Made by a program: the position numbers and the translations under genes | Notes under the pieces: generated by a model | The model's input: only the letters and a program-made list of their open reading frames with translations | Told to the model about the DNA's origin: nothing | The model's database searches: none | Shown: positions 1 through 64,000 of the stretch, in pieces | Numbering within the stretch: position 1 is the stretch's first letter | How the letters are laid out: every line of letters starts with the position of its first letter | DNA from: an uncultured Pelagibacteraceae bacterium | GTDB lineage: Bacteria; Pseudomonadota; Alphaproteobacteria; Pelagibacterales; Pelagibacteraceae | DNA: 64,000 bases | Direction of reading: 5' to 3' | NCBI GenBank assembly: GCA_902633185.1 | Contig: CACPFN010000005.1 | Location: 1 to 64,000, forward strand

Positions 1-1
1 T

Positions 2-682
2 AAATGTTGTGAAATTCATGAAATTAAAAATGAAAGAATTATTGAAAGTCATATCTTAATTGATGTGATGGATTTTTTAAGACAAGCTGACAGATGGGTT
101 ATTAATCCATCAAGAGGATCCGAAGGAGCATGGTTACCTCCGTTTAATACAGATGGAGTAAATTTTTTTGAAGAAGACATGACTAAATCTAAAAATTCAT
201 TACAACAGGCTTTGAGCATGAATAGAAGTTTAGATATTAAACCTGAGAAAGAAAATATTTCTAAAGATGAATTAAGACAAAGGTTAATAAATCATCCTCA
301 AAAAGAGTTTTGGCACAAAGATATGATTTGGTACGGTCCTTGTGGAATTGGAACATCAAGGTCATTAGAAGGATTTGTAGATATGCATCAGCTACCTTTT
401 AGAAAATCATTTTCTGAGAGAAATTATTGGGAATTAGGACATTATTGCGAAATTGGAGATGGAAAATTTTCTCTATGTGGTGGATGGCATAGTTTAAAGG
501 CAAAGTATGGATCAAATGATTGGCTTGGGTATACAGCAGATAACCAAGACGTTGTTATGAGAGTAATGGATTTTTATCATCATGATGAAGGATTAATTAG
601 AGAGAATTGGGTACCTATAGATGTAGTTCATATTTTAAAACAAATAGGTATTGATGTGTTTGAAAAAATTAAAAATACTTAG
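2..682 (+). CDS. SnoaL-like / ester cyclase family protein, 5' truncated by window edge
   Basis: The frame stays open upstream of the listed start at 65 back to base 2 (KCCEIHEIKNERIIESHILIDVMDFLRQADRW...), so the gene enters from the left. The 'IDVMDFLRQ' segment followed by a second domain resembles tandem SnoaL domains. Confidence 0.6.
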   Translation, partial: KCCEIHEIKNERIIESHILIDVMDFLRQADRWVINPSRGSEGAWLPPFNTDGVNFFEEDMTKSKNSLQQALSMNRSLDIKPEKENISKDELRQRLINHPQKEFWHKDMIWYGPCGIGTSRSLEGFVDMHQLPFRKSFSERNYWELGHYCEIGDGKFSLCGGWHSLKAKYGSNDWLGYTADNQDVVMRVMDFYHHDEGLIRENWVPIDVVHILKQIGIDVFEKIKNT

Positions 683-736
683 ATTTAAATAAGTTTATAG
701 TTTTTGAGTGTAATAGAAAAAAATAAAATTATTTAT

Positions 737-2023
737 TTAGTTAGAGAAACCATACTTTCTAAGTCTCACATCACCAGTTCTAGCATGAGCCTCCATACCT
801 TCATATCTAGAAATTCTAGCTGCTGCAGCACCAACTTCTTTGTTAGATTCTTTATTCATCTTTTGGTAAGTAACTGTTTTTATAAATTTTCCAACGTATA
901 AGCCTCCAGTATATTTTCCTGCACCTTTTGTTGGTAGAATATGATTTGGTCCAGAGCATTTATCTCCATATGCAACTGTTGTTTCTTCACCTAAAAATAA
1001 AGAACCATAATTTTTAAGATTTTTTAAATACCAGTCTAAGTTTTCAGCTTGAACCTCCAAATGTTCAGGTGCATATTCATCACTCACTTTCATCATTTCT
1101 TCTTTGGTATCACACATAATTACTTCTCCATAATCTCTCCATGCAGCATCAGCATTATTTCTATTATGTTCAGGTAGTTCTTGAATAATTTCTGGAACTC
1201 TTTTCATAACATAATCACATAAAGATTTATCAGTAGTGTAAAGCCAAGCTGGAGAGTCAGGACCATGTTCAGCCTGTCCAACTAAATCATAAGCGATTAT
1301 TTCTTTGTCAGCTGTATGATCTGCAATAATGCCTATTTCGGTTGGTCCTGCAAATAAATCAATTCCAACTTTTCCAAATAAAATTCTTTTAGACTCTGCT
1401 ACAAATTTATTTCCAGGTCCAACAATCATATCTACTTCAGGATTACCAAAGCAACCATAAGCTAGAGCACCAATTGCTCCTATTCCACCTATATTCATAA
1501 TTACATCTGCACCACATAGGTTAGCTGTATAAATTATAATTGGGTTTGCACCATTTGAATCTTTTGGTGGACTTGTTGCAATTACATTCTTTACTCCTGC
1601 AACTTTTGCTGTTGTCACACTCATTATAGCAGAGGCGATATTATTGTATCTTCCACCAGGAACATAACACCCAACAGTATTTACAGGTATTAATTTTTGT
1701 CCCGCTATTAAACCAGGTGATAATTCAACTTCTGAGTCTTTTCCAAGATTTTCAAGCTGGTGTTCTGCAAACTTCCTAACTCTTTCATGAGAAAACTGAA
1801 TATCGTCTTTAATCTTTTGATCTAAAGTTTTATTTATTTCTTCAATTTTTTCTTTGCTAACAATTATATCACCTTCATAATTATCAAATTTTTTTAAAAT
1901 ATCTTTGACACCTTGATCTTTAGTTTTTTCTAAATCTTTTAAAATAGAACTTACCTTAGTTCTTGTTTCATCTTCTCCTGTAAATGCAGTTTTTTCAGCT
2001 TTTTTTATATAAGTAATTGCCAT
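737..2023 (-). CDS. Histidinol dehydrogenase superfamily protein, HpsN-like (sulfopropanediol dehydrogenase candidate)
   Basis: HisD-family Zn-ligand motifs (GQAEHGPDSPAW, YGDKCSGPNHILPT, GMEAHARTGD). 'YTGGLYVGKFIKTVTYQ' replaces the usual HisD 'FSSPLSVYDF' region. Sulfonate genes lie nearby. Confidence 0.75.
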   Translation of the reverse strand: MAITYIKKAEKTAFTGEDETRTKVSSILKDLEKTKDQGVKDILKKFDNYEGDIIVSKEKIEEINKTLDQKIKDDIQFSHERVRKFAEHQLENLGKDSEVELSPGLIAGQKLIPVNTVGCYVPGGRYNNIASAIMSVTTAKVAGVKNVIATSPPKDSNGANPIIIYTANLCGADVIMNIGGIGAIGALAYGCFGNPEVDMIVGPGNKFVAESKRILFGKVGIDLFAGPTEIGIIADHTADKEIIAYDLVGQAEHGPDSPAWLYTTDKSLCDYVMKRVPEIIQELPEHNRNNADAAWRDYGEVIMCDTKEEMMKVSDEYAPEHLEVQAENLDWYLKNLKNYGSLFLGEETTVAYGDKCSGPNHILPTKGAGKYTGGLYVGKFIKTVTYQKMNKESNKEVGAAAARISRYEGMEAHARTGDVRLRKYGFSN

Positions 2024-2082
2024 TATTTTTCCTCTAATTTTACAAATGTTTAAATTATATAAGATGTTTATTCAATAAAAGT

Positions 2083-2994
2083 TTAATCTAAAGCAACAAC
2101 AGCTGCAGCTATAGAAGCAAGTCTTGCTGTCGCATCATCTGATCTACTTGTTATAACAACAGGTACTTTACCTCCAACAACTACGCCTGCTGCACATGCT
2201 CCCATAAAATAAATCATCATTTTTACAAGCGCATTTCCAGTTTCGACATTTGGAACTAATAATACATCAGCTTCCCCAGCAACTATATTCTCAATTCCCT
2301 TAATAGAAGCAGATTTTTTTGAAATACTATTGTCAAATGCTAAGGGTCCAAAAATATCAGCATTAAAATTTTCTTTACTCGCTAATTCAGTTAATTCTTT
2401 AGCTTCAACCGAACTCTGCACACTATTAATAACTTCTTCTGTTGCTGAAAGGATAGAAATCTTTGGTCTTGGAATATTAATTCTATGACTAAAATCTATA
2501 ACATTTCTTAAAATATGCATTTTAGTTTTTAGGTTAGGAGAAACATTCAATGCTCCATCGGTTATGATTAATGGTTTGTCATCTTTTTGTAATGTCATAT
2601 GCCAAATATGACTTAGTCTTGTTTTACCAATTAATTTATATTCTCTTTTAAGAACTTCTTTCATCAATATATCAGTATGAATATGTCCTTTTACAATAAT
2701 TTTTACTTTATCTTCCGATGCAAGTTTTGTTGCAATACTTGCTGTATTATTTTCAGCTGGCTCATTAATTATTTCAAAATTTGATATATCAAATTTAAGC
2801 TCATCTGCACATTCTTGTATTTTTTGTTTATCACCTATTAGTATTGGGGTGATCAATTTTTCAGAGACAGCATCCATTACCGACATCATTGGTAATTTTT
2901 TACCCGCATTTACAATGGCTGCTTTTACTCCTCTTTTTTGATGAGCTATGTTAAGTAGATTAACAGGGCAAACTGTGGATTTATCAGATAACAT
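2083..2994 (-). CDS. Phosphate acetyl/butyryltransferase family protein (Pta-like)
   Basis: PTA_PTB family signatures (ITDGALNVSPNLKTKMHILRNV, ADVLLVPNVETGNALVKMM). Fits the acetyl phosphate made by Xsc. Confidence 0.75.
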   Translation of the reverse strand: MLSDKSTVCPVNLLNIAHQKRGVKAAIVNAGKKLPMMSVMDAVSEKLITPILIGDKQKIQECADELKFDISNFEIINEPAENNTASIATKLASEDKVKIIVKGHIHTDILMKEVLKREYKLIGKTRLSHIWHMTLQKDDKPLIITDGALNVSPNLKTKMHILRNVIDFSHRINIPRPKISILSATEEVINSVQSSVEAKELTELASKENFNADIFGPLAFDNSISKKSASIKGIENIVAGEADVLLVPNVETGNALVKMMIYFMGACAAGVVVGGKVPVVITSRSDDATARLASIAAAVVALD

Positions 2995-3078
2995 ATGAGT
3001 TTAAATATTTGTTATGGTTCTAAATATCAATATTTTTTATTACGTTCGATATAAAAATAGTTTAAAATTGAACAAACG

Positions 3079-3927
3079 ATGGAGATAGTTACAAAAATTG
3101 CACCTATAGCGTTAGCCCTTATAATGTTAGGTCTTGGATTGGGCTTATCAACTAGAGATTTTTTAAGAGTTATAAATAATCCAAAAGATTTTACAGTCGG
3201 AATAATTTGTCAATTAATCCTTCTCCCAATCGTCGCTTATATTTTACTTTTAATATTAAGATTACCAGTTGAATTAGCTTTAGGATTAATGATTATTGCT
3301 GCTGCTCCTGGAGGAGTAACATCAAATGTCTTAACAAAATTTGCAAATGGAGATGTTGCATTATCTATTTCGTTAACAGCAATAGGTAGTTTAATTAGTA
3401 TTTTTTCTGTTCCATTTATTGTTTTTTCTTCAGCCAAATTATTAGGTGTAACTGATTTATCCTCAGATATTACGATGACTGGTATTGCTCTTAAAATGGC
3501 ACTAGTTGTAACTGTGCCAGTAATTCTTGGAATGATAATTAGAAGTTTCGCTGAAAACTTTATTTCGTCTAATATTAATATTGTAAATAGAATTACAGGC
3601 ATTTTATTTATTGTTGTATTTGCAGCAATATGGATTGAGGAAAGAGAAAATATAATATCATACTTAGGTCAAGCGGGTTTAGCTGTTTTAATATTAAACG
3701 TAGTCATGATGACTTTGTCATTTTATATTGCAAAAGGTTTTGCAACTGGAATACCACAGAGAAAATGTATTTCTTTAGAATGTGGATTACAAAATGGAAC
3801 TTTAGCTGTATTTGTAGCAACACAAATTTTCAATGATGTCGCTTACATGGTTCCAACAGCTGCTTACGCATTAATAATGTATATAACTGGATTTATATTT
3901 ATATATATTCTTAAAAATTCTAATTAA
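3079..3927 (+). CDS. Bile acid:sodium symporter (BASS) family transporter
   Basis: Multi-TM protein with BASS-type motifs (GLGLSTRDF, AAPGGVTSNVLTKFANGDVALS, ECGLQNGTLA). Confidence 0.75.
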   Translation: MEIVTKIAPIALALIMLGLGLGLSTRDFLRVINNPKDFTVGIICQLILLPIVAYILLLILRLPVELALGLMIIAAAPGGVTSNVLTKFANGDVALSISLTAIGSLISIFSVPFIVFSSAKLLGVTDLSSDITMTGIALKMALVVTVPVILGMIIRSFAENFISSNINIVNRITGILFIVVFAAIWIEERENIISYLGQAGLAVLILNVVMMTLSFYIAKGFATGIPQRKCISLECGLQNGTLAVFVATQIFNDVAYMVPTAAYALIMYITGFIFIYILKNSN

Positions 3928-4882
3928 GATTTATTTGATTGTAGGTTCTTTTTATAAAAACATTTATTGATTTTAAATTTTCATCTTGGATTATCGACAT
4001 ATCTTTAAAATTTTGTTTGCTGACATCAAAATTTATCAATTTATTTTTGTCTAAAGAAATAAATTTATTTTTAGTTAATTTCTTGATTTTTCTTACTACT
4101 GTTGGTCTTGGTATTCCTGTTATTTCAGAAATAGACATTGCATTAATTCCTTTTATTTTTTTATTAATAATTTTATCTCTCCATTTATCTAAATAACTAT
4201 CAACTCCTTTAAGTTGCCTTCCAATTTTTGAATTATTATTCAAAATTATAGTTGCTAAAATAGTAAATATTTCCATATCACCAAAATAATTTTTCCACCT
4301 TAAGCAGTACGGGAATAAAAATTTATAAAATTGATACCAGCAAAATGAGAAATTATGTTTTATTAAGTTATTAATTTCATTACTGGTCATTTCGTTTTTT
4401 ATAACTTTTTCTTCTTTTAAAATTTGACTAAAAACTGATAAAAGTGTGCATATATTTTTTAATGTATCATTTGGCTGTGTTGAATTGTAAGCACTTCTAT
4501 CTATTGTAATCTTCTTGCCCTTTTTTTTAATTATTCCCTTTTTTTCCAGGGATATAACTTTTCTTCTGACACTTTCTTTTGGTATTTTAAGATCCTTTGA
4601 TATTCTTATAAGGTTAATTTTCTCAATCTCTAATGTTTTGTCCTTATAAAAATTATTAAAAGTAATATTTAAATTATTTCGCCTGTAAAAATCAAACTGC
4701 TTACTAATCAAATAAATTAAAATCGTGTAAGTATCTATATCTTTAAACACTTTATAAGCACCGATTGTCCATTCAGACATAAGTTTTAAAAAAAAAGGAC
4801 TTAAAATATCAAAATGATTTTTGAAAATTTTATCGATCAGTTCATCATCTAGTTCGGAATTTACACTTGGTAGCTGCTTCAT
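3920..4882 (-). CDS. Putative transcriptional regulator with two winged-HTH-like segments
   Basis: Two internal HTH-like blocks: 'ISKDLKIPKESVRRKVISLEKKGIIKKKGKKITID' and 'ISEITGIPRPTVVRKIKKLTKNKFISLDKNKLINFD'. Confidence 0.6.
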   Translation of the reverse strand: MKQLPSVNSELDDELIDKIFKNHFDILSPFFLKLMSEWTIGAYKVFKDIDTYTILIYLISKQFDFYRRNNLNITFNNFYKDKTLEIEKINLIRISKDLKIPKESVRRKVISLEKKGIIKKKGKKITIDRSAYNSTQPNDTLKNICTLLSVFSQILKEEKVIKNEMTSNEINNLIKHNFSFCWYQFYKFLFPYCLRWKNYFGDMEIFTILATIILNNNSKIGRQLKGVDSYLDKWRDKIINKKIKGINAMSISEITGIPRPTVVRKIKKLTKNKFISLDKNKLINFDVSKQNFKDMSIIQDENLKSINVFIKRTYNQINLN

Positions 4883-4892
4883 AATGTTTCAA

Positions 4893-4939
4893 AACCCAAT
4901 TTGAACAATTTTAAAACTTGAGTCAACCCATTTTGAACA
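4893..4939. promoter_or_regulatory. Direct-repeat operator candidate (AACCCA[A/T]TTTGAACA x2, 32-bp period)
   Basis: aacccaatttgaaca at 4893-4907 and aacccattttgaaca at 4925-4939; 14 of 15 bases match. They lie just upstream of the divergent regulator at 4882. Confidence 0.5.
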
Positions 4940-4983
4940 GTTAAATTCTGTAAAATTTTTTTACTATATGATTTAATAATTTA

Positions 4984-5190
4984 ATGAGTACTGAAAGCTT
5001 AAACAGAACATCTAATATTGAAATACCTGAAAAAAAACAGAGAGTAATTCGAATGTCCCCTCGTAAAGTAAATATAGATGTTCTAAAGAAACGAGTAATC
5101 ACTGAAAAGAAAAAAGAGGCACTTCAGTCAAAAATAATAATACTTTCAGTCTGTTTATCTATCGGAATACTAGGTTATTTTGCAGGTTAA
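4984..5190 (+). CDS. Small hypothetical protein with a C-terminal TM segment
   Basis: 68-aa ORF: basic N-terminal part, C-terminal 'IIILSVCLSIGILGYFAG'. Confidence 0.5.
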   Translation: MSTESLNRTSNIEIPEKKQRVIRMSPRKVNIDVLKKRVITEKKKEALQSKIIILSVCLSIGILGYFAG

Positions 5191-6191
5191 CTAGCTAAGA
5201 GAATATCTAAATCCTTTTTAATATTTTTTGGAATTTTTATAGATTTTTTAGAGTTTGTTTTTGTTCTTAAAAACTTTTGCTCGCCAGGATAAAAGATTTT
5301 TTGTCCTTTTAAATTAGGTATTTTTTTTATTCTTTTAATATTTTTTTTTATCTCTTTTTTATAATCTTTAACAAATAGATTGTCTTTAAATGCTAAAAAT
5401 AAGTGACCGATATTTTGTGGCCCAGAGAAATCATCAAATGGGTCTTTTACTTTGCCACCATGATTACTTCCAACAAATACTCCAGTTAAAATATCTACCA
5501 TCCAGGCTAATCCAGATCCTCTAAATCCAGCTATTGGAAGTTGTACCCCAGCTATAGCTTCTTTTGCATTTGTAGTTGGTTTACCAAATTTGTTTAAAGC
5601 AACGCCATATGGTATTTTTTTTCCTAACTTTTCTGCAATCCTAATTTTACCTCTATTAATCATAGACATTGATGTATCCAGTATAAACGGAACCTTACTA
5701 TTTGTTTGAGTTCCAAAACATATTGGATTAGTTCCAAAGACTGATTTTTTTCCACCGAAAGGCGCAATAGCTGGAGGAGCATTTGTAAATGCAAATGTTA
5801 TTAAATTTTTTTTAACCGCTTGCTCAACGTAATACCCTGATAGTCCATAATGTCCGCTGTTTTTTACAGCAACTAACCCAATCCCTGTTTTTTTTGCATT
5901 TTGTATTGTTTTTTTAATTGCTTCATCTGCTGCAACAAAACCTATAGAATTATCAGCATCAATTATTGATATAGATTTTGATATATTTTTTACAGTAATT
6001 TTAGGTCTCGGATTAATGACTTTTTTTGAGATTCTTTCACAGTACATTTTTAAACGAGACAATCCATGTGAAGGCGCACCTACAAGTTCTGCATTCATAA
6101 TTGCATTTGCGCAAACTATAGAGTGTTTTCTGCTTAATTTAAAATTAGTAAAAATTTTAATAATTAAATTTTTAAGCTCTTTTTCGTCCAT
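5187..6191 (-). CDS. LDH2/MDH2 family dehydrogenase (malate/L-lactate/(R)-sulfolactate dehydrogenase-like)
   Basis: Family motifs: GAPSHGLSRL, GFVAADEAI, VAVKNSGHYGLSGYYVEQA, GGKKSVFGTNPICFG, GFRGSGLAWMVDILTGV. Confidence 0.75.
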   Translation of the reverse strand: MDEKELKNLIIKIFTNFKLSRKHSIVCANAIMNAELVGAPSHGLSRLKMYCERISKKVINPRPKITVKNISKSISIIDADNSIGFVAADEAIKKTIQNAKKTGIGLVAVKNSGHYGLSGYYVEQAVKKNLITFAFTNAPPAIAPFGGKKSVFGTNPICFGTQTNSKVPFILDTSMSMINRGKIRIAEKLGKKIPYGVALNKFGKPTTNAKEAIAGVQLPIAGFRGSGLAWMVDILTGVFVGSNHGGKVKDPFDDFSGPQNIGHLFLAFKDNLFVKDYKKEIKKNIKRIKKIPNLKGQKIFYPGEQKFLRTKTNSKKSIKIPKNIKKDLDILLAS

Positions 6192-6341
6192 AATTTATGT
6201 AAACATAATTGATTTCAAAATTAAACTATAAATTGAATATTTTTTTTATTTATTAAAATTATCTTTAAATTTGAAGTAACAAAAGATTAACATTAGTAGT
6301 TTAAATTTATTATCATTAACTAATAAAAAAGTGAGGGATAT

Positions 6342-7379
6342 ATGAAAAATATACTTAAAGTAGCTTCTATGGCTCTAGTTCTTTCATTAACACTTTTCGG
6401 CATTACAAATAAAGCTTCAGCTGCAAAACTAACATTATATTGCAGCGTTGAAATAGATGTTTGTGAAATGCTTGAACAAGCTTATGAAAAAGAAACTGGA
6501 ACAAAAGTTGCTATGACAAGAGCAAGTAGTGGTGAAACTTTTGCGAAAATAAAAGCAGAAGCATCAAATCCAAAAGGAGATGTTTGGTTTGGTGGAACAG
6601 GTGATCCACATTTAACTGCAGCACAAGAAAATTTAACTGAGAAATATAAATCTGTTCATTTTAATGATTTATTACCTGCAGCTCAGAACCAAGCAAAAAA
6701 TGCTGATTTTAAATCAGTAGGAATTTATGTTGGTGCATTAGGTTTTGGATACAACAAAGATCTTTTAGCAAAAAAAGGTCTTCCAGCTCCAAAATCATGG
6801 ATGGATTTAACAAAACCAATATATAAAGGTGAAATACAAGTAGCAAATCCAAACTCATCTGGAACTGCTTACACTACCTTAGCCACTATTCTTCAAATAT
6901 TTGGAGAAGATAAAGGTTGGGATTACATGAAAAAACTTCATGCAAACATAAATACATATACTAAATCTGGTTCTGCACCAATTAAGGCAACTGGTAGAGG
7001 TGAAAACTTAATTGGTATTTGTTTCCAACATGATGGTGTGAAACAAACAAAAAAAGGTTTACCGGTTGTTACGGTCTCTCCTGCTGAAGGAACTGGTTAT
7101 GAAGTTGGATCTATGAGTATTATTGCAGGTGCAAGAAATATGAAGGAAGCTAAAAAGTTTTATGACTGGGCTTTAAGTCCTGCTATTCAAACTATGGTTT
7201 TCACTTCAGGAAAATCTTTGCAAGTGCCATCTAATACTAAAGCAAAAGCTGATCCTGATGCTCCAGACTTATCAACAATAAACTTAATTGATTATAATTT
7301 TAAAGTTTATGGAGATAAAAGTACAAGAGCGAGTTTGTTATCCAAATGGGATAACGATGTTTCTGTAATTCCTAGATAA
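6342..7379 (+). CDS. ABC transporter substrate-binding protein (Fe3+/AfuA-like family; substrate uncertain)
   Basis: Signal peptide, then 'LTLYCSVEIDVCEMLEQAYEKETGTKV' and 'DVWFGGTGDPHLTAAQENLTEKY'. First gene of an SBP-permease-ATPase operon. Confidence 0.8.
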   Translation: MKNILKVASMALVLSLTLFGITNKASAAKLTLYCSVEIDVCEMLEQAYEKETGTKVAMTRASSGETFAKIKAEASNPKGDVWFGGTGDPHLTAAQENLTEKYKSVHFNDLLPAAQNQAKNADFKSVGIYVGALGFGYNKDLLAKKGLPAPKSWMDLTKPIYKGEIQVANPNSSGTAYTTLATILQIFGEDKGWDYMKKLHANINTYTKSGSAPIKATGRGENLIGICFQHDGVKQTKKGLPVVTVSPAEGTGYEVGSMSIIAGARNMKEAKKFYDWALSPAIQTMVFTSGKSLQVPSNTKAKADPDAPDLSTINLIDYNFKVYGDKSTRASLLSKWDNDVSVIPR

Positions 7380-7388
7380 GGAATTATA

Positions 7389-9587
7389 ATGAGAGGGCTC
7401 GTTATCTGTTGGATGCTCATCGGAGTATTGGGTTTCCTAATATTTCCATGGTATGTAACAGGTGACGGGTTTTTCTCAATAAACTGGATATTAGAATATT
7501 CTTTAGAAGATTATGGTTCTGTATTACCACAGGTATTTATTAATAAAAAATATTGGCTTCTTCCTTTAGTTGTTCCTTTATTTTTTCCATTATCAACCTT
7601 AAAATTAAATCAGAGTAATCCCATTTATTCCAAAATTTTCTTGTACTCAGGATTGTTTGGCATTTTTTATTTTATTCTTCAGGGGTTTTCAATTGGTATA
7701 AGAGGGTGGAATTTTGAAATCTTTCAATCGATTTTTGGCGATGTAGAAAATCAATTTGGAGTAGGGTCTGGTGCAGTTCTTTTATGCTCTACATTTATTT
7801 TTTATATTACACACGGGCTATCCTCACGTGGGTGGTTGAATGGAGACAATTTTATTGTAGGAAGCATAGGAAGCATAATTATTTTAGTTTCAACTTTTGT
7901 TTTTTTTCCTATTTTTAGAATGTTTGCTGTTGCCTTTAAAGGCACAGAGGGTGGATATGAAATCAGTAATTTTTCAACCAAAATATTTAATAAAGGAATT
8001 TGGGGTCTTGATTGTTTGTATAGTGATTATGCATGTGGTGTTTTTTGGAACACCGTTACTATGGGAACACTTACAGCTTTCTCTTCAACAATTTTGGGTT
8101 TAGGTTTTGCTTTATTAATTGCAAGAACAAGTTTTAAATTTAAAAAAACGATTAGAATTTTATCTGTTTTACCAATCATAACTCCTCCATTTGTAATTGG
8201 TTTAGCGATAATAATTTTATTTGGTAGAACGGGAGTTGTAAGTTCTTTTCTTGAATGGGCTTTCGAGATAGAGCCCTCGAGATGGATTTATGGTTTACCA
8301 GGAATATGGTTTGCACAAACTCTAGCTTTTACACCTATTGCTTTTTTAGTTTTAATAGGAGTTGTTGAAAGTGTAAGTCCTGCAATGGAAGAGGCTTCAC
8401 AAACATTGAGAGCTTCAAAATGGCAAGTTTTTAAAACTGTTACATTGCCTTTAATGAGACCTGGAATTGCCAATGCATTTTTGCTTGGCTTTATTGAAAG
8501 CTTAGCTGATTTTGGAAATCCACTAGTGTTAGGTGCCGAATATGATGTTTTATCTACAGAAATATTCTTTGCAATTGTGGGTGCACAGTATGATGAAACA
8601 AAAGCTGCAATATTAGCAATGATTTTATTAACCGTTGTTCTGGTAGTATTTTATCTTCAGAACCAATGGTTGGGAAAAAAATCCTATATTTCAATTTCTG
8701 GCAAAGGGGATAGTGGAGTTCATCCTGAATTACCAAATAATACTAAGTGGATAATTTACTCAACTGTTCTACCTTGGGCACTCCTTACATTTATAATTTA
8801 TATAATGATTATGTTTGGTGGATTTGTAGAGATGTGGGGTGTCGATCACAGTTTTACTTTAAGACACTATGTTGAAGCATTTAGTGTTGAATGGGTCAAA
8901 GAAAGAGGAATTTTATGGACTGGTACCGCGTGGAATTCTTTTAACACTACTTTTGCGATAGCATTAATTTCATCATTTCCTACTGCTGCAATAGGTATTT
9001 TAACAGCATATCTTCTTACAAGACATAAGTTTAAAGGAAAAAATGCTTTTGAATTCGGCACAATGTTAAGTTTTGCAATACCTGGAAGTGTTATTGGTGT
9101 AAGTTACGTTTTTGCGTTTAATGTTCCGCCACTTGAACTTACAGGAACAGGAATTATTTTGGTAATCGCTTTTGTATTTAGAAATATGCCTGTTGGGGTT
9201 AGGGCAGGTATAGCTTCGATGAATCAATTAGATCCTCACTTAGATGAAGCTTCATCAACATTGAATGCATCTAGTTCTCAAACATTTAGGAATGTAATTC
9301 TTCCATTGCTTAAACCTGCAATTACTGCTTCTTTAGTTTTTAGTTTTGTTAGAGCAATGACGGCAATTAGTGCTGTTATATTCCTTGTTAGTGCTAATTA
9401 TGATTTAGCTGTCTCATATATATTAGGAAGATTAGAAAACAATGATTATGGTCTAGCAATTGTTTATTCGTCTGCATTAATTGTTGTTATGTTATTTACA
9501 ATAACTTTAATGCAATTAATAATAGGTAAACGAAAATTAGGAAGAAGAGAAGAAACAGCAGGAATACTACAAGGAAATTTTGGATAA
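7389..9587 (+). CDS. ABC transporter permease, fused two-domain FbpB-type
   Basis: Two EAA loops (EEASQTLRASKWQVFKTVTLPLMRPG, DEASSTLNASSSQTFRNVILPLLKPA); 732 aa. Confidence 0.85.
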   Translation: MRGLVICWMLIGVLGFLIFPWYVTGDGFFSINWILEYSLEDYGSVLPQVFINKKYWLLPLVVPLFFPLSTLKLNQSNPIYSKIFLYSGLFGIFYFILQGFSIGIRGWNFEIFQSIFGDVENQFGVGSGAVLLCSTFIFYITHGLSSRGWLNGDNFIVGSIGSIIILVSTFVFFPIFRMFAVAFKGTEGGYEISNFSTKIFNKGIWGLDCLYSDYACGVFWNTVTMGTLTAFSSTILGLGFALLIARTSFKFKKTIRILSVLPIITPPFVIGLAIIILFGRTGVVSSFLEWAFEIEPSRWIYGLPGIWFAQTLAFTPIAFLVLIGVVESVSPAMEEASQTLRASKWQVFKTVTLPLMRPGIANAFLLGFIESLADFGNPLVLGAEYDVLSTEIFFAIVGAQYDETKAAILAMILLTVVLVVFYLQNQWLGKKSYISISGKGDSGVHPELPNNTKWIIYSTVLPWALLTFIIYIMIMFGGFVEMWGVDHSFTLRHYVEAFSVEWVKERGILWTGTAWNSFNTTFAIALISSFPTAAIGILTAYLLTRHKFKGKNAFEFGTMLSFAIPGSVIGVSYVFAFNVPPLELTGTGIILVIAFVFRNMPVGVRAGIASMNQLDPHLDEASSTLNASSSQTFRNVILPLLKPAITASLVFSFVRAMTAISAVIFLVSANYDLAVSYILGRLENNDYGLAIVYSSALIVVMLFTITLMQLIIGKRKLGRREETAGILQGNFG

Positions 9588-10642
9588 TGAAAAAAGCAGA
9601 AGTAAAATTTGAAAATATTACAAAAAAATTTAATGAGACTGTTGCTGTTGATAATGTGAGTTGTACTTTTGAAGCAGGAACACTGACTACATTACTAGGT
9701 CCTTCTGGATGCGGAAAAACCACTTCTTTAAGAATTATTGCTGGTCTAGAAAGAGCTACTAGTGGCAGAATTTTAGTAGAAAATGAAGATGTAACATTAT
9801 TACCAGCAACAGACAGAGATGTATCTATGGTATTCCAATCTTATGCTTTGTTTCCACACATGAGTGTGCTTGAAAATGTATCTTATGGTTTGAAGATGAT
9901 TAATGTTCCAAAAGAAGAATTTACAGAAAAGTCATTAGAAACTCTTAAGTTAGTTAATTTAGAAGGTTACGAAAATAGGATGCCTTCAGAGCTATCGGGG
10001 GGTCAGCAACAAAGAGTTGCGGTTGCAAGAGCAATTGTGCTGAAACCTAAAGTTTTACTCTTTGACGAGCCTTTATCTAATTTAGATGCAAAATTAAGAA
10101 GACAAGTAAGAGAGGATATTAGAGAAATTCAACAAAAACTTGGAGTAACTACAATTTATGTAACTCATGATCAAGAGGAAGCATTAGCAATTTCTGACAA
10201 AGTAATTGTAATGAACAATGCTATTATTGCTCAACAAGGTAGCCCAAAAGAATTGTATAACTTTCCTAAAACTAAATTTGTAGCCAACTTCATAGGAGAC
10301 GCAAATGTTGTTAAAGCTAAAATCATTAATCAAAATAATAATGTTTACGAGATTCAATTAGCAGAAATGAAAATTAATATAAAAAGTGATCAAAAATTAG
10401 AAAGTTCAGTTTCCGTCTCTTTAAGACCAGAAAAAATAACTATTTCAAAAAGTCCTGAAGAAAACTCAATACATGCATCTGTTAATAATGCGTCATTCGT
10501 TGGAAATAGTTATCAATATATAGTTAATTCAAAAGTCGGTAAGATTTACGTAGTTTCTAGCGATACCAATGAAATATTTAATGTTGGAGAAAACGTTTAT
10601 TTAAATTTCGACGAAAAAGAATTACGCTTACTCGACGATTAA
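9587..10642 (+). CDS. ABC transporter ATP-binding protein (FbpC/PotA-like)
   Basis: Walker A GPSGCGKTT, signature LSGGQQQR, Walker B VLLFDEPLSNLDAKLR, TOBE-like C-terminus. Confidence 0.9.
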   Translation: MKKAEVKFENITKKFNETVAVDNVSCTFEAGTLTTLLGPSGCGKTTSLRIIAGLERATSGRILVENEDVTLLPATDRDVSMVFQSYALFPHMSVLENVSYGLKMINVPKEEFTEKSLETLKLVNLEGYENRMPSELSGGQQQRVAVARAIVLKPKVLLFDEPLSNLDAKLRRQVREDIREIQQKLGVTTIYVTHDQEEALAISDKVIVMNNAIIAQQGSPKELYNFPKTKFVANFIGDANVVKAKIINQNNNVYEIQLAEMKINIKSDQKLESSVSVSLRPEKITISKSPEENSIHASVNNASFVGNSYQYIVNSKVGKIYVVSSDTNEIFNVGENVYLNFDEKELRLLDD

Positions 10643-10645
10643 GGA

Positions 10646-12571
10646 TTAGCCTTTACCTCTCCAAGGTATTGTCTTATCTATAATTTTTCTCAAAGTTACA
10701 TCAAAAAGAAGACCCAACATACCCATTATAAAAATTGTGATCCAAATTACTTCATATTGAAAATACTTTTTGGCAACATTTTCAACAAATCCAATTCCAG
10801 TTGTACCTGCTAAAAATTCTGCTGCAACCAAAGTTCCCCAACACATACCAACCGCCACTCTAATACCTGTTAAAATTTCAGGTAAAGAATTTGGAAAAAT
10901 AACATATCTAAGTATTTGTCTTTTAGAAGCACCAAGAGAATGTGCTGCATGTATTTTAGATAGCTGTGTACCTGATGCTCCAGCTCTAGCTGAAATGATC
11001 ATTATAGACAATGAAACCATAAATAATAAAAATACTTTTCCAGTATTATCAATACCTAAAACCGAGATTATTAAAGGAGCCCACGCAAGTGGAGGTACTG
11101 GTCTATAAAGTTCAATTAATGGATCAAAGAAACCTTTAGCAAATCTATTTAAGCCCATGAAAAGTCCTAATGGAACACCAATCAATATTCCAAAAACTAA
11201 TCCAAGAAAAACTCTTAAAAATGAATCCCAAATATGACCATAAGGAACAGGGATTTTAAATAATTTAAAATCACCAGTAACAATTTTTAAAACTTTACCT
11301 TTAAAATTTTGCTTAACCACACCGTCTTTAGTGTGAACCGGATATTCTCCAGGCAAAACATCAGCTATCCAATCTGGCAATATAAAGCCAATTATTTGGC
11401 TTACATCCATCATATCAATCCAAAGAAGTGGGATATTTTTGTAACCTACACTTGGCTTAGACATTAAAATAAATTTATTAAGTGTATCTGAGGGTTTTGG
11501 TAACCATCTACCTGAACCTTGCTCAGAACAACTAGGACCACTTGCAACTATAGTTCCTGCAGGGAATAAAAGAATGTCAATTAATCTTAAACCCCCTTGC
11601 TCAGTTTTTTGAAGATTATCAAATTCAATAATTGCATTTTGCATTTCATTAAGAGCATTTGGTGGATAAATACTTGCAAATTCAATTCTTCTTGCAATTT
11701 TTACAATGTTTTTTGCGTAAGTAGATGCCACTTCCTCAGTGTCATCTAAATTTTTTCTATATAATTTTATCTCTGATTTAAGTTCTTTTATTGCATTTTT
11801 GAATTGAGGATTATGGTTTCTTAATTTAAAAAATTTATCGTTAATTTTTTTTAATTGTTCAGCTGCAGCGTGAAATTTTAATCCTCTATCTGTTTCAGGC
11901 ACTAAAGGCACTTCAATAGTATTTTCTATTGATCCTGTTCCGGCACTTACAGTTACTATGCCCCAGCTTCCTTGCTCAGCAATTGCTTTTTGTCTTTCAT
12001 TTTTTTGCTCTGGTGTTTCAAATGGATAATCTTTCTTTTGAAAATTAGTGCTTAACAATCTAATTTCATCAGTCATCTCATCTATTTTAATTTTTGTGTT
12101 AATCTCCATTAGATTATCGTTAGTAAGTAATGGAATTAATTTGTTTGTTTTATTAATAAAACCAACTAATGCAGTTTTCTGTATGTTGCTTAAATCTGGC
12201 GAATTTTGAATTTCTAAACTTATTTTTTTAAGATTTTTATTTTCTATTTTTATTATTGAAGTACTTTTGAATTCTCTTTCTTCAATTGGAAATTGATATT
12301 TTAATCCTAATAAAGACTCATTTATTTTTGCGACCTGACATAATTCATTTGCTGATTTTGGATAAAATCCTTTTGCAATATCCCAAGAATAATAAAGCCA
12401 AACTAACAATATTGCACTGCTTCCGACAATTATCCAATGAGTTCCACCTTTTGCTCTTTCTGGATTTCCAAAAACTGCATCAACTTTTTCAGTTTTTATT
12501 AAACGTCTTCCATAAAGTATGCACCCGATAATTGATACGACAATTAATATTGTTATTATTTGAGTAAACAT
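10646..12571 (-). CDS. tauC: Taurine/sulfonate-type ABC transporter permease with a ~400-aa N-terminal extension (TauC-like)
   Basis: C-terminal ~230 aa is a canonical TauC/SsuC permease (HAAHSLGASKRQILRYVIFPNSLPEILTGIRVAVGMCWGTLVAAEF). The N-terminal part has TM helices plus a long charged, predicted extracytoplasmic segment. Confidence 0.8.
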   Translation of the reverse strand: MFTQIITILIVVSIIGCILYGRRLIKTEKVDAVFGNPERAKGGTHWIIVGSSAILLVWLYYSWDIAKGFYPKSANELCQVAKINESLLGLKYQFPIEEREFKSTSIIKIENKNLKKISLEIQNSPDLSNIQKTALVGFINKTNKLIPLLTNDNLMEINTKIKIDEMTDEIRLLSTNFQKKDYPFETPEQKNERQKAIAEQGSWGIVTVSAGTGSIENTIEVPLVPETDRGLKFHAAAEQLKKINDKFFKLRNHNPQFKNAIKELKSEIKLYRKNLDDTEEVASTYAKNIVKIARRIEFASIYPPNALNEMQNAIIEFDNLQKTEQGGLRLIDILLFPAGTIVASGPSCSEQGSGRWLPKPSDTLNKFILMSKPSVGYKNIPLLWIDMMDVSQIIGFILPDWIADVLPGEYPVHTKDGVVKQNFKGKVLKIVTGDFKLFKIPVPYGHIWDSFLRVFLGLVFGILIGVPLGLFMGLNRFAKGFFDPLIELYRPVPPLAWAPLIISVLGIDNTGKVFLLFMVSLSIMIISARAGASGTQLSKIHAAHSLGASKRQILRYVIFPNSLPEILTGIRVAVGMCWGTLVAAEFLAGTTGIGFVENVAKKYFQYEVIWITIFIMGMLGLLFDVTLRKIIDKTIPWRGKG

Positions 12572-13369
12572 TTAATTTTCTTTTCCCATAATTTCTTCCT
12601 CCATGTTCCAAATCATGGATAAAATTTCTTCTCTTTTTGACGAAAAATCTTTATTTTTTTTTATTTCTCTTAAATCTTCTTTTAAACCCATCTCTGCAAA
12701 TGGAAGATTATATTCTTTATGTATCCTACCTGGTCTTGGTGCCATTACGTACAACCTTTCACCAAGCAGTAGTGCTTCCTCAACCGAGTGTGTAATTAAA
12801 ATAATTGTTTTTCCAGTTTCTTTCCAAATTTTCAAAACTAAAGATTGCATTTTTTCTCTTGTTAGAGCATCAAGAGCACCTAAAGGCTCATCCATTAAAA
12901 TCAAATCAGGATCATTGATTAAACACCTTGCAAGAGCTACTCTTTGCTGCATTCCTCCAGACAATTGATATGTTGGGGTATTTCCAAATCCTTTTAAGCC
13001 AACAATCTCTAGCCACTCATCAACTTTTTTTGAAGTTTCTATAGGATCTTTTTTTTTCATTCTGAGACCAAAGTTTACGTTCTCTGCAACAGTCAACCAT
13101 TCAAATAATGCACCTTGTTGAAAAACCATGCCTCTTTCAACTCCAGGTCCATCAATTTCTTTACCATTCAAAGTTATATTTCCAGATGTTGGTCTTAAGA
13201 AACCAGCTGCAATATTTAACAAAGTTGTTTTTCCACAACCAGAAGGCCCAAGAACTGTTAGAAGTTCTCCTTTTTTTAATTTGAAATTTAAATCTTTTAA
13301 AGCATGAACAGTCTCTCCTTTTGGAGTTTTGAAAATCATGTTTAGATTTTGAGATATCAAATCACTCAT
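12572..13369 (-). CDS. tauB: Taurine/sulfonate-type ABC transporter ATP-binding protein
   Basis: Walker A GPSGCGKTTLLN, signature LSGGMQQR, 'MDEPLGALDALTRE', 'ITHSVEEALLLGERLYVMAPRPGRI' typical of TauB/SsuB. Confidence 0.85.
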   Translation of the reverse strand: MSDLISQNLNMIFKTPKGETVHALKDLNFKLKKGELLTVLGPSGCGKTTLLNIAAGFLRPTSGNITLNGKEIDGPGVERGMVFQQGALFEWLTVAENVNFGLRMKKKDPIETSKKVDEWLEIVGLKGFGNTPTYQLSGGMQQRVALARCLINDPDLILMDEPLGALDALTREKMQSLVLKIWKETGKTIILITHSVEEALLLGERLYVMAPRPGRIHKEYNLPFAEMGLKEDLREIKKNKDFSSKREEILSMIWNMEEEIMGKEN

Positions 13370-13402
13370 TAGCTGACTTTATATAAAATATTTACTTAAA
13401 AA

Positions 13403-13431
13403 AATAGGCACCAATAAAATTGGCGCCTATT
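13403..13431 (-). terminator. Intercistronic hairpin with U-tract between tauA and tauB
   Basis: Plus strand AATAGGCACCAAT-AAA-ATTGGCGCCTATT, 12 of 13 paired. Read on the minus strand it is followed by a run of T. Confidence 0.7.
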
Positions 13432-13451
13432 TAATTATTCTAATCTTTAAA

Positions 13452-14393
13452 TTATAAAGGTAAGAAACTAGTGTCTACTGCTCCACCTGGAGTTCCCATT
13501 CCTTTTAAGAATGCATCTAAGTTTCCGCTTTCCATAGATTTTTTAGTTTCTTCTGGAGTTAAGAATTTAAAACCACTTAAAGTGTCTTTCATATCAGCAA
13601 TTTTCATCTCTGAAGCTTTTGACATAGAATTCATATCACTTTTTCCATTTCTATATCTTTCATTTGCTTCATGAGTTACTTCAATAAAAGTTCTCAACAT
13701 TCCAGGATTTTCCTTCATAAACTTGTCTGTTACAGAAGTAATATCTATTCCTAAAATACCTGCATCTCTTGCTTCTTGAACAGTTAAAAGTCTTGATCCT
13801 ACAGCAACTGCAGCTTTGATAGAATTACCACCAAATAGACATGCCATTACTACATCTCCACTTACTAATGCAGCCGCACCTTCTTCAGGGTCCATTTGAA
13901 TTATATCCATTTTGCTTCTGTCAGCTCCGACAACTTTCATACTTTCGTCGAAAACGTACTCAGCCATAGTACCTAACGGAACAGCAACTTTTTTACCTTC
14001 TAATTCTGTTGCATTAGCTTTTGTTATTCCTGAAGCATTAGATGTTACACAAGTTGTTCCACCCATTCCGTACTCCATTGCAATATCAACTAATTTGATA
14101 GGTGCATTTGATTTTACAGCATTAATAAATGGTACTAAACCTTGTGAGTAAGAAATATCAATATCTCCTGCTAACATAGCATCTGTCATTGCCCCACCAT
14201 TTGTGAAGTTTGTCCATTTTACTGGAACTCCTAAAGCTTTAGCAAAATTCTTTTTTTGCATGTCCTCTAAATTTGGACTTGGCCACTCTAGAAAGTATGC
14301 AACTCTAACCTCGTTCGCAGCAGAGTTTGCTGCTGTGATTGTTAAGTTTAGAGCAAATAAACTTCCTAAAATGAAACTAATTATTTTTTTCAT
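13452..14393 (-). CDS. tauA: Taurine-type ABC transporter substrate-binding protein
   Basis: Signal peptide; 'VRVAYFLEWPSPN', 'GDIDISYSQGLVPFINAVKSNAPIKLVDIA', 'GKKVAVPLGTMAEYVFDESM' typical of TauA. Encoded with tauB and tauC. Confidence 0.8.
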   Translation of the reverse strand: MKKIISFILGSLFALNLTITAANSAANEVRVAYFLEWPSPNLEDMQKKNFAKALGVPVKWTNFTNGGAMTDAMLAGDIDISYSQGLVPFINAVKSNAPIKLVDIAMEYGMGGTTCVTSNASGITKANATELEGKKVAVPLGTMAEYVFDESMKVVGADRSKMDIIQMDPEEGAAALVSGDVVMACLFGGNSIKAAVAVGSRLLTVQEARDAGILGIDITSVTDKFMKENPGMLRTFIEVTHEANERYRNGKSDMNSMSKASEMKIADMKDTLSGFKFLTPEETKKSMESGNLDAFLKGMGTPGGAVDTSFLPL

Positions 14394-14566
14394 TTCATCT
14401 CCTGTTAATTAAATTTAATTATCGATATTTAAGTTTAAATTTTCTTTTAAGTAAATGATGAATAAATTACACAGGCTTCAAAAGTCATAACTTACAACCT
14501 ATAGTTGCGGTCATTTAACATAGCAAGTATGACTAAAATTTACTGGTTAATTTATATAATTAGTCT

Positions 14567-15928
14567 ATGAATCGAAACATAATTATGAGTTCAGAAAAAC
14601 CTCAAATACCAAATTCTTTAAATGAACATTGGATGCCATTTACATCTAATAGAGATTTTAAAGAGTCTCCAAGATTAATTGTAGAAGCAAAAGGTGTTTA
14701 TTTAAAAAATCATCAAGGCCAAACTCAGATAGATGCAAGCTCAGGATTATTTTGCAATCCATTAGGACACGGAAGAGAAGAAATTATTAATGCAATTACA
14801 AATCAGTTAAAAAAATTAGATTATGCTCAACCATTTCAACAAGGTTTTGGTGGTTCATTTGAACTTGCAACAAAAATTTCTAAACATACACCAGGAAATT
14901 TAAATAGAATTTTTTATACAATTTGTGGATCTACCGCTGTTGAAACAGCAATTAAAATTGCAGTTGCATATCATAAAGCAAGAGGTGAAGGACATAGATT
15001 TAGGTTTGTTGGAAGAGAAAGAGGCTATCATGGAATGAATATTGGAGCTACTTCTGTTGGTGGAATGATTAACAACGTGAAAACATTTGCCAATGTTTTG
15101 ATGCCAGGTGTTCTTCACATGAGACATACACATTTACCAGAGCATAAATTTGTTTCAGGTCAACCTGAAACTGGCGCAGAGATGGCAGAAGATCTTGAGA
15201 GAATTTGTACAAATTTTGGTTCAGAAAATATTGCAGCTTGCATTGTTGAACCAATTGCTGGATCAACAGGAACTTTAGTTCCACCAAAAGGATATTTACA
15301 AAGATTAAGAGAAATTTGCGATAAGCATGGAATTTTATTAATTTTTGATGAAGTTATTACAGGGTGGGGAAGAACAGGTTCGCCTTTTGCATCTCAAGAA
15401 TACGGAGTTACACCAGATATTATTACAATGGCTAAAGCTACAACAAATGGAATAAGTCCTTTAGGTGCAGTTGCGTGTAAAGAAGAAATTTATGACACAG
15501 TTATGGATGGATCTCCAAAAGGAACAATAGAATTATTTCATGGTTACACTTACTCTGGAATTCCTGTCTCAGTAGCTGCAGGCTTAGCGGTTCAAGATAT
15601 TTTTGAAAAAGATGATATCTTTAATAGAGCAAAAAATTTATCTCCATATTTCCAAGAAGGTTTAATGTCTTTAAAAGATATTGATGTTGTTGATAACATA
15701 AGAGGTTATGGAATGATGGGTGGTATTGATATTAAAATGCATAAAAAACCTGGCGCAGCAGGATTTACATGTTTCAAACACTGTTATGATGCAGGAGTTA
15801 ACTTTAAAGCGACTGGAGATTGTTTAATTATTGCTCCAATGTTTATCTGTGAAAAAAAACATATTGATGAAATAATAGAGAAACTAAGAACTGGTATTAC
15901 CAACTATTCAAAAAGCAAAAAAAATTAA
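14567..15928 (+). CDS. tpa: Class III aminotransferase, probable taurine--pyruvate aminotransferase
   Basis: Class III PLP aminotransferase motifs (IFDEVITGWGRTG, ITMAKATTNGISPLGAV). Divergent from tauABC and directly followed by alanine dehydrogenase. Confidence 0.7.
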   Translation: MNRNIIMSSEKPQIPNSLNEHWMPFTSNRDFKESPRLIVEAKGVYLKNHQGQTQIDASSGLFCNPLGHGREEIINAITNQLKKLDYAQPFQQGFGGSFELATKISKHTPGNLNRIFYTICGSTAVETAIKIAVAYHKARGEGHRFRFVGRERGYHGMNIGATSVGGMINNVKTFANVLMPGVLHMRHTHLPEHKFVSGQPETGAEMAEDLERICTNFGSENIAACIVEPIAGSTGTLVPPKGYLQRLREICDKHGILLIFDEVITGWGRTGSPFASQEYGVTPDIITMAKATTNGISPLGAVACKEEIYDTVMDGSPKGTIELFHGYTYSGIPVSVAAGLAVQDIFEKDDIFNRAKNLSPYFQEGLMSLKDIDVVDNIRGYGMMGGIDIKMHKKPGAAGFTCFKHCYDAGVNFKATGDCLIIAPMFICEKKHIDEIIEKLRTGITNYSKSKKN

Positions 15929-15937
15929 TTTAATTCT

Positions 15938-17056
15938 ATGAAAATCGGGGTTCCAAAAGAAATAAAGCCTCAAGAAAATAGAATTGGACTCACTCCCGAA
16001 AGTGTAAAGGCATTAACCTCTAATGGCCATGAAGTTTTAATTGAAAATAATGGAGGTTTTGAAGCAGGATTTGAAAACGATCATTACGTATCAAGCGGAG
16101 CAAAAATAGTTAATACAGCTGAAGATATATTTAACGACTCTGACATCATCGTTAAAGTTAAAGAGCCACAATCTAGTGAAGTAAAAATGATAAGAGAAAA
16201 TCAAGTTGTCTTTACATATCTTCATCTTGCTGCAGCTAAGGAACTGACACAAGGCTTAATAGACAGCAAATCAATATGCATCGCTTATGAAACAGTCACA
16301 GATAACAACGGAAGACTTCCTTTGCTAGCACCAATGAGTGCAGTAGCAGGAAGAATGTCAGTTCAAGCAGGTGCACATTGTTTAGAAAAAAATCAAAAAG
16401 GCCGTGGTCTTTTGTTAGGAGGAGCTCCTGGTGTAGAGCCTGGAAATGTAGTTATACTTGGAGGTGGAGTAGTAGGAGAAAATGCTGCTATAATTGCAAC
16501 AGGCATGAAAGCCAAGGTTAATATTGTAGATAAATCTGAAAAAAGATTAAACGAACTTTCCCAAATATTTGGAGACAAAATAATTCCCAACTTAAGCGAC
16601 AAAACTGATTTAGAAAAATTAATTTCTGAATGTGATTTGTTAGTAGGTGGAGTTTTGATACCAGGTGCTGAGGCACCAAAATTAGTTACAAAGAATATGT
16701 TAAAAAAAATGAAAAGGGGATCAGTAATTGTAGATGTTGCAATTGATCAAGGAGGATGTGTTGAAACCAGTAAACCGACTACTTTTGCAGAACCAACTTT
16801 TATAATAGATGATATAATTCATTATTGTGTTGCAAATATGCCCGGTGGTGTTCCTAGAACATCAACAATTGCATTGAATAAAGCAACTCTTCCTTTTTTA
16901 TCTAAACTAGCAAAAGATGGGTACTTAAAAGCTCTAAATGATGATCAAAATTTTCAAGCAGGATTAAATGTATTTAAAGGAGGTGTTACTCATAAAGCTG
17001 TTGCTGATGTATTTGGTCATGATTATTTACCAGCTCAAAAGGCATTGCTTAATTAA
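15938..17056 (+). CDS. ald: Alanine dehydrogenase
   Basis: MKIGVPKEIKPQENRIGLTPESV start; PLLAPMSAVAGRMSVQAGAHCLE; VVILGGGVVGENAA; NMPGGVPRTSTIALNKATLP. Confidence 0.95.
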   Translation: MKIGVPKEIKPQENRIGLTPESVKALTSNGHEVLIENNGGFEAGFENDHYVSSGAKIVNTAEDIFNDSDIIVKVKEPQSSEVKMIRENQVVFTYLHLAAAKELTQGLIDSKSICIAYETVTDNNGRLPLLAPMSAVAGRMSVQAGAHCLEKNQKGRGLLLGGAPGVEPGNVVILGGGVVGENAAIIATGMKAKVNIVDKSEKRLNELSQIFGDKIIPNLSDKTDLEKLISECDLLVGGVLIPGAEAPKLVTKNMLKKMKRGSVIVDVAIDQGGCVETSKPTTFAEPTFIIDDIIHYCVANMPGGVPRTSTIALNKATLPFLSKLAKDGYLKALNDDQNFQAGLNVFKGGVTHKAVADVFGHDYLPAQKALLN

Positions 17057-17182
17057 AATCCCTAATTTTTCTTGCTTTTTCATAAATTGACAAAAAAAAA
17101 ATTAATTCTATATAGCAATCATAATTTAAAAAATTATTCCTGAATTTAACATTCATTTATTTCTCTCTTTTTTGTTGAATTC

Positions 17183-17202
17183 ACCTCCTCGAAAGGGGAG
17201 GT
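17183..17202 (-). terminator. GNRA-tetraloop hairpin in a convergent intergenic region
   Basis: ACCTCCTC-GAAA-GGGGAGGT, 8-bp stem with one G-T, directly after the minus-strand gene at 17212. No clear U-tract. Confidence 0.45.
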
Positions 17203-17211
17203 AAAAAGGAA

Positions 17212-17586
17212 TTATATCCCTTTGTTTATTAAATTATATATTTGGTCCTTGTCAGTTAAACCAATTTCTCTTGCTACTTCACTTTCACCTTTAAAAACTA
17301 CTATTGTAGTCCAATAATTTATACCTAAAACTTTAGCAATATCTTCATGTTCTGTTTGCTCATAGAATAAAAATTCTACATCCTTAAAGTCTTTCATTGC
17401 TTGGTCGAAAACTTTTGTTTGTGCTGCGCAAGTTGAACAATATTCATTCCAAGAATTAATAACAATCGTTTTACCAGATTTTTGAATTTCAAATAATTTT
17501 TTCAGATCAAAGTTTGTGGTTTTTTCAAAACCAAATGAGATATTTGGTATCAAGAATAAAATAAAAAAGACAAAATATTTTTTCAT
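17212..17586 (-). CDS. Exported thioredoxin-fold protein
   Basis: Signal peptide and 'VINSWNEYCSTCAAQTKVFDQAM' (CSTC redox motif). Confidence 0.65.
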   Translation of the reverse strand: MKKYFVFFILFLIPNISFGFEKTTNFDLKKLFEIQKSGKTIVINSWNEYCSTCAAQTKVFDQAMKDFKDVEFLFYEQTEHEDIAKVLGINYWTTIVVFKGESEVAREIGLTDKDQIYNLINKGI

Positions 17587-17599
17587 GAGCTTTATTTAA

Positions 17600-18127
17600 T
17601 TATCTGGTCATTCTTTTCAAGATGTTTTCTTTCAAAAATATTTGATGAAACAAAACTGCAAAAATATGCAATGATATTAAAACTATTAATGTATAATTTG
17701 AAATAACGTGAACATTATAAAATTGATCTGCTAAATCAAAGTTATCTTCAATCCTTAATTTAAAAATAAAAAAATTTAGTTTTTCACCATTAAATAGCTT
17801 TTTTAAAATTCCTGATGTTGTTATTGTTAAAAGTGCGACATAAAGAGCGAAATGATTCAATTTCGCAATCAAGTTTTGTCCAAAGAATGCCTCAGGCATT
17901 AGTTTTGGGGACTTGCTAAAAAATTTATAAATTAACCTAAATAAGGTTATGTAAAATATAGATATTCCAACAATTACGTGCACATTTTCTATAGTTATTC
18001 TTAAATCCGAAAAATCCAATCTGACTAAAATAAACCCCATTGGTATCTGAGCAATTAGAAGGAGCAAAGTGAACCAATGGAAAAATTTAGCTAACCAACT
18101 ATATTGTAATGCTATACTATTCGACAT
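17600..18127 (-). CDS. Cytochrome b561-family membrane protein
   Basis: Four TM segments with His residues (AKFFHWFTLLLLIAQIPMG, LNHFALYVALLTITTSGIL, SLHIFAVLFHQIFLKENILKRM). Confidence 0.8.
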   Translation of the reverse strand: MSNSIALQYSWLAKFFHWFTLLLLIAQIPMGFILVRLDFSDLRITIENVHVIVGISIFYITLFRLIYKFFSKSPKLMPEAFFGQNLIAKLNHFALYVALLTITTSGILKKLFNGEKLNFFIFKLRIEDNFDLADQFYNVHVISNYTLIVLISLHIFAVLFHQIFLKENILKRMTR

Positions 18128-18590
18128 GAGCTATTTTATAAAAATAAATAATATTTTCAAAATAATGTTTATTGTAGCACTTTCTTTTTCATTTAACTCT
18201 AATGTTTTATCAGAAGAAAGTGCAAAAGACATTATAAAGAAAAGAAAATCTTTATTCAGTCAAAATTATAAACTAGCAAAAAGAATTAGTATTTTGCTTA
18301 ACGAAGTTGAAATTGAGGACTCAAAAAAACTAATGATTAGAATGAGTGATAATTATTTAGAATTACTAAATTTATTTCCAGAAAATACAAAAGAGGGACA
18401 TGGAACAGAGGCTTTACCAATTATTTGGGAAGAAAAAGATGAATTTAATGCTCTAATGAAAAAATCATCTGATCAAATGATAAAACTAGCCTCAATTATA
18501 GAAGACCAAGATGATTTTAGAGCAGCTTTGAAACAATATATGTGGTCGAGCTGTAAAGCTTGTCATAGCAGATATAGGGCTCCACACTAA
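18126..18590 (+). CDS. Cytochrome c' / c556-like protein
   Basis: C-terminal haem motif CKACHSR, N-terminal signal sequence. The ORF-track start at 18069 overlaps the opposite gene; ATG at 18126 is the likelier start. Confidence 0.75.
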   Translation: MSYFIKINNIFKIMFIVALSFSFNSNVLSEESAKDIIKKRKSLFSQNYKLAKRISILLNEVEIEDSKKLMIRMSDNYLELLNLFPENTKEGHGTEALPIIWEEKDEFNALMKKSSDQMIKLASIIEDQDDFRAALKQYMWSSCKACHSRYRAPH

Positions 18591-19018
18591 TGAAAAAGTA
18601 TTTTTTTATTCTTATTGTTTTATTTTATTCAGATACTGCTTTCTCTCATTCGCACTACCCCATAACAAGAGATTCATTAGAAGCAATTAAAAATGGCAAG
18701 ATATTATACAATAAATATTGTGTTTCTTGTCACCAAGCAAATTTAGCTGGAGCTACAAATTGGCAAGGTTTAGATGAAGATGGGCATAGAAAAGCACCCC
18801 CTTTAAATGGAACTGGTCATACTTGGCATCATACAGATGAGTTACTACATAGAATGATAAAGTATGGATTTGCTAAATTGATAAAAAATTATGAAGGCAA
18901 GATGATGGGTTTTGGTGATAAAATAAGTGATGAAGGTATTGATAACATTCTTTCGTACATTAAATCTTATTGGAAAGATGATATTTATGAATATCATTTA
19001 GAAATGAGCAAACAATGA
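18590..19018 (+). CDS. Monohaem c-type cytochrome
   Basis: Signal peptide, CVSCHQ haem motif, MMGFGDKISDEGIDNILSYIKSYW C-terminal region. Confidence 0.85.
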   Translation: MKKYFFILIVLFYSDTAFSHSHYPITRDSLEAIKNGKILYNKYCVSCHQANLAGATNWQGLDEDGHRKAPPLNGTGHTWHHTDELLHRMIKYGFAKLIKNYEGKMMGFGDKISDEGIDNILSYIKSYWKDDIYEYHLEMSKQ

Positions 19019-19458
19019 GTTCAGAAGCAATTAATTTTAATTGGTCATGCAAGCATACTTGGAAAAGAAGCGCAAAAAATACTGCTTGGTGTTTACTAGG
19101 CTGTGCAATTGGTGACTTTGGAACTATATTGTATTTTCAGATAACAGGAATTCCCTGGCCTGTTTTAGCCATCATGACTTTAGCAATTATAAATGGTTTG
19201 ATTACAAGTATTATTTTAGAAACTATAATTTTACTAAGACAAAAACTTGATTTTTCCAAAGCATTAAAGACTGCACTTGGTATGAGCTTTATATCAATGG
19301 TCAGTATGGAAATAGCCATGAACCTCACAGATGTAATTTTAACAGGTGGAGCTATTTTAAATTGGTGGGTAGTACCAATAATGCTTTTAGTTGGATTTTT
19401 AACTCCATGGCCATACAATTATTGGAGATTAAAAAAATATAATATTGCTTGTCACTAA
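19015..19458 (+). CDS. DUF4396-like membrane protein
   Basis: TM protein with 'NTAWCLLGCAIGDFGTILYFQ' and 'SMVSMEIAMNLTDVILTGG'. Confidence 0.55.
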   Translation: MSSEAINFNWSCKHTWKRSAKNTAWCLLGCAIGDFGTILYFQITGIPWPVLAIMTLAIINGLITSIILETIILLRQKLDFSKALKTALGMSFISMVSMEIAMNLTDVILTGGAILNWWVVPIMLLVGFLTPWPYNYWRLKKYNIACH

Positions 19459-19491
19459 AAACATCTCTATATCAAAGTAAGACCTCAGATA

Positions 19492-20427
19492 ATGACTAAA
19501 GATTTAATAACAATTGATGGCCTTTCAAAGGTATACGACAATGGATTTAACGCTTTAAAAACTGTTAATCTAAATATAAAACAAGGTGAAATTATTGCTA
19601 TGCTTGGACCAAATGGAGCTGGCAAAACTACACTCATAAGTATTGTATGTGGTATAGTTAAACCAACTTCTGGAGTAATTACAGTAGATGGTTTTGATAT
19701 TATAAAAGATTATAGAGAAACAAGATCAAGAATAGGACTGGTCCCCCAAGAAATTTCACTAGAACAATTTGAAACAGTGTTTAACAATGTTTCATATTCA
19801 AGAGGCTTATATGGAAAAAAGCCAAACCCCCAACATATAGAAAAAGTTCTAAAAGATTTTAGTTTATGGGATAAAAAAGATTTAAGGTTAAATCAGCTTT
19901 CAGGAGGAATGAAAAGACGTGTAATGATAGCAAAAGCATTATCACATGAACCTTCGATATTATTTCTTGATGAACCAACGGCAGGCGTAGATGTAGAATT
20001 GAGAAAAGATATGTGGAAAGTTGTGGAGGGATTAAGAAAAACTGGAGTAACCATAATTTTAACAACACACTATATTGAAGAAGCAGAGGCAATCGCAGAC
20101 CGAGTTGCTGTAATTAATCAAGGAGAAATCATTGTTGTTGATAATAAAATAGATTTATTAAAAAAAATGGGTCATAAAAAATTAACTATTGAGTTACAGG
20201 ATAAAGTCGAGAAAATTCCAGCAGAACTTAATGAATATAATCTATCAATCTCTAATGATAATTATTCATTAATTTACAACTATAACTTACATGCTGAAAG
20301 AACAGGTATTACAAAGATGCTTCAAGATTTAAAAAATGCAGGTTTGAGGATGAGAGATTTAAAAACAGAGCAAAATAATCTTGAAAAGATTTTTGTGACA
20401 TTGGTAAAGGAAAATAATGAGGATTAA
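19492..20427 (+). CDS. ABC-2 type transporter ATP-binding protein
   Basis: GPNGAGKTTLISIV, LSGGMKRRVMIAKAL, LFLDEPTAGVD. Confidence 0.9.
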   Translation: MTKDLITIDGLSKVYDNGFNALKTVNLNIKQGEIIAMLGPNGAGKTTLISIVCGIVKPTSGVITVDGFDIIKDYRETRSRIGLVPQEISLEQFETVFNNVSYSRGLYGKKPNPQHIEKVLKDFSLWDKKDLRLNQLSGGMKRRVMIAKALSHEPSILFLDEPTAGVDVELRKDMWKVVEGLRKTGVTIILTTHYIEEAEAIADRVAVINQGEIIVVDNKIDLLKKMGHKKLTIELQDKVEKIPAELNEYNLSISNDNYSLIYNYNLHAERTGITKMLQDLKNAGLRMRDLKTEQNNLEKIFVTLVKENNED

Positions 20428-21184
20428 TTTTTACGCATTAAGAGCAATTTATTTTCATGAAATGGATCGATTTAGAAGAACATTAATACAATCTCTTCTT
20501 TCTCCAGTTTTATCTACTTCATTATACTTTATAGTATTTGGCTCGGTAATCGGGGATTATGTACAAAAAATTGATGGCATTAGTTATGGCTCTTATATAG
20601 TTCCAGGATTATTAATGTTAACATTATTAACGCAATCTATCAGTAACACTTCTTTTGGAATTTTTTTTCCTAAATTTAATGGAACAATTTATGAAATTTT
20701 AGCAGCTCCAATTTCTACTGTAGAAATTGTAATTGCTTATGTTGGTGCAGGTGCAACTAAAACCTTAATTGTTGCTGCAGTAATTTTCTGCACTTCACTT
20801 TTCTTTGCAGAAGTAAATGTAAAGTTTCCTTTACTAATGATTTTCTTATTAATTCTAGTTGCTTTCACTTTTGCTTTGTTTGGGTTTTTAATTGGACTTC
20901 TTAGTAAAAATTTCGAGCAAATGTCTATAATACCAACAATTGTCATAACACCAATGGTATTTTTAGGTGGAAGTTTGTATTCGCTAGATATGCTCCCAAG
21001 TTTCTGGCAAACAGTCACTTATTTTAATCCTGTTGTATATTTAATTAATGGGCTGAGGTTTGCATTTTATGGAGTTTCTGATTTTGATATTTGGATAAGT
21101 ATTTCAACAATGTTTATATTTTTAATTGTATGTGTAACTCTTGTCTCAATTATACTTAAAAAAGGTTATAATATAAAAAATTAA
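20417..21184 (+). CDS. ABC-2 type transporter permease
   Basis: Six-TM ABC-2 membrane protein, 'PMVFLGGSLYSLDMLPSFWQTVTYFNPVVYLINGLRFAFYG'. Confidence 0.9.
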   Translation: MRINFYALRAIYFHEMDRFRRTLIQSLLSPVLSTSLYFIVFGSVIGDYVQKIDGISYGSYIVPGLLMLTLLTQSISNTSFGIFFPKFNGTIYEILAAPISTVEIVIAYVGAGATKTLIVAAVIFCTSLFFAEVNVKFPLLMIFLLILVAFTFALFGFLIGLLSKNFEQMSIIPTIVITPMVFLGGSLYSLDMLPSFWQTVTYFNPVVYLINGLRFAFYGVSDFDIWISISTMFIFLIVCVTLVSIILKKGYNIKN

Positions 21185-21185
21185 T

Positions 21186-21353
21186 TTGACTGTTGACCAG
21201 ATAATTCCTGCAATATTTTTAATTTTAGTTTTAATATTAGTTTTGCCAAATTTTTTGAGATCAAATTCAAATATTAAACAATTAGTATCAAATTTCTCTA
21301 TCTGGATAATAATAATACTAGTAATATTTGGATTGATGTATTTTTTGATGTAA
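21186..21353 (+). CDS. Small two-TM membrane protein (55 aa, TTG start), not in ORF track
   Basis: Read directly: LTVDQIIPAIFLILVLILVLPNFLRSNSNIKQLVSNFSIWIIIILVIFGLMYFLM-stop. Confidence 0.5.
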   Translation: MTVDQIIPAIFLILVLILVLPNFLRSNSNIKQLVSNFSIWIIIILVIFGLMYFLM

Positions 21354-21361
21354 ATATATTT

Positions 21362-21526
21362 ATGATTAAATTTATTCTTCCTGCAGTTATATTAATTTTA
21401 ATTATAATTTTTTGGGAAAAAATTAACGAATTTTTATTAAGCAAATTTAAAATTAAACTCAATTATATAGCCATCATCATATTAGTTTTAATATTATTTG
21501 TTTTATCCTTATTGCTATATTTCTAA
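21362..21526 (+). CDS. Small two-TM membrane protein (54 aa), not in ORF track
   Basis: Read directly: MIKFILPAVILILIIIFWEKINEFLLSKFKIKLNYIAIIILVLILFVLSLLLYF-stop. Confidence 0.5.
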   Translation: MIKFILPAVILILIIIFWEKINEFLLSKFKIKLNYIAIIILVLILFVLSLLLYF

Positions 21527-21532
21527 TTTATA

Positions 21533-22279
21533 ATGGAGATTAACTTATTATTCTTTATTAGTGTTGTTCCAGCAATTGTTTTATATGGAATTGCTAAATC
21601 TGGTTTAGGTGGCTCGATATCATTAATTTCGGTTCCATTAATGACAGTGGTAATGCCATTAAACCAAGCACTTGCTATAATTTTACCAATATTAATTTTT
21701 TCAGACATTATTGCTGTTTATAGATTTAGAAGGGAATTTGATTTTGGAACACTAAAGTTATTAGTTCCATTTGCTGCTACAGGAATAATAATAGGCTCAT
21801 TTACCTTTACTTATTTTTCAGAGGATTTGCTTAAACTAATTGTCGGAATAATGGGTTTCTTATTTGCTGGTTATTATTTTTTATTTAAAAAAGAAAAAAA
21901 TATACCAGCAAAAAAAAACTTTTTTAAAGGTGCAATTTGCTCATCTATCGCTGGTTTTTCAAGTTTTTGTGTACATGCTGGTGGAACGCCAACAAGTCTG
22001 TATTTGCTTCCACTCAGAATGAAGAAAGAAATTTATGTTGGGACAAGAATTATTTTTTTTAGTTGTGTTAATCTAATTAAGCTTCCTCTGTATGTTTATT
22101 TATCCATGATGAATTTTGATACTCTGTATCAGTCAGTTACTCTTTTCCCTTTAGCGCTAATTGGAATATTTATAGGTTATAAATTACTCAAAATAATTGA
22201 GGAAAATTTATTCTACAATATTATTTATGCTTTAATTTTGGTTAGTAGCTTTAAGTTAATATTAGATTTTATGGTTTAA
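21533..22279 (+). CDS. TauE/SafE-family sulfite exporter-like membrane protein
   Basis: TauE-type start 'YGIAKSGLGGSISLISVPLMTVVMPLNQALAIILPILIFSDIIAVYRFR'. Confidence 0.8.
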   Translation: MEINLLFFISVVPAIVLYGIAKSGLGGSISLISVPLMTVVMPLNQALAIILPILIFSDIIAVYRFRREFDFGTLKLLVPFAATGIIIGSFTFTYFSEDLLKLIVGIMGFLFAGYYFLFKKEKNIPAKKNFFKGAICSSIAGFSSFCVHAGGTPTSLYLLPLRMKKEIYVGTRIIFFSCVNLIKLPLYVYLSMMNFDTLYQSVTLFPLALIGIFIGYKLLKIIEENLFYNIIYALILVSSFKLILDFMV

Positions 22280-22306
22280 TTAGGCTTTAATTTCTTAAAG
22301 CCTAAT
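22279..22306 (+). terminator. Perfect 12-bp hairpin after the TauE-family gene
   Basis: ATTAGGCTTTAA-TTTC-TTAAAGCCTAAT immediately after the stop codon; no strong U-tract. Confidence 0.5.
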
Positions 22307-22444
22307 AAGTTCATAACTAAAAGGAAGGGAATTAATAATTCGTAAACTAATTCAATCAACTCAGAAAATACAATGCTAATTAGTCTAATCAGTAATGCAA
22401 AATCTAGGATAATTTCTTGAAATTTTAAATTTAATGATTTACTT

Positions 22445-22508
22445 AGATCTTGGGGTGCTTTTAGCTGAGAATAACCCATTGAACCTGTCCGGTAATTCAG
22501 AAAGGGAA
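22445..22508 (+). promoter_or_regulatory. TPP (thiamin pyrophosphate) riboswitch
   Basis: Thi-box core: TTGGGGTGCTTTTAGCTGAGAATAACCCATTGAACCTGTCCGGTAATTCAGAAAGGGA (GGGGTGC, GCTGAGA, ACCC, TGAACCTG, AGGGA). ATG at 22511. Confidence 0.92.
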
Positions 22509-22510
22509 AA

Positions 22511-23941
22511 ATGAATAAACTAAATATAATTGATCAATCAACAGCAATTATTTTGATTATAACTTTAAGTTTATTATTTGTTTTTATAGGCATTTATTAT
22601 TCAAAAAAATTTAAAGGACTGAATAATTACTTAGTTGCAAATCGATCAATTGGTACTTTGTCTCTTACTACGAGTTTAGTGGCTTCTGCTCTTGGTGCTT
22701 GGATTTTATTTGGACCCGCATCAGCAGCAACATGGGGAGGAATTGGTGCAGTGATTGGTTATTCACTAGGAACTGCATTTCCACTCTTTATTTTAATTTA
22801 TCTTGGTAAAAAATTTAGAACTAGTTATCCGCAAGGCAAAAGTATTATTGAAATAATAAGACTAAGGTTTGGACCAAATCTTTATAAACTTATTTTAGTT
22901 TTTTCCATTTTTTATATGACAATCTTTTTAATTGCTGAAGTTACTGCTGTAGCTTTTTTAATTAATTACATTTCTAGCACTGAATTGTGGATTACCTCTT
23001 TAATAGTAATATCATGTTCGTTACTTTACACATTATATGGAGGGTTAAGAGCATCCTTAATCACAGATAATATTCAATTTTTTGTATTTACAGCTCTTTT
23101 AATAATTAGTTTAATTTTTATTACCTCAATTGAAACAAACGAATTTAACTTTGAAATTATTAAAAATAATAATCCGCATTTGTTAAGTTTTAGTTATCTC
23201 CCAAATTATACTGCTGGTTTAACTTTCTTTATTGCCGTTGCTGCAACTAATCTTTTTCATCAAGGTAATTGGCAGAGAGTTTATGCTGCAAAAAATTACG
23301 AGGTTTTAAAAAAAAGTTTAATATTTTCATTTTTAATAATATTACCAATAGTCTTCTTTATGGGATTTAGTGGTTTAGTGGCTGTCTCTCAAGATACTAA
23401 TGTCATACCTGATCTTGCATTTTTCTCAATTTTATTAAAAGAAAATTTAATAATATTTTCAGTCATTGTAATAATTTTAGCTATCTCTTTAACAATAAGC
23501 AGTATTGATACTTTAATAAATGCTATTTCAAGTTTGGTAATAGTCGATGTAGATAAAGTATTAAATTTAAAAAATAATCATTTAAATATCTCAAAACAAT
23601 TTGTTATTTTTCTTTCGGTCATAGCTTTTTTTGTTGCATCAAAAGGATTTAGTATTCTTTATTTATTCTTAATAGCAGATTTATTTTGTTGTGCGGCTGT
23701 TCTAAGTGTTTTTTATACTTTTTATTCTAAATCTTATGATGAAAAAAATGCATATGTTTCTATATTAATAGGATTAATTGCAGGACTATTATTTTTCCCA
23801 AGTCCAGATTTTTCTAAATCAATACTATTTGGCGTAATTTTGCCTATGGATTTTGCACCATCGTATATTTCTCAATCTCTTTTATTTTGTTCATTTATTG
23901 CGGCAACTTTATCACCAATAATTGCATGGAAATTGAAATAA
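22511..23941 (+). CDS. thiV: Sodium:solute symporter family transporter, thiamin-precursor (HMP) transporter candidate (ThiV-like)
   Basis: SSS-family TM protein (LVANRSIGTLSLTTSLVASALGAWILFGPASAATWGG) directly under a TPP riboswitch, an arrangement described for SAR11 thiV. Confidence 0.85.
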   Translation: MNKLNIIDQSTAIILIITLSLLFVFIGIYYSKKFKGLNNYLVANRSIGTLSLTTSLVASALGAWILFGPASAATWGGIGAVIGYSLGTAFPLFILIYLGKKFRTSYPQGKSIIEIIRLRFGPNLYKLILVFSIFYMTIFLIAEVTAVAFLINYISSTELWITSLIVISCSLLYTLYGGLRASLITDNIQFFVFTALLIISLIFITSIETNEFNFEIIKNNNPHLLSFSYLPNYTAGLTFFIAVAATNLFHQGNWQRVYAAKNYEVLKKSLIFSFLIILPIVFFMGFSGLVAVSQDTNVIPDLAFFSILLKENLIIFSVIVIILAISLTISSIDTLINAISSLVIVDVDKVLNLKNNHLNISKQFVIFLSVIAFFVASKGFSILYLFLIADLFCCAAVLSVFYTFYSKSYDEKNAYVSILIGLIAGLLFFPSPDFSKSILFGVILPMDFAPSYISQSLLFCSFIAATLSPIIAWKLK

Positions 23942-23982
23942 TTGATGTTTATTAAAAACCTAATTATTGTATAATTTAATAA

Positions 23983-25092
23983 ATGCTCAATTTTATATTA
24001 CCATTTATTGTATTAATCGTTGTTGTTGTTTTCATTCATGAATATGGACACTATTATTTTGCAAAAAGATATGGTGTTGGTGTAACAGACTTTTCGATAG
24101 GTTTTGGTCGAGAATTATTTGGATGGAACGATAAATCAGGGACAAGATGGAAAGTTTGTTGGATACCACTAGGTGGTTATGTAAAATTTTTCGGAGATAG
24201 GAATGTATTTTCACAAGCAGATCAAGAGGAGCTACTAAAAAAATATAGCAAAGAAGACCAACATAAATTGTTTGTAACAAAACCTCTTTATCAAAGAGCA
24301 TTAATTGTTGCTGGAGGACCGTTGGCTAATTTTATATTAGCTTTAGTCATTTTTACTTTCATATACATGTTTGCAGGTAAAGATTTTACACCAGCTGTAA
24401 TTGATGAAGTATTAAAAGATAGTCCAGCAGAAGTTGCTGGTATGCAAAAAAATGATGTTATTATTGAAATAGATAATACAAAAGTAGAGAGTATTCTTGA
24501 TGTTTCTAAATTAATAGCAATGTCAACATCAGAATTTATCGATTTTAAAGTTTCAAGATATGACCAGGAGATAATTTTAAAAGTTAAGCCAAATTTTGTT
24601 GATAGCGTTGATGAATTAGGAAACAAATTAAAGAAAAGGATGGTAGGTATTAAACTTAGTCCTTATAACAATCAAATAACACACAAAAAACTTGGACCTG
24701 CACAAGCTTTGCTTCAATCATTTAATGAAGTTTATTTTGTAACAACTTCATCACTTAAATATCTTGGATCAATGTTTACAGGAGCAGGGGACAGTTCTCA
24801 ATTGGGTGGTCCAATTAGAATTGCTAAAATTTCTGGTCAAGTAGCAGAATTTGGAATTATACCTTTTGTCAGTATGATGGCATATATTTCTATAAGTTTA
24901 GGACTAATTAACTTATTTCCTATACCTTTATTAGATGGAGGACATCTGATGTTTTATGCATTTGAAAAAGTTTTAGGTCGTCCTTTAAGTCAAAAAACAC
25001 AGGAAGGTTTTTTTCGAATCGGAATGTTTTTGTTGTTATCCTTGATGTTTTTCGCAACATTTAACGACCTTAAAGATTTAGGCTTATTTTAA
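23983..25092 (+). CDS. rseP: RseP-type site-2 zinc metalloprotease
   Basis: HEYGH near the N-terminus, PDZ domain, NLFPIPLLDGGHLMFYAFE near the C-terminus. Confidence 0.95.
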   Translation: MLNFILPFIVLIVVVVFIHEYGHYYFAKRYGVGVTDFSIGFGRELFGWNDKSGTRWKVCWIPLGGYVKFFGDRNVFSQADQEELLKKYSKEDQHKLFVTKPLYQRALIVAGGPLANFILALVIFTFIYMFAGKDFTPAVIDEVLKDSPAEVAGMQKNDVIIEIDNTKVESILDVSKLIAMSTSEFIDFKVSRYDQEIILKVKPNFVDSVDELGNKLKKRMVGIKLSPYNNQITHKKLGPAQALLQSFNEVYFVTTSSLKYLGSMFTGAGDSSQLGGPIRIAKISGQVAEFGIIPFVSMMAYISISLGLINLFPIPLLDGGHLMFYAFEKVLGRPLSQKTQEGFFRIGMFLLLSLMFFATFNDLKDLGLF

Positions 25093-25093
25093 G

Positions 25094-25116
25094 GCTTTTT
25101 TAATAGCTAAAAAAGC
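25094..25116 (+). terminator. Hairpin after rseP
   Basis: GCTTTTTTA-ATAGC-TAAAAAAGC, 9-bp stem, directly after the stop codon. Confidence 0.45.
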
Positions 25117-25244
25117 ATTGTATTTATTGACTTTTTTTACCACTATATATTGTTGTTCAAAAAAAAATATATACTAAAAAAAAGCTTGAATTATCAATGA
25201 TTTTGTTAAGTATAGTTTCATAAACCTTTAAAACCGGAGCTAAA

Positions 25245-25520
25245 ATGAACAAAAAACAATTAGTAGCAAAGCTAGCTGGTTCGTTAAATCAAAGTAAAGC
25301 TGATGCAGAGCGTACTTTTGATACTATTACGAATACTATACTAGATGCGTTGAAAAACGACGATTCTGTAAAGATTGCAGGTTTTGGTACATATAAAGTG
25401 GCTAAAAGAAAAGCCAGAATTGGACGTAATCCAAGAACTGGAGAGCAAATCCAAATCGCTGCTTCTCAAAAGGTAAAGTTTTTACCTGCTAAAGCACTTA
25501 AAGAAGTATTTAACAAGTAA
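25245..25520 (+). CDS. HU-family DNA-binding protein
   Basis: MNKKQLVAKLAGSLNQSKADAE..., KIAGFGTYKVAKRKARIGRNPRTGEQIQIAASQKVKFLPAKALKE. Confidence 0.95.
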   Translation: MNKKQLVAKLAGSLNQSKADAERTFDTITNTILDALKNDDSVKIAGFGTYKVAKRKARIGRNPRTGEQIQIAASQKVKFLPAKALKEVFNK

Positions 25521-25529
25521 ATCTCATTT

Positions 25530-25573
25530 AACAGCCTTTATCAGGAATGCTAAAATTCTTGATAAAGGCTGTT
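25530..25573 (+). terminator. Long hairpin downstream of the HU gene
   Basis: Perfect 14-bp arms AACAGCCTTTATCA / TGATAAAGGCTGTT, extendable inward. Confidence 0.65.
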
Positions 25574-25669
25574 TCTACATGCAAAAACTGCATATCTATT
25601 TTTAACAACAATCATTAGTTTTTATTTATTTTAAAATTATAAGAACCTCTTTTTAACAATGGAGGTTAA

Positions 25670-26971
25670 ATGACTAAACATTTAAAAAAACTTGTCGGTC
25701 CTTTAGTAAGTTTGTTTTTCTTACTAAACATGACAAGTGTAGGTTATGCCGAATCTACAGTCTCTGCAGAAGTTGGATTTATTTTTAATACATTTCTATT
25801 TTTAGTTTGTGGTTTTCTTGTCATGTTTATGGCTTGCGGATTTGCGATGCTAGAATCAGGAATGGTAACTTCAAAAAGTGTATCTGTAATTTGTGCAAAA
25901 AATATAGGATTATTTTCTATCGCTGGAATTATGTTCTGGATGGTTGGTTATAATCTAGCATATGGAATTCCAGAAGGTGGCTATATAGGAACATTCACTC
26001 CGTGGTCTGATGCAAGTGCTGTAGATACAGGATATGCAGATGGTTCGGATTGGTATTTCCAAATGGTATTCTGTGCAACAACAGTATCAATTGTATCTGG
26101 TACGTTAGCAGAAAGAATTAAATTATGGCCTTTCTTCTTATTTGCAGCAATTTTATCAGGAATCATTTATCCAATTGTCATGGGATGGCAGTGGGGTGGT
26201 GGCTGGTTAGCCGCTTTAGGTTTCTCTGATTTTGCTGGTTCAACTCTTGTACACTCAACTGGTGGTGCTGCAGCTTTAGCAGGTGCTATGTTGTTAGGTG
26301 CAAGAACAGGAAGATTTGATAAATCAGGTGCAGCTAAGCCAATGAGACCATTTGCAGCTTCTTCTATACCTTTGGTAACAGTTGGAGTATTTATTTTATG
26401 GTTAGGTTGGTTCGGTTTCAACGGTGGTTCACAGCTTGCTATGGGAACTTTCGATGATGCAGTAGCTGTATCAAACATATTTATTAATACAAACTTAGCA
26501 GCGTGTGGTGGTGTATTAGCAGCAGCAGTAATTACTAGATTAATGTATGGTAAAACTGATGTAGTTCAAATGCTTAACGGTGCGATTGGTGGATTAGTTG
26601 CAATAACAGCTGAACCATTAGCGCCAGCACCTATAGCAGCAATATTCATCGGTGCAATTGGTGGATTAATAGTAGTGTTTGGAACAAAACTATTATTCTC
26701 ATTTAAGATTGATGATGTTGTTGGTGCAATACCAGCTCACTTATTTGCTGGAGTTTGGGGAACATTAGCTGTTCCACTAACAAACTCTGACGCAAATTTT
26801 AGTGCACAGTTAATCGGTGTAATCTCGATCAACGCATTTGTTTTTGTAGTATCATACATTGTATGGGCAATTATGAAAAACACTATGGGTATCAGATTAA
26901 GTAAAGAGGCTGAACTGAAAGGTACAGACGTAACTGAAACTGGAGTAATAGCTTACGCTATAAGAGACTAA
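25670..26971 (+). CDS. amt: Ammonium transporter
   Basis: Amt family: GFAMLESGMVTSKSVSVICAKN, STGGAAALAGAMLLGARTGRF, WLGWFGFNGGSQLA, HLFAGVWGTLAVPL. Confidence 0.95.
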   Translation: MTKHLKKLVGPLVSLFFLLNMTSVGYAESTVSAEVGFIFNTFLFLVCGFLVMFMACGFAMLESGMVTSKSVSVICAKNIGLFSIAGIMFWMVGYNLAYGIPEGGYIGTFTPWSDASAVDTGYADGSDWYFQMVFCATTVSIVSGTLAERIKLWPFFLFAAILSGIIYPIVMGWQWGGGWLAALGFSDFAGSTLVHSTGGAAALAGAMLLGARTGRFDKSGAAKPMRPFAASSIPLVTVGVFILWLGWFGFNGGSQLAMGTFDDAVAVSNIFINTNLAACGGVLAAAVITRLMYGKTDVVQMLNGAIGGLVAITAEPLAPAPIAAIFIGAIGGLIVVFGTKLLFSFKIDDVVGAIPAHLFAGVWGTLAVPLTNSDANFSAQLIGVISINAFVFVVSYIVWAIMKNTMGIRLSKEAELKGTDVTETGVIAYAIRD

Positions 26972-27000
26972 ATTTAACTCCCTCCCTTAAGTTAAACTAA

Positions 27001-27027
27001 AAAGGCCCCGTAAATGGGGCCTTTTTT
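27001..27027 (+). terminator. Rho-independent terminator after amt
   Basis: AAAGGCCCC-GTAAA-TGGGGCCTTTTTTT, GC-rich stem followed by a T run. Confidence 0.9.
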
Positions 27028-27029
27028 TA

Positions 27030-27479
27030 TTAAACTGTTTTTAAAAATTCTAACACTTCTTTTGCGTGGTCTTTAACTTTTACTGAACGCCACTCTTTAA
27101 TAATTTTGTCATCTTTTAATAAAAATGTACTTCTTATTAATCCCATAAATTCTCTACCCATGAATTTTTTTTTACCCCAAACTTTGTATGCTTTAATCGC
27201 CTCTTTTTTTACGTCTGCTACCAAATCAAATTTAATTTTAAATTTATCTCTAAATTTTTCATGACTTTCCATACTATCTTTAGAAATACCAATAACTTCA
27301 CAGTCTAATTTTTTAAATTGTGAAAGTAGAGAATTGAAGTCTTTTGTCTCAACTGTGCACCCTGGTGTATTATCTTTTGGATAGAAATATAAAACTTTAT
27401 ATTTACTTTTGATTTTCTTTAGCTCTAAAAGTTTTGAATTGGTTGATGGGATTTTGAAATTAGGAGCTTTATTTGGCAT
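27030..27479 (-). CDS. bcp: Peroxiredoxin (bacterioferritin comigratory protein type)
   Basis: YFYPKDNTPGCTVETKDFN peroxidatic Cys motif. Confidence 0.92.
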   Translation of the reverse strand: MPNKAPNFKIPSTNSKLLELKKIKSKYKVLYFYPKDNTPGCTVETKDFNSLLSQFKKLDCEVIGISKDSMESHEKFRDKFKIKFDLVADVKKEAIKAYKVWGKKKFMGREFMGLIRSTFLLKDDKIIKEWRSVKVKDHAKEVLEFLKTV

Positions 27480-27522
27480 ATTTTTTCGTAGATTAAAGTT
27501 TATAATGATGTATTAAACCTTT

Positions 27523-27909
27523 ATGAGCATTAAATCAGCACAAACATTGGTCGCAGAAGCTTTGACAGAAATCAAGACACTTTCCCCGGCGGAAGCATTA
27601 GAGATGGTAAACAGTGATAAATGCAATTTAATTGATATAAGAGATATTCGAGAACTTGAGAAAATGGGAAGGATAGAAAACTCTCATCACATTCCTAGAG
27701 GAATGTTAGAGTTTTGGATGGATCCAGATAGTCCTTACTTTAAAGAAGGCAAGATAGATATGAACAAAGAAATGGTTTTATTTTGTGCAGGTGGACTAAG
27801 ATCTGCGCTCGCTACAAAATCATTGAAAGATATGGGGTTTGAAAAAATTTCACATATAGATGGTGGCTTTTCTCAAATGAAGAGCAGTGGCTTTAAAGTA
27901 GAGAAATAA
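27523..27909 (+). CDS. Rhodanese-domain sulfurtransferase
   Basis: LIDIRDIRELEKMGRIENSHHIPRGM and CAGGLRSALA active-site loop. Confidence 0.9.
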   Translation: MSIKSAQTLVAEALTEIKTLSPAEALEMVNSDKCNLIDIRDIRELEKMGRIENSHHIPRGMLEFWMDPDSPYFKEGKIDMNKEMVLFCAGGLRSALATKSLKDMGFEKISHIDGGFSQMKSSGFKVEK

Positions 27910-27912
27910 AAA

Positions 27913-28386
27913 TTAATCAAATAAACTTATTCTCTTTGCGAAAAAAATTCTTATCACCCAGTATATAAATAATCCTAAAGGACCAATAAAATATGTGATT
28001 ATTAAAGGAAAAAAGACTAGAATTTTTGACATGTAAAACCTCTGGCTATCTCTAACAATCCAAGATCCACAAAACAAATTTATAGCTAAGAAGTGCGTCC
28101 AAAATAAAATTAAAAACTCATTATTCTCAAAAAGCTCAGCAAGATCATAAAAACTTAAATATAAAATAAAGTTTTTATCAAAATCATATCCTGCAAAAAA
28201 GAATATATATAATAGATAAACATAAACACTTGCCAAAATAAATGTTGGAATTATTGATGTAACAAATAAACCACAAACTTTAGTTTGTGGAAAAATAATA
28301 AGCATTAACCAAAAAGGTATTACACCTATATTCAACCACATATAGATCATTTCTACTGTAAAAAATGCAGATATTTGTTCAATCAT
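27913..28386 (-). CDS. Hypothetical multi-TM membrane protein
   Basis: 157-aa ORF with several hydrophobic segments. Confidence 0.6.
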   Translation of the reverse strand: MIEQISAFFTVEMIYMWLNIGVIPFWLMLIIFPQTKVCGLFVTSIIPTFILASVYVYLLYIFFFAGYDFDKNFILYLSFYDLAELFENNEFLILFWTHFLAINLFCGSWIVRDSQRFYMSKILVFFPLIITYFIGPLGLFIYWVIRIFFAKRISLFD

Positions 28387-28413
28387 CAGGGTTATATTAT
28401 ATTAAATGCAATA

Positions 28414-28977
28414 ATGATTCCTATAAAAAATAAAAAAAAAAACTTAGAAGCGACAATTGATGAAATGCGCAACTTTGCACTTAATTATGTAGAAAAATTT
28501 GCACCATCAAAACAACAGCTAAAAACATATCTTTTAAAGAAATATTTAAGATCTAAAGTTGATAACGTTAAAAGAAGCAATATTTCAGATCTAATCGAGA
28601 TTGTAGCTGAAGATTTAGAAAAATCTAAATTTATAAATGATAAATTTTATTCAGAAACAAAAGCGAAAAGTCTAATCCAAAGAGGTTCATCAATAAATAA
28701 GATTAGAAATTATTTAATAAGCAAAGGCGTTGGAGAAAAATATATAAAAAATACAATTGAACAAATTAATGAAAATAATGAAGATCAAGATTTTTTTTCA
28801 GCCATAAAAGTTTGTAAAAAAAAAAGAATTGGTCCTTCAAGAACTGAAGATAATAGACATTTATTCTATAAAAAAGATATTGGTATATTAGCAAGGTCTG
28901 GATTTGATTTTGAAGTTTCCAGAAGAGTAATGGAACTAGATAAAGAGGAATATTTGAAAATTATAAATCTTCTTTAG
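28414..28977 (+). CDS. recX: Regulatory protein RecX
   Basis: Helical repeats 'YFLKKYLRSK...', 'INDKFYSETKAKSLIQRGSSINKIRNYLISKGV'. The internal start at 28414 avoids overlap with the opposite gene. Confidence 0.75.
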   Translation: MIPIKNKKKNLEATIDEMRNFALNYVEKFAPSKQQLKTYLLKKYLRSKVDNVKRSNISDLIEIVAEDLEKSKFINDKFYSETKAKSLIQRGSSINKIRNYLISKGVGEKYIKNTIEQINENNEDQDFFSAIKVCKKKRIGPSRTEDNRHLFYKKDIGILARSGFDFEVSRRVMELDKEEYLKIINLL

Positions 28978-29110
28978 ACTTTTTATTTTTTTCTTCTAAA
29001 TAATACTGAATTTTGCTTTTGATATAGTTTTTTACTATCACAAATACTATCAATCCAAAAATTGATACAGAAACTATTATAATTAATATTATTCTTAATT
29101 GCTCACTCAT
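28961..29110 (-). CDS. Small single-TM protein (49 aa), not in ORF track
   Basis: Read directly on minus: MSEQLRIILIIIVSVSIFGLIVFVIVKNYIKSKIQYYLEEKNKKSKEDL-stop; abuts cysQ. Confidence 0.55.
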   Translation of the reverse strand: MSEQLRIILIIIVSVSIFGLIVFVIVKNYIKSKIQYYLEEKNKKSKEDL

Positions 29111-29880
29111 TATATATTTTTATTTCTTTTCAAAATTATACTAGGATTTTTAAAATTTTCTTTTCCGTAAAGTATTTCATTTCCCTCAAAATCTTTAACT
29201 ATACCACCTGCATTTTCAAGAATAGCATGGCCGGCTGCTATATCCCATTCACATGCTCTAGGCTCTGCAACATATCCGTCGTATTCATTTGAAGCTATTA
29301 CACAAAATTTTAAAGAACTTTTCATCCTTTTAAATTCACTAACATTCATTGTTTGAAATATTTTGTTAATTTCAGGTTTTAGTTTATTTGAATATGATAC
29401 AAATTTAACTTTATTATTTGAAATTTTTGAACAGTCTAATTTTACATGTTTACTATTAATTATTTCAAATGAACAACCTTTATCATAAGAATAAAATAAT
29501 CTATTTTTAGCGGGTGCATATATTATACCTGCTACTGCTCGATTATTAATTATTAAACCAGCATTTAAAGTAAATTCATCAAGATCATTAATGTAATCAT
29601 AAGTTCCGTCAATTGGATCTATTAGCCAAAAATCTTTTAAATCTTTCTTGGATTTATTATGACTAGTTTCTTCTGATACAATTGGTATTTGAGGAGTTAA
29701 ATCATTTATTTTCTCAGTTAATATTCTATTTACTTCAAGATCACCATTGCTAACCGGTGTGTTATCTTCTTTAATTTCTTTTATTAACCCTTTTTCCCTT
29801 AATTCTATTGAAACTTTTCCCGCATATAAAAAAGTATCAATCAGTTTTTCAATAGTTGCTTTTATTTCGATTTGTTTCAT
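29110..29880 (-). CDS. cysQ: 3'(2'),5'-bisphosphate nucleotidase, inositol monophosphatase family
   Basis: FWLIDPIDGTYDYIN and EWDIAAGHAILENAGGIV motifs. Confidence 0.85.
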   Translation of the reverse strand: MKQIEIKATIEKLIDTFLYAGKVSIELREKGLIKEIKEDNTPVSNGDLEVNRILTEKINDLTPQIPIVSEETSHNKSKKDLKDFWLIDPIDGTYDYINDLDEFTLNAGLIINNRAVAGIIYAPAKNRLFYSYDKGCSFEIINSKHVKLDCSKISNNKVKFVSYSNKLKPEINKIFQTMNVSEFKRMKSSLKFCVIASNEYDGYVAEPRACEWDIAAGHAILENAGGIVKDFEGNEILYGKENFKNPSIILKRNKNI

Positions 29881-30048
29881 TTATTCTAACTTTTCTAATT
29901 CGATATTTTTAGCATTGATAACTTTTTTTCCTACATTTTCGAAATTCACAGTTACTTTTTCCTTAATAATTGACTGTACTTGTCCTATTCCCCAATCTTT
30001 ATTATTAGGATTTATAACTTTATCACCTGGTTCAAAATCTAAAATCAT
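29881..30048 (-). CDS. DUF3553-like small protein (55 aa), not in ORF track
   Basis: Read directly on minus: [55 protein letters not shown]-stop. Confidence 0.7.
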
Positions 30049-30089
30049 TTGATTTTACTTATAATAGAAATGAGTATAAATACCACCAC

Positions 30090-31208
30090 ATGAATTTACA
30101 GTTAAACTCAATTGGATTAGATAAGAAACCGTCTGACACAAAAGTAATTGTAGCTATGTCTGGTGGTGTGGACTCATCTACAGTTGCAGGTTTGATGAAA
30201 ATGCAAGGATATAATGTTACCGGCATAACATTAAAACTATACAACGATAGTAAAGAAGTTGTTAAATCAAAAGTATGTTGCTCAGGCCAAGATGTTATAG
30301 ATGCAAAAAGAGTTGCTCATAAATTAGATATTGATCATAAAATTCTTTATTACCAAGATAAATTTAAGCAAGGTGTTATTGATAATTTTGTAGAAAGTTA
30401 CTTAAAAGGAGAAACTCCAATACCATGCGTACAGTGTAATCAAACTGTCAAATTTAAAGATTTGTATGAAGTTGCTAAAGATTTAAATGCTGATGCTTTG
30501 ATTACAGGTCATTATGTAAAAAATATAACAATAAATGAAAAAAATAATATGTATAGAGCAGTAGATGAAAATAGAGATCAAAGTTATTTTCTATTCAACA
30601 CTACAAGAGAGCAATTAAATTATTTACGATTTCCATTAGGTGGAATGTTAAAAAATGAAACTAGAGAAATTGCTAAAAAACTAAATTTAAATGTTGCAGA
30701 TAAGCCAGATAGTCAAGATATATGTTTTGTTCCTAACGGAGACTATTCATCAGTAATAAAAAAGTTTAAGCCAGATTCTTTAAAAAAAGGTAACATTAAG
30801 AATCTAAATGGTGAAGTAATAGGTGTTCATGACGGAATTATAAATTTTACTATTGGTCAAAGAAAAGGAATTAAAGTAGCTGACAAAGAGGCATTATATG
30901 TAATTAAAATTGATGCAGAAAATAATGAAATAATTGTTGGAGGAAGAGAGCATCTTGGAAAAAAGAAAATTAATTTAAAAAAAATTAATCTACTATCGGA
31001 TAAAAATGAATTAAATGAAAATATATTAGTCAAAGTTAGGTCTACTGGAAAATTATTAAGCGCCAATGTAAATTTTATAAACGAGAGTGATGCTGAGGTA
31101 AATTTAGATAATTCTGAAGATGGTATTTCACCTGGACAAGCATGTGTCTTTTATAAAAAAGACCAATATGGTCACAAAGTTCTTGGTGGTGGTTGGATTA
31201 AAGAATAA
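30090..31208 (+). CDS. mnmA: tRNA-specific 2-thiouridylase
   Basis: [63 protein letters not shown]. Confidence 0.97.
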
Positions 31209-31214
31209 TTAAAT

Positions 31215-31298
31215 TTACTTTTTCTTATTCTTTTTTCTTGCTCTTCTTTTTTTAGAGCCCATTTTTCTTCGGCCTCTATGCTTTTTAGGGTATCCCAT
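31215..31298 (-). CDS. Hyperbasic 27-aa micro-ORF (ribosomal/RNA-binding-like), not in ORF track
   Basis: Read directly on minus: MGYPKKHRGRRKMGSKKRRARKKNKKK-stop, preceded by aaaactAAGGAGAtt-ATG. Confidence 0.65.
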   Translation of the reverse strand: MGYPKKHRGRRKMGSKKRRARKKNKKK

Positions 31299-31373
31299 AA
31301 TCTCCTTAGTTTTACAATTTTATTGACTTATTTGAGGGATATAGCATTGTCAATATAACTAATCAATTTTTTT

Positions 31374-32552
31374 ATGGTTAATTCAGTTAAAACTTTTTTA
31401 AAACAAGTAGGAAAAGATTATCAAAATCAGTCAGTTAATCCGCCAGTAGTAAGAGCTTCAACAATAATATTTAAAACTCTTCAAGATATAAAGAAAACAC
31501 AAAGTAATTATAAAAAAAATCCCTTAAGCAAAAATTTTGATTATGGTAGAAAAGGAACATCAACAACTTTTGCACTACAAGAACTATTAAGAAAAATTGA
31601 AAATGCTTATCAAGTTTATTTAACACCAACAGGATTTGGTGCAGTTTTTCTTGGAGTGATTAGTGTTGTAAGACCTGGTGATGAAATCATTATTACGGAC
31701 TCAGTCTACTCTCCAACAAGATTTTTAACCGAAGACTATTTAAAAAAATTCAATATTAAAGCAGTATTTTATGATCCAAAAAACTTAGATGACTTAAAAA
31801 AAAAAATTACAAAGAAGACTAAACTTATTTTTGTTGAAAACCCAGGAAGTAACACATTTGAATTTCAAGATTTAAAAAAAATATTATCTTTTGCTAAGAA
31901 TAAGAATATTTATACAGCTATTGATAACACCTGGGGAACACCTTATTTAATCAAGCCTTTAGACTTAGGTTTTGATATGTCTATAGTTTCAGCGACAAAA
32001 TATTATTCTGGTCATTCAGATGTTATGGGTGGCAGTTTAGCTATTAAAAAAAGACTTTTTAAAGAAGTGGAATTAAGTCAAAAAGCAGTTGGTTTAAGAC
32101 TAAGTCCTGATGATGCCTATTTAATTATGAGAGGACTAAGAACGTTGGATATTAGGTTAGACAAACATCAAGAAAATACCATCAAGGTAGCTAATTTTTT
32201 GAGCAAACAAACAAAAGTTAAAGAGGTTTTTTACCCAATTAAAAAAAATATTAAACAATACAAAATGTGGAAAAAGTATTATTCAGGATCATCTGGGTTA
32301 ATGGGTGTAAAAATTATTTCTAGAAATAAAAATTCTGTAATTAAATTTTTAAATAAACTAAAATTATTTGCCCATGGTTACAGCTGGGGTGGATTTGAAA
32401 GTCTTGCTTTATATCAAGACAAATTGGCACTGGGTAATAGGAGCTACACAAAGCTGAGTAATAACGAACATATTATAAGATTACATATTGGTTTAGAAGA
32501 CCCAAATGATTTGATTGCTGACATTAAACAGGCTATTAAATCTGTAAGATGA
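31374..32552 (+). CDS. metC: Cystathionine beta-lyase-type PLP enzyme (trans-sulfuration family)
   Basis: NPGSNTFEFQDL, AIDNTWGTPYLIKPLDLGFDMSIVSATKYYSGHSDVMGG (PLP lysine context). Confidence 0.88.
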   Translation: MVNSVKTFLKQVGKDYQNQSVNPPVVRASTIIFKTLQDIKKTQSNYKKNPLSKNFDYGRKGTSTTFALQELLRKIENAYQVYLTPTGFGAVFLGVISVVRPGDEIIITDSVYSPTRFLTEDYLKKFNIKAVFYDPKNLDDLKKKITKKTKLIFVENPGSNTFEFQDLKKILSFAKNKNIYTAIDNTWGTPYLIKPLDLGFDMSIVSATKYYSGHSDVMGGSLAIKKRLFKEVELSQKAVGLRLSPDDAYLIMRGLRTLDIRLDKHQENTIKVANFLSKQTKVKEVFYPIKKNIKQYKMWKKYYSGSSGLMGVKIISRNKNSVIKFLNKLKLFAHGYSWGGFESLALYQDKLALGNRSYTKLSNNEHIIRLHIGLEDPNDLIADIKQAIKSVR

Positions 32553-33769
32553 ATGACACCAAATTTTTTCCAACAAAAAAAGCATTAGTTACAGTAATAG
32601 CTGCATCTGCTGTTGTTATTATTGCATTAGGAATAAGACAAACTTTTGGAATGTTTTATTTTGATTTTGCAACTGATTTAGATATCACCATAACACAGTT
32701 CGGCTTTACAATGGGATTACAGCTCTTATTGTGGGGTGTTTTCAGTCCTATGTTTGGAATTATTACGGATAAGTATGGTGGTAATATTGCAATCTTTATT
32801 GGATTTGTTTTTTATTTATTAGCAATTTTATTATTCTATTCAGGTTTTAATACTGGTTATTATTTTACTATAACAATTGGAATATTAGTTGGTGTTGGAC
32901 TGGGATCTACAGCTATCAGTATACCTGTTTCAGTTGTCGCAAAACATTTTCCAGTATCAAGCAGAACAATAGCAACAGGCATAGTAACATCAGCAGGATC
33001 TTTTGGATATTTTATATCACCTCTAATCACTAGATACTCACTTGTTGAACATGGGTGGGAAAATACAATGTTATTCTTCTGTTTCTTTTTAGGTCTAGGA
33101 TTAATTGTAGCATTATTTGTATCAACACCAAAAATACCTGTCGGTACAAATCAAAATAACAATCAAACAGCTAGAGAAGCTTTAAAAGAGGCTTTTTCAA
33201 ATAAAAGTTACATCTATCTTACTTTAGGTTTCTTTGTGTGTGGTTGGCACATTGCTTTAGTTGCAACTCATATACCCACTTATATGATTGATAAAGGATT
33301 ACCTGATTGGTGTGCAGCAATGGTTTTGGCTTTAATCGGACTTTTTAATATGGTTGGAACAATTACAAGTGGATATCTTGCAACTAGATACAGTCAAAAA
33401 ATTCTATTAAGTGCAATTTACTTACTAAGAGGAGTGTCAATTATTTATTTCATATTCCTACCACCAAGTGTTTTTAATTCAGTAATCTTTGGAATTACTT
33501 TTGGAATGTTGTGGCTATCAACAGTTCCACCAACCAATGGAATCATAGGAAAAGTATTTGGAACTAAATATATCGGATTATTATATGGAATTGTTTTTGT
33601 AAGTCATCAAATTGGATCTTTTTTAGGAGCTTATTTGAGTGGAGTTTTCTATGAACTTAACGGCAATTTTGATTATGCTTGGTACATATCTATCGCATTA
33701 TCTATTTTTGCTGGTTTGATACATTTACCTATAAAAGAGAAGCCAATTGAAAGACCACAAATCGCATAA
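32549..33769 (+). CDS. MFS transporter (oxalate/monocarboxylate-like)
   Basis: 12-TM MFS protein, 'FGMFYFDFATDLDITITQFGFTMGLQLLLWGVFSPMFGIITDKYG'. Confidence 0.85.
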   Translation: MNDTKFFPTKKALVTVIAASAVVIIALGIRQTFGMFYFDFATDLDITITQFGFTMGLQLLLWGVFSPMFGIITDKYGGNIAIFIGFVFYLLAILLFYSGFNTGYYFTITIGILVGVGLGSTAISIPVSVVAKHFPVSSRTIATGIVTSAGSFGYFISPLITRYSLVEHGWENTMLFFCFFLGLGLIVALFVSTPKIPVGTNQNNNQTAREALKEAFSNKSYIYLTLGFFVCGWHIALVATHIPTYMIDKGLPDWCAAMVLALIGLFNMVGTITSGYLATRYSQKILLSAIYLLRGVSIIYFIFLPPSVFNSVIFGITFGMLWLSTVPPTNGIIGKVFGTKYIGLLYGIVFVSHQIGSFLGAYLSGVFYELNGNFDYAWYISIALSIFAGLIHLPIKEKPIERPQIA

Positions 33770-34961
33770 ACTTAAATTTAACCCGTATTTAGAAAAACTT
33801 TATCAATCAGATAAGCCATTGATAATCTACAAAGTTGATAATGGTTATGACATTTATACAGATTTTTCTAAAAAAATTAATTTAACAAAAAAAAATATAC
33901 ATAAATTTTTAAACTCTTTTGAAAAAATGAAATATAAAAAAGAAACTGATCAATATGTTGGTTTTTTTGGATATGAAATTTTAAATTATTTACTTGGTAT
34001 TAAAATTAGCAAACAGTCTAAAAATGGTTTTTATAAAGGAGTTTTTTACAAACCGGAGACAATCATTAAAATTAGAGATAATATTTCAATATTTTCAAAT
34101 AAAAAGAAGCAAGAATTTAATAATTATTTCAAACCAACTAAAATTTTATCACCCTTTAAATTAAATATTAAATATCAAAAATACAAAAAAATATTTGATA
34201 TTTTTTCAAAAAAAATAAGACAAGGAGAAACATATCAAATAAAAATTTGTACAAAATATCGTAATAAATCTTCAATAAATCCAATTAATTTTTTCTGGAG
34301 ATTAATGAAGTCAAATGCTTCACCAGAATCTTTTATGATAAGAGATAAAAACTATTCTATTGTAAGCTGCTCACCTGAAACTTTATTATTAAAAAAAGGT
34401 AACAAAATCATTACCAAGCCTATTGCTGGCACATTAAGAAAAAGTAAAAAATCTAACAGATCTAGTGCCTTAAAGTTTTTTAGAAATAACATTAAAGAGA
34501 CTAAAGAACATAATATGATTGTTGATATGGAAAGAAGTGATTTATCCAGAGTTTGTGTTCCAGGAACAGTAAAAATTGATAAAGAAAAGTATGTTGAGGA
34601 ATATAGACACTTATTTCATTATGTTACAACCATATCTGGAAGCTTATTAAAAGGTATGACTATAAAAAATATTATCAAATCTATGATGCCTGGTGGATCA
34701 GTCATAGGCTGTCCAAAAGTACGAACTTTGGAATTATTAAATCAACAAGAAAAAGAGAATAGAAATATTTTTACAGGTAGTTTTGGCTATATAAAATTTA
34801 ATAAAGATATGAGATTTAACATAATAATAAGATCTATACTAAATTATAAAAATACATCAGAAATATCTGCAGCATCTGGAGTTGTATTAGATAGTGCAGC
34901 AAAAAAAGAATTTAATGAAAATTTTATCAAAGCAAAATCATTATTAGAATTATTTAAATGA
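33747..34961 (+). CDS. pabB: Aminodeoxychorismate synthase component I
   Basis: Chorismate-binding motifs SPETLLLKKGNKIITKPIAGTLRK, EHNMIVDMERSDLSRV, MMPGGSVIGCPKVR, GSFGYIKF. Start codon uncertain (overlaps upstream gene). Confidence 0.88.
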   Translation: MKDHKSHKLKFNPYLEKLYQSDKPLIIYKVDNGYDIYTDFSKKINLTKKNIHKFLNSFEKMKYKKETDQYVGFFGYEILNYLLGIKISKQSKNGFYKGVFYKPETIIKIRDNISIFSNKKKQEFNNYFKPTKILSPFKLNIKYQKYKKIFDIFSKKIRQGETYQIKICTKYRNKSSINPINFFWRLMKSNASPESFMIRDKNYSIVSCSPETLLLKKGNKIITKPIAGTLRKSKKSNRSSALKFFRNNIKETKEHNMIVDMERSDLSRVCVPGTVKIDKEKYVEEYRHLFHYVTTISGSLLKGMTIKNIIKSMMPGGSVIGCPKVRTLELLNQQEKENRNIFTGSFGYIKFNKDMRFNIIIRSILNYKNTSEISAASGVVLDSAAKKEFNENFIKAKSLLELFK

Positions 34962-35524
34962 TTTATATAATAGACCACCAGGATTCATTCACATGGAATG
35001 TCGTTCATCAATTCTCTCAGTTTGATAAAGTTTATTGTTCAAATTATTTTGAAATAAATAACAGTTTATTAAAAAAATCTAATACAATTGTATTATCTCC
35101 TGGACCCGGTTCACCCAAAGATTATCCAAATACTTCAAAAATTTATAATAAATTTAAAGGAAGAAAAAAAATCATAGGAATTTGCTTAGGGTATCAGCAA
35201 ATATTACATTGTGAAAATGCCAAAATTATTCAACAAAGGAGAATATTCCATGGTTATCAATCTGATGTAAAAGTTGTTTCGAATAAATCCATCTTTAGAA
35301 AGAATTCCAAATTTAAAGTCGGAAGATATCATTCACTTAAGCTTCATGAGCCATTTACCAAAGAAAATTTTGATATTACCATGAGATGCGCTAAAACTAA
35401 TATTGCTATGGCTTTTGAAAACAAAAGAGATGATGTATATGGTTTTCAATTTCATCCAGAATCTTTTTTAACAACAAATGGTAAAATTCTTATTAAAAAA
35501 ATCTTACAGTCGAAAAGATCTTAA
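34958..35524 (+). CDS. pabA: Aminodeoxychorismate synthase component II (glutamine amidotransferase)
   Basis: IIDHQDSFTWNVV, LSPGPGSP, GICLGYQQI, FQFHPES. Confidence 0.9.
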   Translation: MIYIIDHQDSFTWNVVHQFSQFDKVYCSNYFEINNSLLKKSNTIVLSPGPGSPKDYPNTSKIYNKFKGRKKIIGICLGYQQILHCENAKIIQQRRIFHGYQSDVKVVSNKSIFRKNSKFKVGRYHSLKLHEPFTKENFDITMRCAKTNIAMAFENKRDDVYGFQFHPESFLTTNGKILIKKILQSKRS

Positions 35525-36254
35525 AGAAAAAGAATTTAAAGATCTATGGAATGCCCATGGGGTATTTACAACTATGTGGATCTATGGAAAGCCTCAAAAG
35601 ATTTTATTTTTTAAAGAACACATAACTAATCTTATTAGGTCTACTAAAAATTATAAAATTCATGATCGAAATTTAAAAAGAAATATATTTAAAATAATTA
35701 AATCGAATTTAAATAAACAAAAAAATTATAATCATTTATTGAGAATTGCTGTTACCAAAAGTTTAATTTCTATTTCTTTGAGAGATAAATTAAAAATTAA
35801 AAAAAATCTCCAGTTAAAGTTAGTCAATTACAATAGAATTAAGCCTGAGCATAAAAATCTGAAGTATAAATTTATTTTAAAAAGTTTATCTAAAATGGAT
35901 AACACAAAATCTGATATTGCTCTTTGCTCAAATGGAAAAATTCTAGAAACAGGCACTTCAAATATTATTTTCATTAAAGATAATAAATACTATTCACCTA
36001 TAAGAAAATTTTATCGAGGAGTTAATCTTAGGTTTTTTGAAAAAAATTTTAGTATAAAAAAAACCAATATTAATATTAATAATTTAAATCAATATGAGGA
36101 AATACTTCTAATCGGATCTGGAAAAGGAGTTTCCACAGTTTCATCTATAAAAGAGAAAAACTGGAATAGAAAAAAATATAAATCCTATGAAACTTTTGTA
36201 AGTAAATATAAAACTCAAATACTTAAACAAAAAAAATTGAGTAATTATTTATGA
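35478..36254 (+). CDS. pabC: Class IV aminotransferase, probable aminodeoxychorismate lyase
   Basis: GVFTTMWIYGKPQKILFFKEHI, LCSNGKILETGTSNIIFI. Directly after pabBA. Confidence 0.8.
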   Translation: MVKFLLKKSYSRKDLKEKEFKDLWNAHGVFTTMWIYGKPQKILFFKEHITNLIRSTKNYKIHDRNLKRNIFKIIKSNLNKQKNYNHLLRIAVTKSLISISLRDKLKIKKNLQLKLVNYNRIKPEHKNLKYKFILKSLSKMDNTKSDIALCSNGKILETGTSNIIFIKDNKYYSPIRKFYRGVNLRFFEKNFSIKKTNININNLNQYEEILLIGSGKGVSTVSSIKEKNWNRKKYKSYETFVSKYKTQILKQKKLSNYL

Positions 36255-36649
36255 GAAATCCTAATAATCCATGCATATTCTGTTTTACAAAGAAAAAGGA
36301 ATATCTTTTTGAAAACGAACTAGCTTATGCAACTACTGACACGTACCCTGTATCAAAATTTCATTCACTTATAATTCCAAAGCGGTGTGTTAAAAATTAT
36401 TTTGATCTAACCTCAAAAGAAATCTTAGCGTGCAATAAATTAATAAAGAAACTAAAAAAAAAAATTGAAATGAAAGATAAATCTGTAAAAGGTTTTAATA
36501 TTGGTACCAATTCGGGCAAGGTTGCTGGACAATCTATTAATCATTGTCACATTCATCTGATTCCAAGACGAAAAAATGATGTTAAAAATCCTCAAGGTGG
36601 TGTTCGAGCTGTAATTTCTGCTAAACAGCATTATGTGAGGAAAAAGTAA
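36251..36649 (+). CDS. HIT-family nucleotide-binding protein
   Basis: SINHCHIHLIPRR (HxHxH-type triad) and CIFC N-terminus. Confidence 0.88.
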   Translation: MRNPNNPCIFCFTKKKEYLFENELAYATTDTYPVSKFHSLIIPKRCVKNYFDLTSKEILACNKLIKKLKKKIEMKDKSVKGFNIGTNSGKVAGQSINHCHIHLIPRRKNDVKNPQGGVRAVISAKQHYVRKK

Positions 36650-36755
36650 CTTTTATTAACATTTTTTTATTGAGATGAGATTATTAGTCAGTTGAACTAA
36701 TATTTTTTATAGATTAAGAGCTTAGATTAGTATTATATTTAGCGGAGATAATAAT

Positions 36756-37550
36756 ATGTTCACAACCAATCCATTTGCTGTTCTTTCTTCAACAGTTCCT
36801 TCAATTGCTTTGCAAGCATTTGTTTTGTTGATGTTAGCGTTAGTTGTGATTGGAACACTGATGGATATTATTCATAAGAAGAATGTAAAATATTTTTTTA
36901 ATAATGCTAAAAAAGCAAAAAAAGCAGCAAGTAGAGAATTAAGTCTTGGCGAGAAAACAGCGATAATTTCTAAAACTGTAGTACATGATATTGGAACTAC
37001 ATCTGAATTAGGTTTGGGTAAAAGAAGATTTGCACATGTATTAGGAATGTATGGAACAATATTATTTTGGATCGGGTCAGGTGTTATGATATTTGGATAT
37101 TCTTCTCCTAATGCGGTAACTCCATCTATATGGCCAATCATTTGGCACGCTGGTGCAATTTTAACTTGCCTTGGAGCTTATTGGTTTTGGTTTTTTTTAA
37201 GAGTAGATGTATCTGCTGAAGCTCACTCAGTTTTTAGAATCATAAAAGCAGATTTATTTGTTTTAGCTTTAGTATTATCTTCTACGTTTGGTTTAGCTTG
37301 GTCGTATTTTCAATATTCAGGATCTACTGGTTTAAGTATTTTATTTTTAATTTTTTTTGCAGTTGCCAACATAGTTTTATTTGGAGGAGTTTACTGGTCT
37401 AAATTTGCTCATATGTTCTACAAACCGGGTGCTGCAATCCAAAAAAATTTAGCAGAAGCAGATGGTTCAAGAGATAATTTACCTCCACCTGCAGATGCTC
37501 CAGAACAATTTGGACTTGGAATTAAACGTGAGGCACCAAAGCACTATTAA
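36756..37550 (+). CDS. Membrane protein upstream of aprBA (AprM-like candidate)
   Basis: Multi-TM protein, 'RRFAHVLGMYGTILFWIGSGVMIFGY'; position matches the aprMBA gene order. Confidence 0.65.
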   Translation: MFTTNPFAVLSSTVPSIALQAFVLLMLALVVIGTLMDIIHKKNVKYFFNNAKKAKKAASRELSLGEKTAIISKTVVHDIGTTSELGLGKRRFAHVLGMYGTILFWIGSGVMIFGYSSPNAVTPSIWPIIWHAGAILTCLGAYWFWFFLRVDVSAEAHSVFRIIKADLFVLALVLSSTFGLAWSYFQYSGSTGLSILFLIFFAVANIVLFGGVYWSKFAHMFYKPGAAIQKNLAEADGSRDNLPPPADAPEQFGLGIKREAPKHY

Positions 37551-37589
37551 TATGATTGATAAAATTTTAAAGAAAGGTAATAAGTAGAT

Positions 37590-38060
37590 ATGTCAACTTT
37601 TGTATACATGACGAGATGTGATGGTTGTGGTCATTGCGTAGATATATGTCCATCAGATATCATGCACATAGACGAAACTATCAGAAGAGCAAAAAATATA
37701 GAACCAAATTTTTGTTGGGAATGCTATTCATGCGTCAAGGCATGTCCTAACCATGCAATTGATGTAAGAGGATATGCTGACTTTGCTCCAATGGGTCATA
37801 GTGTTAGAGTTAGAAGAGAAGAAGAGAAAGGAACTATCTCTTGGAGAATTAAATTTAGAAACGGTACAGAGAAGAATTTTGTATCGCCAATAACAACAAA
37901 ACCTTGGGGAAAATTCATACCAAAATTAGCTGAAGCTGATACTCCTAATCAAGGAGAGATTAATTCACAAATTTTATATAATGAGCCACATGGTTTAAAT
38001 ACTGAAAAAGATTTACCAACTTTAGATAAGAATTCATTTAAGCAAGGTGTTTATTATTAA
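37590..38060 (+). CDS. aprB: Adenylylsulfate reductase beta subunit (ferredoxin-type)
   Basis: CDGCGHCVDICPSDIMHID and CWECYSCVKACPNHAIDVRGYADFAPMGHSVRV. Confidence 0.95.
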   Translation: MSTFVYMTRCDGCGHCVDICPSDIMHIDETIRRAKNIEPNFCWECYSCVKACPNHAIDVRGYADFAPMGHSVRVRREEEKGTISWRIKFRNGTEKNFVSPITTKPWGKFIPKLAEADTPNQGEINSQILYNEPHGLNTEKDLPTLDKNSFKQGVYY

Positions 38061-39919
38061 TGGCTAAGCACAAAACAATCATTGAAGAATGTGATGTACT
38101 AGTTGTTGGCGGAGGTATGGCTGGAACAGGGGCTACCTTTGAGGCAAGACACTGGGGAAGAGATTTAAAAATAATTTGTGTTGAAAAAGCAAATATAGAT
38201 AGAAGTGGTGCCGTTGCACAAGGTCTTTACGCTATTAACTGTTATATGGGAATGCAGTGGGGCGAGAATATGCCAGAGGATCATGTAAGGTACGCCAGAA
38301 ATGATTTGATGGGTCTTGTTAGAGAAGATTTAGGTTATGACATGGCACGTCATGTAGACTCAACTGTTCACATGTTTGATGAATGGGGTCTTCCAATGAT
38401 GAAAAATAAAGAAACTGGAAGATACCAAAGAGAAGGTAAGTGGCAAATAATGATACACGGAGAAAGTTACAAACCAATTGTAGCTGAAGCTGCAAAAAAA
38501 TCTGCTGATAAAATTTATAACAGAATAATGATTACTCATCTTTTAAAAGATGAAAAAAATCCAAACCGAATAGCTGGTGCAGTTGGATTTAATGTTAGAA
38601 CTGGAAATTTTCACGTATTTAAATCAAGAACAGTAGTTGTTTCTGCTGGAGGAGCATCGCACATATTTAAACCAAGAGCAGTTGGTGAGGGTATGGGTAG
38701 AACATGGTATGCACCTTGGAGTAATGGATCTGCTTATGCATTACCTATTCAAGCAGGTGCAAAAATGACTCAAATGGAAAATAGAATTGTTCTTTGTAGA
38801 TTTAAAGATGGTTATGGTCCAGTTGGAGCGTATTTCTTACATTTAAAAACTTATACTCAAAACGCTAATGGCGAAAATTATGAGAAGAAATGGTATGAAG
38901 CTACTAAAGAATTAGTAGGAGAATATATAGACCATCATCCAACACCAACTTGTTTAAGAAATCATGCATTCATTCAAGAAACAGCTGCAGGTGGTGGACC
39001 AATTCATATGGTTACAAAAGAAGCTTTCCAAGATCCACACTTAGAAACGGTTGGATGGGAAAATTTCTTAGGAATGACAGTTGGACAAGCAGTAGTTTGG
39101 GCGTCTCAAAATATTGATCCAAAATATACAAATCCTGAATTAACTACATCAGAACCATATGTAATGGGATCTCATGCTACATGTTCAGGGGCATGGGTTA
39201 GTGGACCAGAAGATATAGCACCTGATGAATATTTTTGGGGATACAATAGAATGATGACTATTGATGGATTATTTGGAGCAGGAGATGCAGTTGGTGGAAG
39301 TGCTCATAAGTTTTCATCTGGTTCATTCACAGAAGGAAGGTTAGCGTCTAAAGCTGCTGTTAAATATATTCAAGATAAAAAAGCTGATGATATCGAAGTT
39401 TCTGATGCACAATTAGAGAAGCTTAAAGAAGAAATATTTAAGCCAATTGAGAACTATACAGTGGGTAGAAATGAAATCACTGGAGGAACTGTTTCTCCAA
39501 GCTATATTTTACCTATACAAGGACTACAAAGACTACAAAAAATTATGGATGAATATTGTGGTGGATTAACAAATAATTACATGACAAACGATAATCTGCT
39601 TAAAAAAGGCTTAGAGCAGCTACAATTACTTCAAGAAGACTTAGATCATGTCGGAGCAGAAGATTATCACCAATTGATGAGAGCATGGGAACTTAAGCAT
39701 AGAGCTGTAACATCAGAATGTGTTGCTCATCATACTTTATTTAGAGAAGAAACGCGTTGGCCAGGCTATTATTATAGAGGCGATCATATGAAACTTGATG
39801 ATGAAAACTGGCATTGTTTAACTGTTTCTAGAAGAGATCCTGAAACTGGAAAATTTGAAATGGAGAAAAAGCCTGTTTATCATATAGTTGATGATAAAGA
39901 GAAGAAGCAAGCTTCCTAA
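38060..39919 (+). CDS. aprA: Adenylylsulfate reductase alpha subunit
   Basis: CDVLVVGGGMAGTGATFEARHW, DRSGAVAQGLYAINCYMG, SHATCSGAWVSGPEDIAPDEYFWGYNRMMTIDGLFGAGDAVGG. Confidence 0.97.
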   Translation: MAKHKTIIEECDVLVVGGGMAGTGATFEARHWGRDLKIICVEKANIDRSGAVAQGLYAINCYMGMQWGENMPEDHVRYARNDLMGLVREDLGYDMARHVDSTVHMFDEWGLPMMKNKETGRYQREGKWQIMIHGESYKPIVAEAAKKSADKIYNRIMITHLLKDEKNPNRIAGAVGFNVRTGNFHVFKSRTVVVSAGGASHIFKPRAVGEGMGRTWYAPWSNGSAYALPIQAGAKMTQMENRIVLCRFKDGYGPVGAYFLHLKTYTQNANGENYEKKWYEATKELVGEYIDHHPTPTCLRNHAFIQETAAGGGPIHMVTKEAFQDPHLETVGWENFLGMTVGQAVVWASQNIDPKYTNPELTTSEPYVMGSHATCSGAWVSGPEDIAPDEYFWGYNRMMTIDGLFGAGDAVGGSAHKFSSGSFTEGRLASKAAVKYIQDKKADDIEVSDAQLEKLKEEIFKPIENYTVGRNEITGGTVSPSYILPIQGLQRLQKIMDEYCGGLTNNYMTNDNLLKKGLEQLQLLQEDLDHVGAEDYHQLMRAWELKHRAVTSECVAHHTLFREETRWPGYYYRGDHMKLDDENWHCLTVSRRDPETGKFEMEKKPVYHIVDDKEKKQAS

Positions 39920-39928
39920 CCATTTTAG

Positions 39929-40279
39929 ATGAGTATTGTCGACAAATCAGACGAAGAAATCATTAAAATTGCTGATCCTATCTGGGATAACATGGTTAGA
40001 TGTTCCAACATGAAAGATTACGGTGGTTTTACAAGAGATTTATCATCACAAATGCTTTACGGGGCTAACGAAGTAGAGCTTGGTAAGCAGTGGGCAAGCA
40101 ATAAGCTGATCTCAAGCCTTAAAGAGGGGTGTAAGGCTATAGGCTGTCTAAGAAGAGGCTTGTACGTAACTGTTATCTATAAACAAAACAGTACAGAGAT
40201 ACCAGGAGACTTTTTAGGTCGACTTGTCCTTGGAGAAGAGGGAGATGAGGTCAAAGTCTTCGGGGCAACTATTTTTTAA
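39929..40279 (+). CDS. Hypothetical protein directly downstream of aprA
   Basis: 116-aa ORF beginning 10 nt after aprA, same strand; no motif recognised. Confidence 0.7.
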   Translation: MSIVDKSDEEIIKIADPIWDNMVRCSNMKDYGGFTRDLSSQMLYGANEVELGKQWASNKLISSLKEGCKAIGCLRRGLYVTVIYKQNSTEIPGDFLGRLVLGEEGDEVKVFGATIF

Positions 40280-40330
40280 ATTTAATTAAATATTATTTGC
40301 ATTTAATAAAACTTGTGGTATTTCGCGGGT

Positions 40331-40477
40331 ATGCTTCAAGCTTTTAATCAAAATATTAAGAAAATCCCTTTATTAGTTTCAAATCAGCTTTCAAAAATTA
40401 TTAAATCTTTTCTATATCTTTTTATATTTTTTACTTGGGCAATTATAATCTTAGGAACATTTCAAAATTTTATTTAA
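40331..40477 (+). CDS. Small single-TM protein (48 aa), not in ORF track
   Basis: Read directly: MLQAFNQNIKKIPLLVSNQLSKIIKSFLYLFIFFTWAIIILGTFQNFI-stop. Confidence 0.35.
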   Translation: MLQAFNQNIKKIPLLVSNQLSKIIKSFLYLFIFFTWAIIILGTFQNFI

Positions 40478-40528
40478 TTTATTCTTATAATCATTGACTT
40501 TAGATTATGAGAGGAATAGTTAGATTAT

Positions 40529-41614
40529 ATGGAATATTTTCTTCCAATAGCTCAAGTCGAGATTAACATACTCTTTATATTTGGTTTAAGTTTAGCAGTT
40601 GGTATTCTTTCAGGATTATTTGGTGTAGGCGGAGGATTTTTAATGACACCGTTTTTAATATTTTTAGGTATTCCACCTGCTTATGCAGTTCCAAATGAAG
40701 CAAGCAATATTTTAGGTACATCGGTATCTGGTTCAACTACTCATTATTTAAAAGGTACATTAGATTATAAAATGGGATTGATGATTGTAGTCGGAGGAAC
40801 TATTGGAACTTTACTTGGGATCTTAACTTTTTCTTATTTTCAAGATATTGGAAAAATAAATATCGTTATCTCTTTAGCCTACATGTACATCTTAGCTATA
40901 CTTGGAACTTTAATGCTTATTCAAGGAGTATCTGAAATTGATAAGGCAAGAAAAAAAATTGTTGTTAGAAAAAAATTACATACTCATTATTGGATACATG
41001 GACTACCTTTTAGAATGCGTTTTAAAAAATCAAAAGTTTATGAAAGTGCATTTACTCCAATTATTATTGGTTTAATTGTCGGATATATTGCAGCAATTAT
41101 GGGAGTGGGTGGTGCATTTATATTGGTTCCTGCAATGATTTATATTATTGGAATGCCAACTAAACTAATTCCTGGCACATCTTTGTTTGTTACAATATTT
41201 GTAAGTGCAATCGTAACAGTTCTTCATGCTTTTAATTACGGAACAATTGATCTTGTTTTAGTTTTTGTACTTATACTTGGCTCAATTATTGGAGTTCAGT
41301 TTGGTCAAAAAATTGGTGAAAAAGTTGATAGCTCAGAATTTAAAACAATCTTAGCAGTACTTTTATTATTAGTTGGAATTGCAATTGCTTATGACACTTT
41401 TATTAAAGAAGACGTAATCGTTGAAACAGTAGCAAATGGAACTAAAAACCTTGGTAACATTGCACAGTTTATTTTAGATTATTCGAAAGACCTTCCAGTT
41501 TTTTACGGACTTACATCAGTTGTATTAGCAGTAGTTCTTGGAATTGGAGCTGCAATTTTAAGAAATTATATCTCTAAGTGGAACAAAGAAAGAGAAGCTA
41601 AGCTTAAAGCTTAA
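40529..41614 (+). CDS. TauE/SafE-family sulfite exporter
   Basis: [40 protein letters not shown] and [34 protein letters not shown]. Confidence 0.9.
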
Positions 41615-42777
41615 GCACTTCTGTATAATTTAGTCATCACAAATTCTCTATGACCTAATGCTTCAGCACAAGTTAATCTTCCGTTTGCAACTCTTATTGT
41701 AGCTTTAATTAATTCATCACCAGCTTCATCTAAATTCATTTCTCTTGATAAGATTTTAGAAACATCAACATCAATATGCTCACTCATGGTTCTAGCAGTT
41801 AAAGGATTAGCAGTTAGTTTTACTACTGGCTCAATTGGGTTTCCAATTATATTTCCTTGTCCAGTTGGAAATAGGTGGAGATTAAATCCTCCTGCCGCTT
41901 GTAAAGTAACACATTCAGCAGCAGCTGATGAAGTATCCATAAAGTATAGTCCTGGACCTTTAGTTGGTTCTTCTGCTGGCTCTAGTACATCAATGAATTT
42001 GCATCCTCCAATTTTTTGAAAGTTTCCAAATGCTTTTTCTTCAATTGTAGTAAGTCCACCAGCTATGTTACCAGCTGTTGGTTGACTTTCAGAAAGATCG
42101 TCTGTTGCTTCTTTTAAGATGAAATCATTATACGAACTCCAAGTTTTTCTAAACTTTTCTTGAGCCTCAGGAGTTTTTCCTCTTTTTTCACAAACAGTTT
42201 CAGCTCCCGTTAGCTCAGATGTTTCACCAAAACACAAATGAACACCAAGGGGCTCTAATTTATCCATTAAATTTCCAACTGTAGGATTTGATGCTAATCC
42301 AGATGTTGTATCAGATTCTCCACATTTAACTGATATCCATAAATCACTTATAGGACGCTCTTCTCTTTGTTTCTCAGATGCCCAAATTGAAAATTCTTGA
42401 GCTTTCTTTGAAACTCTTGCAATAGTATCTATATCTCCTACACCTTCTATACTAAAACCTTCAACTGGTTTTCCAGTTGTTGCAATTGCATCAACAATTC
42501 TTTTTGTCCATTTAGGCTCAATACCAATTACTATAACTGCTGCAACATTTGGATTTTTTCCTGTTCCAATCATTGTTCTAAAATGAAGCTCTAGGTCTGC
42601 TCCAAATTGTAATCTTCCATAAGAATGTGGAAGTGCAATCGTACCTTTAATATTATTAGCTACAGCTTCAGCGCAAGCATTTGAAATATCATCAACAGGA
42701 AGAATTATTACGTGATTTCTTGTACCTGTTCTTCCATCTTCTCTTTTATATCCTAAAAACGTTTTTGGAATTTCCAT
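41611..42777 (-). CDS. suyB: (2R)-sulfolactate sulfo-lyase subunit beta (UxaA/altronate dehydratase family)
   Basis: [71 protein letters not shown]. Paired with a SuyA-type small subunit, beside xsc. Confidence 0.85.
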
Positions 42778-42778
42778 T

Positions 42779-43099
42779 TTACCACTTTTTAGTTTTTACG
42801 TTGTGAACATGTACATGCTCACCTTTTTTAATTGATTTTACTACTTTGCCAATATCATGCCCGTACTTTAATATTGTATCTCCCTCGTTAAGATCAGTCA
42901 TTGCAATTTTATGACCCAAAGGTATTTCATCCATCGATTGAATTTTTACTGATTTATCATTTTCCATAATCCAGCAATCACAGTCTTGTTTAGGAGTAAT
43001 TTTTTCAATAACTACAACACCTACATTGTCTTTTTCATCGTGGATTATAATATCTGTGCCAGCCATTGTGACGATTTCTTTGTTTGAAATTCGATCCAA
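42779..43099 (-). CDS. suyA: (2R)-sulfolactate sulfo-lyase subunit alpha (SAF domain)
   Basis: SAF-domain small subunit '[45 protein letters not shown]'. Confidence 0.85.
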
Positions 43100-43156
43100 T
43101 TTATATATGAATTGGGCACTTTGACAATTAAAAAATAGAATTAAGAAGGATTTGAT

Positions 43157-44941
43157 ATGGCTAAAATGACAACCGAAGAAGCTTTTGTAAAAGTTTTACA
43201 AATGCATGGTATCGAACATTCGTTTGGTATTATTGGTTCTGCATTCATGCCTATTTCTGATCTTTTCCCAGAAGCTGGAATAACTTTTTGGGACGTTGCT
43301 CATGAAACAAATGGTGGATTGATTGCTGATGGTTATACGAGAGCAACAGGAAAAATGTCAATGGTGATTGCTCAAAATGGTCCAGGTATTACAGGACTTG
43401 TTACACCAATAAAAACTGCTTACTGGAATCATACTCCGTTACTATTAGTTACACCACAAGCAGCAAACAAAACTATGGGCCAAGGTGGTTTTCAAGAAGT
43501 AGAGCAAATGAATTTATTTAAAGACATGGTGTGTTATCAAGAAGAAGTTAGAGACCCATCAAGAATGGCAGAAGTTTTAAACAGAGTTATAGAAAAAGCA
43601 TTTAGAGGGTCAGCGCCTGCACAAATAAATGTACCAAGAGATTTTTGGACACAAGTTATAGATATAGAATTACCTCCAATTGTAAGATTTGAAAGACAAG
43701 GTGGTGGGAAAGATGCTGTTGATAGAGCTGCAAAATTATTATCAGAAGCAAAATTCCCAGTAATTTTATCTGGGGCAGGAGTTGTTATAGGAGATGCGAT
43801 TGATGATTGTAAAAAATTAGCAGAAAAGCTTGATGCACCTGTATGTAATGGTTATCAACATAACGATAGTTTTCCAGGAAGCCATCCATTAGCTGTTGGT
43901 CCATTAGGTTACAACGGATCTAAAGCTGCAATGGAGTTAATTTCAAAAGCTGATGTAGTTTTAGCATTAGGAACAAGATTAAATCCATTTTCAACATTAC
44001 CAGGATACGGAATTGATTACTGGCCAAAAGATGCAACAATTATTCAAGTAGATATGAACCCCGATCGTATTGGTTTAACTAAAAAAGTTACAGTTGGTAT
44101 TTGCGGTGATGCTAAAATGGTAGCTCAACAAATATTAGAAAAGCTTTCATCAAATGCTGGAGATAATGGTAGAGAAGATAGAAAAAATCTAATTCATCAA
44201 ACAAAATCTGCATGGTTGCAAACTCTTACGAGTTTAGATCATGAGGATGATGATCCAGGAACTGTTTGGAATAAAGAAGCAAGAGAAAGAGATAAAGATA
44301 GAATGTCTCCAAGACAAGCATGGAGAGCTATTCAAGCTGGAATGCCTGAAGATGTTATAATTTCAAGCGATATTGGAAATAATTGTGCAATTGGTAATGC
44401 ATACCCAACATTTGAAAAACCAAGAAAATATTTGGCACCAGGTTTATTTGGACCTTGTGGTTATGGATTTCCATCTATTCTTGGAGCAAAAATTGGATGC
44501 CCAGATACTCCAGTTATAGGTTTTGCTGGTGATGGAGCATTTGGCATAAGTATGAATGAAATGAGTTCTTGTGCAAGAGAAGAGTGGCCTGCAATAACAA
44601 TGGTAATTTTTAGAAATTATCAATGGGGTGCTGAAAAAAGAAATTCAATTTTATGGTTCGATGATAATTTTGTTGGAACAGAGTTAGATCCAGAATTAAG
44701 TTATGCTAAAGTTGCTAATGCATGTGGTTTAAAAGGTGTTATTGCAAATACAATGGAAGAAACCACTAAAGCTATTAAACAATCATGTGAAGATCAAAAA
44801 AAAGGTATTACTACATTTATCGAAATAATTCTAAATCAAGAATTAGGTGAGCCATTCAGAAGAGATGCTATGAAAAAACCAGTTAAAGTAGCTGGTATCA
44901 GCAAGAGTGATATGAAACCTCAAAAGTCTCTTGTTAGTTGA
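43157..44941 (+). CDS. xsc: Sulfoacetaldehyde acetyltransferase (ThDP-dependent)
   Basis: ThDP enzyme with Xsc-type sequence: FGIIGSAFMPISDLFPEAGITFWDVAHE, NGPGITGLVTPIKTAYWNHTPLLLVTPQAANKTMGQGGFQEVEQM, GFAGDGAFGISMNEMSSC. Confidence 0.93.
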   Translation: MAKMTTEEAFVKVLQMHGIEHSFGIIGSAFMPISDLFPEAGITFWDVAHETNGGLIADGYTRATGKMSMVIAQNGPGITGLVTPIKTAYWNHTPLLLVTPQAANKTMGQGGFQEVEQMNLFKDMVCYQEEVRDPSRMAEVLNRVIEKAFRGSAPAQINVPRDFWTQVIDIELPPIVRFERQGGGKDAVDRAAKLLSEAKFPVILSGAGVVIGDAIDDCKKLAEKLDAPVCNGYQHNDSFPGSHPLAVGPLGYNGSKAAMELISKADVVLALGTRLNPFSTLPGYGIDYWPKDATIIQVDMNPDRIGLTKKVTVGICGDAKMVAQQILEKLSSNAGDNGREDRKNLIHQTKSAWLQTLTSLDHEDDDPGTVWNKEARERDKDRMSPRQAWRAIQAGMPEDVIISSDIGNNCAIGNAYPTFEKPRKYLAPGLFGPCGYGFPSILGAKIGCPDTPVIGFAGDGAFGISMNEMSSCAREEWPAITMVIFRNYQWGAEKRNSILWFDDNFVGTELDPELSYAKVANACGLKGVIANTMEETTKAIKQSCEDQKKGITTFIEIILNQELGEPFRRDAMKKPVKVAGISKSDMKPQKSLVS

Positions 44942-44987
44942 GATTAGTAAAATTTCATTATAAAAATAATTAACTGTCAGGAAATAA

Positions 44988-46565
44988 ATGAAAGTTAAGA
45001 ATATTCTTTTTATAATGGCTGATCAACTTAGGTGGGATTACCTTTCATGTTATGGTCATCCACATTTAAAAACTCCTCACTTAGATAGTTTAGCAAAAAA
45101 AGGTGTAATGTTTGAGTCTGCTTATGTTCAAGCACCTGTATGTGGTCCATCAAGAGCATCTTACTACACAGGAAGAACAGTATTTAGTCATGGCTCTACA
45201 TGGAACCAAGTACCACTTCCAATTGGTGAATTAACTATTGGTGATTACTTGAGGCAGTCAGGAATAAAAACTTGTGTTGTCGGCAAAACACATATGAGAC
45301 CTGATATTAATAGCATGAATAGATTGGGAATTTCAAAAACAACAGAAATTGGTTCTGTAGTAATGGAACCGGGGTTTGATCCTTATGAGAGAGATGATGG
45401 TCTGCATCCAAACAACATTATGAAAAAATCTGAAAAAAAATTATCCTATAACGAATGGTTAAATAAATTAGGATATGATGGAGATAATCCATGGGATAGT
45501 TGGGCTAATTCAGTTGAAGGAGAAAATGGAGAAGTTCTTAGTGGATGGAGATTAAGAAATTCAAATAAACCATCTAGGTTACCAGAAAAACATTCAGAAA
45601 CAGCATTTATGACTAATAGAGCAATCGATTTTATAAAAGAAACTAAAGAACAATGGTTTTTACATCTATCGTATATAAAACCACATTGGCCTTATATTGC
45701 ACCTGCGCCATATCATAATATGTATTCACAAAATCAATTTTATCCTGTTCAAAGATCTGATTCAGAAAAAAATATTAATCATCCTGTCTATAAAGCTTTT
45801 ATGGAAAATAGTATTTCAAAAACATTTTCACAAGAAAACGTGAGAGAGACAGTTCTTGCTGGATATATGGGTTTAATTAAACAAATTGATGACAATCTAG
45901 GAAGACTTTTTAAGTTTTTGGAAGAAAATGGGAAGATGCAAGATACTATGATTGTTTTTACATCAGATCATGGTGATTATCATGGTGATCATTGGCTTGG
46001 TGAAAAAGAATTATTTCATGAGCAAATAGTAAAAGTACCAATGATTATTTATGATCCAAGTGAAGAAGCAAATAAAACAAGAGGAAAAAAAGAGAAAAGA
46101 TTTATAGAGGCAATTGATTTACTTCCAACATTTTTAGATGCTGTAGAAAGTAAAGCAAGCAAACATAGACTTGAAGGTTCTTCTTTAATTCCAATTCTAA
46201 GAGATGAAAAAATTAGCAAATGGAGAGAGAGTGTATTTAGCGAGATAGATTATTCATTTAATGAAGCAAGAAAAATTTTAAACATAGGCGCTTCAGAAGC
46301 AAGAGCCTATATGATTAGAAACGATAAATGGAAATATATTTATTATAAAGGTTTTCCACCACAATTATTTGATTTAGAAAAAGATAAAGATGAATTTAAT
46401 GATCTTGGTCAATCTAAAGATCATCAAAATATACTAAATCAAATGAAAGATATTTTACTAGAAAGATTAACAGATCGAAAAAATAGAACTGCCGCTGACG
46501 ATGAATTTGTTTTGAAAGAGAGAGATTATTCTGAGGATGGTGGTATAATGATTGGTGTTTGGTAA
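44988..46565 (+). CDS. Type I (formylglycine-dependent) sulfatase
   Basis: MADQLRWDYLSCYGHPHLKTPHLDSLA, FGly motif 'PVCGPSRASYYTGR' (C-x-P-S-R), FTSDHGDYHGDHWLGEKELFHE. Confidence 0.9.
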   Translation: MKVKNILFIMADQLRWDYLSCYGHPHLKTPHLDSLAKKGVMFESAYVQAPVCGPSRASYYTGRTVFSHGSTWNQVPLPIGELTIGDYLRQSGIKTCVVGKTHMRPDINSMNRLGISKTTEIGSVVMEPGFDPYERDDGLHPNNIMKKSEKKLSYNEWLNKLGYDGDNPWDSWANSVEGENGEVLSGWRLRNSNKPSRLPEKHSETAFMTNRAIDFIKETKEQWFLHLSYIKPHWPYIAPAPYHNMYSQNQFYPVQRSDSEKNINHPVYKAFMENSISKTFSQENVRETVLAGYMGLIKQIDDNLGRLFKFLEENGKMQDTMIVFTSDHGDYHGDHWLGEKELFHEQIVKVPMIIYDPSEEANKTRGKKEKRFIEAIDLLPTFLDAVESKASKHRLEGSSLIPILRDEKISKWRESVFSEIDYSFNEARKILNIGASEARAYMIRNDKWKYIYYKGFPPQLFDLEKDKDEFNDLGQSKDHQNILNQMKDILLERLTDRKNRTAADDEFVLKERDYSEDGGIMIGVW

Positions 46566-46566
46566 T

Positions 46567-47877
46567 CTAAGGATACATTAAACTCGGTAAGTACAAACAT
46601 AAAGCTGGAAAAGCTATTAATAATGCAAGTCTAATAACATCAGTAATTAAGAACGGCAAAGTACCAAACCAAATTGTTTGAAGAGGCGTTTTGTTCATTA
46701 CTCCTTTAATTACAAACAAATTCATACCAACTGGAGGTGAAATCAACCCAAATTCAACAACAATTACAGCAAATATTCCAAACCATACTGGATCAATTCC
46801 AGCATCAGCAATTACAGGATAAAAAACAGGAATAGTTAAAAATAACATTGCAAGAGAGTCCATTACAGTTCCAAGAACTAAATAAATAGCGCATATAACT
46901 AAAATAATCCCTAAAGGAGTTAGTTGAAGGTCATTAATAAAATCTACTACTGTGAATGGTAATTGAGTGACTGTTATTAAAAAATTAAAAACACTTGCAC
47001 CAATAACAATTAAATAAAGAGCACCAACAGTTTTAACAGTATCCCATATAGAATTTCTAAGTAGTTCAATCGTTAGTTCACCCCTAAAAAAAATAAATAT
47101 GATCACCAAAATAACCCCAACTGCTGCACTTTCAGTAGCTGTAAAGAAACCAAGATAAAGACCACCCATAATTATCGCGAAGATTAAAAATATTGGAAAA
47201 ACTTTTGTTAGAGCAGATATCCTATCTCTTGCAGTCATTTTTTCTCCATGACCCCCTTGATCAGGGTAAATTACTAAATAAACTCTGATAGCAATCATAT
47301 ATAAAACTACCGCAATCAATCCTGGTATCAGAGCTGCAAAAAATAGTTGCTGTATCGATTGCTCAGTTAAATACGCATAAATTATCAATATTACACTTGG
47401 TGGAATTATAATTCCTAATGTTCCACCTGATGCAACGGAACCACTTATTAATGCATCGCTATACCCGTGTCTTTTCATTTCTGGTCCAGCCATTTGTGAC
47501 ATTGTTGCTGCTGTAGCTATTGAAGATCCACAAATCATTCCAAATCCAGCACACGCACCAACAGTAGACATTGCTAATCCACCTTTATAGTGACCAACTA
47601 CTGCATAGGCTGCATCATATAAATTTCGGGATAAGTTTGCTCTATTTGCAAGATTTCCCATCAAAACGAAAAGAGGCAATACAGACAAAGTGTATTTAGA
47701 GACAGCTTCAAACGGAGCGGTTCCTAAAACAAAAAGAGCTTGCTCAAATCCTGTTATTAAAGCAAAACCAGTAAAACCAACTACTAACATTGAAATACCT
47801 ATTGGCACATTTAATGCCATAAGAATTAGTACAACTAAAAAAGATAACGAACCACTTACAATAGGATCAAAGCTCAT
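46567..47877 (-). CDS. dctM: TRAP transporter large permease
   Basis: DctM-type multi-TM protein (CAGFGMICGSSIATAATMSQMAGPEMKRHGYSDALISGSVASGGTLGIIIPPSVILIIYAYLTEQSI). Confidence 0.95.
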   Translation of the reverse strand: MSFDPIVSGSLSFLVVLILMALNVPIGISMLVVGFTGFALITGFEQALFVLGTAPFEAVSKYTLSVLPLFVLMGNLANRANLSRNLYDAAYAVVGHYKGGLAMSTVGACAGFGMICGSSIATAATMSQMAGPEMKRHGYSDALISGSVASGGTLGIIIPPSVILIIYAYLTEQSIQQLFFAALIPGLIAVVLYMIAIRVYLVIYPDQGGHGEKMTARDRISALTKVFPIFLIFAIIMGGLYLGFFTATESAAVGVILVIIFIFFRGELTIELLRNSIWDTVKTVGALYLIVIGASVFNFLITVTQLPFTVVDFINDLQLTPLGIILVICAIYLVLGTVMDSLAMLFLTIPVFYPVIADAGIDPVWFGIFAVIVVEFGLISPPVGMNLFVIKGVMNKTPLQTIWFGTLPFLITDVIRLALLIAFPALCLYLPSLMYP

Positions 47878-48350
47878 GAGTTTTCACTCCTTAAAGCACT
47901 AATTAACCAAAAAACTATAGCAACAACACTTAACCACATGCCAACTGACGCTGCATAATAAAAAGGATAAAAATATATTTCTAAATCAATAGTTACTCTT
48001 TCATTTTTAAAAAAAGCCATAGCTTCATTTGTTGTTGCATATGCCATCATGGACATAATTACTATCATTAAAATAAATCTAAAAATGTTTATGAAAATTT
48101 GAAAGGTATTATTGGAGACATTTTTAATAAAATCAGCAGAAACATTTGCATTTAAAAAGAAAGCTCTTGGCATTGCTAAGAATGCAACCAAGGCCATCCC
48201 AAATTCAACTAATTCAATTGTTCCTGTAACAGGAGAATTTAGAAATCTTCTACCAAAGACATCACAAAAAGTTAGTATAGCTAAAGATAATAATATTAAT
48301 CCTGATATAATTGCTGAAAGATCAAATATGTAATTAATTTTAAATTTCAT
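47874..48350 (-). CDS. dctQ: TRAP transporter small permease
   Basis: Four-TM DctQ-type protein (FCDVFGRRFLNSPVTGTIELVEFGMALVAFLAMPRAFF). Confidence 0.9.
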   Translation of the reverse strand: MKFKINYIFDLSAIISGLILLSLAILTFCDVFGRRFLNSPVTGTIELVEFGMALVAFLAMPRAFFLNANVSADFIKNVSNNTFQIFINIFRFILMIVIMSMMAYATTNEAMAFFKNERVTIDLEIYFYPFYYAASVGMWLSVVAIVFWLISALRSENS

Positions 48351-48403
48351 TTGATAAACTTTCTTCTAATTTATCAGAGATTAACGTATAAAGTTATAAA
48401 AAT

Positions 48404-49261
48404 ATGAAATTTGTCTCATTCAATCATGATAACAGTGAAAAGTTTGGAATTATTGAAAATAATTTAATAACTGATTTAACTGGAAAGATAGATGGAGCTT
48501 TAAGTTTAAAAGAATTAATAAAGATAAAAAAGATAAAAGAAGCAAAAGAATATGCAAAGAGTAATCCAGGCTCAATAAAGCCCGATGAAATTAAATATTC
48601 TCCTTTAATACCTAATCCAGGTAAAATTATATGTGTTGGTTTGAATTACAGTGAACATGTAAAAGAAACAAACCGTACTGTTGAGGAAAACCCAGTAATA
48701 TTTCACAGATTTCCAGAAAGCCAAACAGCTCATATGCAAGCAATACAAAGACCAACTGTATCAGAAAGTTTAGACTTTGAAGGAGAAATGGCAGTGATAA
48801 TGGGTGAGGGTGGTAAACACATCAAACCAGAGGATGCATTAAAGCACATCGTTGGTTTTTCTTGTTACAACGAAAGTACAATTAGAGAGTGGCAAAGACA
48901 TACCAGACAATTTGGTATGGGAAAAAATTTTGAAAAGACAGGAAGTTTTGGTCCTCACATGGTTTTAGCAGAGGACATTGCAGATTATAAAAGTTTAACA
49001 ATAGAGACTAGGCTTAATGGTGAAGTAATGCAAAATGCTAAACTAAGTCAATTAATTTTCGATATACCAATTTTAATTTCATATGTATCCAAAGCTATGG
49101 CATGGAGATCAGGTGATGTTTTGGTAACAGGAACTCCTGGTGGAGTAGGCTTTAAAAGAAATCCACCTGTTTTTATGAAACCAGGAGACAATGTTGAAGT
49201 CGAAATCACTGATATTGGTGTTTTATCTAATACTATTAAGGATGAAATAATCTCAAATTAG
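48404..49261 (+). CDS. Fumarylacetoacetate hydrolase (FAH) family protein
   Basis: KIICVGLNYSEHVKETNR, LDFEGEMAVIMGEGGKHI, VTGTPGGVGFKRNPPVFMKPGDNVEVEITDIG. Confidence 0.92.
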   Translation: MKFVSFNHDNSEKFGIIENNLITDLTGKIDGALSLKELIKIKKIKEAKEYAKSNPGSIKPDEIKYSPLIPNPGKIICVGLNYSEHVKETNRTVEENPVIFHRFPESQTAHMQAIQRPTVSESLDFEGEMAVIMGEGGKHIKPEDALKHIVGFSCYNESTIREWQRHTRQFGMGKNFEKTGSFGPHMVLAEDIADYKSLTIETRLNGEVMQNAKLSQLIFDIPILISYVSKAMAWRSGDVLVTGTPGGVGFKRNPPVFMKPGDNVEVEITDIGVLSNTIKDEIISN

Positions 49262-49296
49262 AGTTAAAATTTAATATAAATTTTAGAGGGAGAAAT

Positions 49297-50310
49297 ATGA
49301 AAAACAAAATAATTGGATTTGTTTTTGGTGTTTTAAGTTTAGGTATAGTAAATGCTGCTTCAGCAACTGAACTTAAACTTGCAACATTTGAGCCACCAAA
49401 AGCATTTATCGCAAGCAAAATTCTTGCTGCATGGGCTGATAAAGTAAACGAATGTTCAGCTGGAGCAGTTAATGTTAAAATGTTTGCAGGAGGTGTGTTA
49501 GGAAAACCACCACAACAATATGATATTGTTACAAAAGGTGTAGCAGACATTTCATGGACGGTACTTGGATATATCGGAGGACAGTTTCCATTGAGTTCTG
49601 TAATAGAGTTACCTTTTTTAACGAAAACTTCAAAAGCAGGATCTAGAGCTTTAAATACTCTTTATGAAGAGGGTTACTTAGATAAAGAGATGGCAGGAAT
49701 TAAACTAATTGGTTTACATTCTAATCCTGGATATCAAATACATATGAAGTCAGATAAAGTTGTAAGACCTGCTGACTTCAAAGGTAAGAAAATGAGAGTA
49801 CCAAGTAAAATTGCTGGAACAATTTTAAAAACTCTTGGAGCAACTGGTGTAAGAGTGCCAGCTCCTGGAACATCGGAAGCACTTAACAAAGGTGTAATTG
49901 ATGGAACTCCATTCCCTTACACAGCAATCGGATCTTTCAGACTATTTGATGTAACTAAATATCACACGGAAGTTAACATAACTAATGCAACATTTGGTTT
50001 GATAATGAACCAAGGTAAATATGATGGTTTATCAGCTAAAGGCAAAGGCTGTGTAGATAAATTTAGTGGTCAGTGGTTCGGTGACTGGGCGTCTGGATTA
50101 ATAGATAGTCAAAATGCTAAAATGAGAGTTGAGGTAGAGAATAAACCTGGACATGAGATCATAGTAGCTTCTGATGATGTTATAGCTGAATATAAGAAAA
50201 TATTAGCACCTATCGAAGCAAACTGGCTTGCTGAAATGAAAGGCAAAGGCCTTGATGGTGACGCAGTTCTAAAAAGAGCAAGACAAATAATATCTAAAAT
50301 AGACGGTTAA
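49297..50310 (+). CDS. dctP: TRAP transporter substrate-binding protein (DctP family)
   Basis: Signal peptide; 'AAWADKVNECSAGAVNVKMFAGGVLGKPPQQYDIVTKGVADISW', 'LNKGVIDGTPFPYTAIGSFRLFDVTKYHTEVN'. Confidence 0.92.
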   Translation: MKNKIIGFVFGVLSLGIVNAASATELKLATFEPPKAFIASKILAAWADKVNECSAGAVNVKMFAGGVLGKPPQQYDIVTKGVADISWTVLGYIGGQFPLSSVIELPFLTKTSKAGSRALNTLYEEGYLDKEMAGIKLIGLHSNPGYQIHMKSDKVVRPADFKGKKMRVPSKIAGTILKTLGATGVRVPAPGTSEALNKGVIDGTPFPYTAIGSFRLFDVTKYHTEVNITNATFGLIMNQGKYDGLSAKGKGCVDKFSGQWFGDWASGLIDSQNAKMRVEVENKPGHEIIVASDDVIAEYKKILAPIEANWLAEMKGKGLDGDAVLKRARQIISKIDG

Positions 50311-50324
50311 TTTAAACCTAATTT

Positions 50325-50354
50325 TTGAGCCTGCATTAAATAATGCAGGCTCAA
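50325..50354 (+). terminator. Rho-independent terminator-like hairpin after dctP
   Basis: Perfect inverted repeat TTGAGCCTGCATTA-AA-TAATGCAGGCTCAA followed by TTTTAA. Confidence 0.8.
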
Positions 50355-50377
50355 TTTTAATCCTGTATAATAATTGA

Positions 50378-51352
50378 ATGGCAATAAATGCATTAAGCTA
50401 CATCGGTGTTAATTCAGATCGAATTGAAGACTGGTCAGATTATTCAAGAAAATGTTTAGGAATGCAACAGGTGGATAGAGCAAAAGATTCTCTTTCATTT
50501 AGAATGGATGATCAAAAGCAAAGATTAGTTGTAACAGGAGACACTGGAGACAGTCTGGCCTTCATGGGCTGGGAAGTTGAGAAAAAAGAAGATTTAAAAA
50601 TGTATGCTGATCGTCTTGAGAATAATAATATCCCAGTAACTCATGGACAATCCTCATTTGCAGATAAAAGATTTGTTAAAGATTTAATTTATTTTAAAGA
50701 CCCTCAGGGTAATCAGATAGAATTAATATTTGATCCAATGAAAGATAGTGATCCTTTTAAACCATCTAGACCAATTTCAGGATTTAAAACTGGTGCATTA
50801 GGAATGGGCCATGTTGTTTTACATGCTAAAGATTTTAATAAACTTGTTCCCTTTTATAAGGACCTTTTAGATTTTAAAATCAGTGATTATAGCAATACGC
50901 CAATATCATTATGTTTCTTTCATGTTAATGGTAGACATCATAGTTTTGCATTGTTTGGATCGGGTCAACAAGGGTTTCACCATTTTATGGTTGAGTACAA
51001 TTCTTTAGATGATGTTGGACAGGGATATGACTTAATGAATTTAAAAGACGACAAAATTGCTTATACAATGGGAAGGCATACTAATGATTACATGACTTCA
51101 TTTTATTCAATAACTCCTTCAGGATTCTTTGTAGAAAATGGATGGGGTGGAAGAATAATTGACCCTAAGACGTGGGAAGCCATTGAAACTTTTGAAGGCC
51201 CAAGCTTTTGGGGACATGAAAGATTATATTTGCCAGAAGAAGAAAGAAAAAAATTTAGAGATAAAAGAATGCAAACTGCTGCAGAAGGTAAACAAGCTCC
51301 TTTATTAGTTGATTGCCCTTGGTTATATTCCAATATAGCTAAAAAGAAATAA
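50378..51352 (+). CDS. Extradiol ring-cleavage dioxygenase, VOC family (BphC-like)
   Basis: Two VOC modules; probable metal ligands in GMGHVVLHAKD, GFHHFMVEY and SGFFVENGWG. Confidence 0.82.
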   Translation: MAINALSYIGVNSDRIEDWSDYSRKCLGMQQVDRAKDSLSFRMDDQKQRLVVTGDTGDSLAFMGWEVEKKEDLKMYADRLENNNIPVTHGQSSFADKRFVKDLIYFKDPQGNQIELIFDPMKDSDPFKPSRPISGFKTGALGMGHVVLHAKDFNKLVPFYKDLLDFKISDYSNTPISLCFFHVNGRHHSFALFGSGQQGFHHFMVEYNSLDDVGQGYDLMNLKDDKIAYTMGRHTNDYMTSFYSITPSGFFVENGWGGRIIDPKTWEAIETFEGPSFWGHERLYLPEEERKKFRDKRMQTAAEGKQAPLLVDCPWLYSNIAKKK

Positions 51353-51364
51353 ATTTAATAACTA

Positions 51365-52810
51365 ATGAAAGAATACGATGCTGTAATTGTTGGATTGGGC
51401 CCAACAGGAGGAACATTAGCAAACTTATTAGCAATTCAAGGTTATTCAATTTTAATTTTAGAAAAAGAAAATAGTTTTTACCCTCTTCCAAGAGCAGTCC
51501 ATTTTGATGATGAGGTTATGAGAGTATTCCAAACAATTGGAATTACAGATAAATTTCTAAAATATACTTTAATTAATAAAGGTACTAAGTTTGTAAATAA
51601 AAAAGGCGATGTAATTTTAGATTGGCCTAGACCAAAAGAAATAACAGAAAATGGATGGTATCCAAGTTATAGATTTCACCAACCTGATTTAGAAAGGCAA
51701 TTACGAAATAGACTTAAATCTTTTAAAAAGGTTTGTATCCAACAAAATACTAAACTCTTAAAAGCTTCAAATACAAAAAATAGTGTTCGAATAATTTACC
51801 AAGACATAAAAAAAAATAAAATTCTGAATATTAAGGCTAAATATTTGATTGGTTGCGATGGTGCAAACTCAACAGTCCGAAATGAAATAAAAACAAGTAT
51901 GAGTAATTTAGGATTTACTCAAAAATGGGCAGTCGTTGATTTAATTTTGAAGAAAAAGAAAAATAATCTTCCAGATCGTACAATTCAATTTTCTAACAAA
52001 GTAAGACCTGCAACATATTGCAGAAATGTAGGCAGAAGAAGAAGATGGGAGTTTGTAATTAATAATAAAGAAAAAGAAGAAAATATTATGTCTGAAAAGT
52101 ATATATGGAATTTCCTTAAACCATGGCTTAGTAAAAAAGACGCTACTCTCGAGAGAAAAACTATATACACATTCAAATCTGCAATTAGCAAAAGTTGGAG
52201 AAAAGGTAGAATATTCATTGCTGGAGATGCTGCTCACTTGATGCCTCCTTTTATGGGCCAAGGAATGTGTGCAGGAATAAGAGATGTTTCAAACTTGTCA
52301 TGGAAAATATCGCATTGTTTAAAGAATAATCATTCAGATAAATTACTTAATACATATCAGAGTGAAAGATATTCCAATGTAAAAGAGTATGTAAGTACAA
52401 CTATGAGAATGGGTTCATTTATTAATGCAGTAAGCTCAACAAAAATTACAAAAGGTATCTCTTCAAATAAAGAAGGAGTAAAATCTATGAAATCTATTAA
52501 GCCAAAACTGGGCAAGGGACTTGGAAAAGTTAATGATAAACTTCGAGGTAAAATATTCCCTCAATTTAAATTAAAAAATGGAAAAAGTTTAGATGAAAAA
52601 TTTTCTTCAAAACCTATTGTAATAATTTCACCAAAATTAAAAAAAAAAATTTCCAATAAAATTAATTATGTACTGTCTAATAATGTAAATGGCTTAAGTG
52701 AATATCTTAATAATATAAAATCTGAAGGACTTATAGTTAGACCAGATAGATTTATAATTGGTTCTATAAAATCTAATAAAATTTCAAAAATAAAAAATTA
52801 TTCAATATAG
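51365..52810 (+). CDS. FAD-dependent aromatic hydroxylase (MhpA-like)
   Basis: GLGPTGGTLANLLAIQGYSILILEKE, GCDGANSTVRNEI, FIAGDAAHLMPPFMGQGMCAGIRDVSNLSWK. Confidence 0.88.
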   Translation: MKEYDAVIVGLGPTGGTLANLLAIQGYSILILEKENSFYPLPRAVHFDDEVMRVFQTIGITDKFLKYTLINKGTKFVNKKGDVILDWPRPKEITENGWYPSYRFHQPDLERQLRNRLKSFKKVCIQQNTKLLKASNTKNSVRIIYQDIKKNKILNIKAKYLIGCDGANSTVRNEIKTSMSNLGFTQKWAVVDLILKKKKNNLPDRTIQFSNKVRPATYCRNVGRRRRWEFVINNKEKEENIMSEKYIWNFLKPWLSKKDATLERKTIYTFKSAISKSWRKGRIFIAGDAAHLMPPFMGQGMCAGIRDVSNLSWKISHCLKNNHSDKLLNTYQSERYSNVKEYVSTTMRMGSFINAVSSTKITKGISSNKEGVKSMKSIKPKLGKGLGKVNDKLRGKIFPQFKLKNGKSLDEKFSSKPIVIISPKLKKKISNKINYVLSNNVNGLSEYLNNIKSEGLIVRPDRFIIGSIKSNKISKIKNYSI

Positions 52811-53587
52811 ATTTAATTCCTTTTTTATAATTTTTATTTTTGTTTCATTATCTTGAGCAATTTCACCTGAAGGAAGATATAATGAATTTTCAAATCCAAT
52901 TCTTATTTTTCCACCAAGTTTTATTGCCTCTTTCAAACAAATAAATTCTTCTTTTTCAAAAGCGCATATAGCCCAATCAGCTTTAAATTTATTTTTTTCT
53001 AATTTTTCTAAATATAAAGGTATTTTATTTGGATCACTTATTTTTCCAGTATAGTGACCGATTACAAATAAGCACCAAGTGTTGTCTTTTTCAATTTCAG
53101 ATTTATTTAAAACATTTGAGAGTAAATCAATATCTTCTGGCTCATGGCAAATATGTTGAACATTAATTTTTTCATCAGATAAATATTTATATAGTTTTAT
53201 ATCTTCATCAGTAGGATCTCTGCTTGGAATTAATTCTCTAATTGCAATCGATATTCCAGGTGGCTTAACATCGTATGCATATTTACGCATTTCACCTGGT
53301 GAATATCTGCCAACTGCTTCAGTGGTAACCTGTAAGTGCATTTTAGGAACTATCTCATTTAATTTTATTAATGCTTCACTGCAGTCATTAGCGTCTAATA
53401 TATGTTGGCTATTTTTATCTCTGATGTGAAAATGAATTGCCTCAGCACCTGCTTCGTATGATAATTTTGCTGTATTAACAATTTCATCAATAGTTATAGG
53501 AACTTTTGGATGATCCTTCTTCATAGGTCTCACTCCGTTGGGTGCTACCATAATTTTTGGGAGTTCTTTAGGTTGATAAAATTGCAT
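52802..53587 (-). CDS. BKACE-family (3-keto-5-aminohexanoate cleavage protein-like) enzyme
   Basis: IMVAPNGVRPMKKDHPKVPIT, AGAEAIHFHIRDKNSQHILD, GGKIRIGFENSLYLPSGEIAQDN. Confidence 0.85.
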   Translation of the reverse strand: MQFYQPKELPKIMVAPNGVRPMKKDHPKVPITIDEIVNTAKLSYEAGAEAIHFHIRDKNSQHILDANDCSEALIKLNEIVPKMHLQVTTEAVGRYSPGEMRKYAYDVKPPGISIAIRELIPSRDPTDEDIKLYKYLSDEKINVQHICHEPEDIDLLSNVLNKSEIEKDNTWCLFVIGHYTGKISDPNKIPLYLEKLEKNKFKADWAICAFEKEEFICLKEAIKLGGKIRIGFENSLYLPSGEIAQDNETKIKIIKKELNLY

Positions 53588-53634
53588 AATTAAAGTCTAC
53601 TATTATTTAGTATAAATAAAAATTAAATTCACTG

Positions 53635-53841
53635 ATGAGTAATAATTTAAAAGTTTCAATAATTATAATACTTGGAGTTATAGCATTGTATATATCAACT
53701 CAGTATTATTCAGGTTTTAATAAAAGCAAAACTATTAAAGCGTGTATAATTGGAAAAACTGAATTAGATTCGAATAAACCTGAGAGCGAAAGGCTCTCTG
53801 CTGATGAGGTTAAAAAATTTTGTGAAGATCAAATAAAATGA
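53635..53841 (+). CDS. Small signal-anchored hypothetical protein
   Basis: 68-aa ORF with N-terminal TM; its stop overlaps the next start. Confidence 0.55.
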   Translation: MSNNLKVSIIIILGVIALYISTQYYSGFNKSKTIKACIIGKTELDSNKPESERLSADEVKKFCEDQIK

Positions 53842-54986
53842 TGAAAAAATCAAAAAGATCAGATGTTGATCCATTTATAGTAATGGATGTAATGGAATCA
53901 GCAAGAATTGCAGAGGAAAAAGGTAAAGATATAATTCATATGGAGGTTGGGCAGCCAGGAACACCAGCGCCTAAGATTGCAAAAGATTATATTACTAATG
54001 AGATAAATAAAAACAATCTAGGATACACTGTATCACTTGGTCTACCTGCTCTAAGAACAAAAATTTCAAAGCTATATGGAGATTGGTACAATTTAGATTT
54101 AAATCCAAATAGAATAGTAGTTACAACAGGCTCCTCTGGAGCTTTTATATTATCTTTTTCGGCATTGTTTGATAGTGGAGACAGAGTTGGAATTGGTTCT
54201 CCAAGTTATCCTAGTTATAGACAAATATTAAAATCACTAAGTTTGGAAACTGTAGATATTCAAACCAAACTTCAAAATAGATTTCAACCAGTACCAGATG
54301 ATATTCTAAATAATAATTTAAATGGAATTCTAGTTGCATCACCTGCAAATCCAACTGGCTCTATGCTGGATAAACAATCTTTAGAGAATTTAATTCATAC
54401 AGCAAATGAGAATAATGTGAGTTTTATTAGTGATGAGATTTATCACGGAATTCAATATGAAAATAATCCAACTTCAGCTTTAGAGATAACTGATAATTGC
54501 TATGTAATTAATTCTTTTTCAAAATACTTTTCCATGACTGGTTGGAGAATAGGATGGATGGTTGTACCAGATGATCATGTTAGACAAGTAGAAAGGCTTT
54601 CACAAAATTTGTTTGTTTGTCCTCCACACGCAAGTCAAGTTACAGCTCTTGCTTCATTGGATGCAAATGAAGAGTTACAATCGAATGTTGAGGTATATAA
54701 AAAAAATAGAGAGATACTTTTAGAAGAATTACCAAAAGCAGGATTAAAAAAATTTTCACCACCTGATGGTGCTTTTTACATTTATGTTGATATATCTGAA
54801 TATTCAAATGATAGCTTAGCTTTTTGTAAAAAAGTTTTAGATGAAGCAAATGTTGCGATAACACCAGGAATTGATTTTGATCAAAAAAGAGGAAATTCTA
54901 CTATCCGATTCTCATATGCCAGAAGCACAAAAGATATAATTGAAGGTGCTAAGAGAATTAAAGATTTTATGTCTAAAAATTATTAA
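53838..54986 (+). CDS. Class I/II PLP-dependent aminotransferase
   Basis: MEVGQPGTPAPKIAKDYI, VASPANPTGSMLDKQSL, SFSKYFSMTGWRIGW. Confidence 0.92.
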   Translation: MMKKSKRSDVDPFIVMDVMESARIAEEKGKDIIHMEVGQPGTPAPKIAKDYITNEINKNNLGYTVSLGLPALRTKISKLYGDWYNLDLNPNRIVVTTGSSGAFILSFSALFDSGDRVGIGSPSYPSYRQILKSLSLETVDIQTKLQNRFQPVPDDILNNNLNGILVASPANPTGSMLDKQSLENLIHTANENNVSFISDEIYHGIQYENNPTSALEITDNCYVINSFSKYFSMTGWRIGWMVVPDDHVRQVERLSQNLFVCPPHASQVTALASLDANEELQSNVEVYKKNREILLEELPKAGLKKFSPPDGAFYIYVDISEYSNDSLAFCKKVLDEANVAITPGIDFDQKRGNSTIRFSYARSTKDIIEGAKRIKDFMSKNY

Positions 54987-55032
54987 AAGGGGCCAGCTCA
55001 ATTGGTAATTACCAAAAGAGCTCCCCTTTTTT
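54984..55032 (+). terminator. Rho-independent terminator after the aminotransferase
   Basis: AAAAGGGGccAGCTC...GAGCTCCCCTTTTTT hairpin with T run. Confidence 0.85.
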
Positions 55033-55167
55033 ATGCCATTTTGGCCAAATCCATCAAATGGATTTAGTTTGTGTTATTTTTAATATGTGATATCTCACCA
55101 GCTAAGTGTCAGGTGGCGTTATTCTAAGCATTTGCACCTCCTTCACTTATAAAAATAAGTTTTAGGT

Positions 55168-55226
55168 AGGTTGTATTCAACAAATTTATTTCTATTTTTT
55201 ATAAATATATTATTTGAATACAACCT
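55168..55226. repeat. Long-loop inverted repeat in a non-coding region
   Basis: AGGTTGTATTCAA (55168-55180) and TTGAATACAACCT (55214-55226), perfect 13-bp arms. Confidence 0.7.
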
Positions 55227-55334
55227 GTCTCTTTAGTAGATTCTCGATATCAAAATAATCAAAATATTCCCAAACTCTTAAATGAAACTTATGTCACAGA
55301 GACAGACAATAAATATATTTGTAATTAAAATCTC

Positions 55335-55526
55335 ATGAAAACAATATTTGTTATTGGATCAAAACAACATACTTTAAAATACACTAGAAAAATGCCTGAG
55401 GGTGAAGTTAAGAAAATGAAATCTTTTGTTACAAACAAAGGGCAAAAACTTGAAAAAACTTCAAAATTTAAAATTTTAAAAGTATCAGACGACAAAACTT
55501 CAAGAACTTTCAAAATCAGTCTTTAA
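55335..55526 (+). CDS. Small basic hypothetical protein
   Basis: 63-aa ORF MKTIFVIGSKQHTLKYTRKMPEGEVKKMKSFV..., 9 nt upstream of the photolyase gene. Confidence 0.5.
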   Translation: MKTIFVIGSKQHTLKYTRKMPEGEVKKMKSFVTNKGQKLEKTSKFKILKVSDDKTSRTFKISL

Positions 55527-55535
55527 TTATTTAAA

Positions 55536-56993
55536 ATGAACAAAATCGTATGGTTCAGGAACGATCTACGTGTATCTAATAATGATGCATTTAATGAGGC
55601 TGTAAAATTAGGAAAGATTTTACCAATTTACATATTTGATAAAGAATATCACAAATTACCTACATCAAGCTCATTCCATCTAGATTTTTTAAAATCATCA
55701 TTAGACGATTTATCAAAAACACTAAGTGATAAATATAATGCTAAACTCAATATATATTACGGAGATACATTAGAAATTTTAAGTCATTTAACTGATAAAT
55801 TTAAAATAAATGAGGTTTATTCAAATATAATATTCAAGAACATGTATATAACTAACTTAGATAAAGAAGTTAGTTTTTTATTTAAAGAAAAAAACATTAA
55901 TTGGAAAATATCAAATCAATTTGGTGTTCAATTAAATCATAGAATAAGAAATAAATGGTCATATAATTGGAATAAATTTATAGATAGTGAAAGTGTAAAT
56001 TCAAATTTAAATTGTGAGTTTATTTCAGATAATTATGTAGAGGATTTATCAAAAATAGAAACAAATAATTTAGAAAATGGCAAAATTCAAATTGGTGGAA
56101 GACAAAATGCACTTCAACTTCTAGATTCTTTCCTTAATCACAGATCAGAAAATTACCAAAAAGAAATGTCTTCACCGATAACAGGAGAAATATCTTGTTC
56201 TAGATTAAGCCCTCATATTGCATTCGGAAATATTTCTATTAAAGAAATTTTTAAAAAAACTAACGATAAGTTGAAATCCAATTTATCTTTTTCAAAAAAG
56301 AAATCCTTAATTTCTTTTAAAAGTCGATTAGCCTGGCACTGTCATTTTATTCAAAAGTTATATGATGAACCAGAAATTGAATTTAGAAATATGAATAGCG
56401 CTTATAATGGAATAAGAGAAAATGATTTTAATGAAGATTATCATTTAGCATGGAAAAATGGAACTACTGGTTATCCATTAGTTGATGCTTGTATGAGGTA
56501 TCTTAGAACTAATGGATGGATTAATTTTAGAATGAGAGCAATGTTAGTTTCATTTGCGTCTTACCAATTATGGCTTGATTGGAAAAAAACATCAAAACAT
56601 TTAGCAAAATTATTTACAGATTATGAGCCAGGTATTCACTATTCACAGTTTCAAATGCAATCAGGAACAACAGGAATAAATTCAATAAGAATTTACAATC
56701 CAATTAAACAATCAATTGATCAAGATCCTACAGGAGATTTTATAAAAAAATGGGTTCCGGAATTAAAAAATGTTCCAGGAAAATTAGTTCATGAACCATG
56801 GAAATTAACATTCATTGAACAAAAAGGAATAAATTTAGAAGTTGGTAAAGATTATCCATCGCCAATAGTTGATAATAAAATATCAACAAAAATTGCAAAA
56901 GAAAAAATCTGGAATGTTAAGAAAACAACAGAAGCAAAAGTTATTTCAGCTGAAGTATTAAATAAACACGCTAGTTTATCTCAAAGAAGATAA
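55536..56993 (+). CDS. phr: Deoxyribodipyrimidine photolyase / cryptochrome family
   Basis: VWFRNDLRVSNNDAF; FAD-domain motifs WKNGTTGYPLVDACMRYLRTNGWINFRMRAMLVSF, DYEPGIHYSQFQMQSGTTG. Confidence 0.93.
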   Translation: MNKIVWFRNDLRVSNNDAFNEAVKLGKILPIYIFDKEYHKLPTSSSFHLDFLKSSLDDLSKTLSDKYNAKLNIYYGDTLEILSHLTDKFKINEVYSNIIFKNMYITNLDKEVSFLFKEKNINWKISNQFGVQLNHRIRNKWSYNWNKFIDSESVNSNLNCEFISDNYVEDLSKIETNNLENGKIQIGGRQNALQLLDSFLNHRSENYQKEMSSPITGEISCSRLSPHIAFGNISIKEIFKKTNDKLKSNLSFSKKKSLISFKSRLAWHCHFIQKLYDEPEIEFRNMNSAYNGIRENDFNEDYHLAWKNGTTGYPLVDACMRYLRTNGWINFRMRAMLVSFASYQLWLDWKKTSKHLAKLFTDYEPGIHYSQFQMQSGTTGINSIRIYNPIKQSIDQDPTGDFIKKWVPELKNVPGKLVHEPWKLTFIEQKGINLEVGKDYPSPIVDNKISTKIAKEKIWNVKKTTEAKVISAEVLNKHASLSQRR

Positions 56994-56996
56994 AGT

Positions 56997-57134
56997 TTAA
57001 TTACCGTAAGGAATTCCAACTAATTTTCCATTTTCATTATAAAAATAAAAATAGTTTGGATTTATTACCTTTGGCTTTTTTGATAGCGTTTTAGATTTAA
57101 TTATTGATTTATTTTTTTTTGATTTATTTTTCAC
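56997..57134 (-). CDS. Small basic hypothetical protein (45 aa, GTG start), not in ORF track
   Basis: Read directly on minus: VKNKSKKNKSIIKSKTLSKKPKVINPNYFYFYNENGKLVGIPYGN-stop. Confidence 0.4.
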   Translation of the reverse strand: MKNKSKKNKSIIKSKTLSKKPKVINPNYFYFYNENGKLVGIPYGN

Positions 57135-57245
57135 AATTTATAAATACTAAAAAAAATTAGGTAAACTATTGATAACTTTTCAACCCAGATATGCATTTAT
57201 TCTTAATCAATAAATTCAAATTAAGTATATCTATTCATTTTACTT

Positions 57246-59837
57246 ATGAAATTATCTGAATTATTTGAGCAAAATGGCTTTGATTTAGGAAATCTAAAAG
57301 AATCCTTTGGATTAATAGATAGAATATCAGAACATATAATAGCTGAAAGTGATGAAGTTTTAGCAAAGCAGCATCAAATTTCAGAAAACATTTATTTTTT
57401 AATTAAAGGCAAAGCTACATTTACCAAGTATTTTGAAACAAAATCTATAACCTTTGCAAAAATAACAAAGCCTGCAACCCCATTAGGTATATCTGGACTT
57501 AATCAACCCAATAGATTTATGGGTGAAATATTTATTGAAGGTGGAACAGAATATATCTCGATAAAACTAAATGATTTAAGAGATTTACAACAAAAAAATA
57601 GTAAACTTATATCAACATTATACTCAGCCATTTCGTTTTTTTCTTTCCAACTGCTTGTCTCTTCAAGAAATTTAAACACTTTGTATAAAGATGATGAAAT
57701 ACAAATTTCTCCAGGTATCCCATCAGAAAAAAGTATTACAAATATACATAGAATTAAATCTGCTACTTTTTTCTCAACACTTACTGATGATGACTTAGAA
57801 AAGTTTATTAAATTAGGCAACATTAAGATGTATTCATCTAATCAATATATAGTTAAAGAGGGAGACGTTTCTAAAGGTTTAAAGATGTTATTAAGTGGTA
57901 AAGTTGATGGCTTATTCCACAACTTTATTAATGGAAAAATAAGAAGAAATTTTAGAACTTTAACTAGAGCTGGTATTGCGCTAACTTTATCTTCAGGGAA
58001 AGGAGATTTTTTTAATCCATATACAATTAAATCTACTAGGGATACAAAAGTTTTACATATTTCTAACGAAGCACTCGAAAATCTGATTATTTCTGATCCT
58101 GAATTATCAATAAAGATTTTCAAAAGACAATTGTGGCAGCTAGGACGTTTCCAACAAAGTGCTACTGGCCTAACAAAGTATTCAGCTGAAAACGAATTAG
58201 AATTTGTTAATTTATTATTGAAAGATAATACTGCAAGAATACCTGCTAGTTCTAAGTTATATAGTATTCCACATTTATTGAAGAGTAATCATACCTATGC
58301 AATGGCATTTGATGTGGTTTACGAACTACTTATTAAAGGAAATGAAATAGAAAAATCATTATCTAGTTTAATAAAAGATACTTTAAATAATTTAGAAAGA
58401 GAGTCTCGTTTCCACAGCCAATTAAATATTATTTATAATAGAGTATCTAATTCATCTAATAATTCAGATAAAACAAAATTAAGAGAGCTAACCAATTCAA
58501 ATTTCACCAAAGCTTTTGATAATGTTAAATATGTAATAAAGGGTTGGGAAAATTTACCAGATGAACCAACAAATATTTTTTTTTACAATCACTTAGCTGC
58601 TATAGATGATAATCAGCTTGCAAATGGGCATTCATTTTCAATCGATAGTCATTTCATCAGTTCAAAAATATTACATCCAAAATATAATGATGGAGGCCAA
58701 CGTATCGTTAGAACAAGTCGGAACACAGAATTTTGGAGATATAATTACTATGAAAATTTAGATTACATTTTTGTTCATACCCCAGAGTCTGATAAGTTGG
58801 ACGAAAGCGAAGAGGAAAAGAAATTAAGAAAACAAAAGCTTTTTGAAGAAGCTCAAAAGGTATTTGATCAAAAACAACCGATTGTAATTGCCCCCGAAGG
58901 AACATCAGAAACAGAAGATAATAAAACAATAACATCTCCAGGACCATTTAAAGCTGGAGCATTTAACCTTGCATTTAAACTTAACCCAAAACCAAAACTT
59001 ATTCCAATTGCCCTTGCTAATTTTGATTATCCAGTTTCTAAAACAATATATTCAGCAGTCATTAAGGAGCCAATAACTATAAGTGATCATGTCAAAGATC
59101 CAGAAAATCAAGAGGAAATGAAAAGCTTCTTAGATAATTACAGAACCAAATTTAGATCTTATGTAGAAGAAGCAATTGATTTGGCTAAAAATGTTCAAGA
59201 TAATTTAGATAAAATAGAGAATTTGAAAACTAATGTAAACTTAGTCAGTCCAGTTGAAGAAGAGTTTGAATTAGATGTTAGAGAATTAGAACATAATTCT
59301 TTTCAACAGACAAAAACAAATAACAGTGTTGCACTGTATGGAAGTTCGACTTTTAAAATGTGGGATAATGCCAAAAATGATTTATCAATAAATAATCTTT
59401 ATAATTTAGGTTTTGGAGGCTCAACTTTAGTATCTTGTAGAAGATATTTTGATAGATTGGTTGCTCCTTTAAACCCATCTAATCTTTTCTTTTATGCTGG
59501 AGATAATGATATTGGTTATGGAATGGATAGCGATGAATTGTTGAAAGAATTTTTATTATTTTCTAATCAAGTTGAAGAAAAATTGCCAAGAGCAAAATGT
59601 TTTTTTATTTCAATTAAGCCTAGTCCCTTTAGAAGGGATCTTATGACAACAATTTTAGATGCTAATTCTAAGATAAAAAAACACTTAACCAATTTAAAAA
59701 TGTGGGATTATGTTGATATTACAACACCCATGATAAATGCAGGTTATGATAAGTTTTACGATGAAGATCCACTACATATGAACGAACTTGGATATAGTTT
59801 GTTAAGTAAGCTTGTAAGAGATAAAATTTACAATTAA
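57246..59837 (+). CDS. Multidomain protein: two cNMP-binding-like domains + PlsC-type acyltransferase + SGNH/GDSL hydrolase
   Basis: cNMP-like 'YIVKEGDVSKGLKMLLSGKVDGLF'; PlsC 'NHLAAIDD' (H-X4-D) and 'APEGTSE'; SGNH 'ALYGSSTFKMW', 'FYAGDNDIGYGM', 'DPLHMNELGY'. Confidence 0.8.
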   Translation: MKLSELFEQNGFDLGNLKESFGLIDRISEHIIAESDEVLAKQHQISENIYFLIKGKATFTKYFETKSITFAKITKPATPLGISGLNQPNRFMGEIFIEGGTEYISIKLNDLRDLQQKNSKLISTLYSAISFFSFQLLVSSRNLNTLYKDDEIQISPGIPSEKSITNIHRIKSATFFSTLTDDDLEKFIKLGNIKMYSSNQYIVKEGDVSKGLKMLLSGKVDGLFHNFINGKIRRNFRTLTRAGIALTLSSGKGDFFNPYTIKSTRDTKVLHISNEALENLIISDPELSIKIFKRQLWQLGRFQQSATGLTKYSAENELEFVNLLLKDNTARIPASSKLYSIPHLLKSNHTYAMAFDVVYELLIKGNEIEKSLSSLIKDTLNNLERESRFHSQLNIIYNRVSNSSNNSDKTKLRELTNSNFTKAFDNVKYVIKGWENLPDEPTNIFFYNHLAAIDDNQLANGHSFSIDSHFISSKILHPKYNDGGQRIVRTSRNTEFWRYNYYENLDYIFVHTPESDKLDESEEEKKLRKQKLFEEAQKVFDQKQPIVIAPEGTSETEDNKTITSPGPFKAGAFNLAFKLNPKPKLIPIALANFDYPVSKTIYSAVIKEPITISDHVKDPENQEEMKSFLDNYRTKFRSYVEEAIDLAKNVQDNLDKIENLKTNVNLVSPVEEEFELDVRELEHNSFQQTKTNNSVALYGSSTFKMWDNAKNDLSINNLYNLGFGGSTLVSCRRYFDRLVAPLNPSNLFFYAGDNDIGYGMDSDELLKEFLLFSNQVEEKLPRAKCFFISIKPSPFRRDLMTTILDANSKIKKHLTNLKMWDYVDITTPMINAGYDKFYDEDPLHMNELGYSLLSKLVRDKIYN

Positions 59838-59846
59838 TATTTTTTA

Positions 59847-60389
59847 ATGAGTTTTAAAAAATATCTATGGAAATGTAGATTGTTAGTCCTCAATACACCT
59901 AATTACAGTCATCCAGAATATAAAAGGTCAAAAGATTTGTATCAAAAAGACATCAAAGGGTTTCACAAAAGATACATAAAATTAGTTACAAAATTAGATA
60001 AATCAAAAAAATTTAAAGTTACTTTAATTGGTTTTGATGGCACAATAAAAATTGAGTTAGATCAAATATATACAAAAAAAATCTTCGAAATAGTCGATAA
60101 AATGCCAATGAATAAACTAATCAAAGATAAAAAATTTAAACCATTAAATCTTTCTTTATTTTCAGATTATAAACCAGAGACAACCTTAAAAGGTTTAGGT
60201 TTTAAAGATAAGGAGAAAGCATTGTTTACTGTTTCAGCCATAAAAAAGAGACCAATAAAATATCAAGTAAATGTTATTGCAACTATGCTAGGTAGAGCTA
60301 AAAATCATCCAAATAAAACAAAAGACATGAATGATGCTATAGTAGTTTTTAAAAAATGGATGGAAAATTACAAAGCAAATAAAAAATGA
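59847..60389 (+). CDS. DUF4174-like N-terminal region plus a second small conserved-looking domain
   Basis: 'KYLWKCRLLVLNTPN...VTLIGFDGTIKIELDQIYTKKIFEIVDKMPMNKLIKDKK' resembles DUF4174; C-terminal 'TLKGLGFKDKEKALFTVSAIKKRPIKYQVNVIATMLGRAKNHPNKTKDMNDAIVVFKKW'. Confidence 0.6.
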   Translation: MSFKKYLWKCRLLVLNTPNYSHPEYKRSKDLYQKDIKGFHKRYIKLVTKLDKSKKFKVTLIGFDGTIKIELDQIYTKKIFEIVDKMPMNKLIKDKKFKPLNLSLFSDYKPETTLKGLGFKDKEKALFTVSAIKKRPIKYQVNVIATMLGRAKNHPNKTKDMNDAIVVFKKWMENYKANKK

Positions 60390-60913
60390 AAAATAAAGGT
60401 TTCACATTAATAGAACTTTTAGTTGTTGTTGCAATAATTGGGATTTTAGCTGCAGTAGGGGTAGTTGCCTATAGCGGTTATACTAAAGGTGCTAAAGAAA
60501 CAGTTCTTAAAAACAATCATAAAACTTTATATAAAGAATTAATAAAGGACATTACTAATTGTGAGCTTAACGGAAAGTTGGAGAGATATACTTGGAGTAG
60601 TGGATCTATTAAAACCTACACATATGGAGCAGGTGGGAGTAGCGGATGTAGAACTGCATTTGATCAAGGAGTATTACAACAGCACTTTTATTATGTTGGC
60701 TTAAAAGATCCAATTATTAATCTTGCAGGTATATGCAACTCTAAATGTATGGATGGGGGAGCTGTATGGGCGGGTCCGCCATTTGAATTTAAAGGATATT
60801 ATAAGGTCGGAAAAACATTTGTTGAGAATAAAGGTAACACATTAACACTAACAACGTATATGACAGACAAAACAACTAAAATAGAAAATTCATTAATTAT
60901 ACCTAATTTTTAA
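60386..60913 (+). CDS. Type IV pilin / pseudopilin
   Basis: Prepilin signature MKNKGFTLIELLVVVAIIGILAAVGVVAYSGYTKGAKE. Confidence 0.9.
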   Translation: MKNKGFTLIELLVVVAIIGILAAVGVVAYSGYTKGAKETVLKNNHKTLYKELIKDITNCELNGKLERYTWSSGSIKTYTYGAGGSSGCRTAFDQGVLQQHFYYVGLKDPIINLAGICNSKCMDGGAVWAGPPFEFKGYYKVGKTFVENKGNTLTLTTYMTDKTTKIENSLIIPNF

Positions 60914-60963
60914 ATAACAATATATTAAACAAAAACACAGGTTTATTATAATGGCTAAATTAT

Positions 60964-61161
60964 ATGATTGAATTTTTATTTAAAGTATCACTGCTAATAC
61001 TTGGTTTGATAGTAATTAGATTTGGCATAATTCAGATTAGAAAGTATAAAAAGGGAGAAATTAGATCAAAGAATAATATTTTTAGTCAAATTTCATTTTT
61101 AATTTTCTTTGCTGGAATCATAGGGTTAGTTATTTATTCAATATTAGGCTTACTCGAGTAA
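60964..61161 (+). CDS. Small two-TM membrane protein
   Basis: 65-aa ORF with two hydrophobic segments. Confidence 0.55.
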   Translation: MIEFLFKVSLLILGLIVIRFGIIQIRKYKKGEIRSKNNIFSQISFLIFFAGIIGLVIYSILGLLE

Positions 61162-61211
61162 GCTAATTTATCTCATATTATAATTTTAAAATTCCAATAA
61201 AGAGCTTAATT

Positions 61212-62639
61212 ATGAAAAAAATTATCTTCTTTTTTCTCAGTATTTTATCAGTATTTAATTATGCAAACGCTAAAGATTTTTTCTTAAATATAACTGATCA
61301 AATATCAGAAAATGAGTTTCGATTAAGCTATGGAGTTTCAGTTACCGATGTTAACAAAGATAATAAATATGATTTTGTAGTAACTGGTTTTGGTTTCAAA
61401 AATTTAGCCCTATCTTATAAAGATGGAAAATTAATAAATATAATAAATGAAAAAATATTTACAGATGAAGAAAGAAGAACAATTGGTGTTGCCGCATGTG
61501 ATATCGATCAAGATGGTTATGAGGAAATATATTTTTTAAATACTGATACATATAGTGGATCAAAAATTTATTCTGATCGACTAATAGATTTAAATAACAA
61601 TAAATTCGAAGATTTATTTGAAAAAGAAATTAATCAAAGTGAATTAAATTTAACAGCTGGAAGGTCAGTTGTTTGTGTAGATAGAAATGGTGATGGTGCA
61701 TATGGTATTTACGTTGCAAATTATGGTGGTCCAACTCGATTTTATGAATTAATTAGAGATCGAATAAAGGACCAAGCTAAATCATTATCAATTGATAAAA
61801 TTACCGGAGGTAGAGCAATAGTGTCTGGACATATTCTTTCAGATAGATCTGATATTTTTGCTGCAAATGAAAGAGGAGATAACTTTTTATATTATAATTC
61901 TAAAGGTTCTTTCCAAGATGTGGCTAAAGAGTATGCAGTTCAAGATAGATTTGAAAATGGTAGAGGAACAGCTTTAAGTGATATTTTATATAGAGGACGA
62001 TTAGATATTTTATCTTCTAACTGGGATGGAATGCATAGAGCATATGTTTTAGATGGAGATAAATTTAAAGATATATCAACATCTCCATATAACGATCCCA
62101 CAAAAATAAGAACAGTTATTTCAGCTGATTTTGATAATGACGGATACGATGAAATTTTTATGAATAATATTGGAGAACCAAATAAACTTTTCAAAGTTTT
62201 AGAGGGAGGAGTATTTAAAGAAATTAAAATGGAAAATGGTCTTGAGGCTGTTGGACTTGGAACTGGTGCAGCTGTTGCAGATGTTGACGGTGATGGAATT
62301 TTAGAATTATTAGTTTCACATGGTGAGTCAGGGTTTCAACCATTAACTTTATATAAAGCAGATATTAAAAATTTTAATTATTTAAGAATTAAGCCTCTTA
62401 ATCAATTTGGAGCACCTGCAAGAGGTGCAACAGTAACAATGAAATCTAATAAAAGAATTCATTCAAAAACAATAGATGCAGGTTCAGGATATCTCTGTCA
62501 GATGGAACCAGTAGCTCATTATGGAATAAGAAAAGATGAAAAAGATTTTAAAGTTGAAATTAAATGGACTGATGGATCAATAGAATCATTTGATATTGAT
62601 GAATTAAATAAAACTTACGAATTTAGACAAAAACTATAG
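61212..62639 (+). CDS. Exported FG-GAP/VCBS beta-propeller protein with ASPIC/UnbV-type C-terminus (CRTAC1-like)
   Basis: Signal peptide; Ca-binding repeats DVNKDNKYD, DIDQDGYEE, DRNGDGAYG, DFDNDGYDE, DVDGDGILE; C-terminal 'NQFGAPARGATVTMKSNKRIHSKTIDAGSGYLCQMEPVAHYGI'. Confidence 0.85.
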   Translation: MKKIIFFFLSILSVFNYANAKDFFLNITDQISENEFRLSYGVSVTDVNKDNKYDFVVTGFGFKNLALSYKDGKLINIINEKIFTDEERRTIGVAACDIDQDGYEEIYFLNTDTYSGSKIYSDRLIDLNNNKFEDLFEKEINQSELNLTAGRSVVCVDRNGDGAYGIYVANYGGPTRFYELIRDRIKDQAKSLSIDKITGGRAIVSGHILSDRSDIFAANERGDNFLYYNSKGSFQDVAKEYAVQDRFENGRGTALSDILYRGRLDILSSNWDGMHRAYVLDGDKFKDISTSPYNDPTKIRTVISADFDNDGYDEIFMNNIGEPNKLFKVLEGGVFKEIKMENGLEAVGLGTGAAVADVDGDGILELLVSHGESGFQPLTLYKADIKNFNYLRIKPLNQFGAPARGATVTMKSNKRIHSKTIDAGSGYLCQMEPVAHYGIRKDEKDFKVEIKWTDGSIESFDIDELNKTYEFRQKL

Positions 62640-62697
62640 GACAATACTACTCATTATATAGTGTTGAAAAATTGTAAAGCTTTTATATATCAAGATT

Positions 62698-62841
62698 ATG
62701 ACTATTTGCTCTTTATCACTGTTAGCATTATTTGTTTCAGGAATTGTAATGTATCTTTTTAGAGAACCATCTGAGGAAGAATTAAAAAAGTTCAATAGCA
62801 AAACTCAAGACCGAAGCAACTGGTCAAATATGGGTTTTTAG
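62698..62841 (+). CDS. Small signal-anchored protein (47 aa), not in ORF track
   Basis: Read directly: MTICSLSLLALFVSGIVMYLFREPSEEELKKFNSKTQDRSNWSNMGF-stop. Confidence 0.5.
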   Translation: MTICSLSLLALFVSGIVMYLFREPSEEELKKFNSKTQDRSNWSNMGF

Positions 62842-62852
62842 ATCATTAATTA

Positions 62853-63554
62853 ATGTTCAGTATTAAAAATACAATTAGTCTTATTATATTTGTTATTTTT
62901 TTTTCAATTCCGATAAATTCAGCAAATTCTCAAGAAAAAAACTATTATCAAGATATCGTTAATGATTGGAATAAAATTTTCCCAGACAGAAATAGAAATG
63001 CGGCAGGTCCTAAATTTTTTAAATATATAATTGATAAAGATATCTCTTATGAAGATTTTGTTGAATATAATAAATTATATTGTGCAGTATCAGGTTCTTT
63101 AATAAGTCCAAATGCTGTTCCAGAATATGTTTATTTAACTGAAAACAACACAGGCAAAAAGATATGTGGTGAATATTATAGATGCTGCATTCCATGCTCC
63201 TGTGATTTAATGAAATATTCAAAAACAACTAAGATGAAACATAAATTTAAAGGTATAGAAAAAGAATTTTATGTTTTCACAATTGAAAATCCTTGTGGAA
63301 AAACTGATTTTCCTGAAAGGGTAAATAAAAAATATTTTTGTAATGGCAATGATTTAGATACTAAACAAGTTTCAGTAGTAGATGGAAAACTGGTCATTGG
63401 TTTATTACATAAAGCCAAAACTTGCACTCAATATAATGTTAATGCCATAGACAGACACCAGGTGACAGGCAGATATTGTACGCTTAGAAACAATACTCCA
63501 TTAGATCAGCTCCAGTCAGGTATGGGTGATATATTCATTAAACTTGCAAGATAA
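62853..63554 (+). CDS. Exported Cys-rich hypothetical protein
   Basis: Signal peptide; 10 Cys after it, including 'YRCCIPCSCDLMKY'. Confidence 0.65.
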   Translation: MFSIKNTISLIIFVIFFSIPINSANSQEKNYYQDIVNDWNKIFPDRNRNAAGPKFFKYIIDKDISYEDFVEYNKLYCAVSGSLISPNAVPEYVYLTENNTGKKICGEYYRCCIPCSCDLMKYSKTTKMKHKFKGIEKEFYVFTIENPCGKTDFPERVNKKYFCNGNDLDTKQVSVVDGKLVIGLLHKAKTCTQYNVNAIDRHQVTGRYCTLRNNTPLDQLQSGMGDIFIKLAR

Positions 63555-63577
63555 CAATAAGATTATATATTCATCAA

Positions 63578-63847
63578 ATGGTATTGTATAACGAAAAAAT
63601 TAAACACCTTAGTTGTTCTGATTTAAGGGTATTTTTGAAAAGATTGGTCAAGGATAAGATAGAAAAAGAGTGGACCGAGGACTTCATTGATAATATGAAC
63701 CTAGTAATAATCCCAAGAATGACCATAAAAAGACGTTACGAGAATAAGGGTATAGATATGTCAAGACTGATTGATAATCCTACCTACTATCAGCATGTCA
63801 AAAAGAGCGTCGACTCTAGAGGCAATCTCGAATTTAAAGATCGATAA
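63578..63847 (+). CDS. Small hypothetical protein
   Basis: 89-aa ORF, charged, no motif recognised. Confidence 0.55.
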   Translation: MVLYNEKIKHLSCSDLRVFLKRLVKDKIEKEWTEDFIDNMNLVIIPRMTIKRRYENKGIDMSRLIDNPTYYQHVKKSVDSRGNLEFKDR

Positions 63848-63934
63848 TTTTTTTCCGATACGCCAATTTAATCCCTAGCACTGCATTCATATTTTCTATA
63901 AGCTGTTTTAAAAAAACAAACTTAAGAGGGAAAT

Positions 63935-64000
63935 ATGAACAAATATTTTAAAATAATTGTTGTTTTATTATCGTCTCTATTTCTAAGTTTCTCAGCAAAT
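63935..64000 (+). CDS. Start of an exported protein, truncated by window edge
   Basis: ATG with upstream AAGAGGG; MNKYFKIIVVLLSSLFLSFSAN... looks like a signal peptide. Confidence 0.55.
   Translation, partial: MNKYFKIIVVLLSSLFLSFSAN

Follow-up and report, generated by a model that had tools for sequence, protein, structure and literature searches.

A conserved 27-residue hyperbasic protein of Pelagibacteraceae and its likeness to small ribosomal proteins

Short basic peptides occupy the same 16S rRNA pocket in different lineages, as bS22, eL41 or mS38 (PMC7005279, PMC10085706, PMC10618245). eL41 fills the same 16S pocket as bS22 (PMC7005279), and 55-65% of the residues of both proteins are basic (PMC10085706). 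The bS22 of Borrelia was unannotated until it was seen by cryo-EM and was the sole ribosomal protein missed by mass spectrometry in that study (PMC10618245). The intergenic regions of Pelagibacter have been screened for missed coding sequence (PMC2704228). The gene analysed here lies in a 64,000-nucleotide stretch of DNA from an uncultured Pelagibacteraceae bacterium, referred to as the window, and encodes a peptide of similar size and charge.

The gene and its signals

A preliminary description of the window had proposed an unannotated gene for a 27-residue hyperbasic protein, located between mnmA and metC and preceded by a strong Shine-Dalgarno sequence. The open reading frame was found with the coordinates, strand and length claimed; it ends in TAA, is 84 nt long, encodes MGYPKKHRGRRKMGSKKRRARKKNKKK and occurs once in its own assembly. 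AAGGAGA is located just 5' of the ATG. The placement was also confirmed. The mnmA gene (30090-31208, plus strand) is convergent with the peptide gene, with 6 nt between the two stop codons, while a gene for a metC-like PLP enzyme with a match to PF01053 (31374-32552, plus strand) is divergent from it. The features of the locus are as follows.

31215-31298, minus strand: hyperbasic microprotein gene, with a conserved frame, fixed length and synonymous-only variation among the loci that encode an identical protein
31301-31307, minus strand: Shine-Dalgarno sequence AAGGAGA, its GGAG ending 3 nt before the ATG, a short spacing
31338-31343, minus strand: putative extended -10 element, TGc-TATATC, within a conserved block, which implies a leader of about 33 nt
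31361-31366, minus strand: putative -35 element, TTGATT, with a 17 nt spacer; TTGATA or TTGATT is kept at about that spacing in the genus
31161-31173, minus strand: hairpin resembling a terminator, with a T-run after it, some 40 nt past the stop codon, a consensus match only

An SD-like AAGGA or AGGAG was present at most Pelagibacteraceae loci and absent from the members of the peptide family in three other families, f24, f31 and f142. The strong Shine-Dalgarno of the preliminary description was confirmed for the window; it characterises most copies within the window's family and is not conserved outside it.

The block GACAATGCTATATCC (31336-31350), in the interval that separates the peptide gene from the divergent metC, was conserved across several SAR11 genera and appears to contain the extended -10 of the peptide gene, an element that a consensus promoter scan did not pick up. 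The same block could instead act as a promoter shared by both divergent genes or as a site for a regulator, and it could also serve metC. The consensus scan found one terminator-like hairpin where 0.2 were expected, and its position after the stop codon suggests that the RNA of the peptide gene is monocistronic. The f142 copies had conserved TTGACT and TATA(C/A) motifs, the distance from the -10 to the ATG being about 11 nt; in the f31 copies a -10-like element preceded the ATG by 6-8 nt (spacings read from L041, L060-L088 and L035-L037). A -10-like element this close to the start codon, together with the lack of an SD, predicts that the f31 and f142 mRNAs are leaderless or nearly so.

As a separate observation, all four SAR11-family 16S 3' ends inspected (L146, L149, L153, L154) read GGATTACCTCCTT instead of GGATCACCTCCTT, a C1533U change (our numbering) next to the anti-SD. 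The C at 1533 was kept in the HIMB59-type and other alphaproteobacterial 16S genes that were looked at.

Conservation, distribution and descent

By tblastn the gene was present in 254 of 297 Pelagibacteraceae (f1) genomes, in 115 of the 126 that were of good quality and in 12 of the 14 genera of the family, full length and without stops among the matches listed. An identical peptide was encoded by 29 distinct DNA sequences with 5, 0 and 24 variable sites at codon positions 1, 2 and 3, although these loci were fetched as best matches, so that the invariance within the set partly reflects search selection. Comparison of the window with another copy (L032) gave a dN of 0.09 and a dS of 2.9, and cross-group comparisons likewise had low dN with high or saturated dS. 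In most pairs within the family the peptide showed higher conservation than MnmA, encoded next to it (85% against 57% identity, 93% against 65%), but the difference was not clear in every pair (85% against 79% for L112 and the window). The tBLASTn search and the dN/dS analysis that had been suggested as checks thus yielded a conserved reading frame and an excess of synonymous change, and the proposal of an overlooked protein-coding gene under strong constraint was borne out.

All eight of the genomes from the window's own genus that had no peptide gene also had no adjacent metC, indicating that the region is missing from those assemblies. In one further genome the gene was truncated by the contig end, and in another miss (G072, L130) metC was adjoined by a different gene. 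The misses examined look like assembly gaps; apart from G072/L130, they were without the neighbouring region or at contig edges, and gene loss within SAR11 is not supported. The gene is real and coding, is under strong purifying selection and is nearly universal in Pelagibacteraceae.

In a class-wide sample the peptide was found in only four families, 1) the window's own, f1, 2) f24, a separate small order, with 6 of 6 genomes, and 3) f31 and f142, with 55 of 61 genomes between them. We infer that f1 corresponds to SAR11, and f31 and f142 to the HIMB59/AEGEAN-169 order. The other alphaproteobacterial families in the sample yielded no member, and the phages and plasmids searched gave no match. 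The sub-threshold matches in other alphaproteobacteria that were opened (L043, L045, L057, L109) lay inside long, mostly GC-rich, unrelated frames and were rejected. Every full-length copy examined was exactly 27 residues long. The core shared across the families is MGYPKKHRGRRKxGSxxRR, in which MGYPKKHRGRRK-x-GS-xx-RR is essentially fixed, with G, A or S at residue 2, while the tail varies among K, R, N, Q, A and S. The invariant non-basic positions are Y3, P4, H7, G9, G14 and S15.

Short open reading frames are common at the locus, where 65 of at least 20 residues overlap the surrounding 7 kb, so that a 27-codon frame is unremarkable when taken alone. However, the notion of a chance frame in AT-rich DNA can be practically discounted, given a frame conserved across orders at the frequencies above and variation that is synonymous. 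What beats chance is the conservation of the frame, not the frame itself.

In the SAR11 relatives the peptide gene is located beside metC, and in many of them the peptide stop codon is followed, within tens of nucleotides, by the start of a co-directional gene for a Frag1/DRAM-like membrane protein. The Frag1/DRAM assignment derives from a weak Pfam match in one protein, below the curated cut-off. The membrane protein has 233-235 residues and is uncharacterised (L110 4826-5533; L133 5106-5807; L139 4635-5336). The close downstream gene would suit a leader peptide, or a dual-function RNA, that regulates the membrane-protein gene. This is extremely unlikely, since selection acts on the amino acids, the peptide gene has no unusual RNA fold (z -1.05) and no match in Rfam, and the membrane-protein gene is absent next to the peptide gene in the window. 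Moreover, the neighbours are different elsewhere: the peptide gene comes after a gene for an RNA polymerase sigma factor in f24, is flanked by a LysR-like gene and an SbmA/BacA-like transporter gene in f142, and is near MFS-like and TPR genes in f31. The leader model was rejected on this changing gene context, which also indicates a stand-alone gene that is kept for itself.

The relationship between SAR11 and HIMB59 is disputed and sequence trees are prone to compositional artefacts (PMC10308909, PMC6447387). The 16S genes of seven full-length carriers and a partial f24 sequence were aligned with those of 11 non-carrier alphaproteobacteria (L144-L157, L165-L170). The carriers had A19 and U916, and the 11 non-carriers C19 and G916, at the central pseudoknot pair (numbering by our own count). 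The carriers also had U in place of the G of the non-carriers at about E. coli position 776, and a two-column deletion near reference position 786. When the alignment was recoded as purines and pyrimidines the carriers were grouped (SH-aLRT 89, UFBoot 79), and in the unrecoded tree a reduced genome (G313) fell among them with low support. These data are consistent with a single origin of the carriers, but the direction of the shared substitutions is towards A/T, which leaves room for convergence.

A proposed role in the ribosome

Fifteen or 16 of the 27 residues (56-59%) are Lys or Arg, and there is no Asp or Glu. Searches of PDB, Pfam and NCBIfam with the peptide gave no match, and a search for a ribosome structure of SAR11 likewise came up empty. 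The N-terminal string, when searched for in the literature, returned nothing, the smORF catalogues (PMC11364881) and the supplement of PMC2704228 lying outside that search.

Several observations point to a structural protein that binds rRNA, 1) the composition, 2) the extreme constraint and 3) the near-universality, as would suit a housekeeping protein in genomes that are streamlined. Non-basic residues are also among the fixed ones, which argues for one precise surface and not for generic charge; short basic peptides with such a surface usually bind folded rRNA. An overlooked ribosomal or RNA component, as suggested in the preliminary description, is plausible. The peptide is most likely a small ribosomal protein, which would bind rRNA and reside in the ribosome. 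As a working model, the near-invariant N-terminal half, M-G-Y-P-K-K-H-R-G-R-R-K, would make sequence-specific contacts to folded rRNA, and backbone charge would be neutralised by a C-terminal half that is rich in Lys and Arg and takes the form of a short helix or a tail. The peptide would then occupy an rRNA pocket, as bS22, eL41 and mS38 do in the small subunit at h2/h27/h44/h45. A 27-residue protein of a new family with its own gene, probably structural and ribosomal, is the explanation that we favour with moderate confidence.

The composition alone would suit a binder of any polyanion, and no ribosomal protein operon was found around the peptide gene at any locus examined. A nucleic acid-binding peptide that acts outside the ribosome, in the nucleoid, as an RNA chaperone or ribosome assembly factor or by binding polyphosphate, is accordingly an alternative that deserves some weight. 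It is nevertheless unlikely, because the near-invariance of the six non-basic positions suggests a single precise binding surface.

A length of 84 nt is below the 90 nt lower limit of Prodigal, a standard gene finder, and the longest fragment in a tryptic digest of the peptide is MGYPK, with none exceeding five residues. Together these would explain why the gene was overlooked, and they define a blind spot for genes this short whose products have no usable tryptic peptide. SAR11 are among the most numerous cells on Earth, and a nearly universal, nearly unchanging gene of theirs has been outside every family model searched. If the peptide is ribosomal, it is a new ribosomal protein, retained by genomes that are the most streamlined of any free-living organisms and that shed what they can. 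For the question of how SAR11 and HIMB59 are related, the peptide also provides an independent character, as it is present in both and, f24 apart, in no other alphaproteobacterial family sampled. That it is a hitherto unrecognised ribosomal protein, confined to SAR11, HIMB59/AEGEAN-169 and the third, small order and derived from one common ancestor, is a serious but tentative possibility. In that case the most abundant bacteria of the ocean would have a ribosomal component missing from current accounts, and a rare genomic character would link lineages of disputed relationship.

Comparison with known small ribosomal proteins

The preliminary description had likened the peptide to bTHX and bL36, and membership of neither family was supported. 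Thermus Thx also has 27 residues, starts with MG and ends with KKK, and none of 290 genomes of the class had a canonical bTHX over the cut-off, as might be expected if the peptide were a divergent form of this protein, which is bound at the top of the 30S head. However, the Thx profile (PF17070), the comparison that had been proposed, did not match the peptide although it gave 64.6 bits with the Thermus control, the defining motif GKGD+KT..GK...GSYG..RP was absent and the alignment was no better than shuffles (P about 0.5), so that a divergent bTHX is very unlikely. bL36 is likewise a tiny basic ribosomal protein, but it is longer and has a Cys/His zinc site; no member of the peptide family contains Cys, hence there is no zinc site and membership is not supported. 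None of the alignments with bTHX, bL32, bL34, bL35, bL36, bS21, eL41, bS22 or mS38 was significant against shuffles, several of the reference sequences having been entered by hand.

The favoured explanation includes the special case of a divergent orthologue of bS22/mS38 (AURKAIP1/COX24), a group likewise named in the preliminary description and found in Bacteroidota, Borrelia, Actinomycetota and mitochondria. The size and charge are the same, and a MAFFT alignment with the Bacteroidota and Borrelia bS22 (28-30 residues) gave up to 52% identity and paired the K-[VMI]-[AS]-T of bS22 with the K-[MIRQ]-G-S of the peptide family. This identity was no better than that obtained with shuffled columns (z 0.4, P 0.28); the corresponding P was 0.32 for the actinobacterial bS22 and 0.90 for mS38 (z -1.2), and hhalign returned a probability of 1.9%. 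PF08213 and NF047430 did not match the peptide, and PF08213 was over its cut-off in none of 143 genomes of the class. Both models also miss the Bacteroidota-type bS22, so their silence on the peptide proves little. On balance the orthology is doubtful; if true, the core of mitochondrial mS38 could have an alphaproteobacterial source.

The eL41 profile (PF05162) gave 42 bits with the yeast control and no match to the peptide, and the alignment was at or below the shuffle mean, so that membership in eL41 is not supported, although eL41 is also extremely basic and of comparable length (25-37 residues). On sequence grounds placement in bTHX, bL36, bS22/mS38 or eL41 is unsupported, and the peptide is filed as a new family. 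It has no sequence similarity to bS22/mS38 beyond composition, but the bacterial forms of the latter are 28-33 residues long, 55-65% Lys/Arg and restricted to certain lineages, and the SAR11 peptide resembles them in each respect. Having no tryptic fragment longer than MGYPK, it would escape mass spectrometry as the Borrelia bS22 did. The best analogy for how the peptide may work is therefore provided by bS22, eL41 and mS38, whose pocket in the small subunit would be its putative counterpart.

Follow-up and report, generated by a model that had tools for sequence, protein, structure and literature searches.

A fusion of tandem CNB sensor, PlsC-type acyltransferase and SGNH hydrolase domains in SAR11 bacteria: a possible ligand-gated acyl-editing enzyme

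Background

The closest described systems share parts with the protein considered here. Neuropathy target esterase-type proteins combine cyclic-nucleotide-binding (CNB) domains with a patatin phospholipase. AT3 proteins are integral membrane acyltransferases that work across the membrane. E. coli TesA is an SGNH enzyme that acts as a thioesterase and as a lysophospholipase. The SAR11 bacteria, in which our target gene resides, have small genomes with few regulators. The altered CNB cassettes of the trypanosomatid PKA regulatory subunit bind purine nucleosides instead of cAMP (PMC10959531).

We analyzed a stretch of 64,000 nucleotides from an uncultured Pelagibacteraceae bacterium (contig CACPFN010000005.1, positions 1 to 64,000), referred to below as the window. 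One of its genes encodes a 99-kDa protein in which two CNB domains and a helical region are followed by a PlsC-type acyltransferase domain and an SGNH hydrolase domain (Table 1). Each of these domains is already known. Searches of open-access papers turned up no description of their combination, of the altered PlsC motif or of the exchange of one esterase partner for another; to the first-pass annotation of this DNA, too, the architecture is not known to be characterized. Judged from sequence, the protein may work in the cytosol as an acyl-editing enzyme, gated by a ligand, in which transfer of acyl groups is coupled to deacylation, a reading to which we give slightly less than an even chance.

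Table 1. Coordinates of the fusion gene, its domains and candidate site residues, and the adjoining gene in the window
Feature	Position	Strand	Evidence
Fusion gene, 863-aa CNB-CNB-helical-PlsC-SGNH protein	57246..59837	+	Open for 863 codons; coordinates include the stop codon; Pfam; orthologues
CNB1, residues ~20-145	57303..57680	+	Two Pfam cNMP_binding stretches; Foldseek to tandem CNB; PDB profile matches
CNB1 phosphate-binding-cassette equivalent, G81-I-S-G-L-N-Q-P-N-R90	57486..57515	+	Alignment; consensus GWSxxxxPxRY
CNB2, residues ~165-300	57738..58145	+	Pfam 195-282; alignment; cassette Arg absent
Conserved helical region, residues ~301-417	58146..58496	+	Alignment; helices in AlphaFold2 model despite low pLDDT
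PlsC/LPLAT-type acyltransferase domain, residues ~418-655	58497..59210	+	Pfam; hhalign; Foldseek
His449, candidate catalytic His	58590..58592	+	19/22 rows; Ser in f118
Asp454, HX4D Asp	58605..58607	+	D in only 3/22 family rows
Asp467, conserved acidic residue	58644..58646	+	19/22 rows; Cys in f118
Block with Arg486, Arg489, Glu495	58701..58730	+	R486 and E495 lost with H449 and D467 in f118
PEG motif, residues 550-552, acyltransferase block III	58893..58901	+	Invariant, 22/22
SGNH/GDSL hydrolase domain, residues ~672-863	59259..59834	+	Pfam; profile matches to solved structures
Ser701, candidate nucleophile (GSS)	59346..59348	+	Alignment
Asn754 (GDND, block III)	59505..59507	+	Alignment
Asp841-Pro-Leu-His844 (DxxH, block V)	59766..59777	+	Alignment
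DUF4174 gene	59847..60389	+	9 bp downstream of fusion gene; Pfam DUF4174 E 6e-12

Results and Discussion

The first-pass annotation had named a frameshift or an assembly chimera among the things that would refute its reading. Both are ruled out by copies of equal length in dozens of separately sequenced cells, and the ratio pN/pS within the SAR11 clade lies between 0.03 and 0.16 in each domain, so that every domain of the protein is under strong purifying selection. All Pfam matches in the protein (cNMP_binding, Acyltransferase and Lipase_GDSL_2) exceed the curated cut-offs and, with fold matches for the CNB and PlsC parts, they bear out the two cNMP-like domains, the acyltransferase and the SGNH hydrolase that the annotation had read from the letters. 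The helical region has no Pfam match and a pN/pS of 0.046 in the SAR11 clade. The most hydrophobic stretch averages only 1.5 over a 19-residue Kyte-Doolittle window, which gives no clear transmembrane segment. The structural check that had been proposed, made here with AlphaFold2 and Foldseek, succeeded in part: the folds were matched, but the models, built on shallow alignments, are too weak for the geometry of the catalytic sites, that of H449 and D467 included, with a pLDDT of 59 for the full-length protein and of 55 for the PlsC domain alone.

We found 117 relatives in a genome collection and kept 80. Some 50 of these are SAR11 single-cell loci with syntenic full-length copies at 85-99% identity, and about 30 are loci labeled uncultured Alphaproteobacteria, at 55-57% identity, which form a second marine clade. 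Within the genus of the host the gene is present in 20 of 300 genomes (8 of the 44 near-complete ones); in the order of the second clade it occurs in 39 of 120 sampled genomes, all 39 within one genus. Full-length relatives at about 30% identity were found in the alphaproteobacterial family f118 and in the gammaproteobacterial family f212, where each of the five species sampled from a single genus has one. The survey suggested earlier thus carried the architecture well beyond the host. Relatives in f186, f66 and f389 consist of the core only and are without SGNH, and a megaplasmid of Persicobacter (Bacteroidota) carries a core gene of 655 aa followed, 1 bp on, by a separate SGNH gene of 209 aa. 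Across these relatives the conserved core of the family is CNB-CNB-helical-PlsC. We noted a PAP2 phosphatase gene upstream of the Persicobacter pair (L162 6523-7383), a possible lipid context, and a stop codon that parts the first CNB from CNB2-PlsC in the f66 locus L125 (2080-3558 and 3562-5040), where the gene is split or the sequence is in error. A viral or mobile origin was rejected, with zero matches among the phage and viral collections searched. We also rejected a recent sweep of an unusually identical gene: the flanking genes in SAR11 are as identical (~92-99%) as the fusion gene, and the high identity therefore reflects related hosts.

The DUF4174 gene (Table 1) is retained in the SAR11 loci and does not adjoin the fusion gene in the second clade; it is probably an operon partner in SAR11 only. 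In the SGNH-fused lineages the neighboring genes are not lipid genes. Other features of the region were recorded for their own sake. Just 3' of the DUF4174 gene lies a type IV pilin-like gene (60386-60913, with a GFTLIELLVVVAIIGILAAVG leader), and its position (see also L131 5603-6659) is a small variable spot: other SAR11 loci hold there two copies, a copy only ~37-40% identical, or none, between highly conserved flanks. The gene at 61212-62639 encodes FG-GAP / UnbV_ASPIC repeats, probably behind a signal peptide, and is conserved in the SAR11 carriers of the fusion gene, and an ORF at 3920-4882 of the window appears by eye to be a tandem duplicate of winged-helix DNA-binding halves.

The sensor part was matched by Pfam cNMP_binding (PF00027) in two stretches (E 9e-9), the better of them at residues 195-282. 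The weak full-length model matched the tandem CNB domains of PKG and PKA-R in Foldseek (E 2e-12), and a CNB1 profile matched 3mdp and PKG/PKA-R in the PDB. A canonical phosphate-binding cassette holds a Glu for the ribose and an Arg for the phosphate, and neither domain has this pair: CNB1 keeps the phosphate Arg as Arg90 and is missing the ribose Glu, and CNB2 has neither residue. All 21 rows, a different phylum included, share G81, S83, P88 and R90 in CNB1. The residues lend no support to the cyclic-nucleotide sensing that had been proposed for the protein, and of the two domains it is CNB2, not CNB1 as the annotation had it, whose cassette is the more degenerate. Because CNB1 is without the cassette Glu and CNB2 without the Arg, we would not take cAMP or cGMP as the default ligand, and classical cAMP binding appears doubtful. 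As a separate observation, the class of genome G709 is unusually rich in CNB, with CNB-like matches in 48 of 48 genomes and often 5-13 per genome.

Pfam Acyltransferase (PF01553) matches residues 502-590 (E 3e-7, 30.8 bits vs a cut-off of 23), and among relatives L128, L129 and L162 score above this cut-off and L122, L126, L123 and L124 below it. With hhalign, a core-family profile aligns to canonical PlsC (E 1e-6, prob 91). The best PDB match of the low-confidence PlsC-domain model in Foldseek is TmPlsC (5KYM, prob 0.99), and its top eight matches all have the PlsC/GPAT/PatA fold. The match to TIGR00530 (1-acylglycerol-3-phosphate acyltransferase) reaches 21.5 bits, under the curated cut-off of 102.95. 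The one other PF01553 match in the incomplete host assembly is a canonical PlsC, and the fusion protein would therefore be an accessory enzyme.

The HX4D motif that had been read in NHLAAIDD is indeed complete in the SAR11 protein, but in an alignment of 22 diverse family rows its Asp position holds D in only 3 rows, against E in 6 and some other residue in the remaining 13, and HX4D was rejected as the catalytic motif of the family since this Asp is not conserved. His449, Asp467, Arg486 and Glu495 are kept in 19 of the 22 rows and replaced jointly in the three f118 proteins, which also miss about 18 residues near the site. With the HX4D Asp unconserved and these four residues kept, the site of the family is therefore predicted to differ from that of textbook acyltransferases, and the joint loss in f118 looks as the loss of one working site would. 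An insertion might have moved the canonical Asp to position 467, but hhalign, which aligns D467 just before the second strand, does not support this. The f118 loci L095, L096 and L175 represent a natural loss of the PlsC site with the SGNH domain intact. An SGNH domain kept beside a broken PlsC site suggests that the two putative activities can be uncoupled, which counts against editing.

The hydrolase domain was matched by Lipase_GDSL_2 at residues 715-851 (E 1e-7), and its profile matched 6njc and 7pzg (sialate O-acetylesterase / lysophospholipase L1) at E 4e-16 as well as PAF-acetylhydrolase. The SGNH blocks I, II, III and V are complete, with S701, G724/G725, N754, D841 and H844 present in 14 of 14 fused copies. 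The SGNH-less loci offered a second view of this partner. In seven of seven (L125, L128, L129, L177, L185, L186 and L187) a gene for an AXE1-family alpha/beta hydrolase, from an ester deacetylase family and not a thioesterase family, lies nearby, vs 0 of 14 SGNH-carrying loci in the same search. It is adjacent and divergent in five loci, adjacent and convergent in one, and one gene apart in one; the seven loci represent three lineages, four coming from one family and two from another. The mutual identity of the AXE1 proteins is 41-72%, and the link between AXE1 and the core must therefore be old. In a tree of the CNB2-PlsC region, where long branches meet and the order between groups is not firm, the SGNH-fused group (98/96) and the AXE1-linked group (88/91) are recovered and Persicobacter falls beside the latter. 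An esterase accompanies the core in every case examined, whether as fused SGNH, as the next-gene SGNH of Persicobacter or as nearby AXE1. Quite apart from the fusion, this swap is evidence for a tie between acyl transfer and deacylation. As the bond to be hydrolyzed, a short-chain ester would be a sensible initial guess, since the top solved structures matched by the SGNH domain include a named sialate O-acetylesterase and AXE1 is also of a deacetylase family.

In the proposed mechanism the tandem CNB domains would bind a small ligand, probably not classical cAMP or cGMP, and switch the catalytic half from one state to another. Through His449 and a rearranged acidic partner, the PlsC-type domain would acylate an acceptor that is a lipid or resembles one, and the SGNH domain would hydrolyze an acyl ester of that molecule or of a related one; deacylation and reacylation would thereby be coupled, as in the Lands cycle. 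The analysis establishes the domain anatomy, the conservation, the purifying selection and the steady company of a swappable esterase that the core keeps; we infer both catalytic activities, a substrate common to them, the gating and its ligand, and which way the acyl groups flow. Of what had been claimed, acyl addition and removal under one sensor comes out strengthened by the constant esterase partner, and the HX4D motif and the cyclic-nucleotide sensing have had to be revised. Against an editing enzyme stand also the placement of D467 before the second strand by hhalign and the neighbors of the SGNH-fused genes, which are not lipid genes.

Alternative explanations

The main rival holds that the PlsC part is a non-catalytic scaffold that binds lipid or acyl-CoA, and that catalysis falls to the esterase alone, be it SGNH or AXE1, with the CNB and PlsC-like parts as its regulators. 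In favor of a scaffold, the Asp of canonical HX4D is unconserved, f118 has kept SGNH without H449, D467, R486 and E495, and several members match the PlsC Pfam family weakly; against it, these four residues and PEG have, except in f118, been conserved while the family diverged very deeply, HX4D is present in the SAR11 copies too, and in the f186 and f389 members without a fused hydrolase PlsC is the sole enzyme-like domain of the protein. We regard a scaffold as unlikely, and the three explanations that follow as less likely than it. An accessory glycerophospholipid acyltransferase, in which a fused thioesterase-like SGNH domain provides acyl groups or trims them and plays no part in editing, would fit with the double activity of the SGNH enzyme TesA and with the separate PlsC kept by the host; we consider it improbable, as the alternative partner AXE1 comes from an ester deacetylase family and not from a thioesterase family.

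Two further explanations concern the sensor. The CNB domains could serve structure or dimerization only, in an enzyme that is constitutive and not ligand-gated, and the absence of the cassette Arg from CNB2 and of the canonical Glu from both cassettes points in this direction. The invariance of G81, S83, P88 and R90 of CNB1 in all 21 rows, up to a different phylum, argues otherwise, and a CNB domain whose cassette is altered may still bind something else, e.g. purine nucleosides in trypanosomatid PKA-R (PMC10959531); we consider a purely structural role unlikely. A defense effector of the Pycsar kind, whose CNB would sense an infection-induced cyclic pyrimidine nucleotide and whose lipid-active half would damage the membrane, was suggested by the weak CNB1 similarity of relatives to PycTIR effectors (PADLOC E 5e-6 for L126; PDB PycTIR E 1.5e-3). 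This similarity spans only about 45 residues, no cyclase gene was evident adjoining when the neighbor translations of the window and the fetched regions were read by eye, and the gene has a housekeeping look, present in 39 of 120 order genomes all in one marine genus and under uniform purifying selection, so that we find such an effector very improbable.

Returning to the acyl-editing enzyme, we tentatively suggest, as a possibility viewed with some doubt, that the family may be a previously undescribed sensor-controlled acyl-editing module, sparse but wide in at least two phyla, with a rearranged His449/Asp467 site in its CNB-CNB-PlsC core, a non-cAMP ligand and a constant but exchangeable esterase partner. 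If this is true, a small molecule would directly control membrane or glycolipid acyl editing in marine bacteria that are abundant and streamlined. In genomes as small and as poor in regulators as those of SAR11, strong selection on a 99-kDa sensor-enzyme, kept in part of the clade, suggests that some process involving lipids or acyl esters repays being controlled directly. The altered HX4D region and the altered cNMP cassettes make clear and cheap mutational tests possible.

Comparison with known systems

The acyltransferase domain shares with the PlsC/LPLAT superfamily (T. maritima PlsC 5KYM, squash GPAT 1IUQ, PatA 5OCE) its fold, the NH motif, the PEG block and the order of the blocks, but here the HX4D Asp is unconserved, the conserved Asp lies 18 residues past the His, there is an extra R/E block, the domain is fused to CNB and the score falls far under the TIGR00530 cut-off for AGP acyltransferases. 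The hydrolase domain has the Ser, Gly, Asn and DxxH blocks of SGNH/GDSL hydrolases of the O-acetylesterase / lysophospholipase L1 / PAF-acetylhydrolase type (6njc, 7pzg, 1wab); those are standalone proteins of ~200 residues, whereas this one is the C-terminal domain of a sensor-acyltransferase protein. Neuropathy target esterase-type proteins also link CNB domains to a lipid-cleaving enzyme, although their hydrolase has another fold and the acyltransferase domain is absent. AT3-SGNH fusions such as OatA, a group covered by a review (PMC9558356), carry an acyltransferase and an SGNH domain on one chain; the transferase here is instead PlsC-type and without a clear transmembrane segment, unlike the integral membrane AT3. 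Finally, the trypanosomatid PKA regulatory subunit (PMC10959531) resembles our protein in its tandem CNB domains with altered cassettes, in a system where cAMP is not used, and differs in being a kinase regulator in which the cassette Arg is missing at both sites, whereas CNB1 here keeps it.
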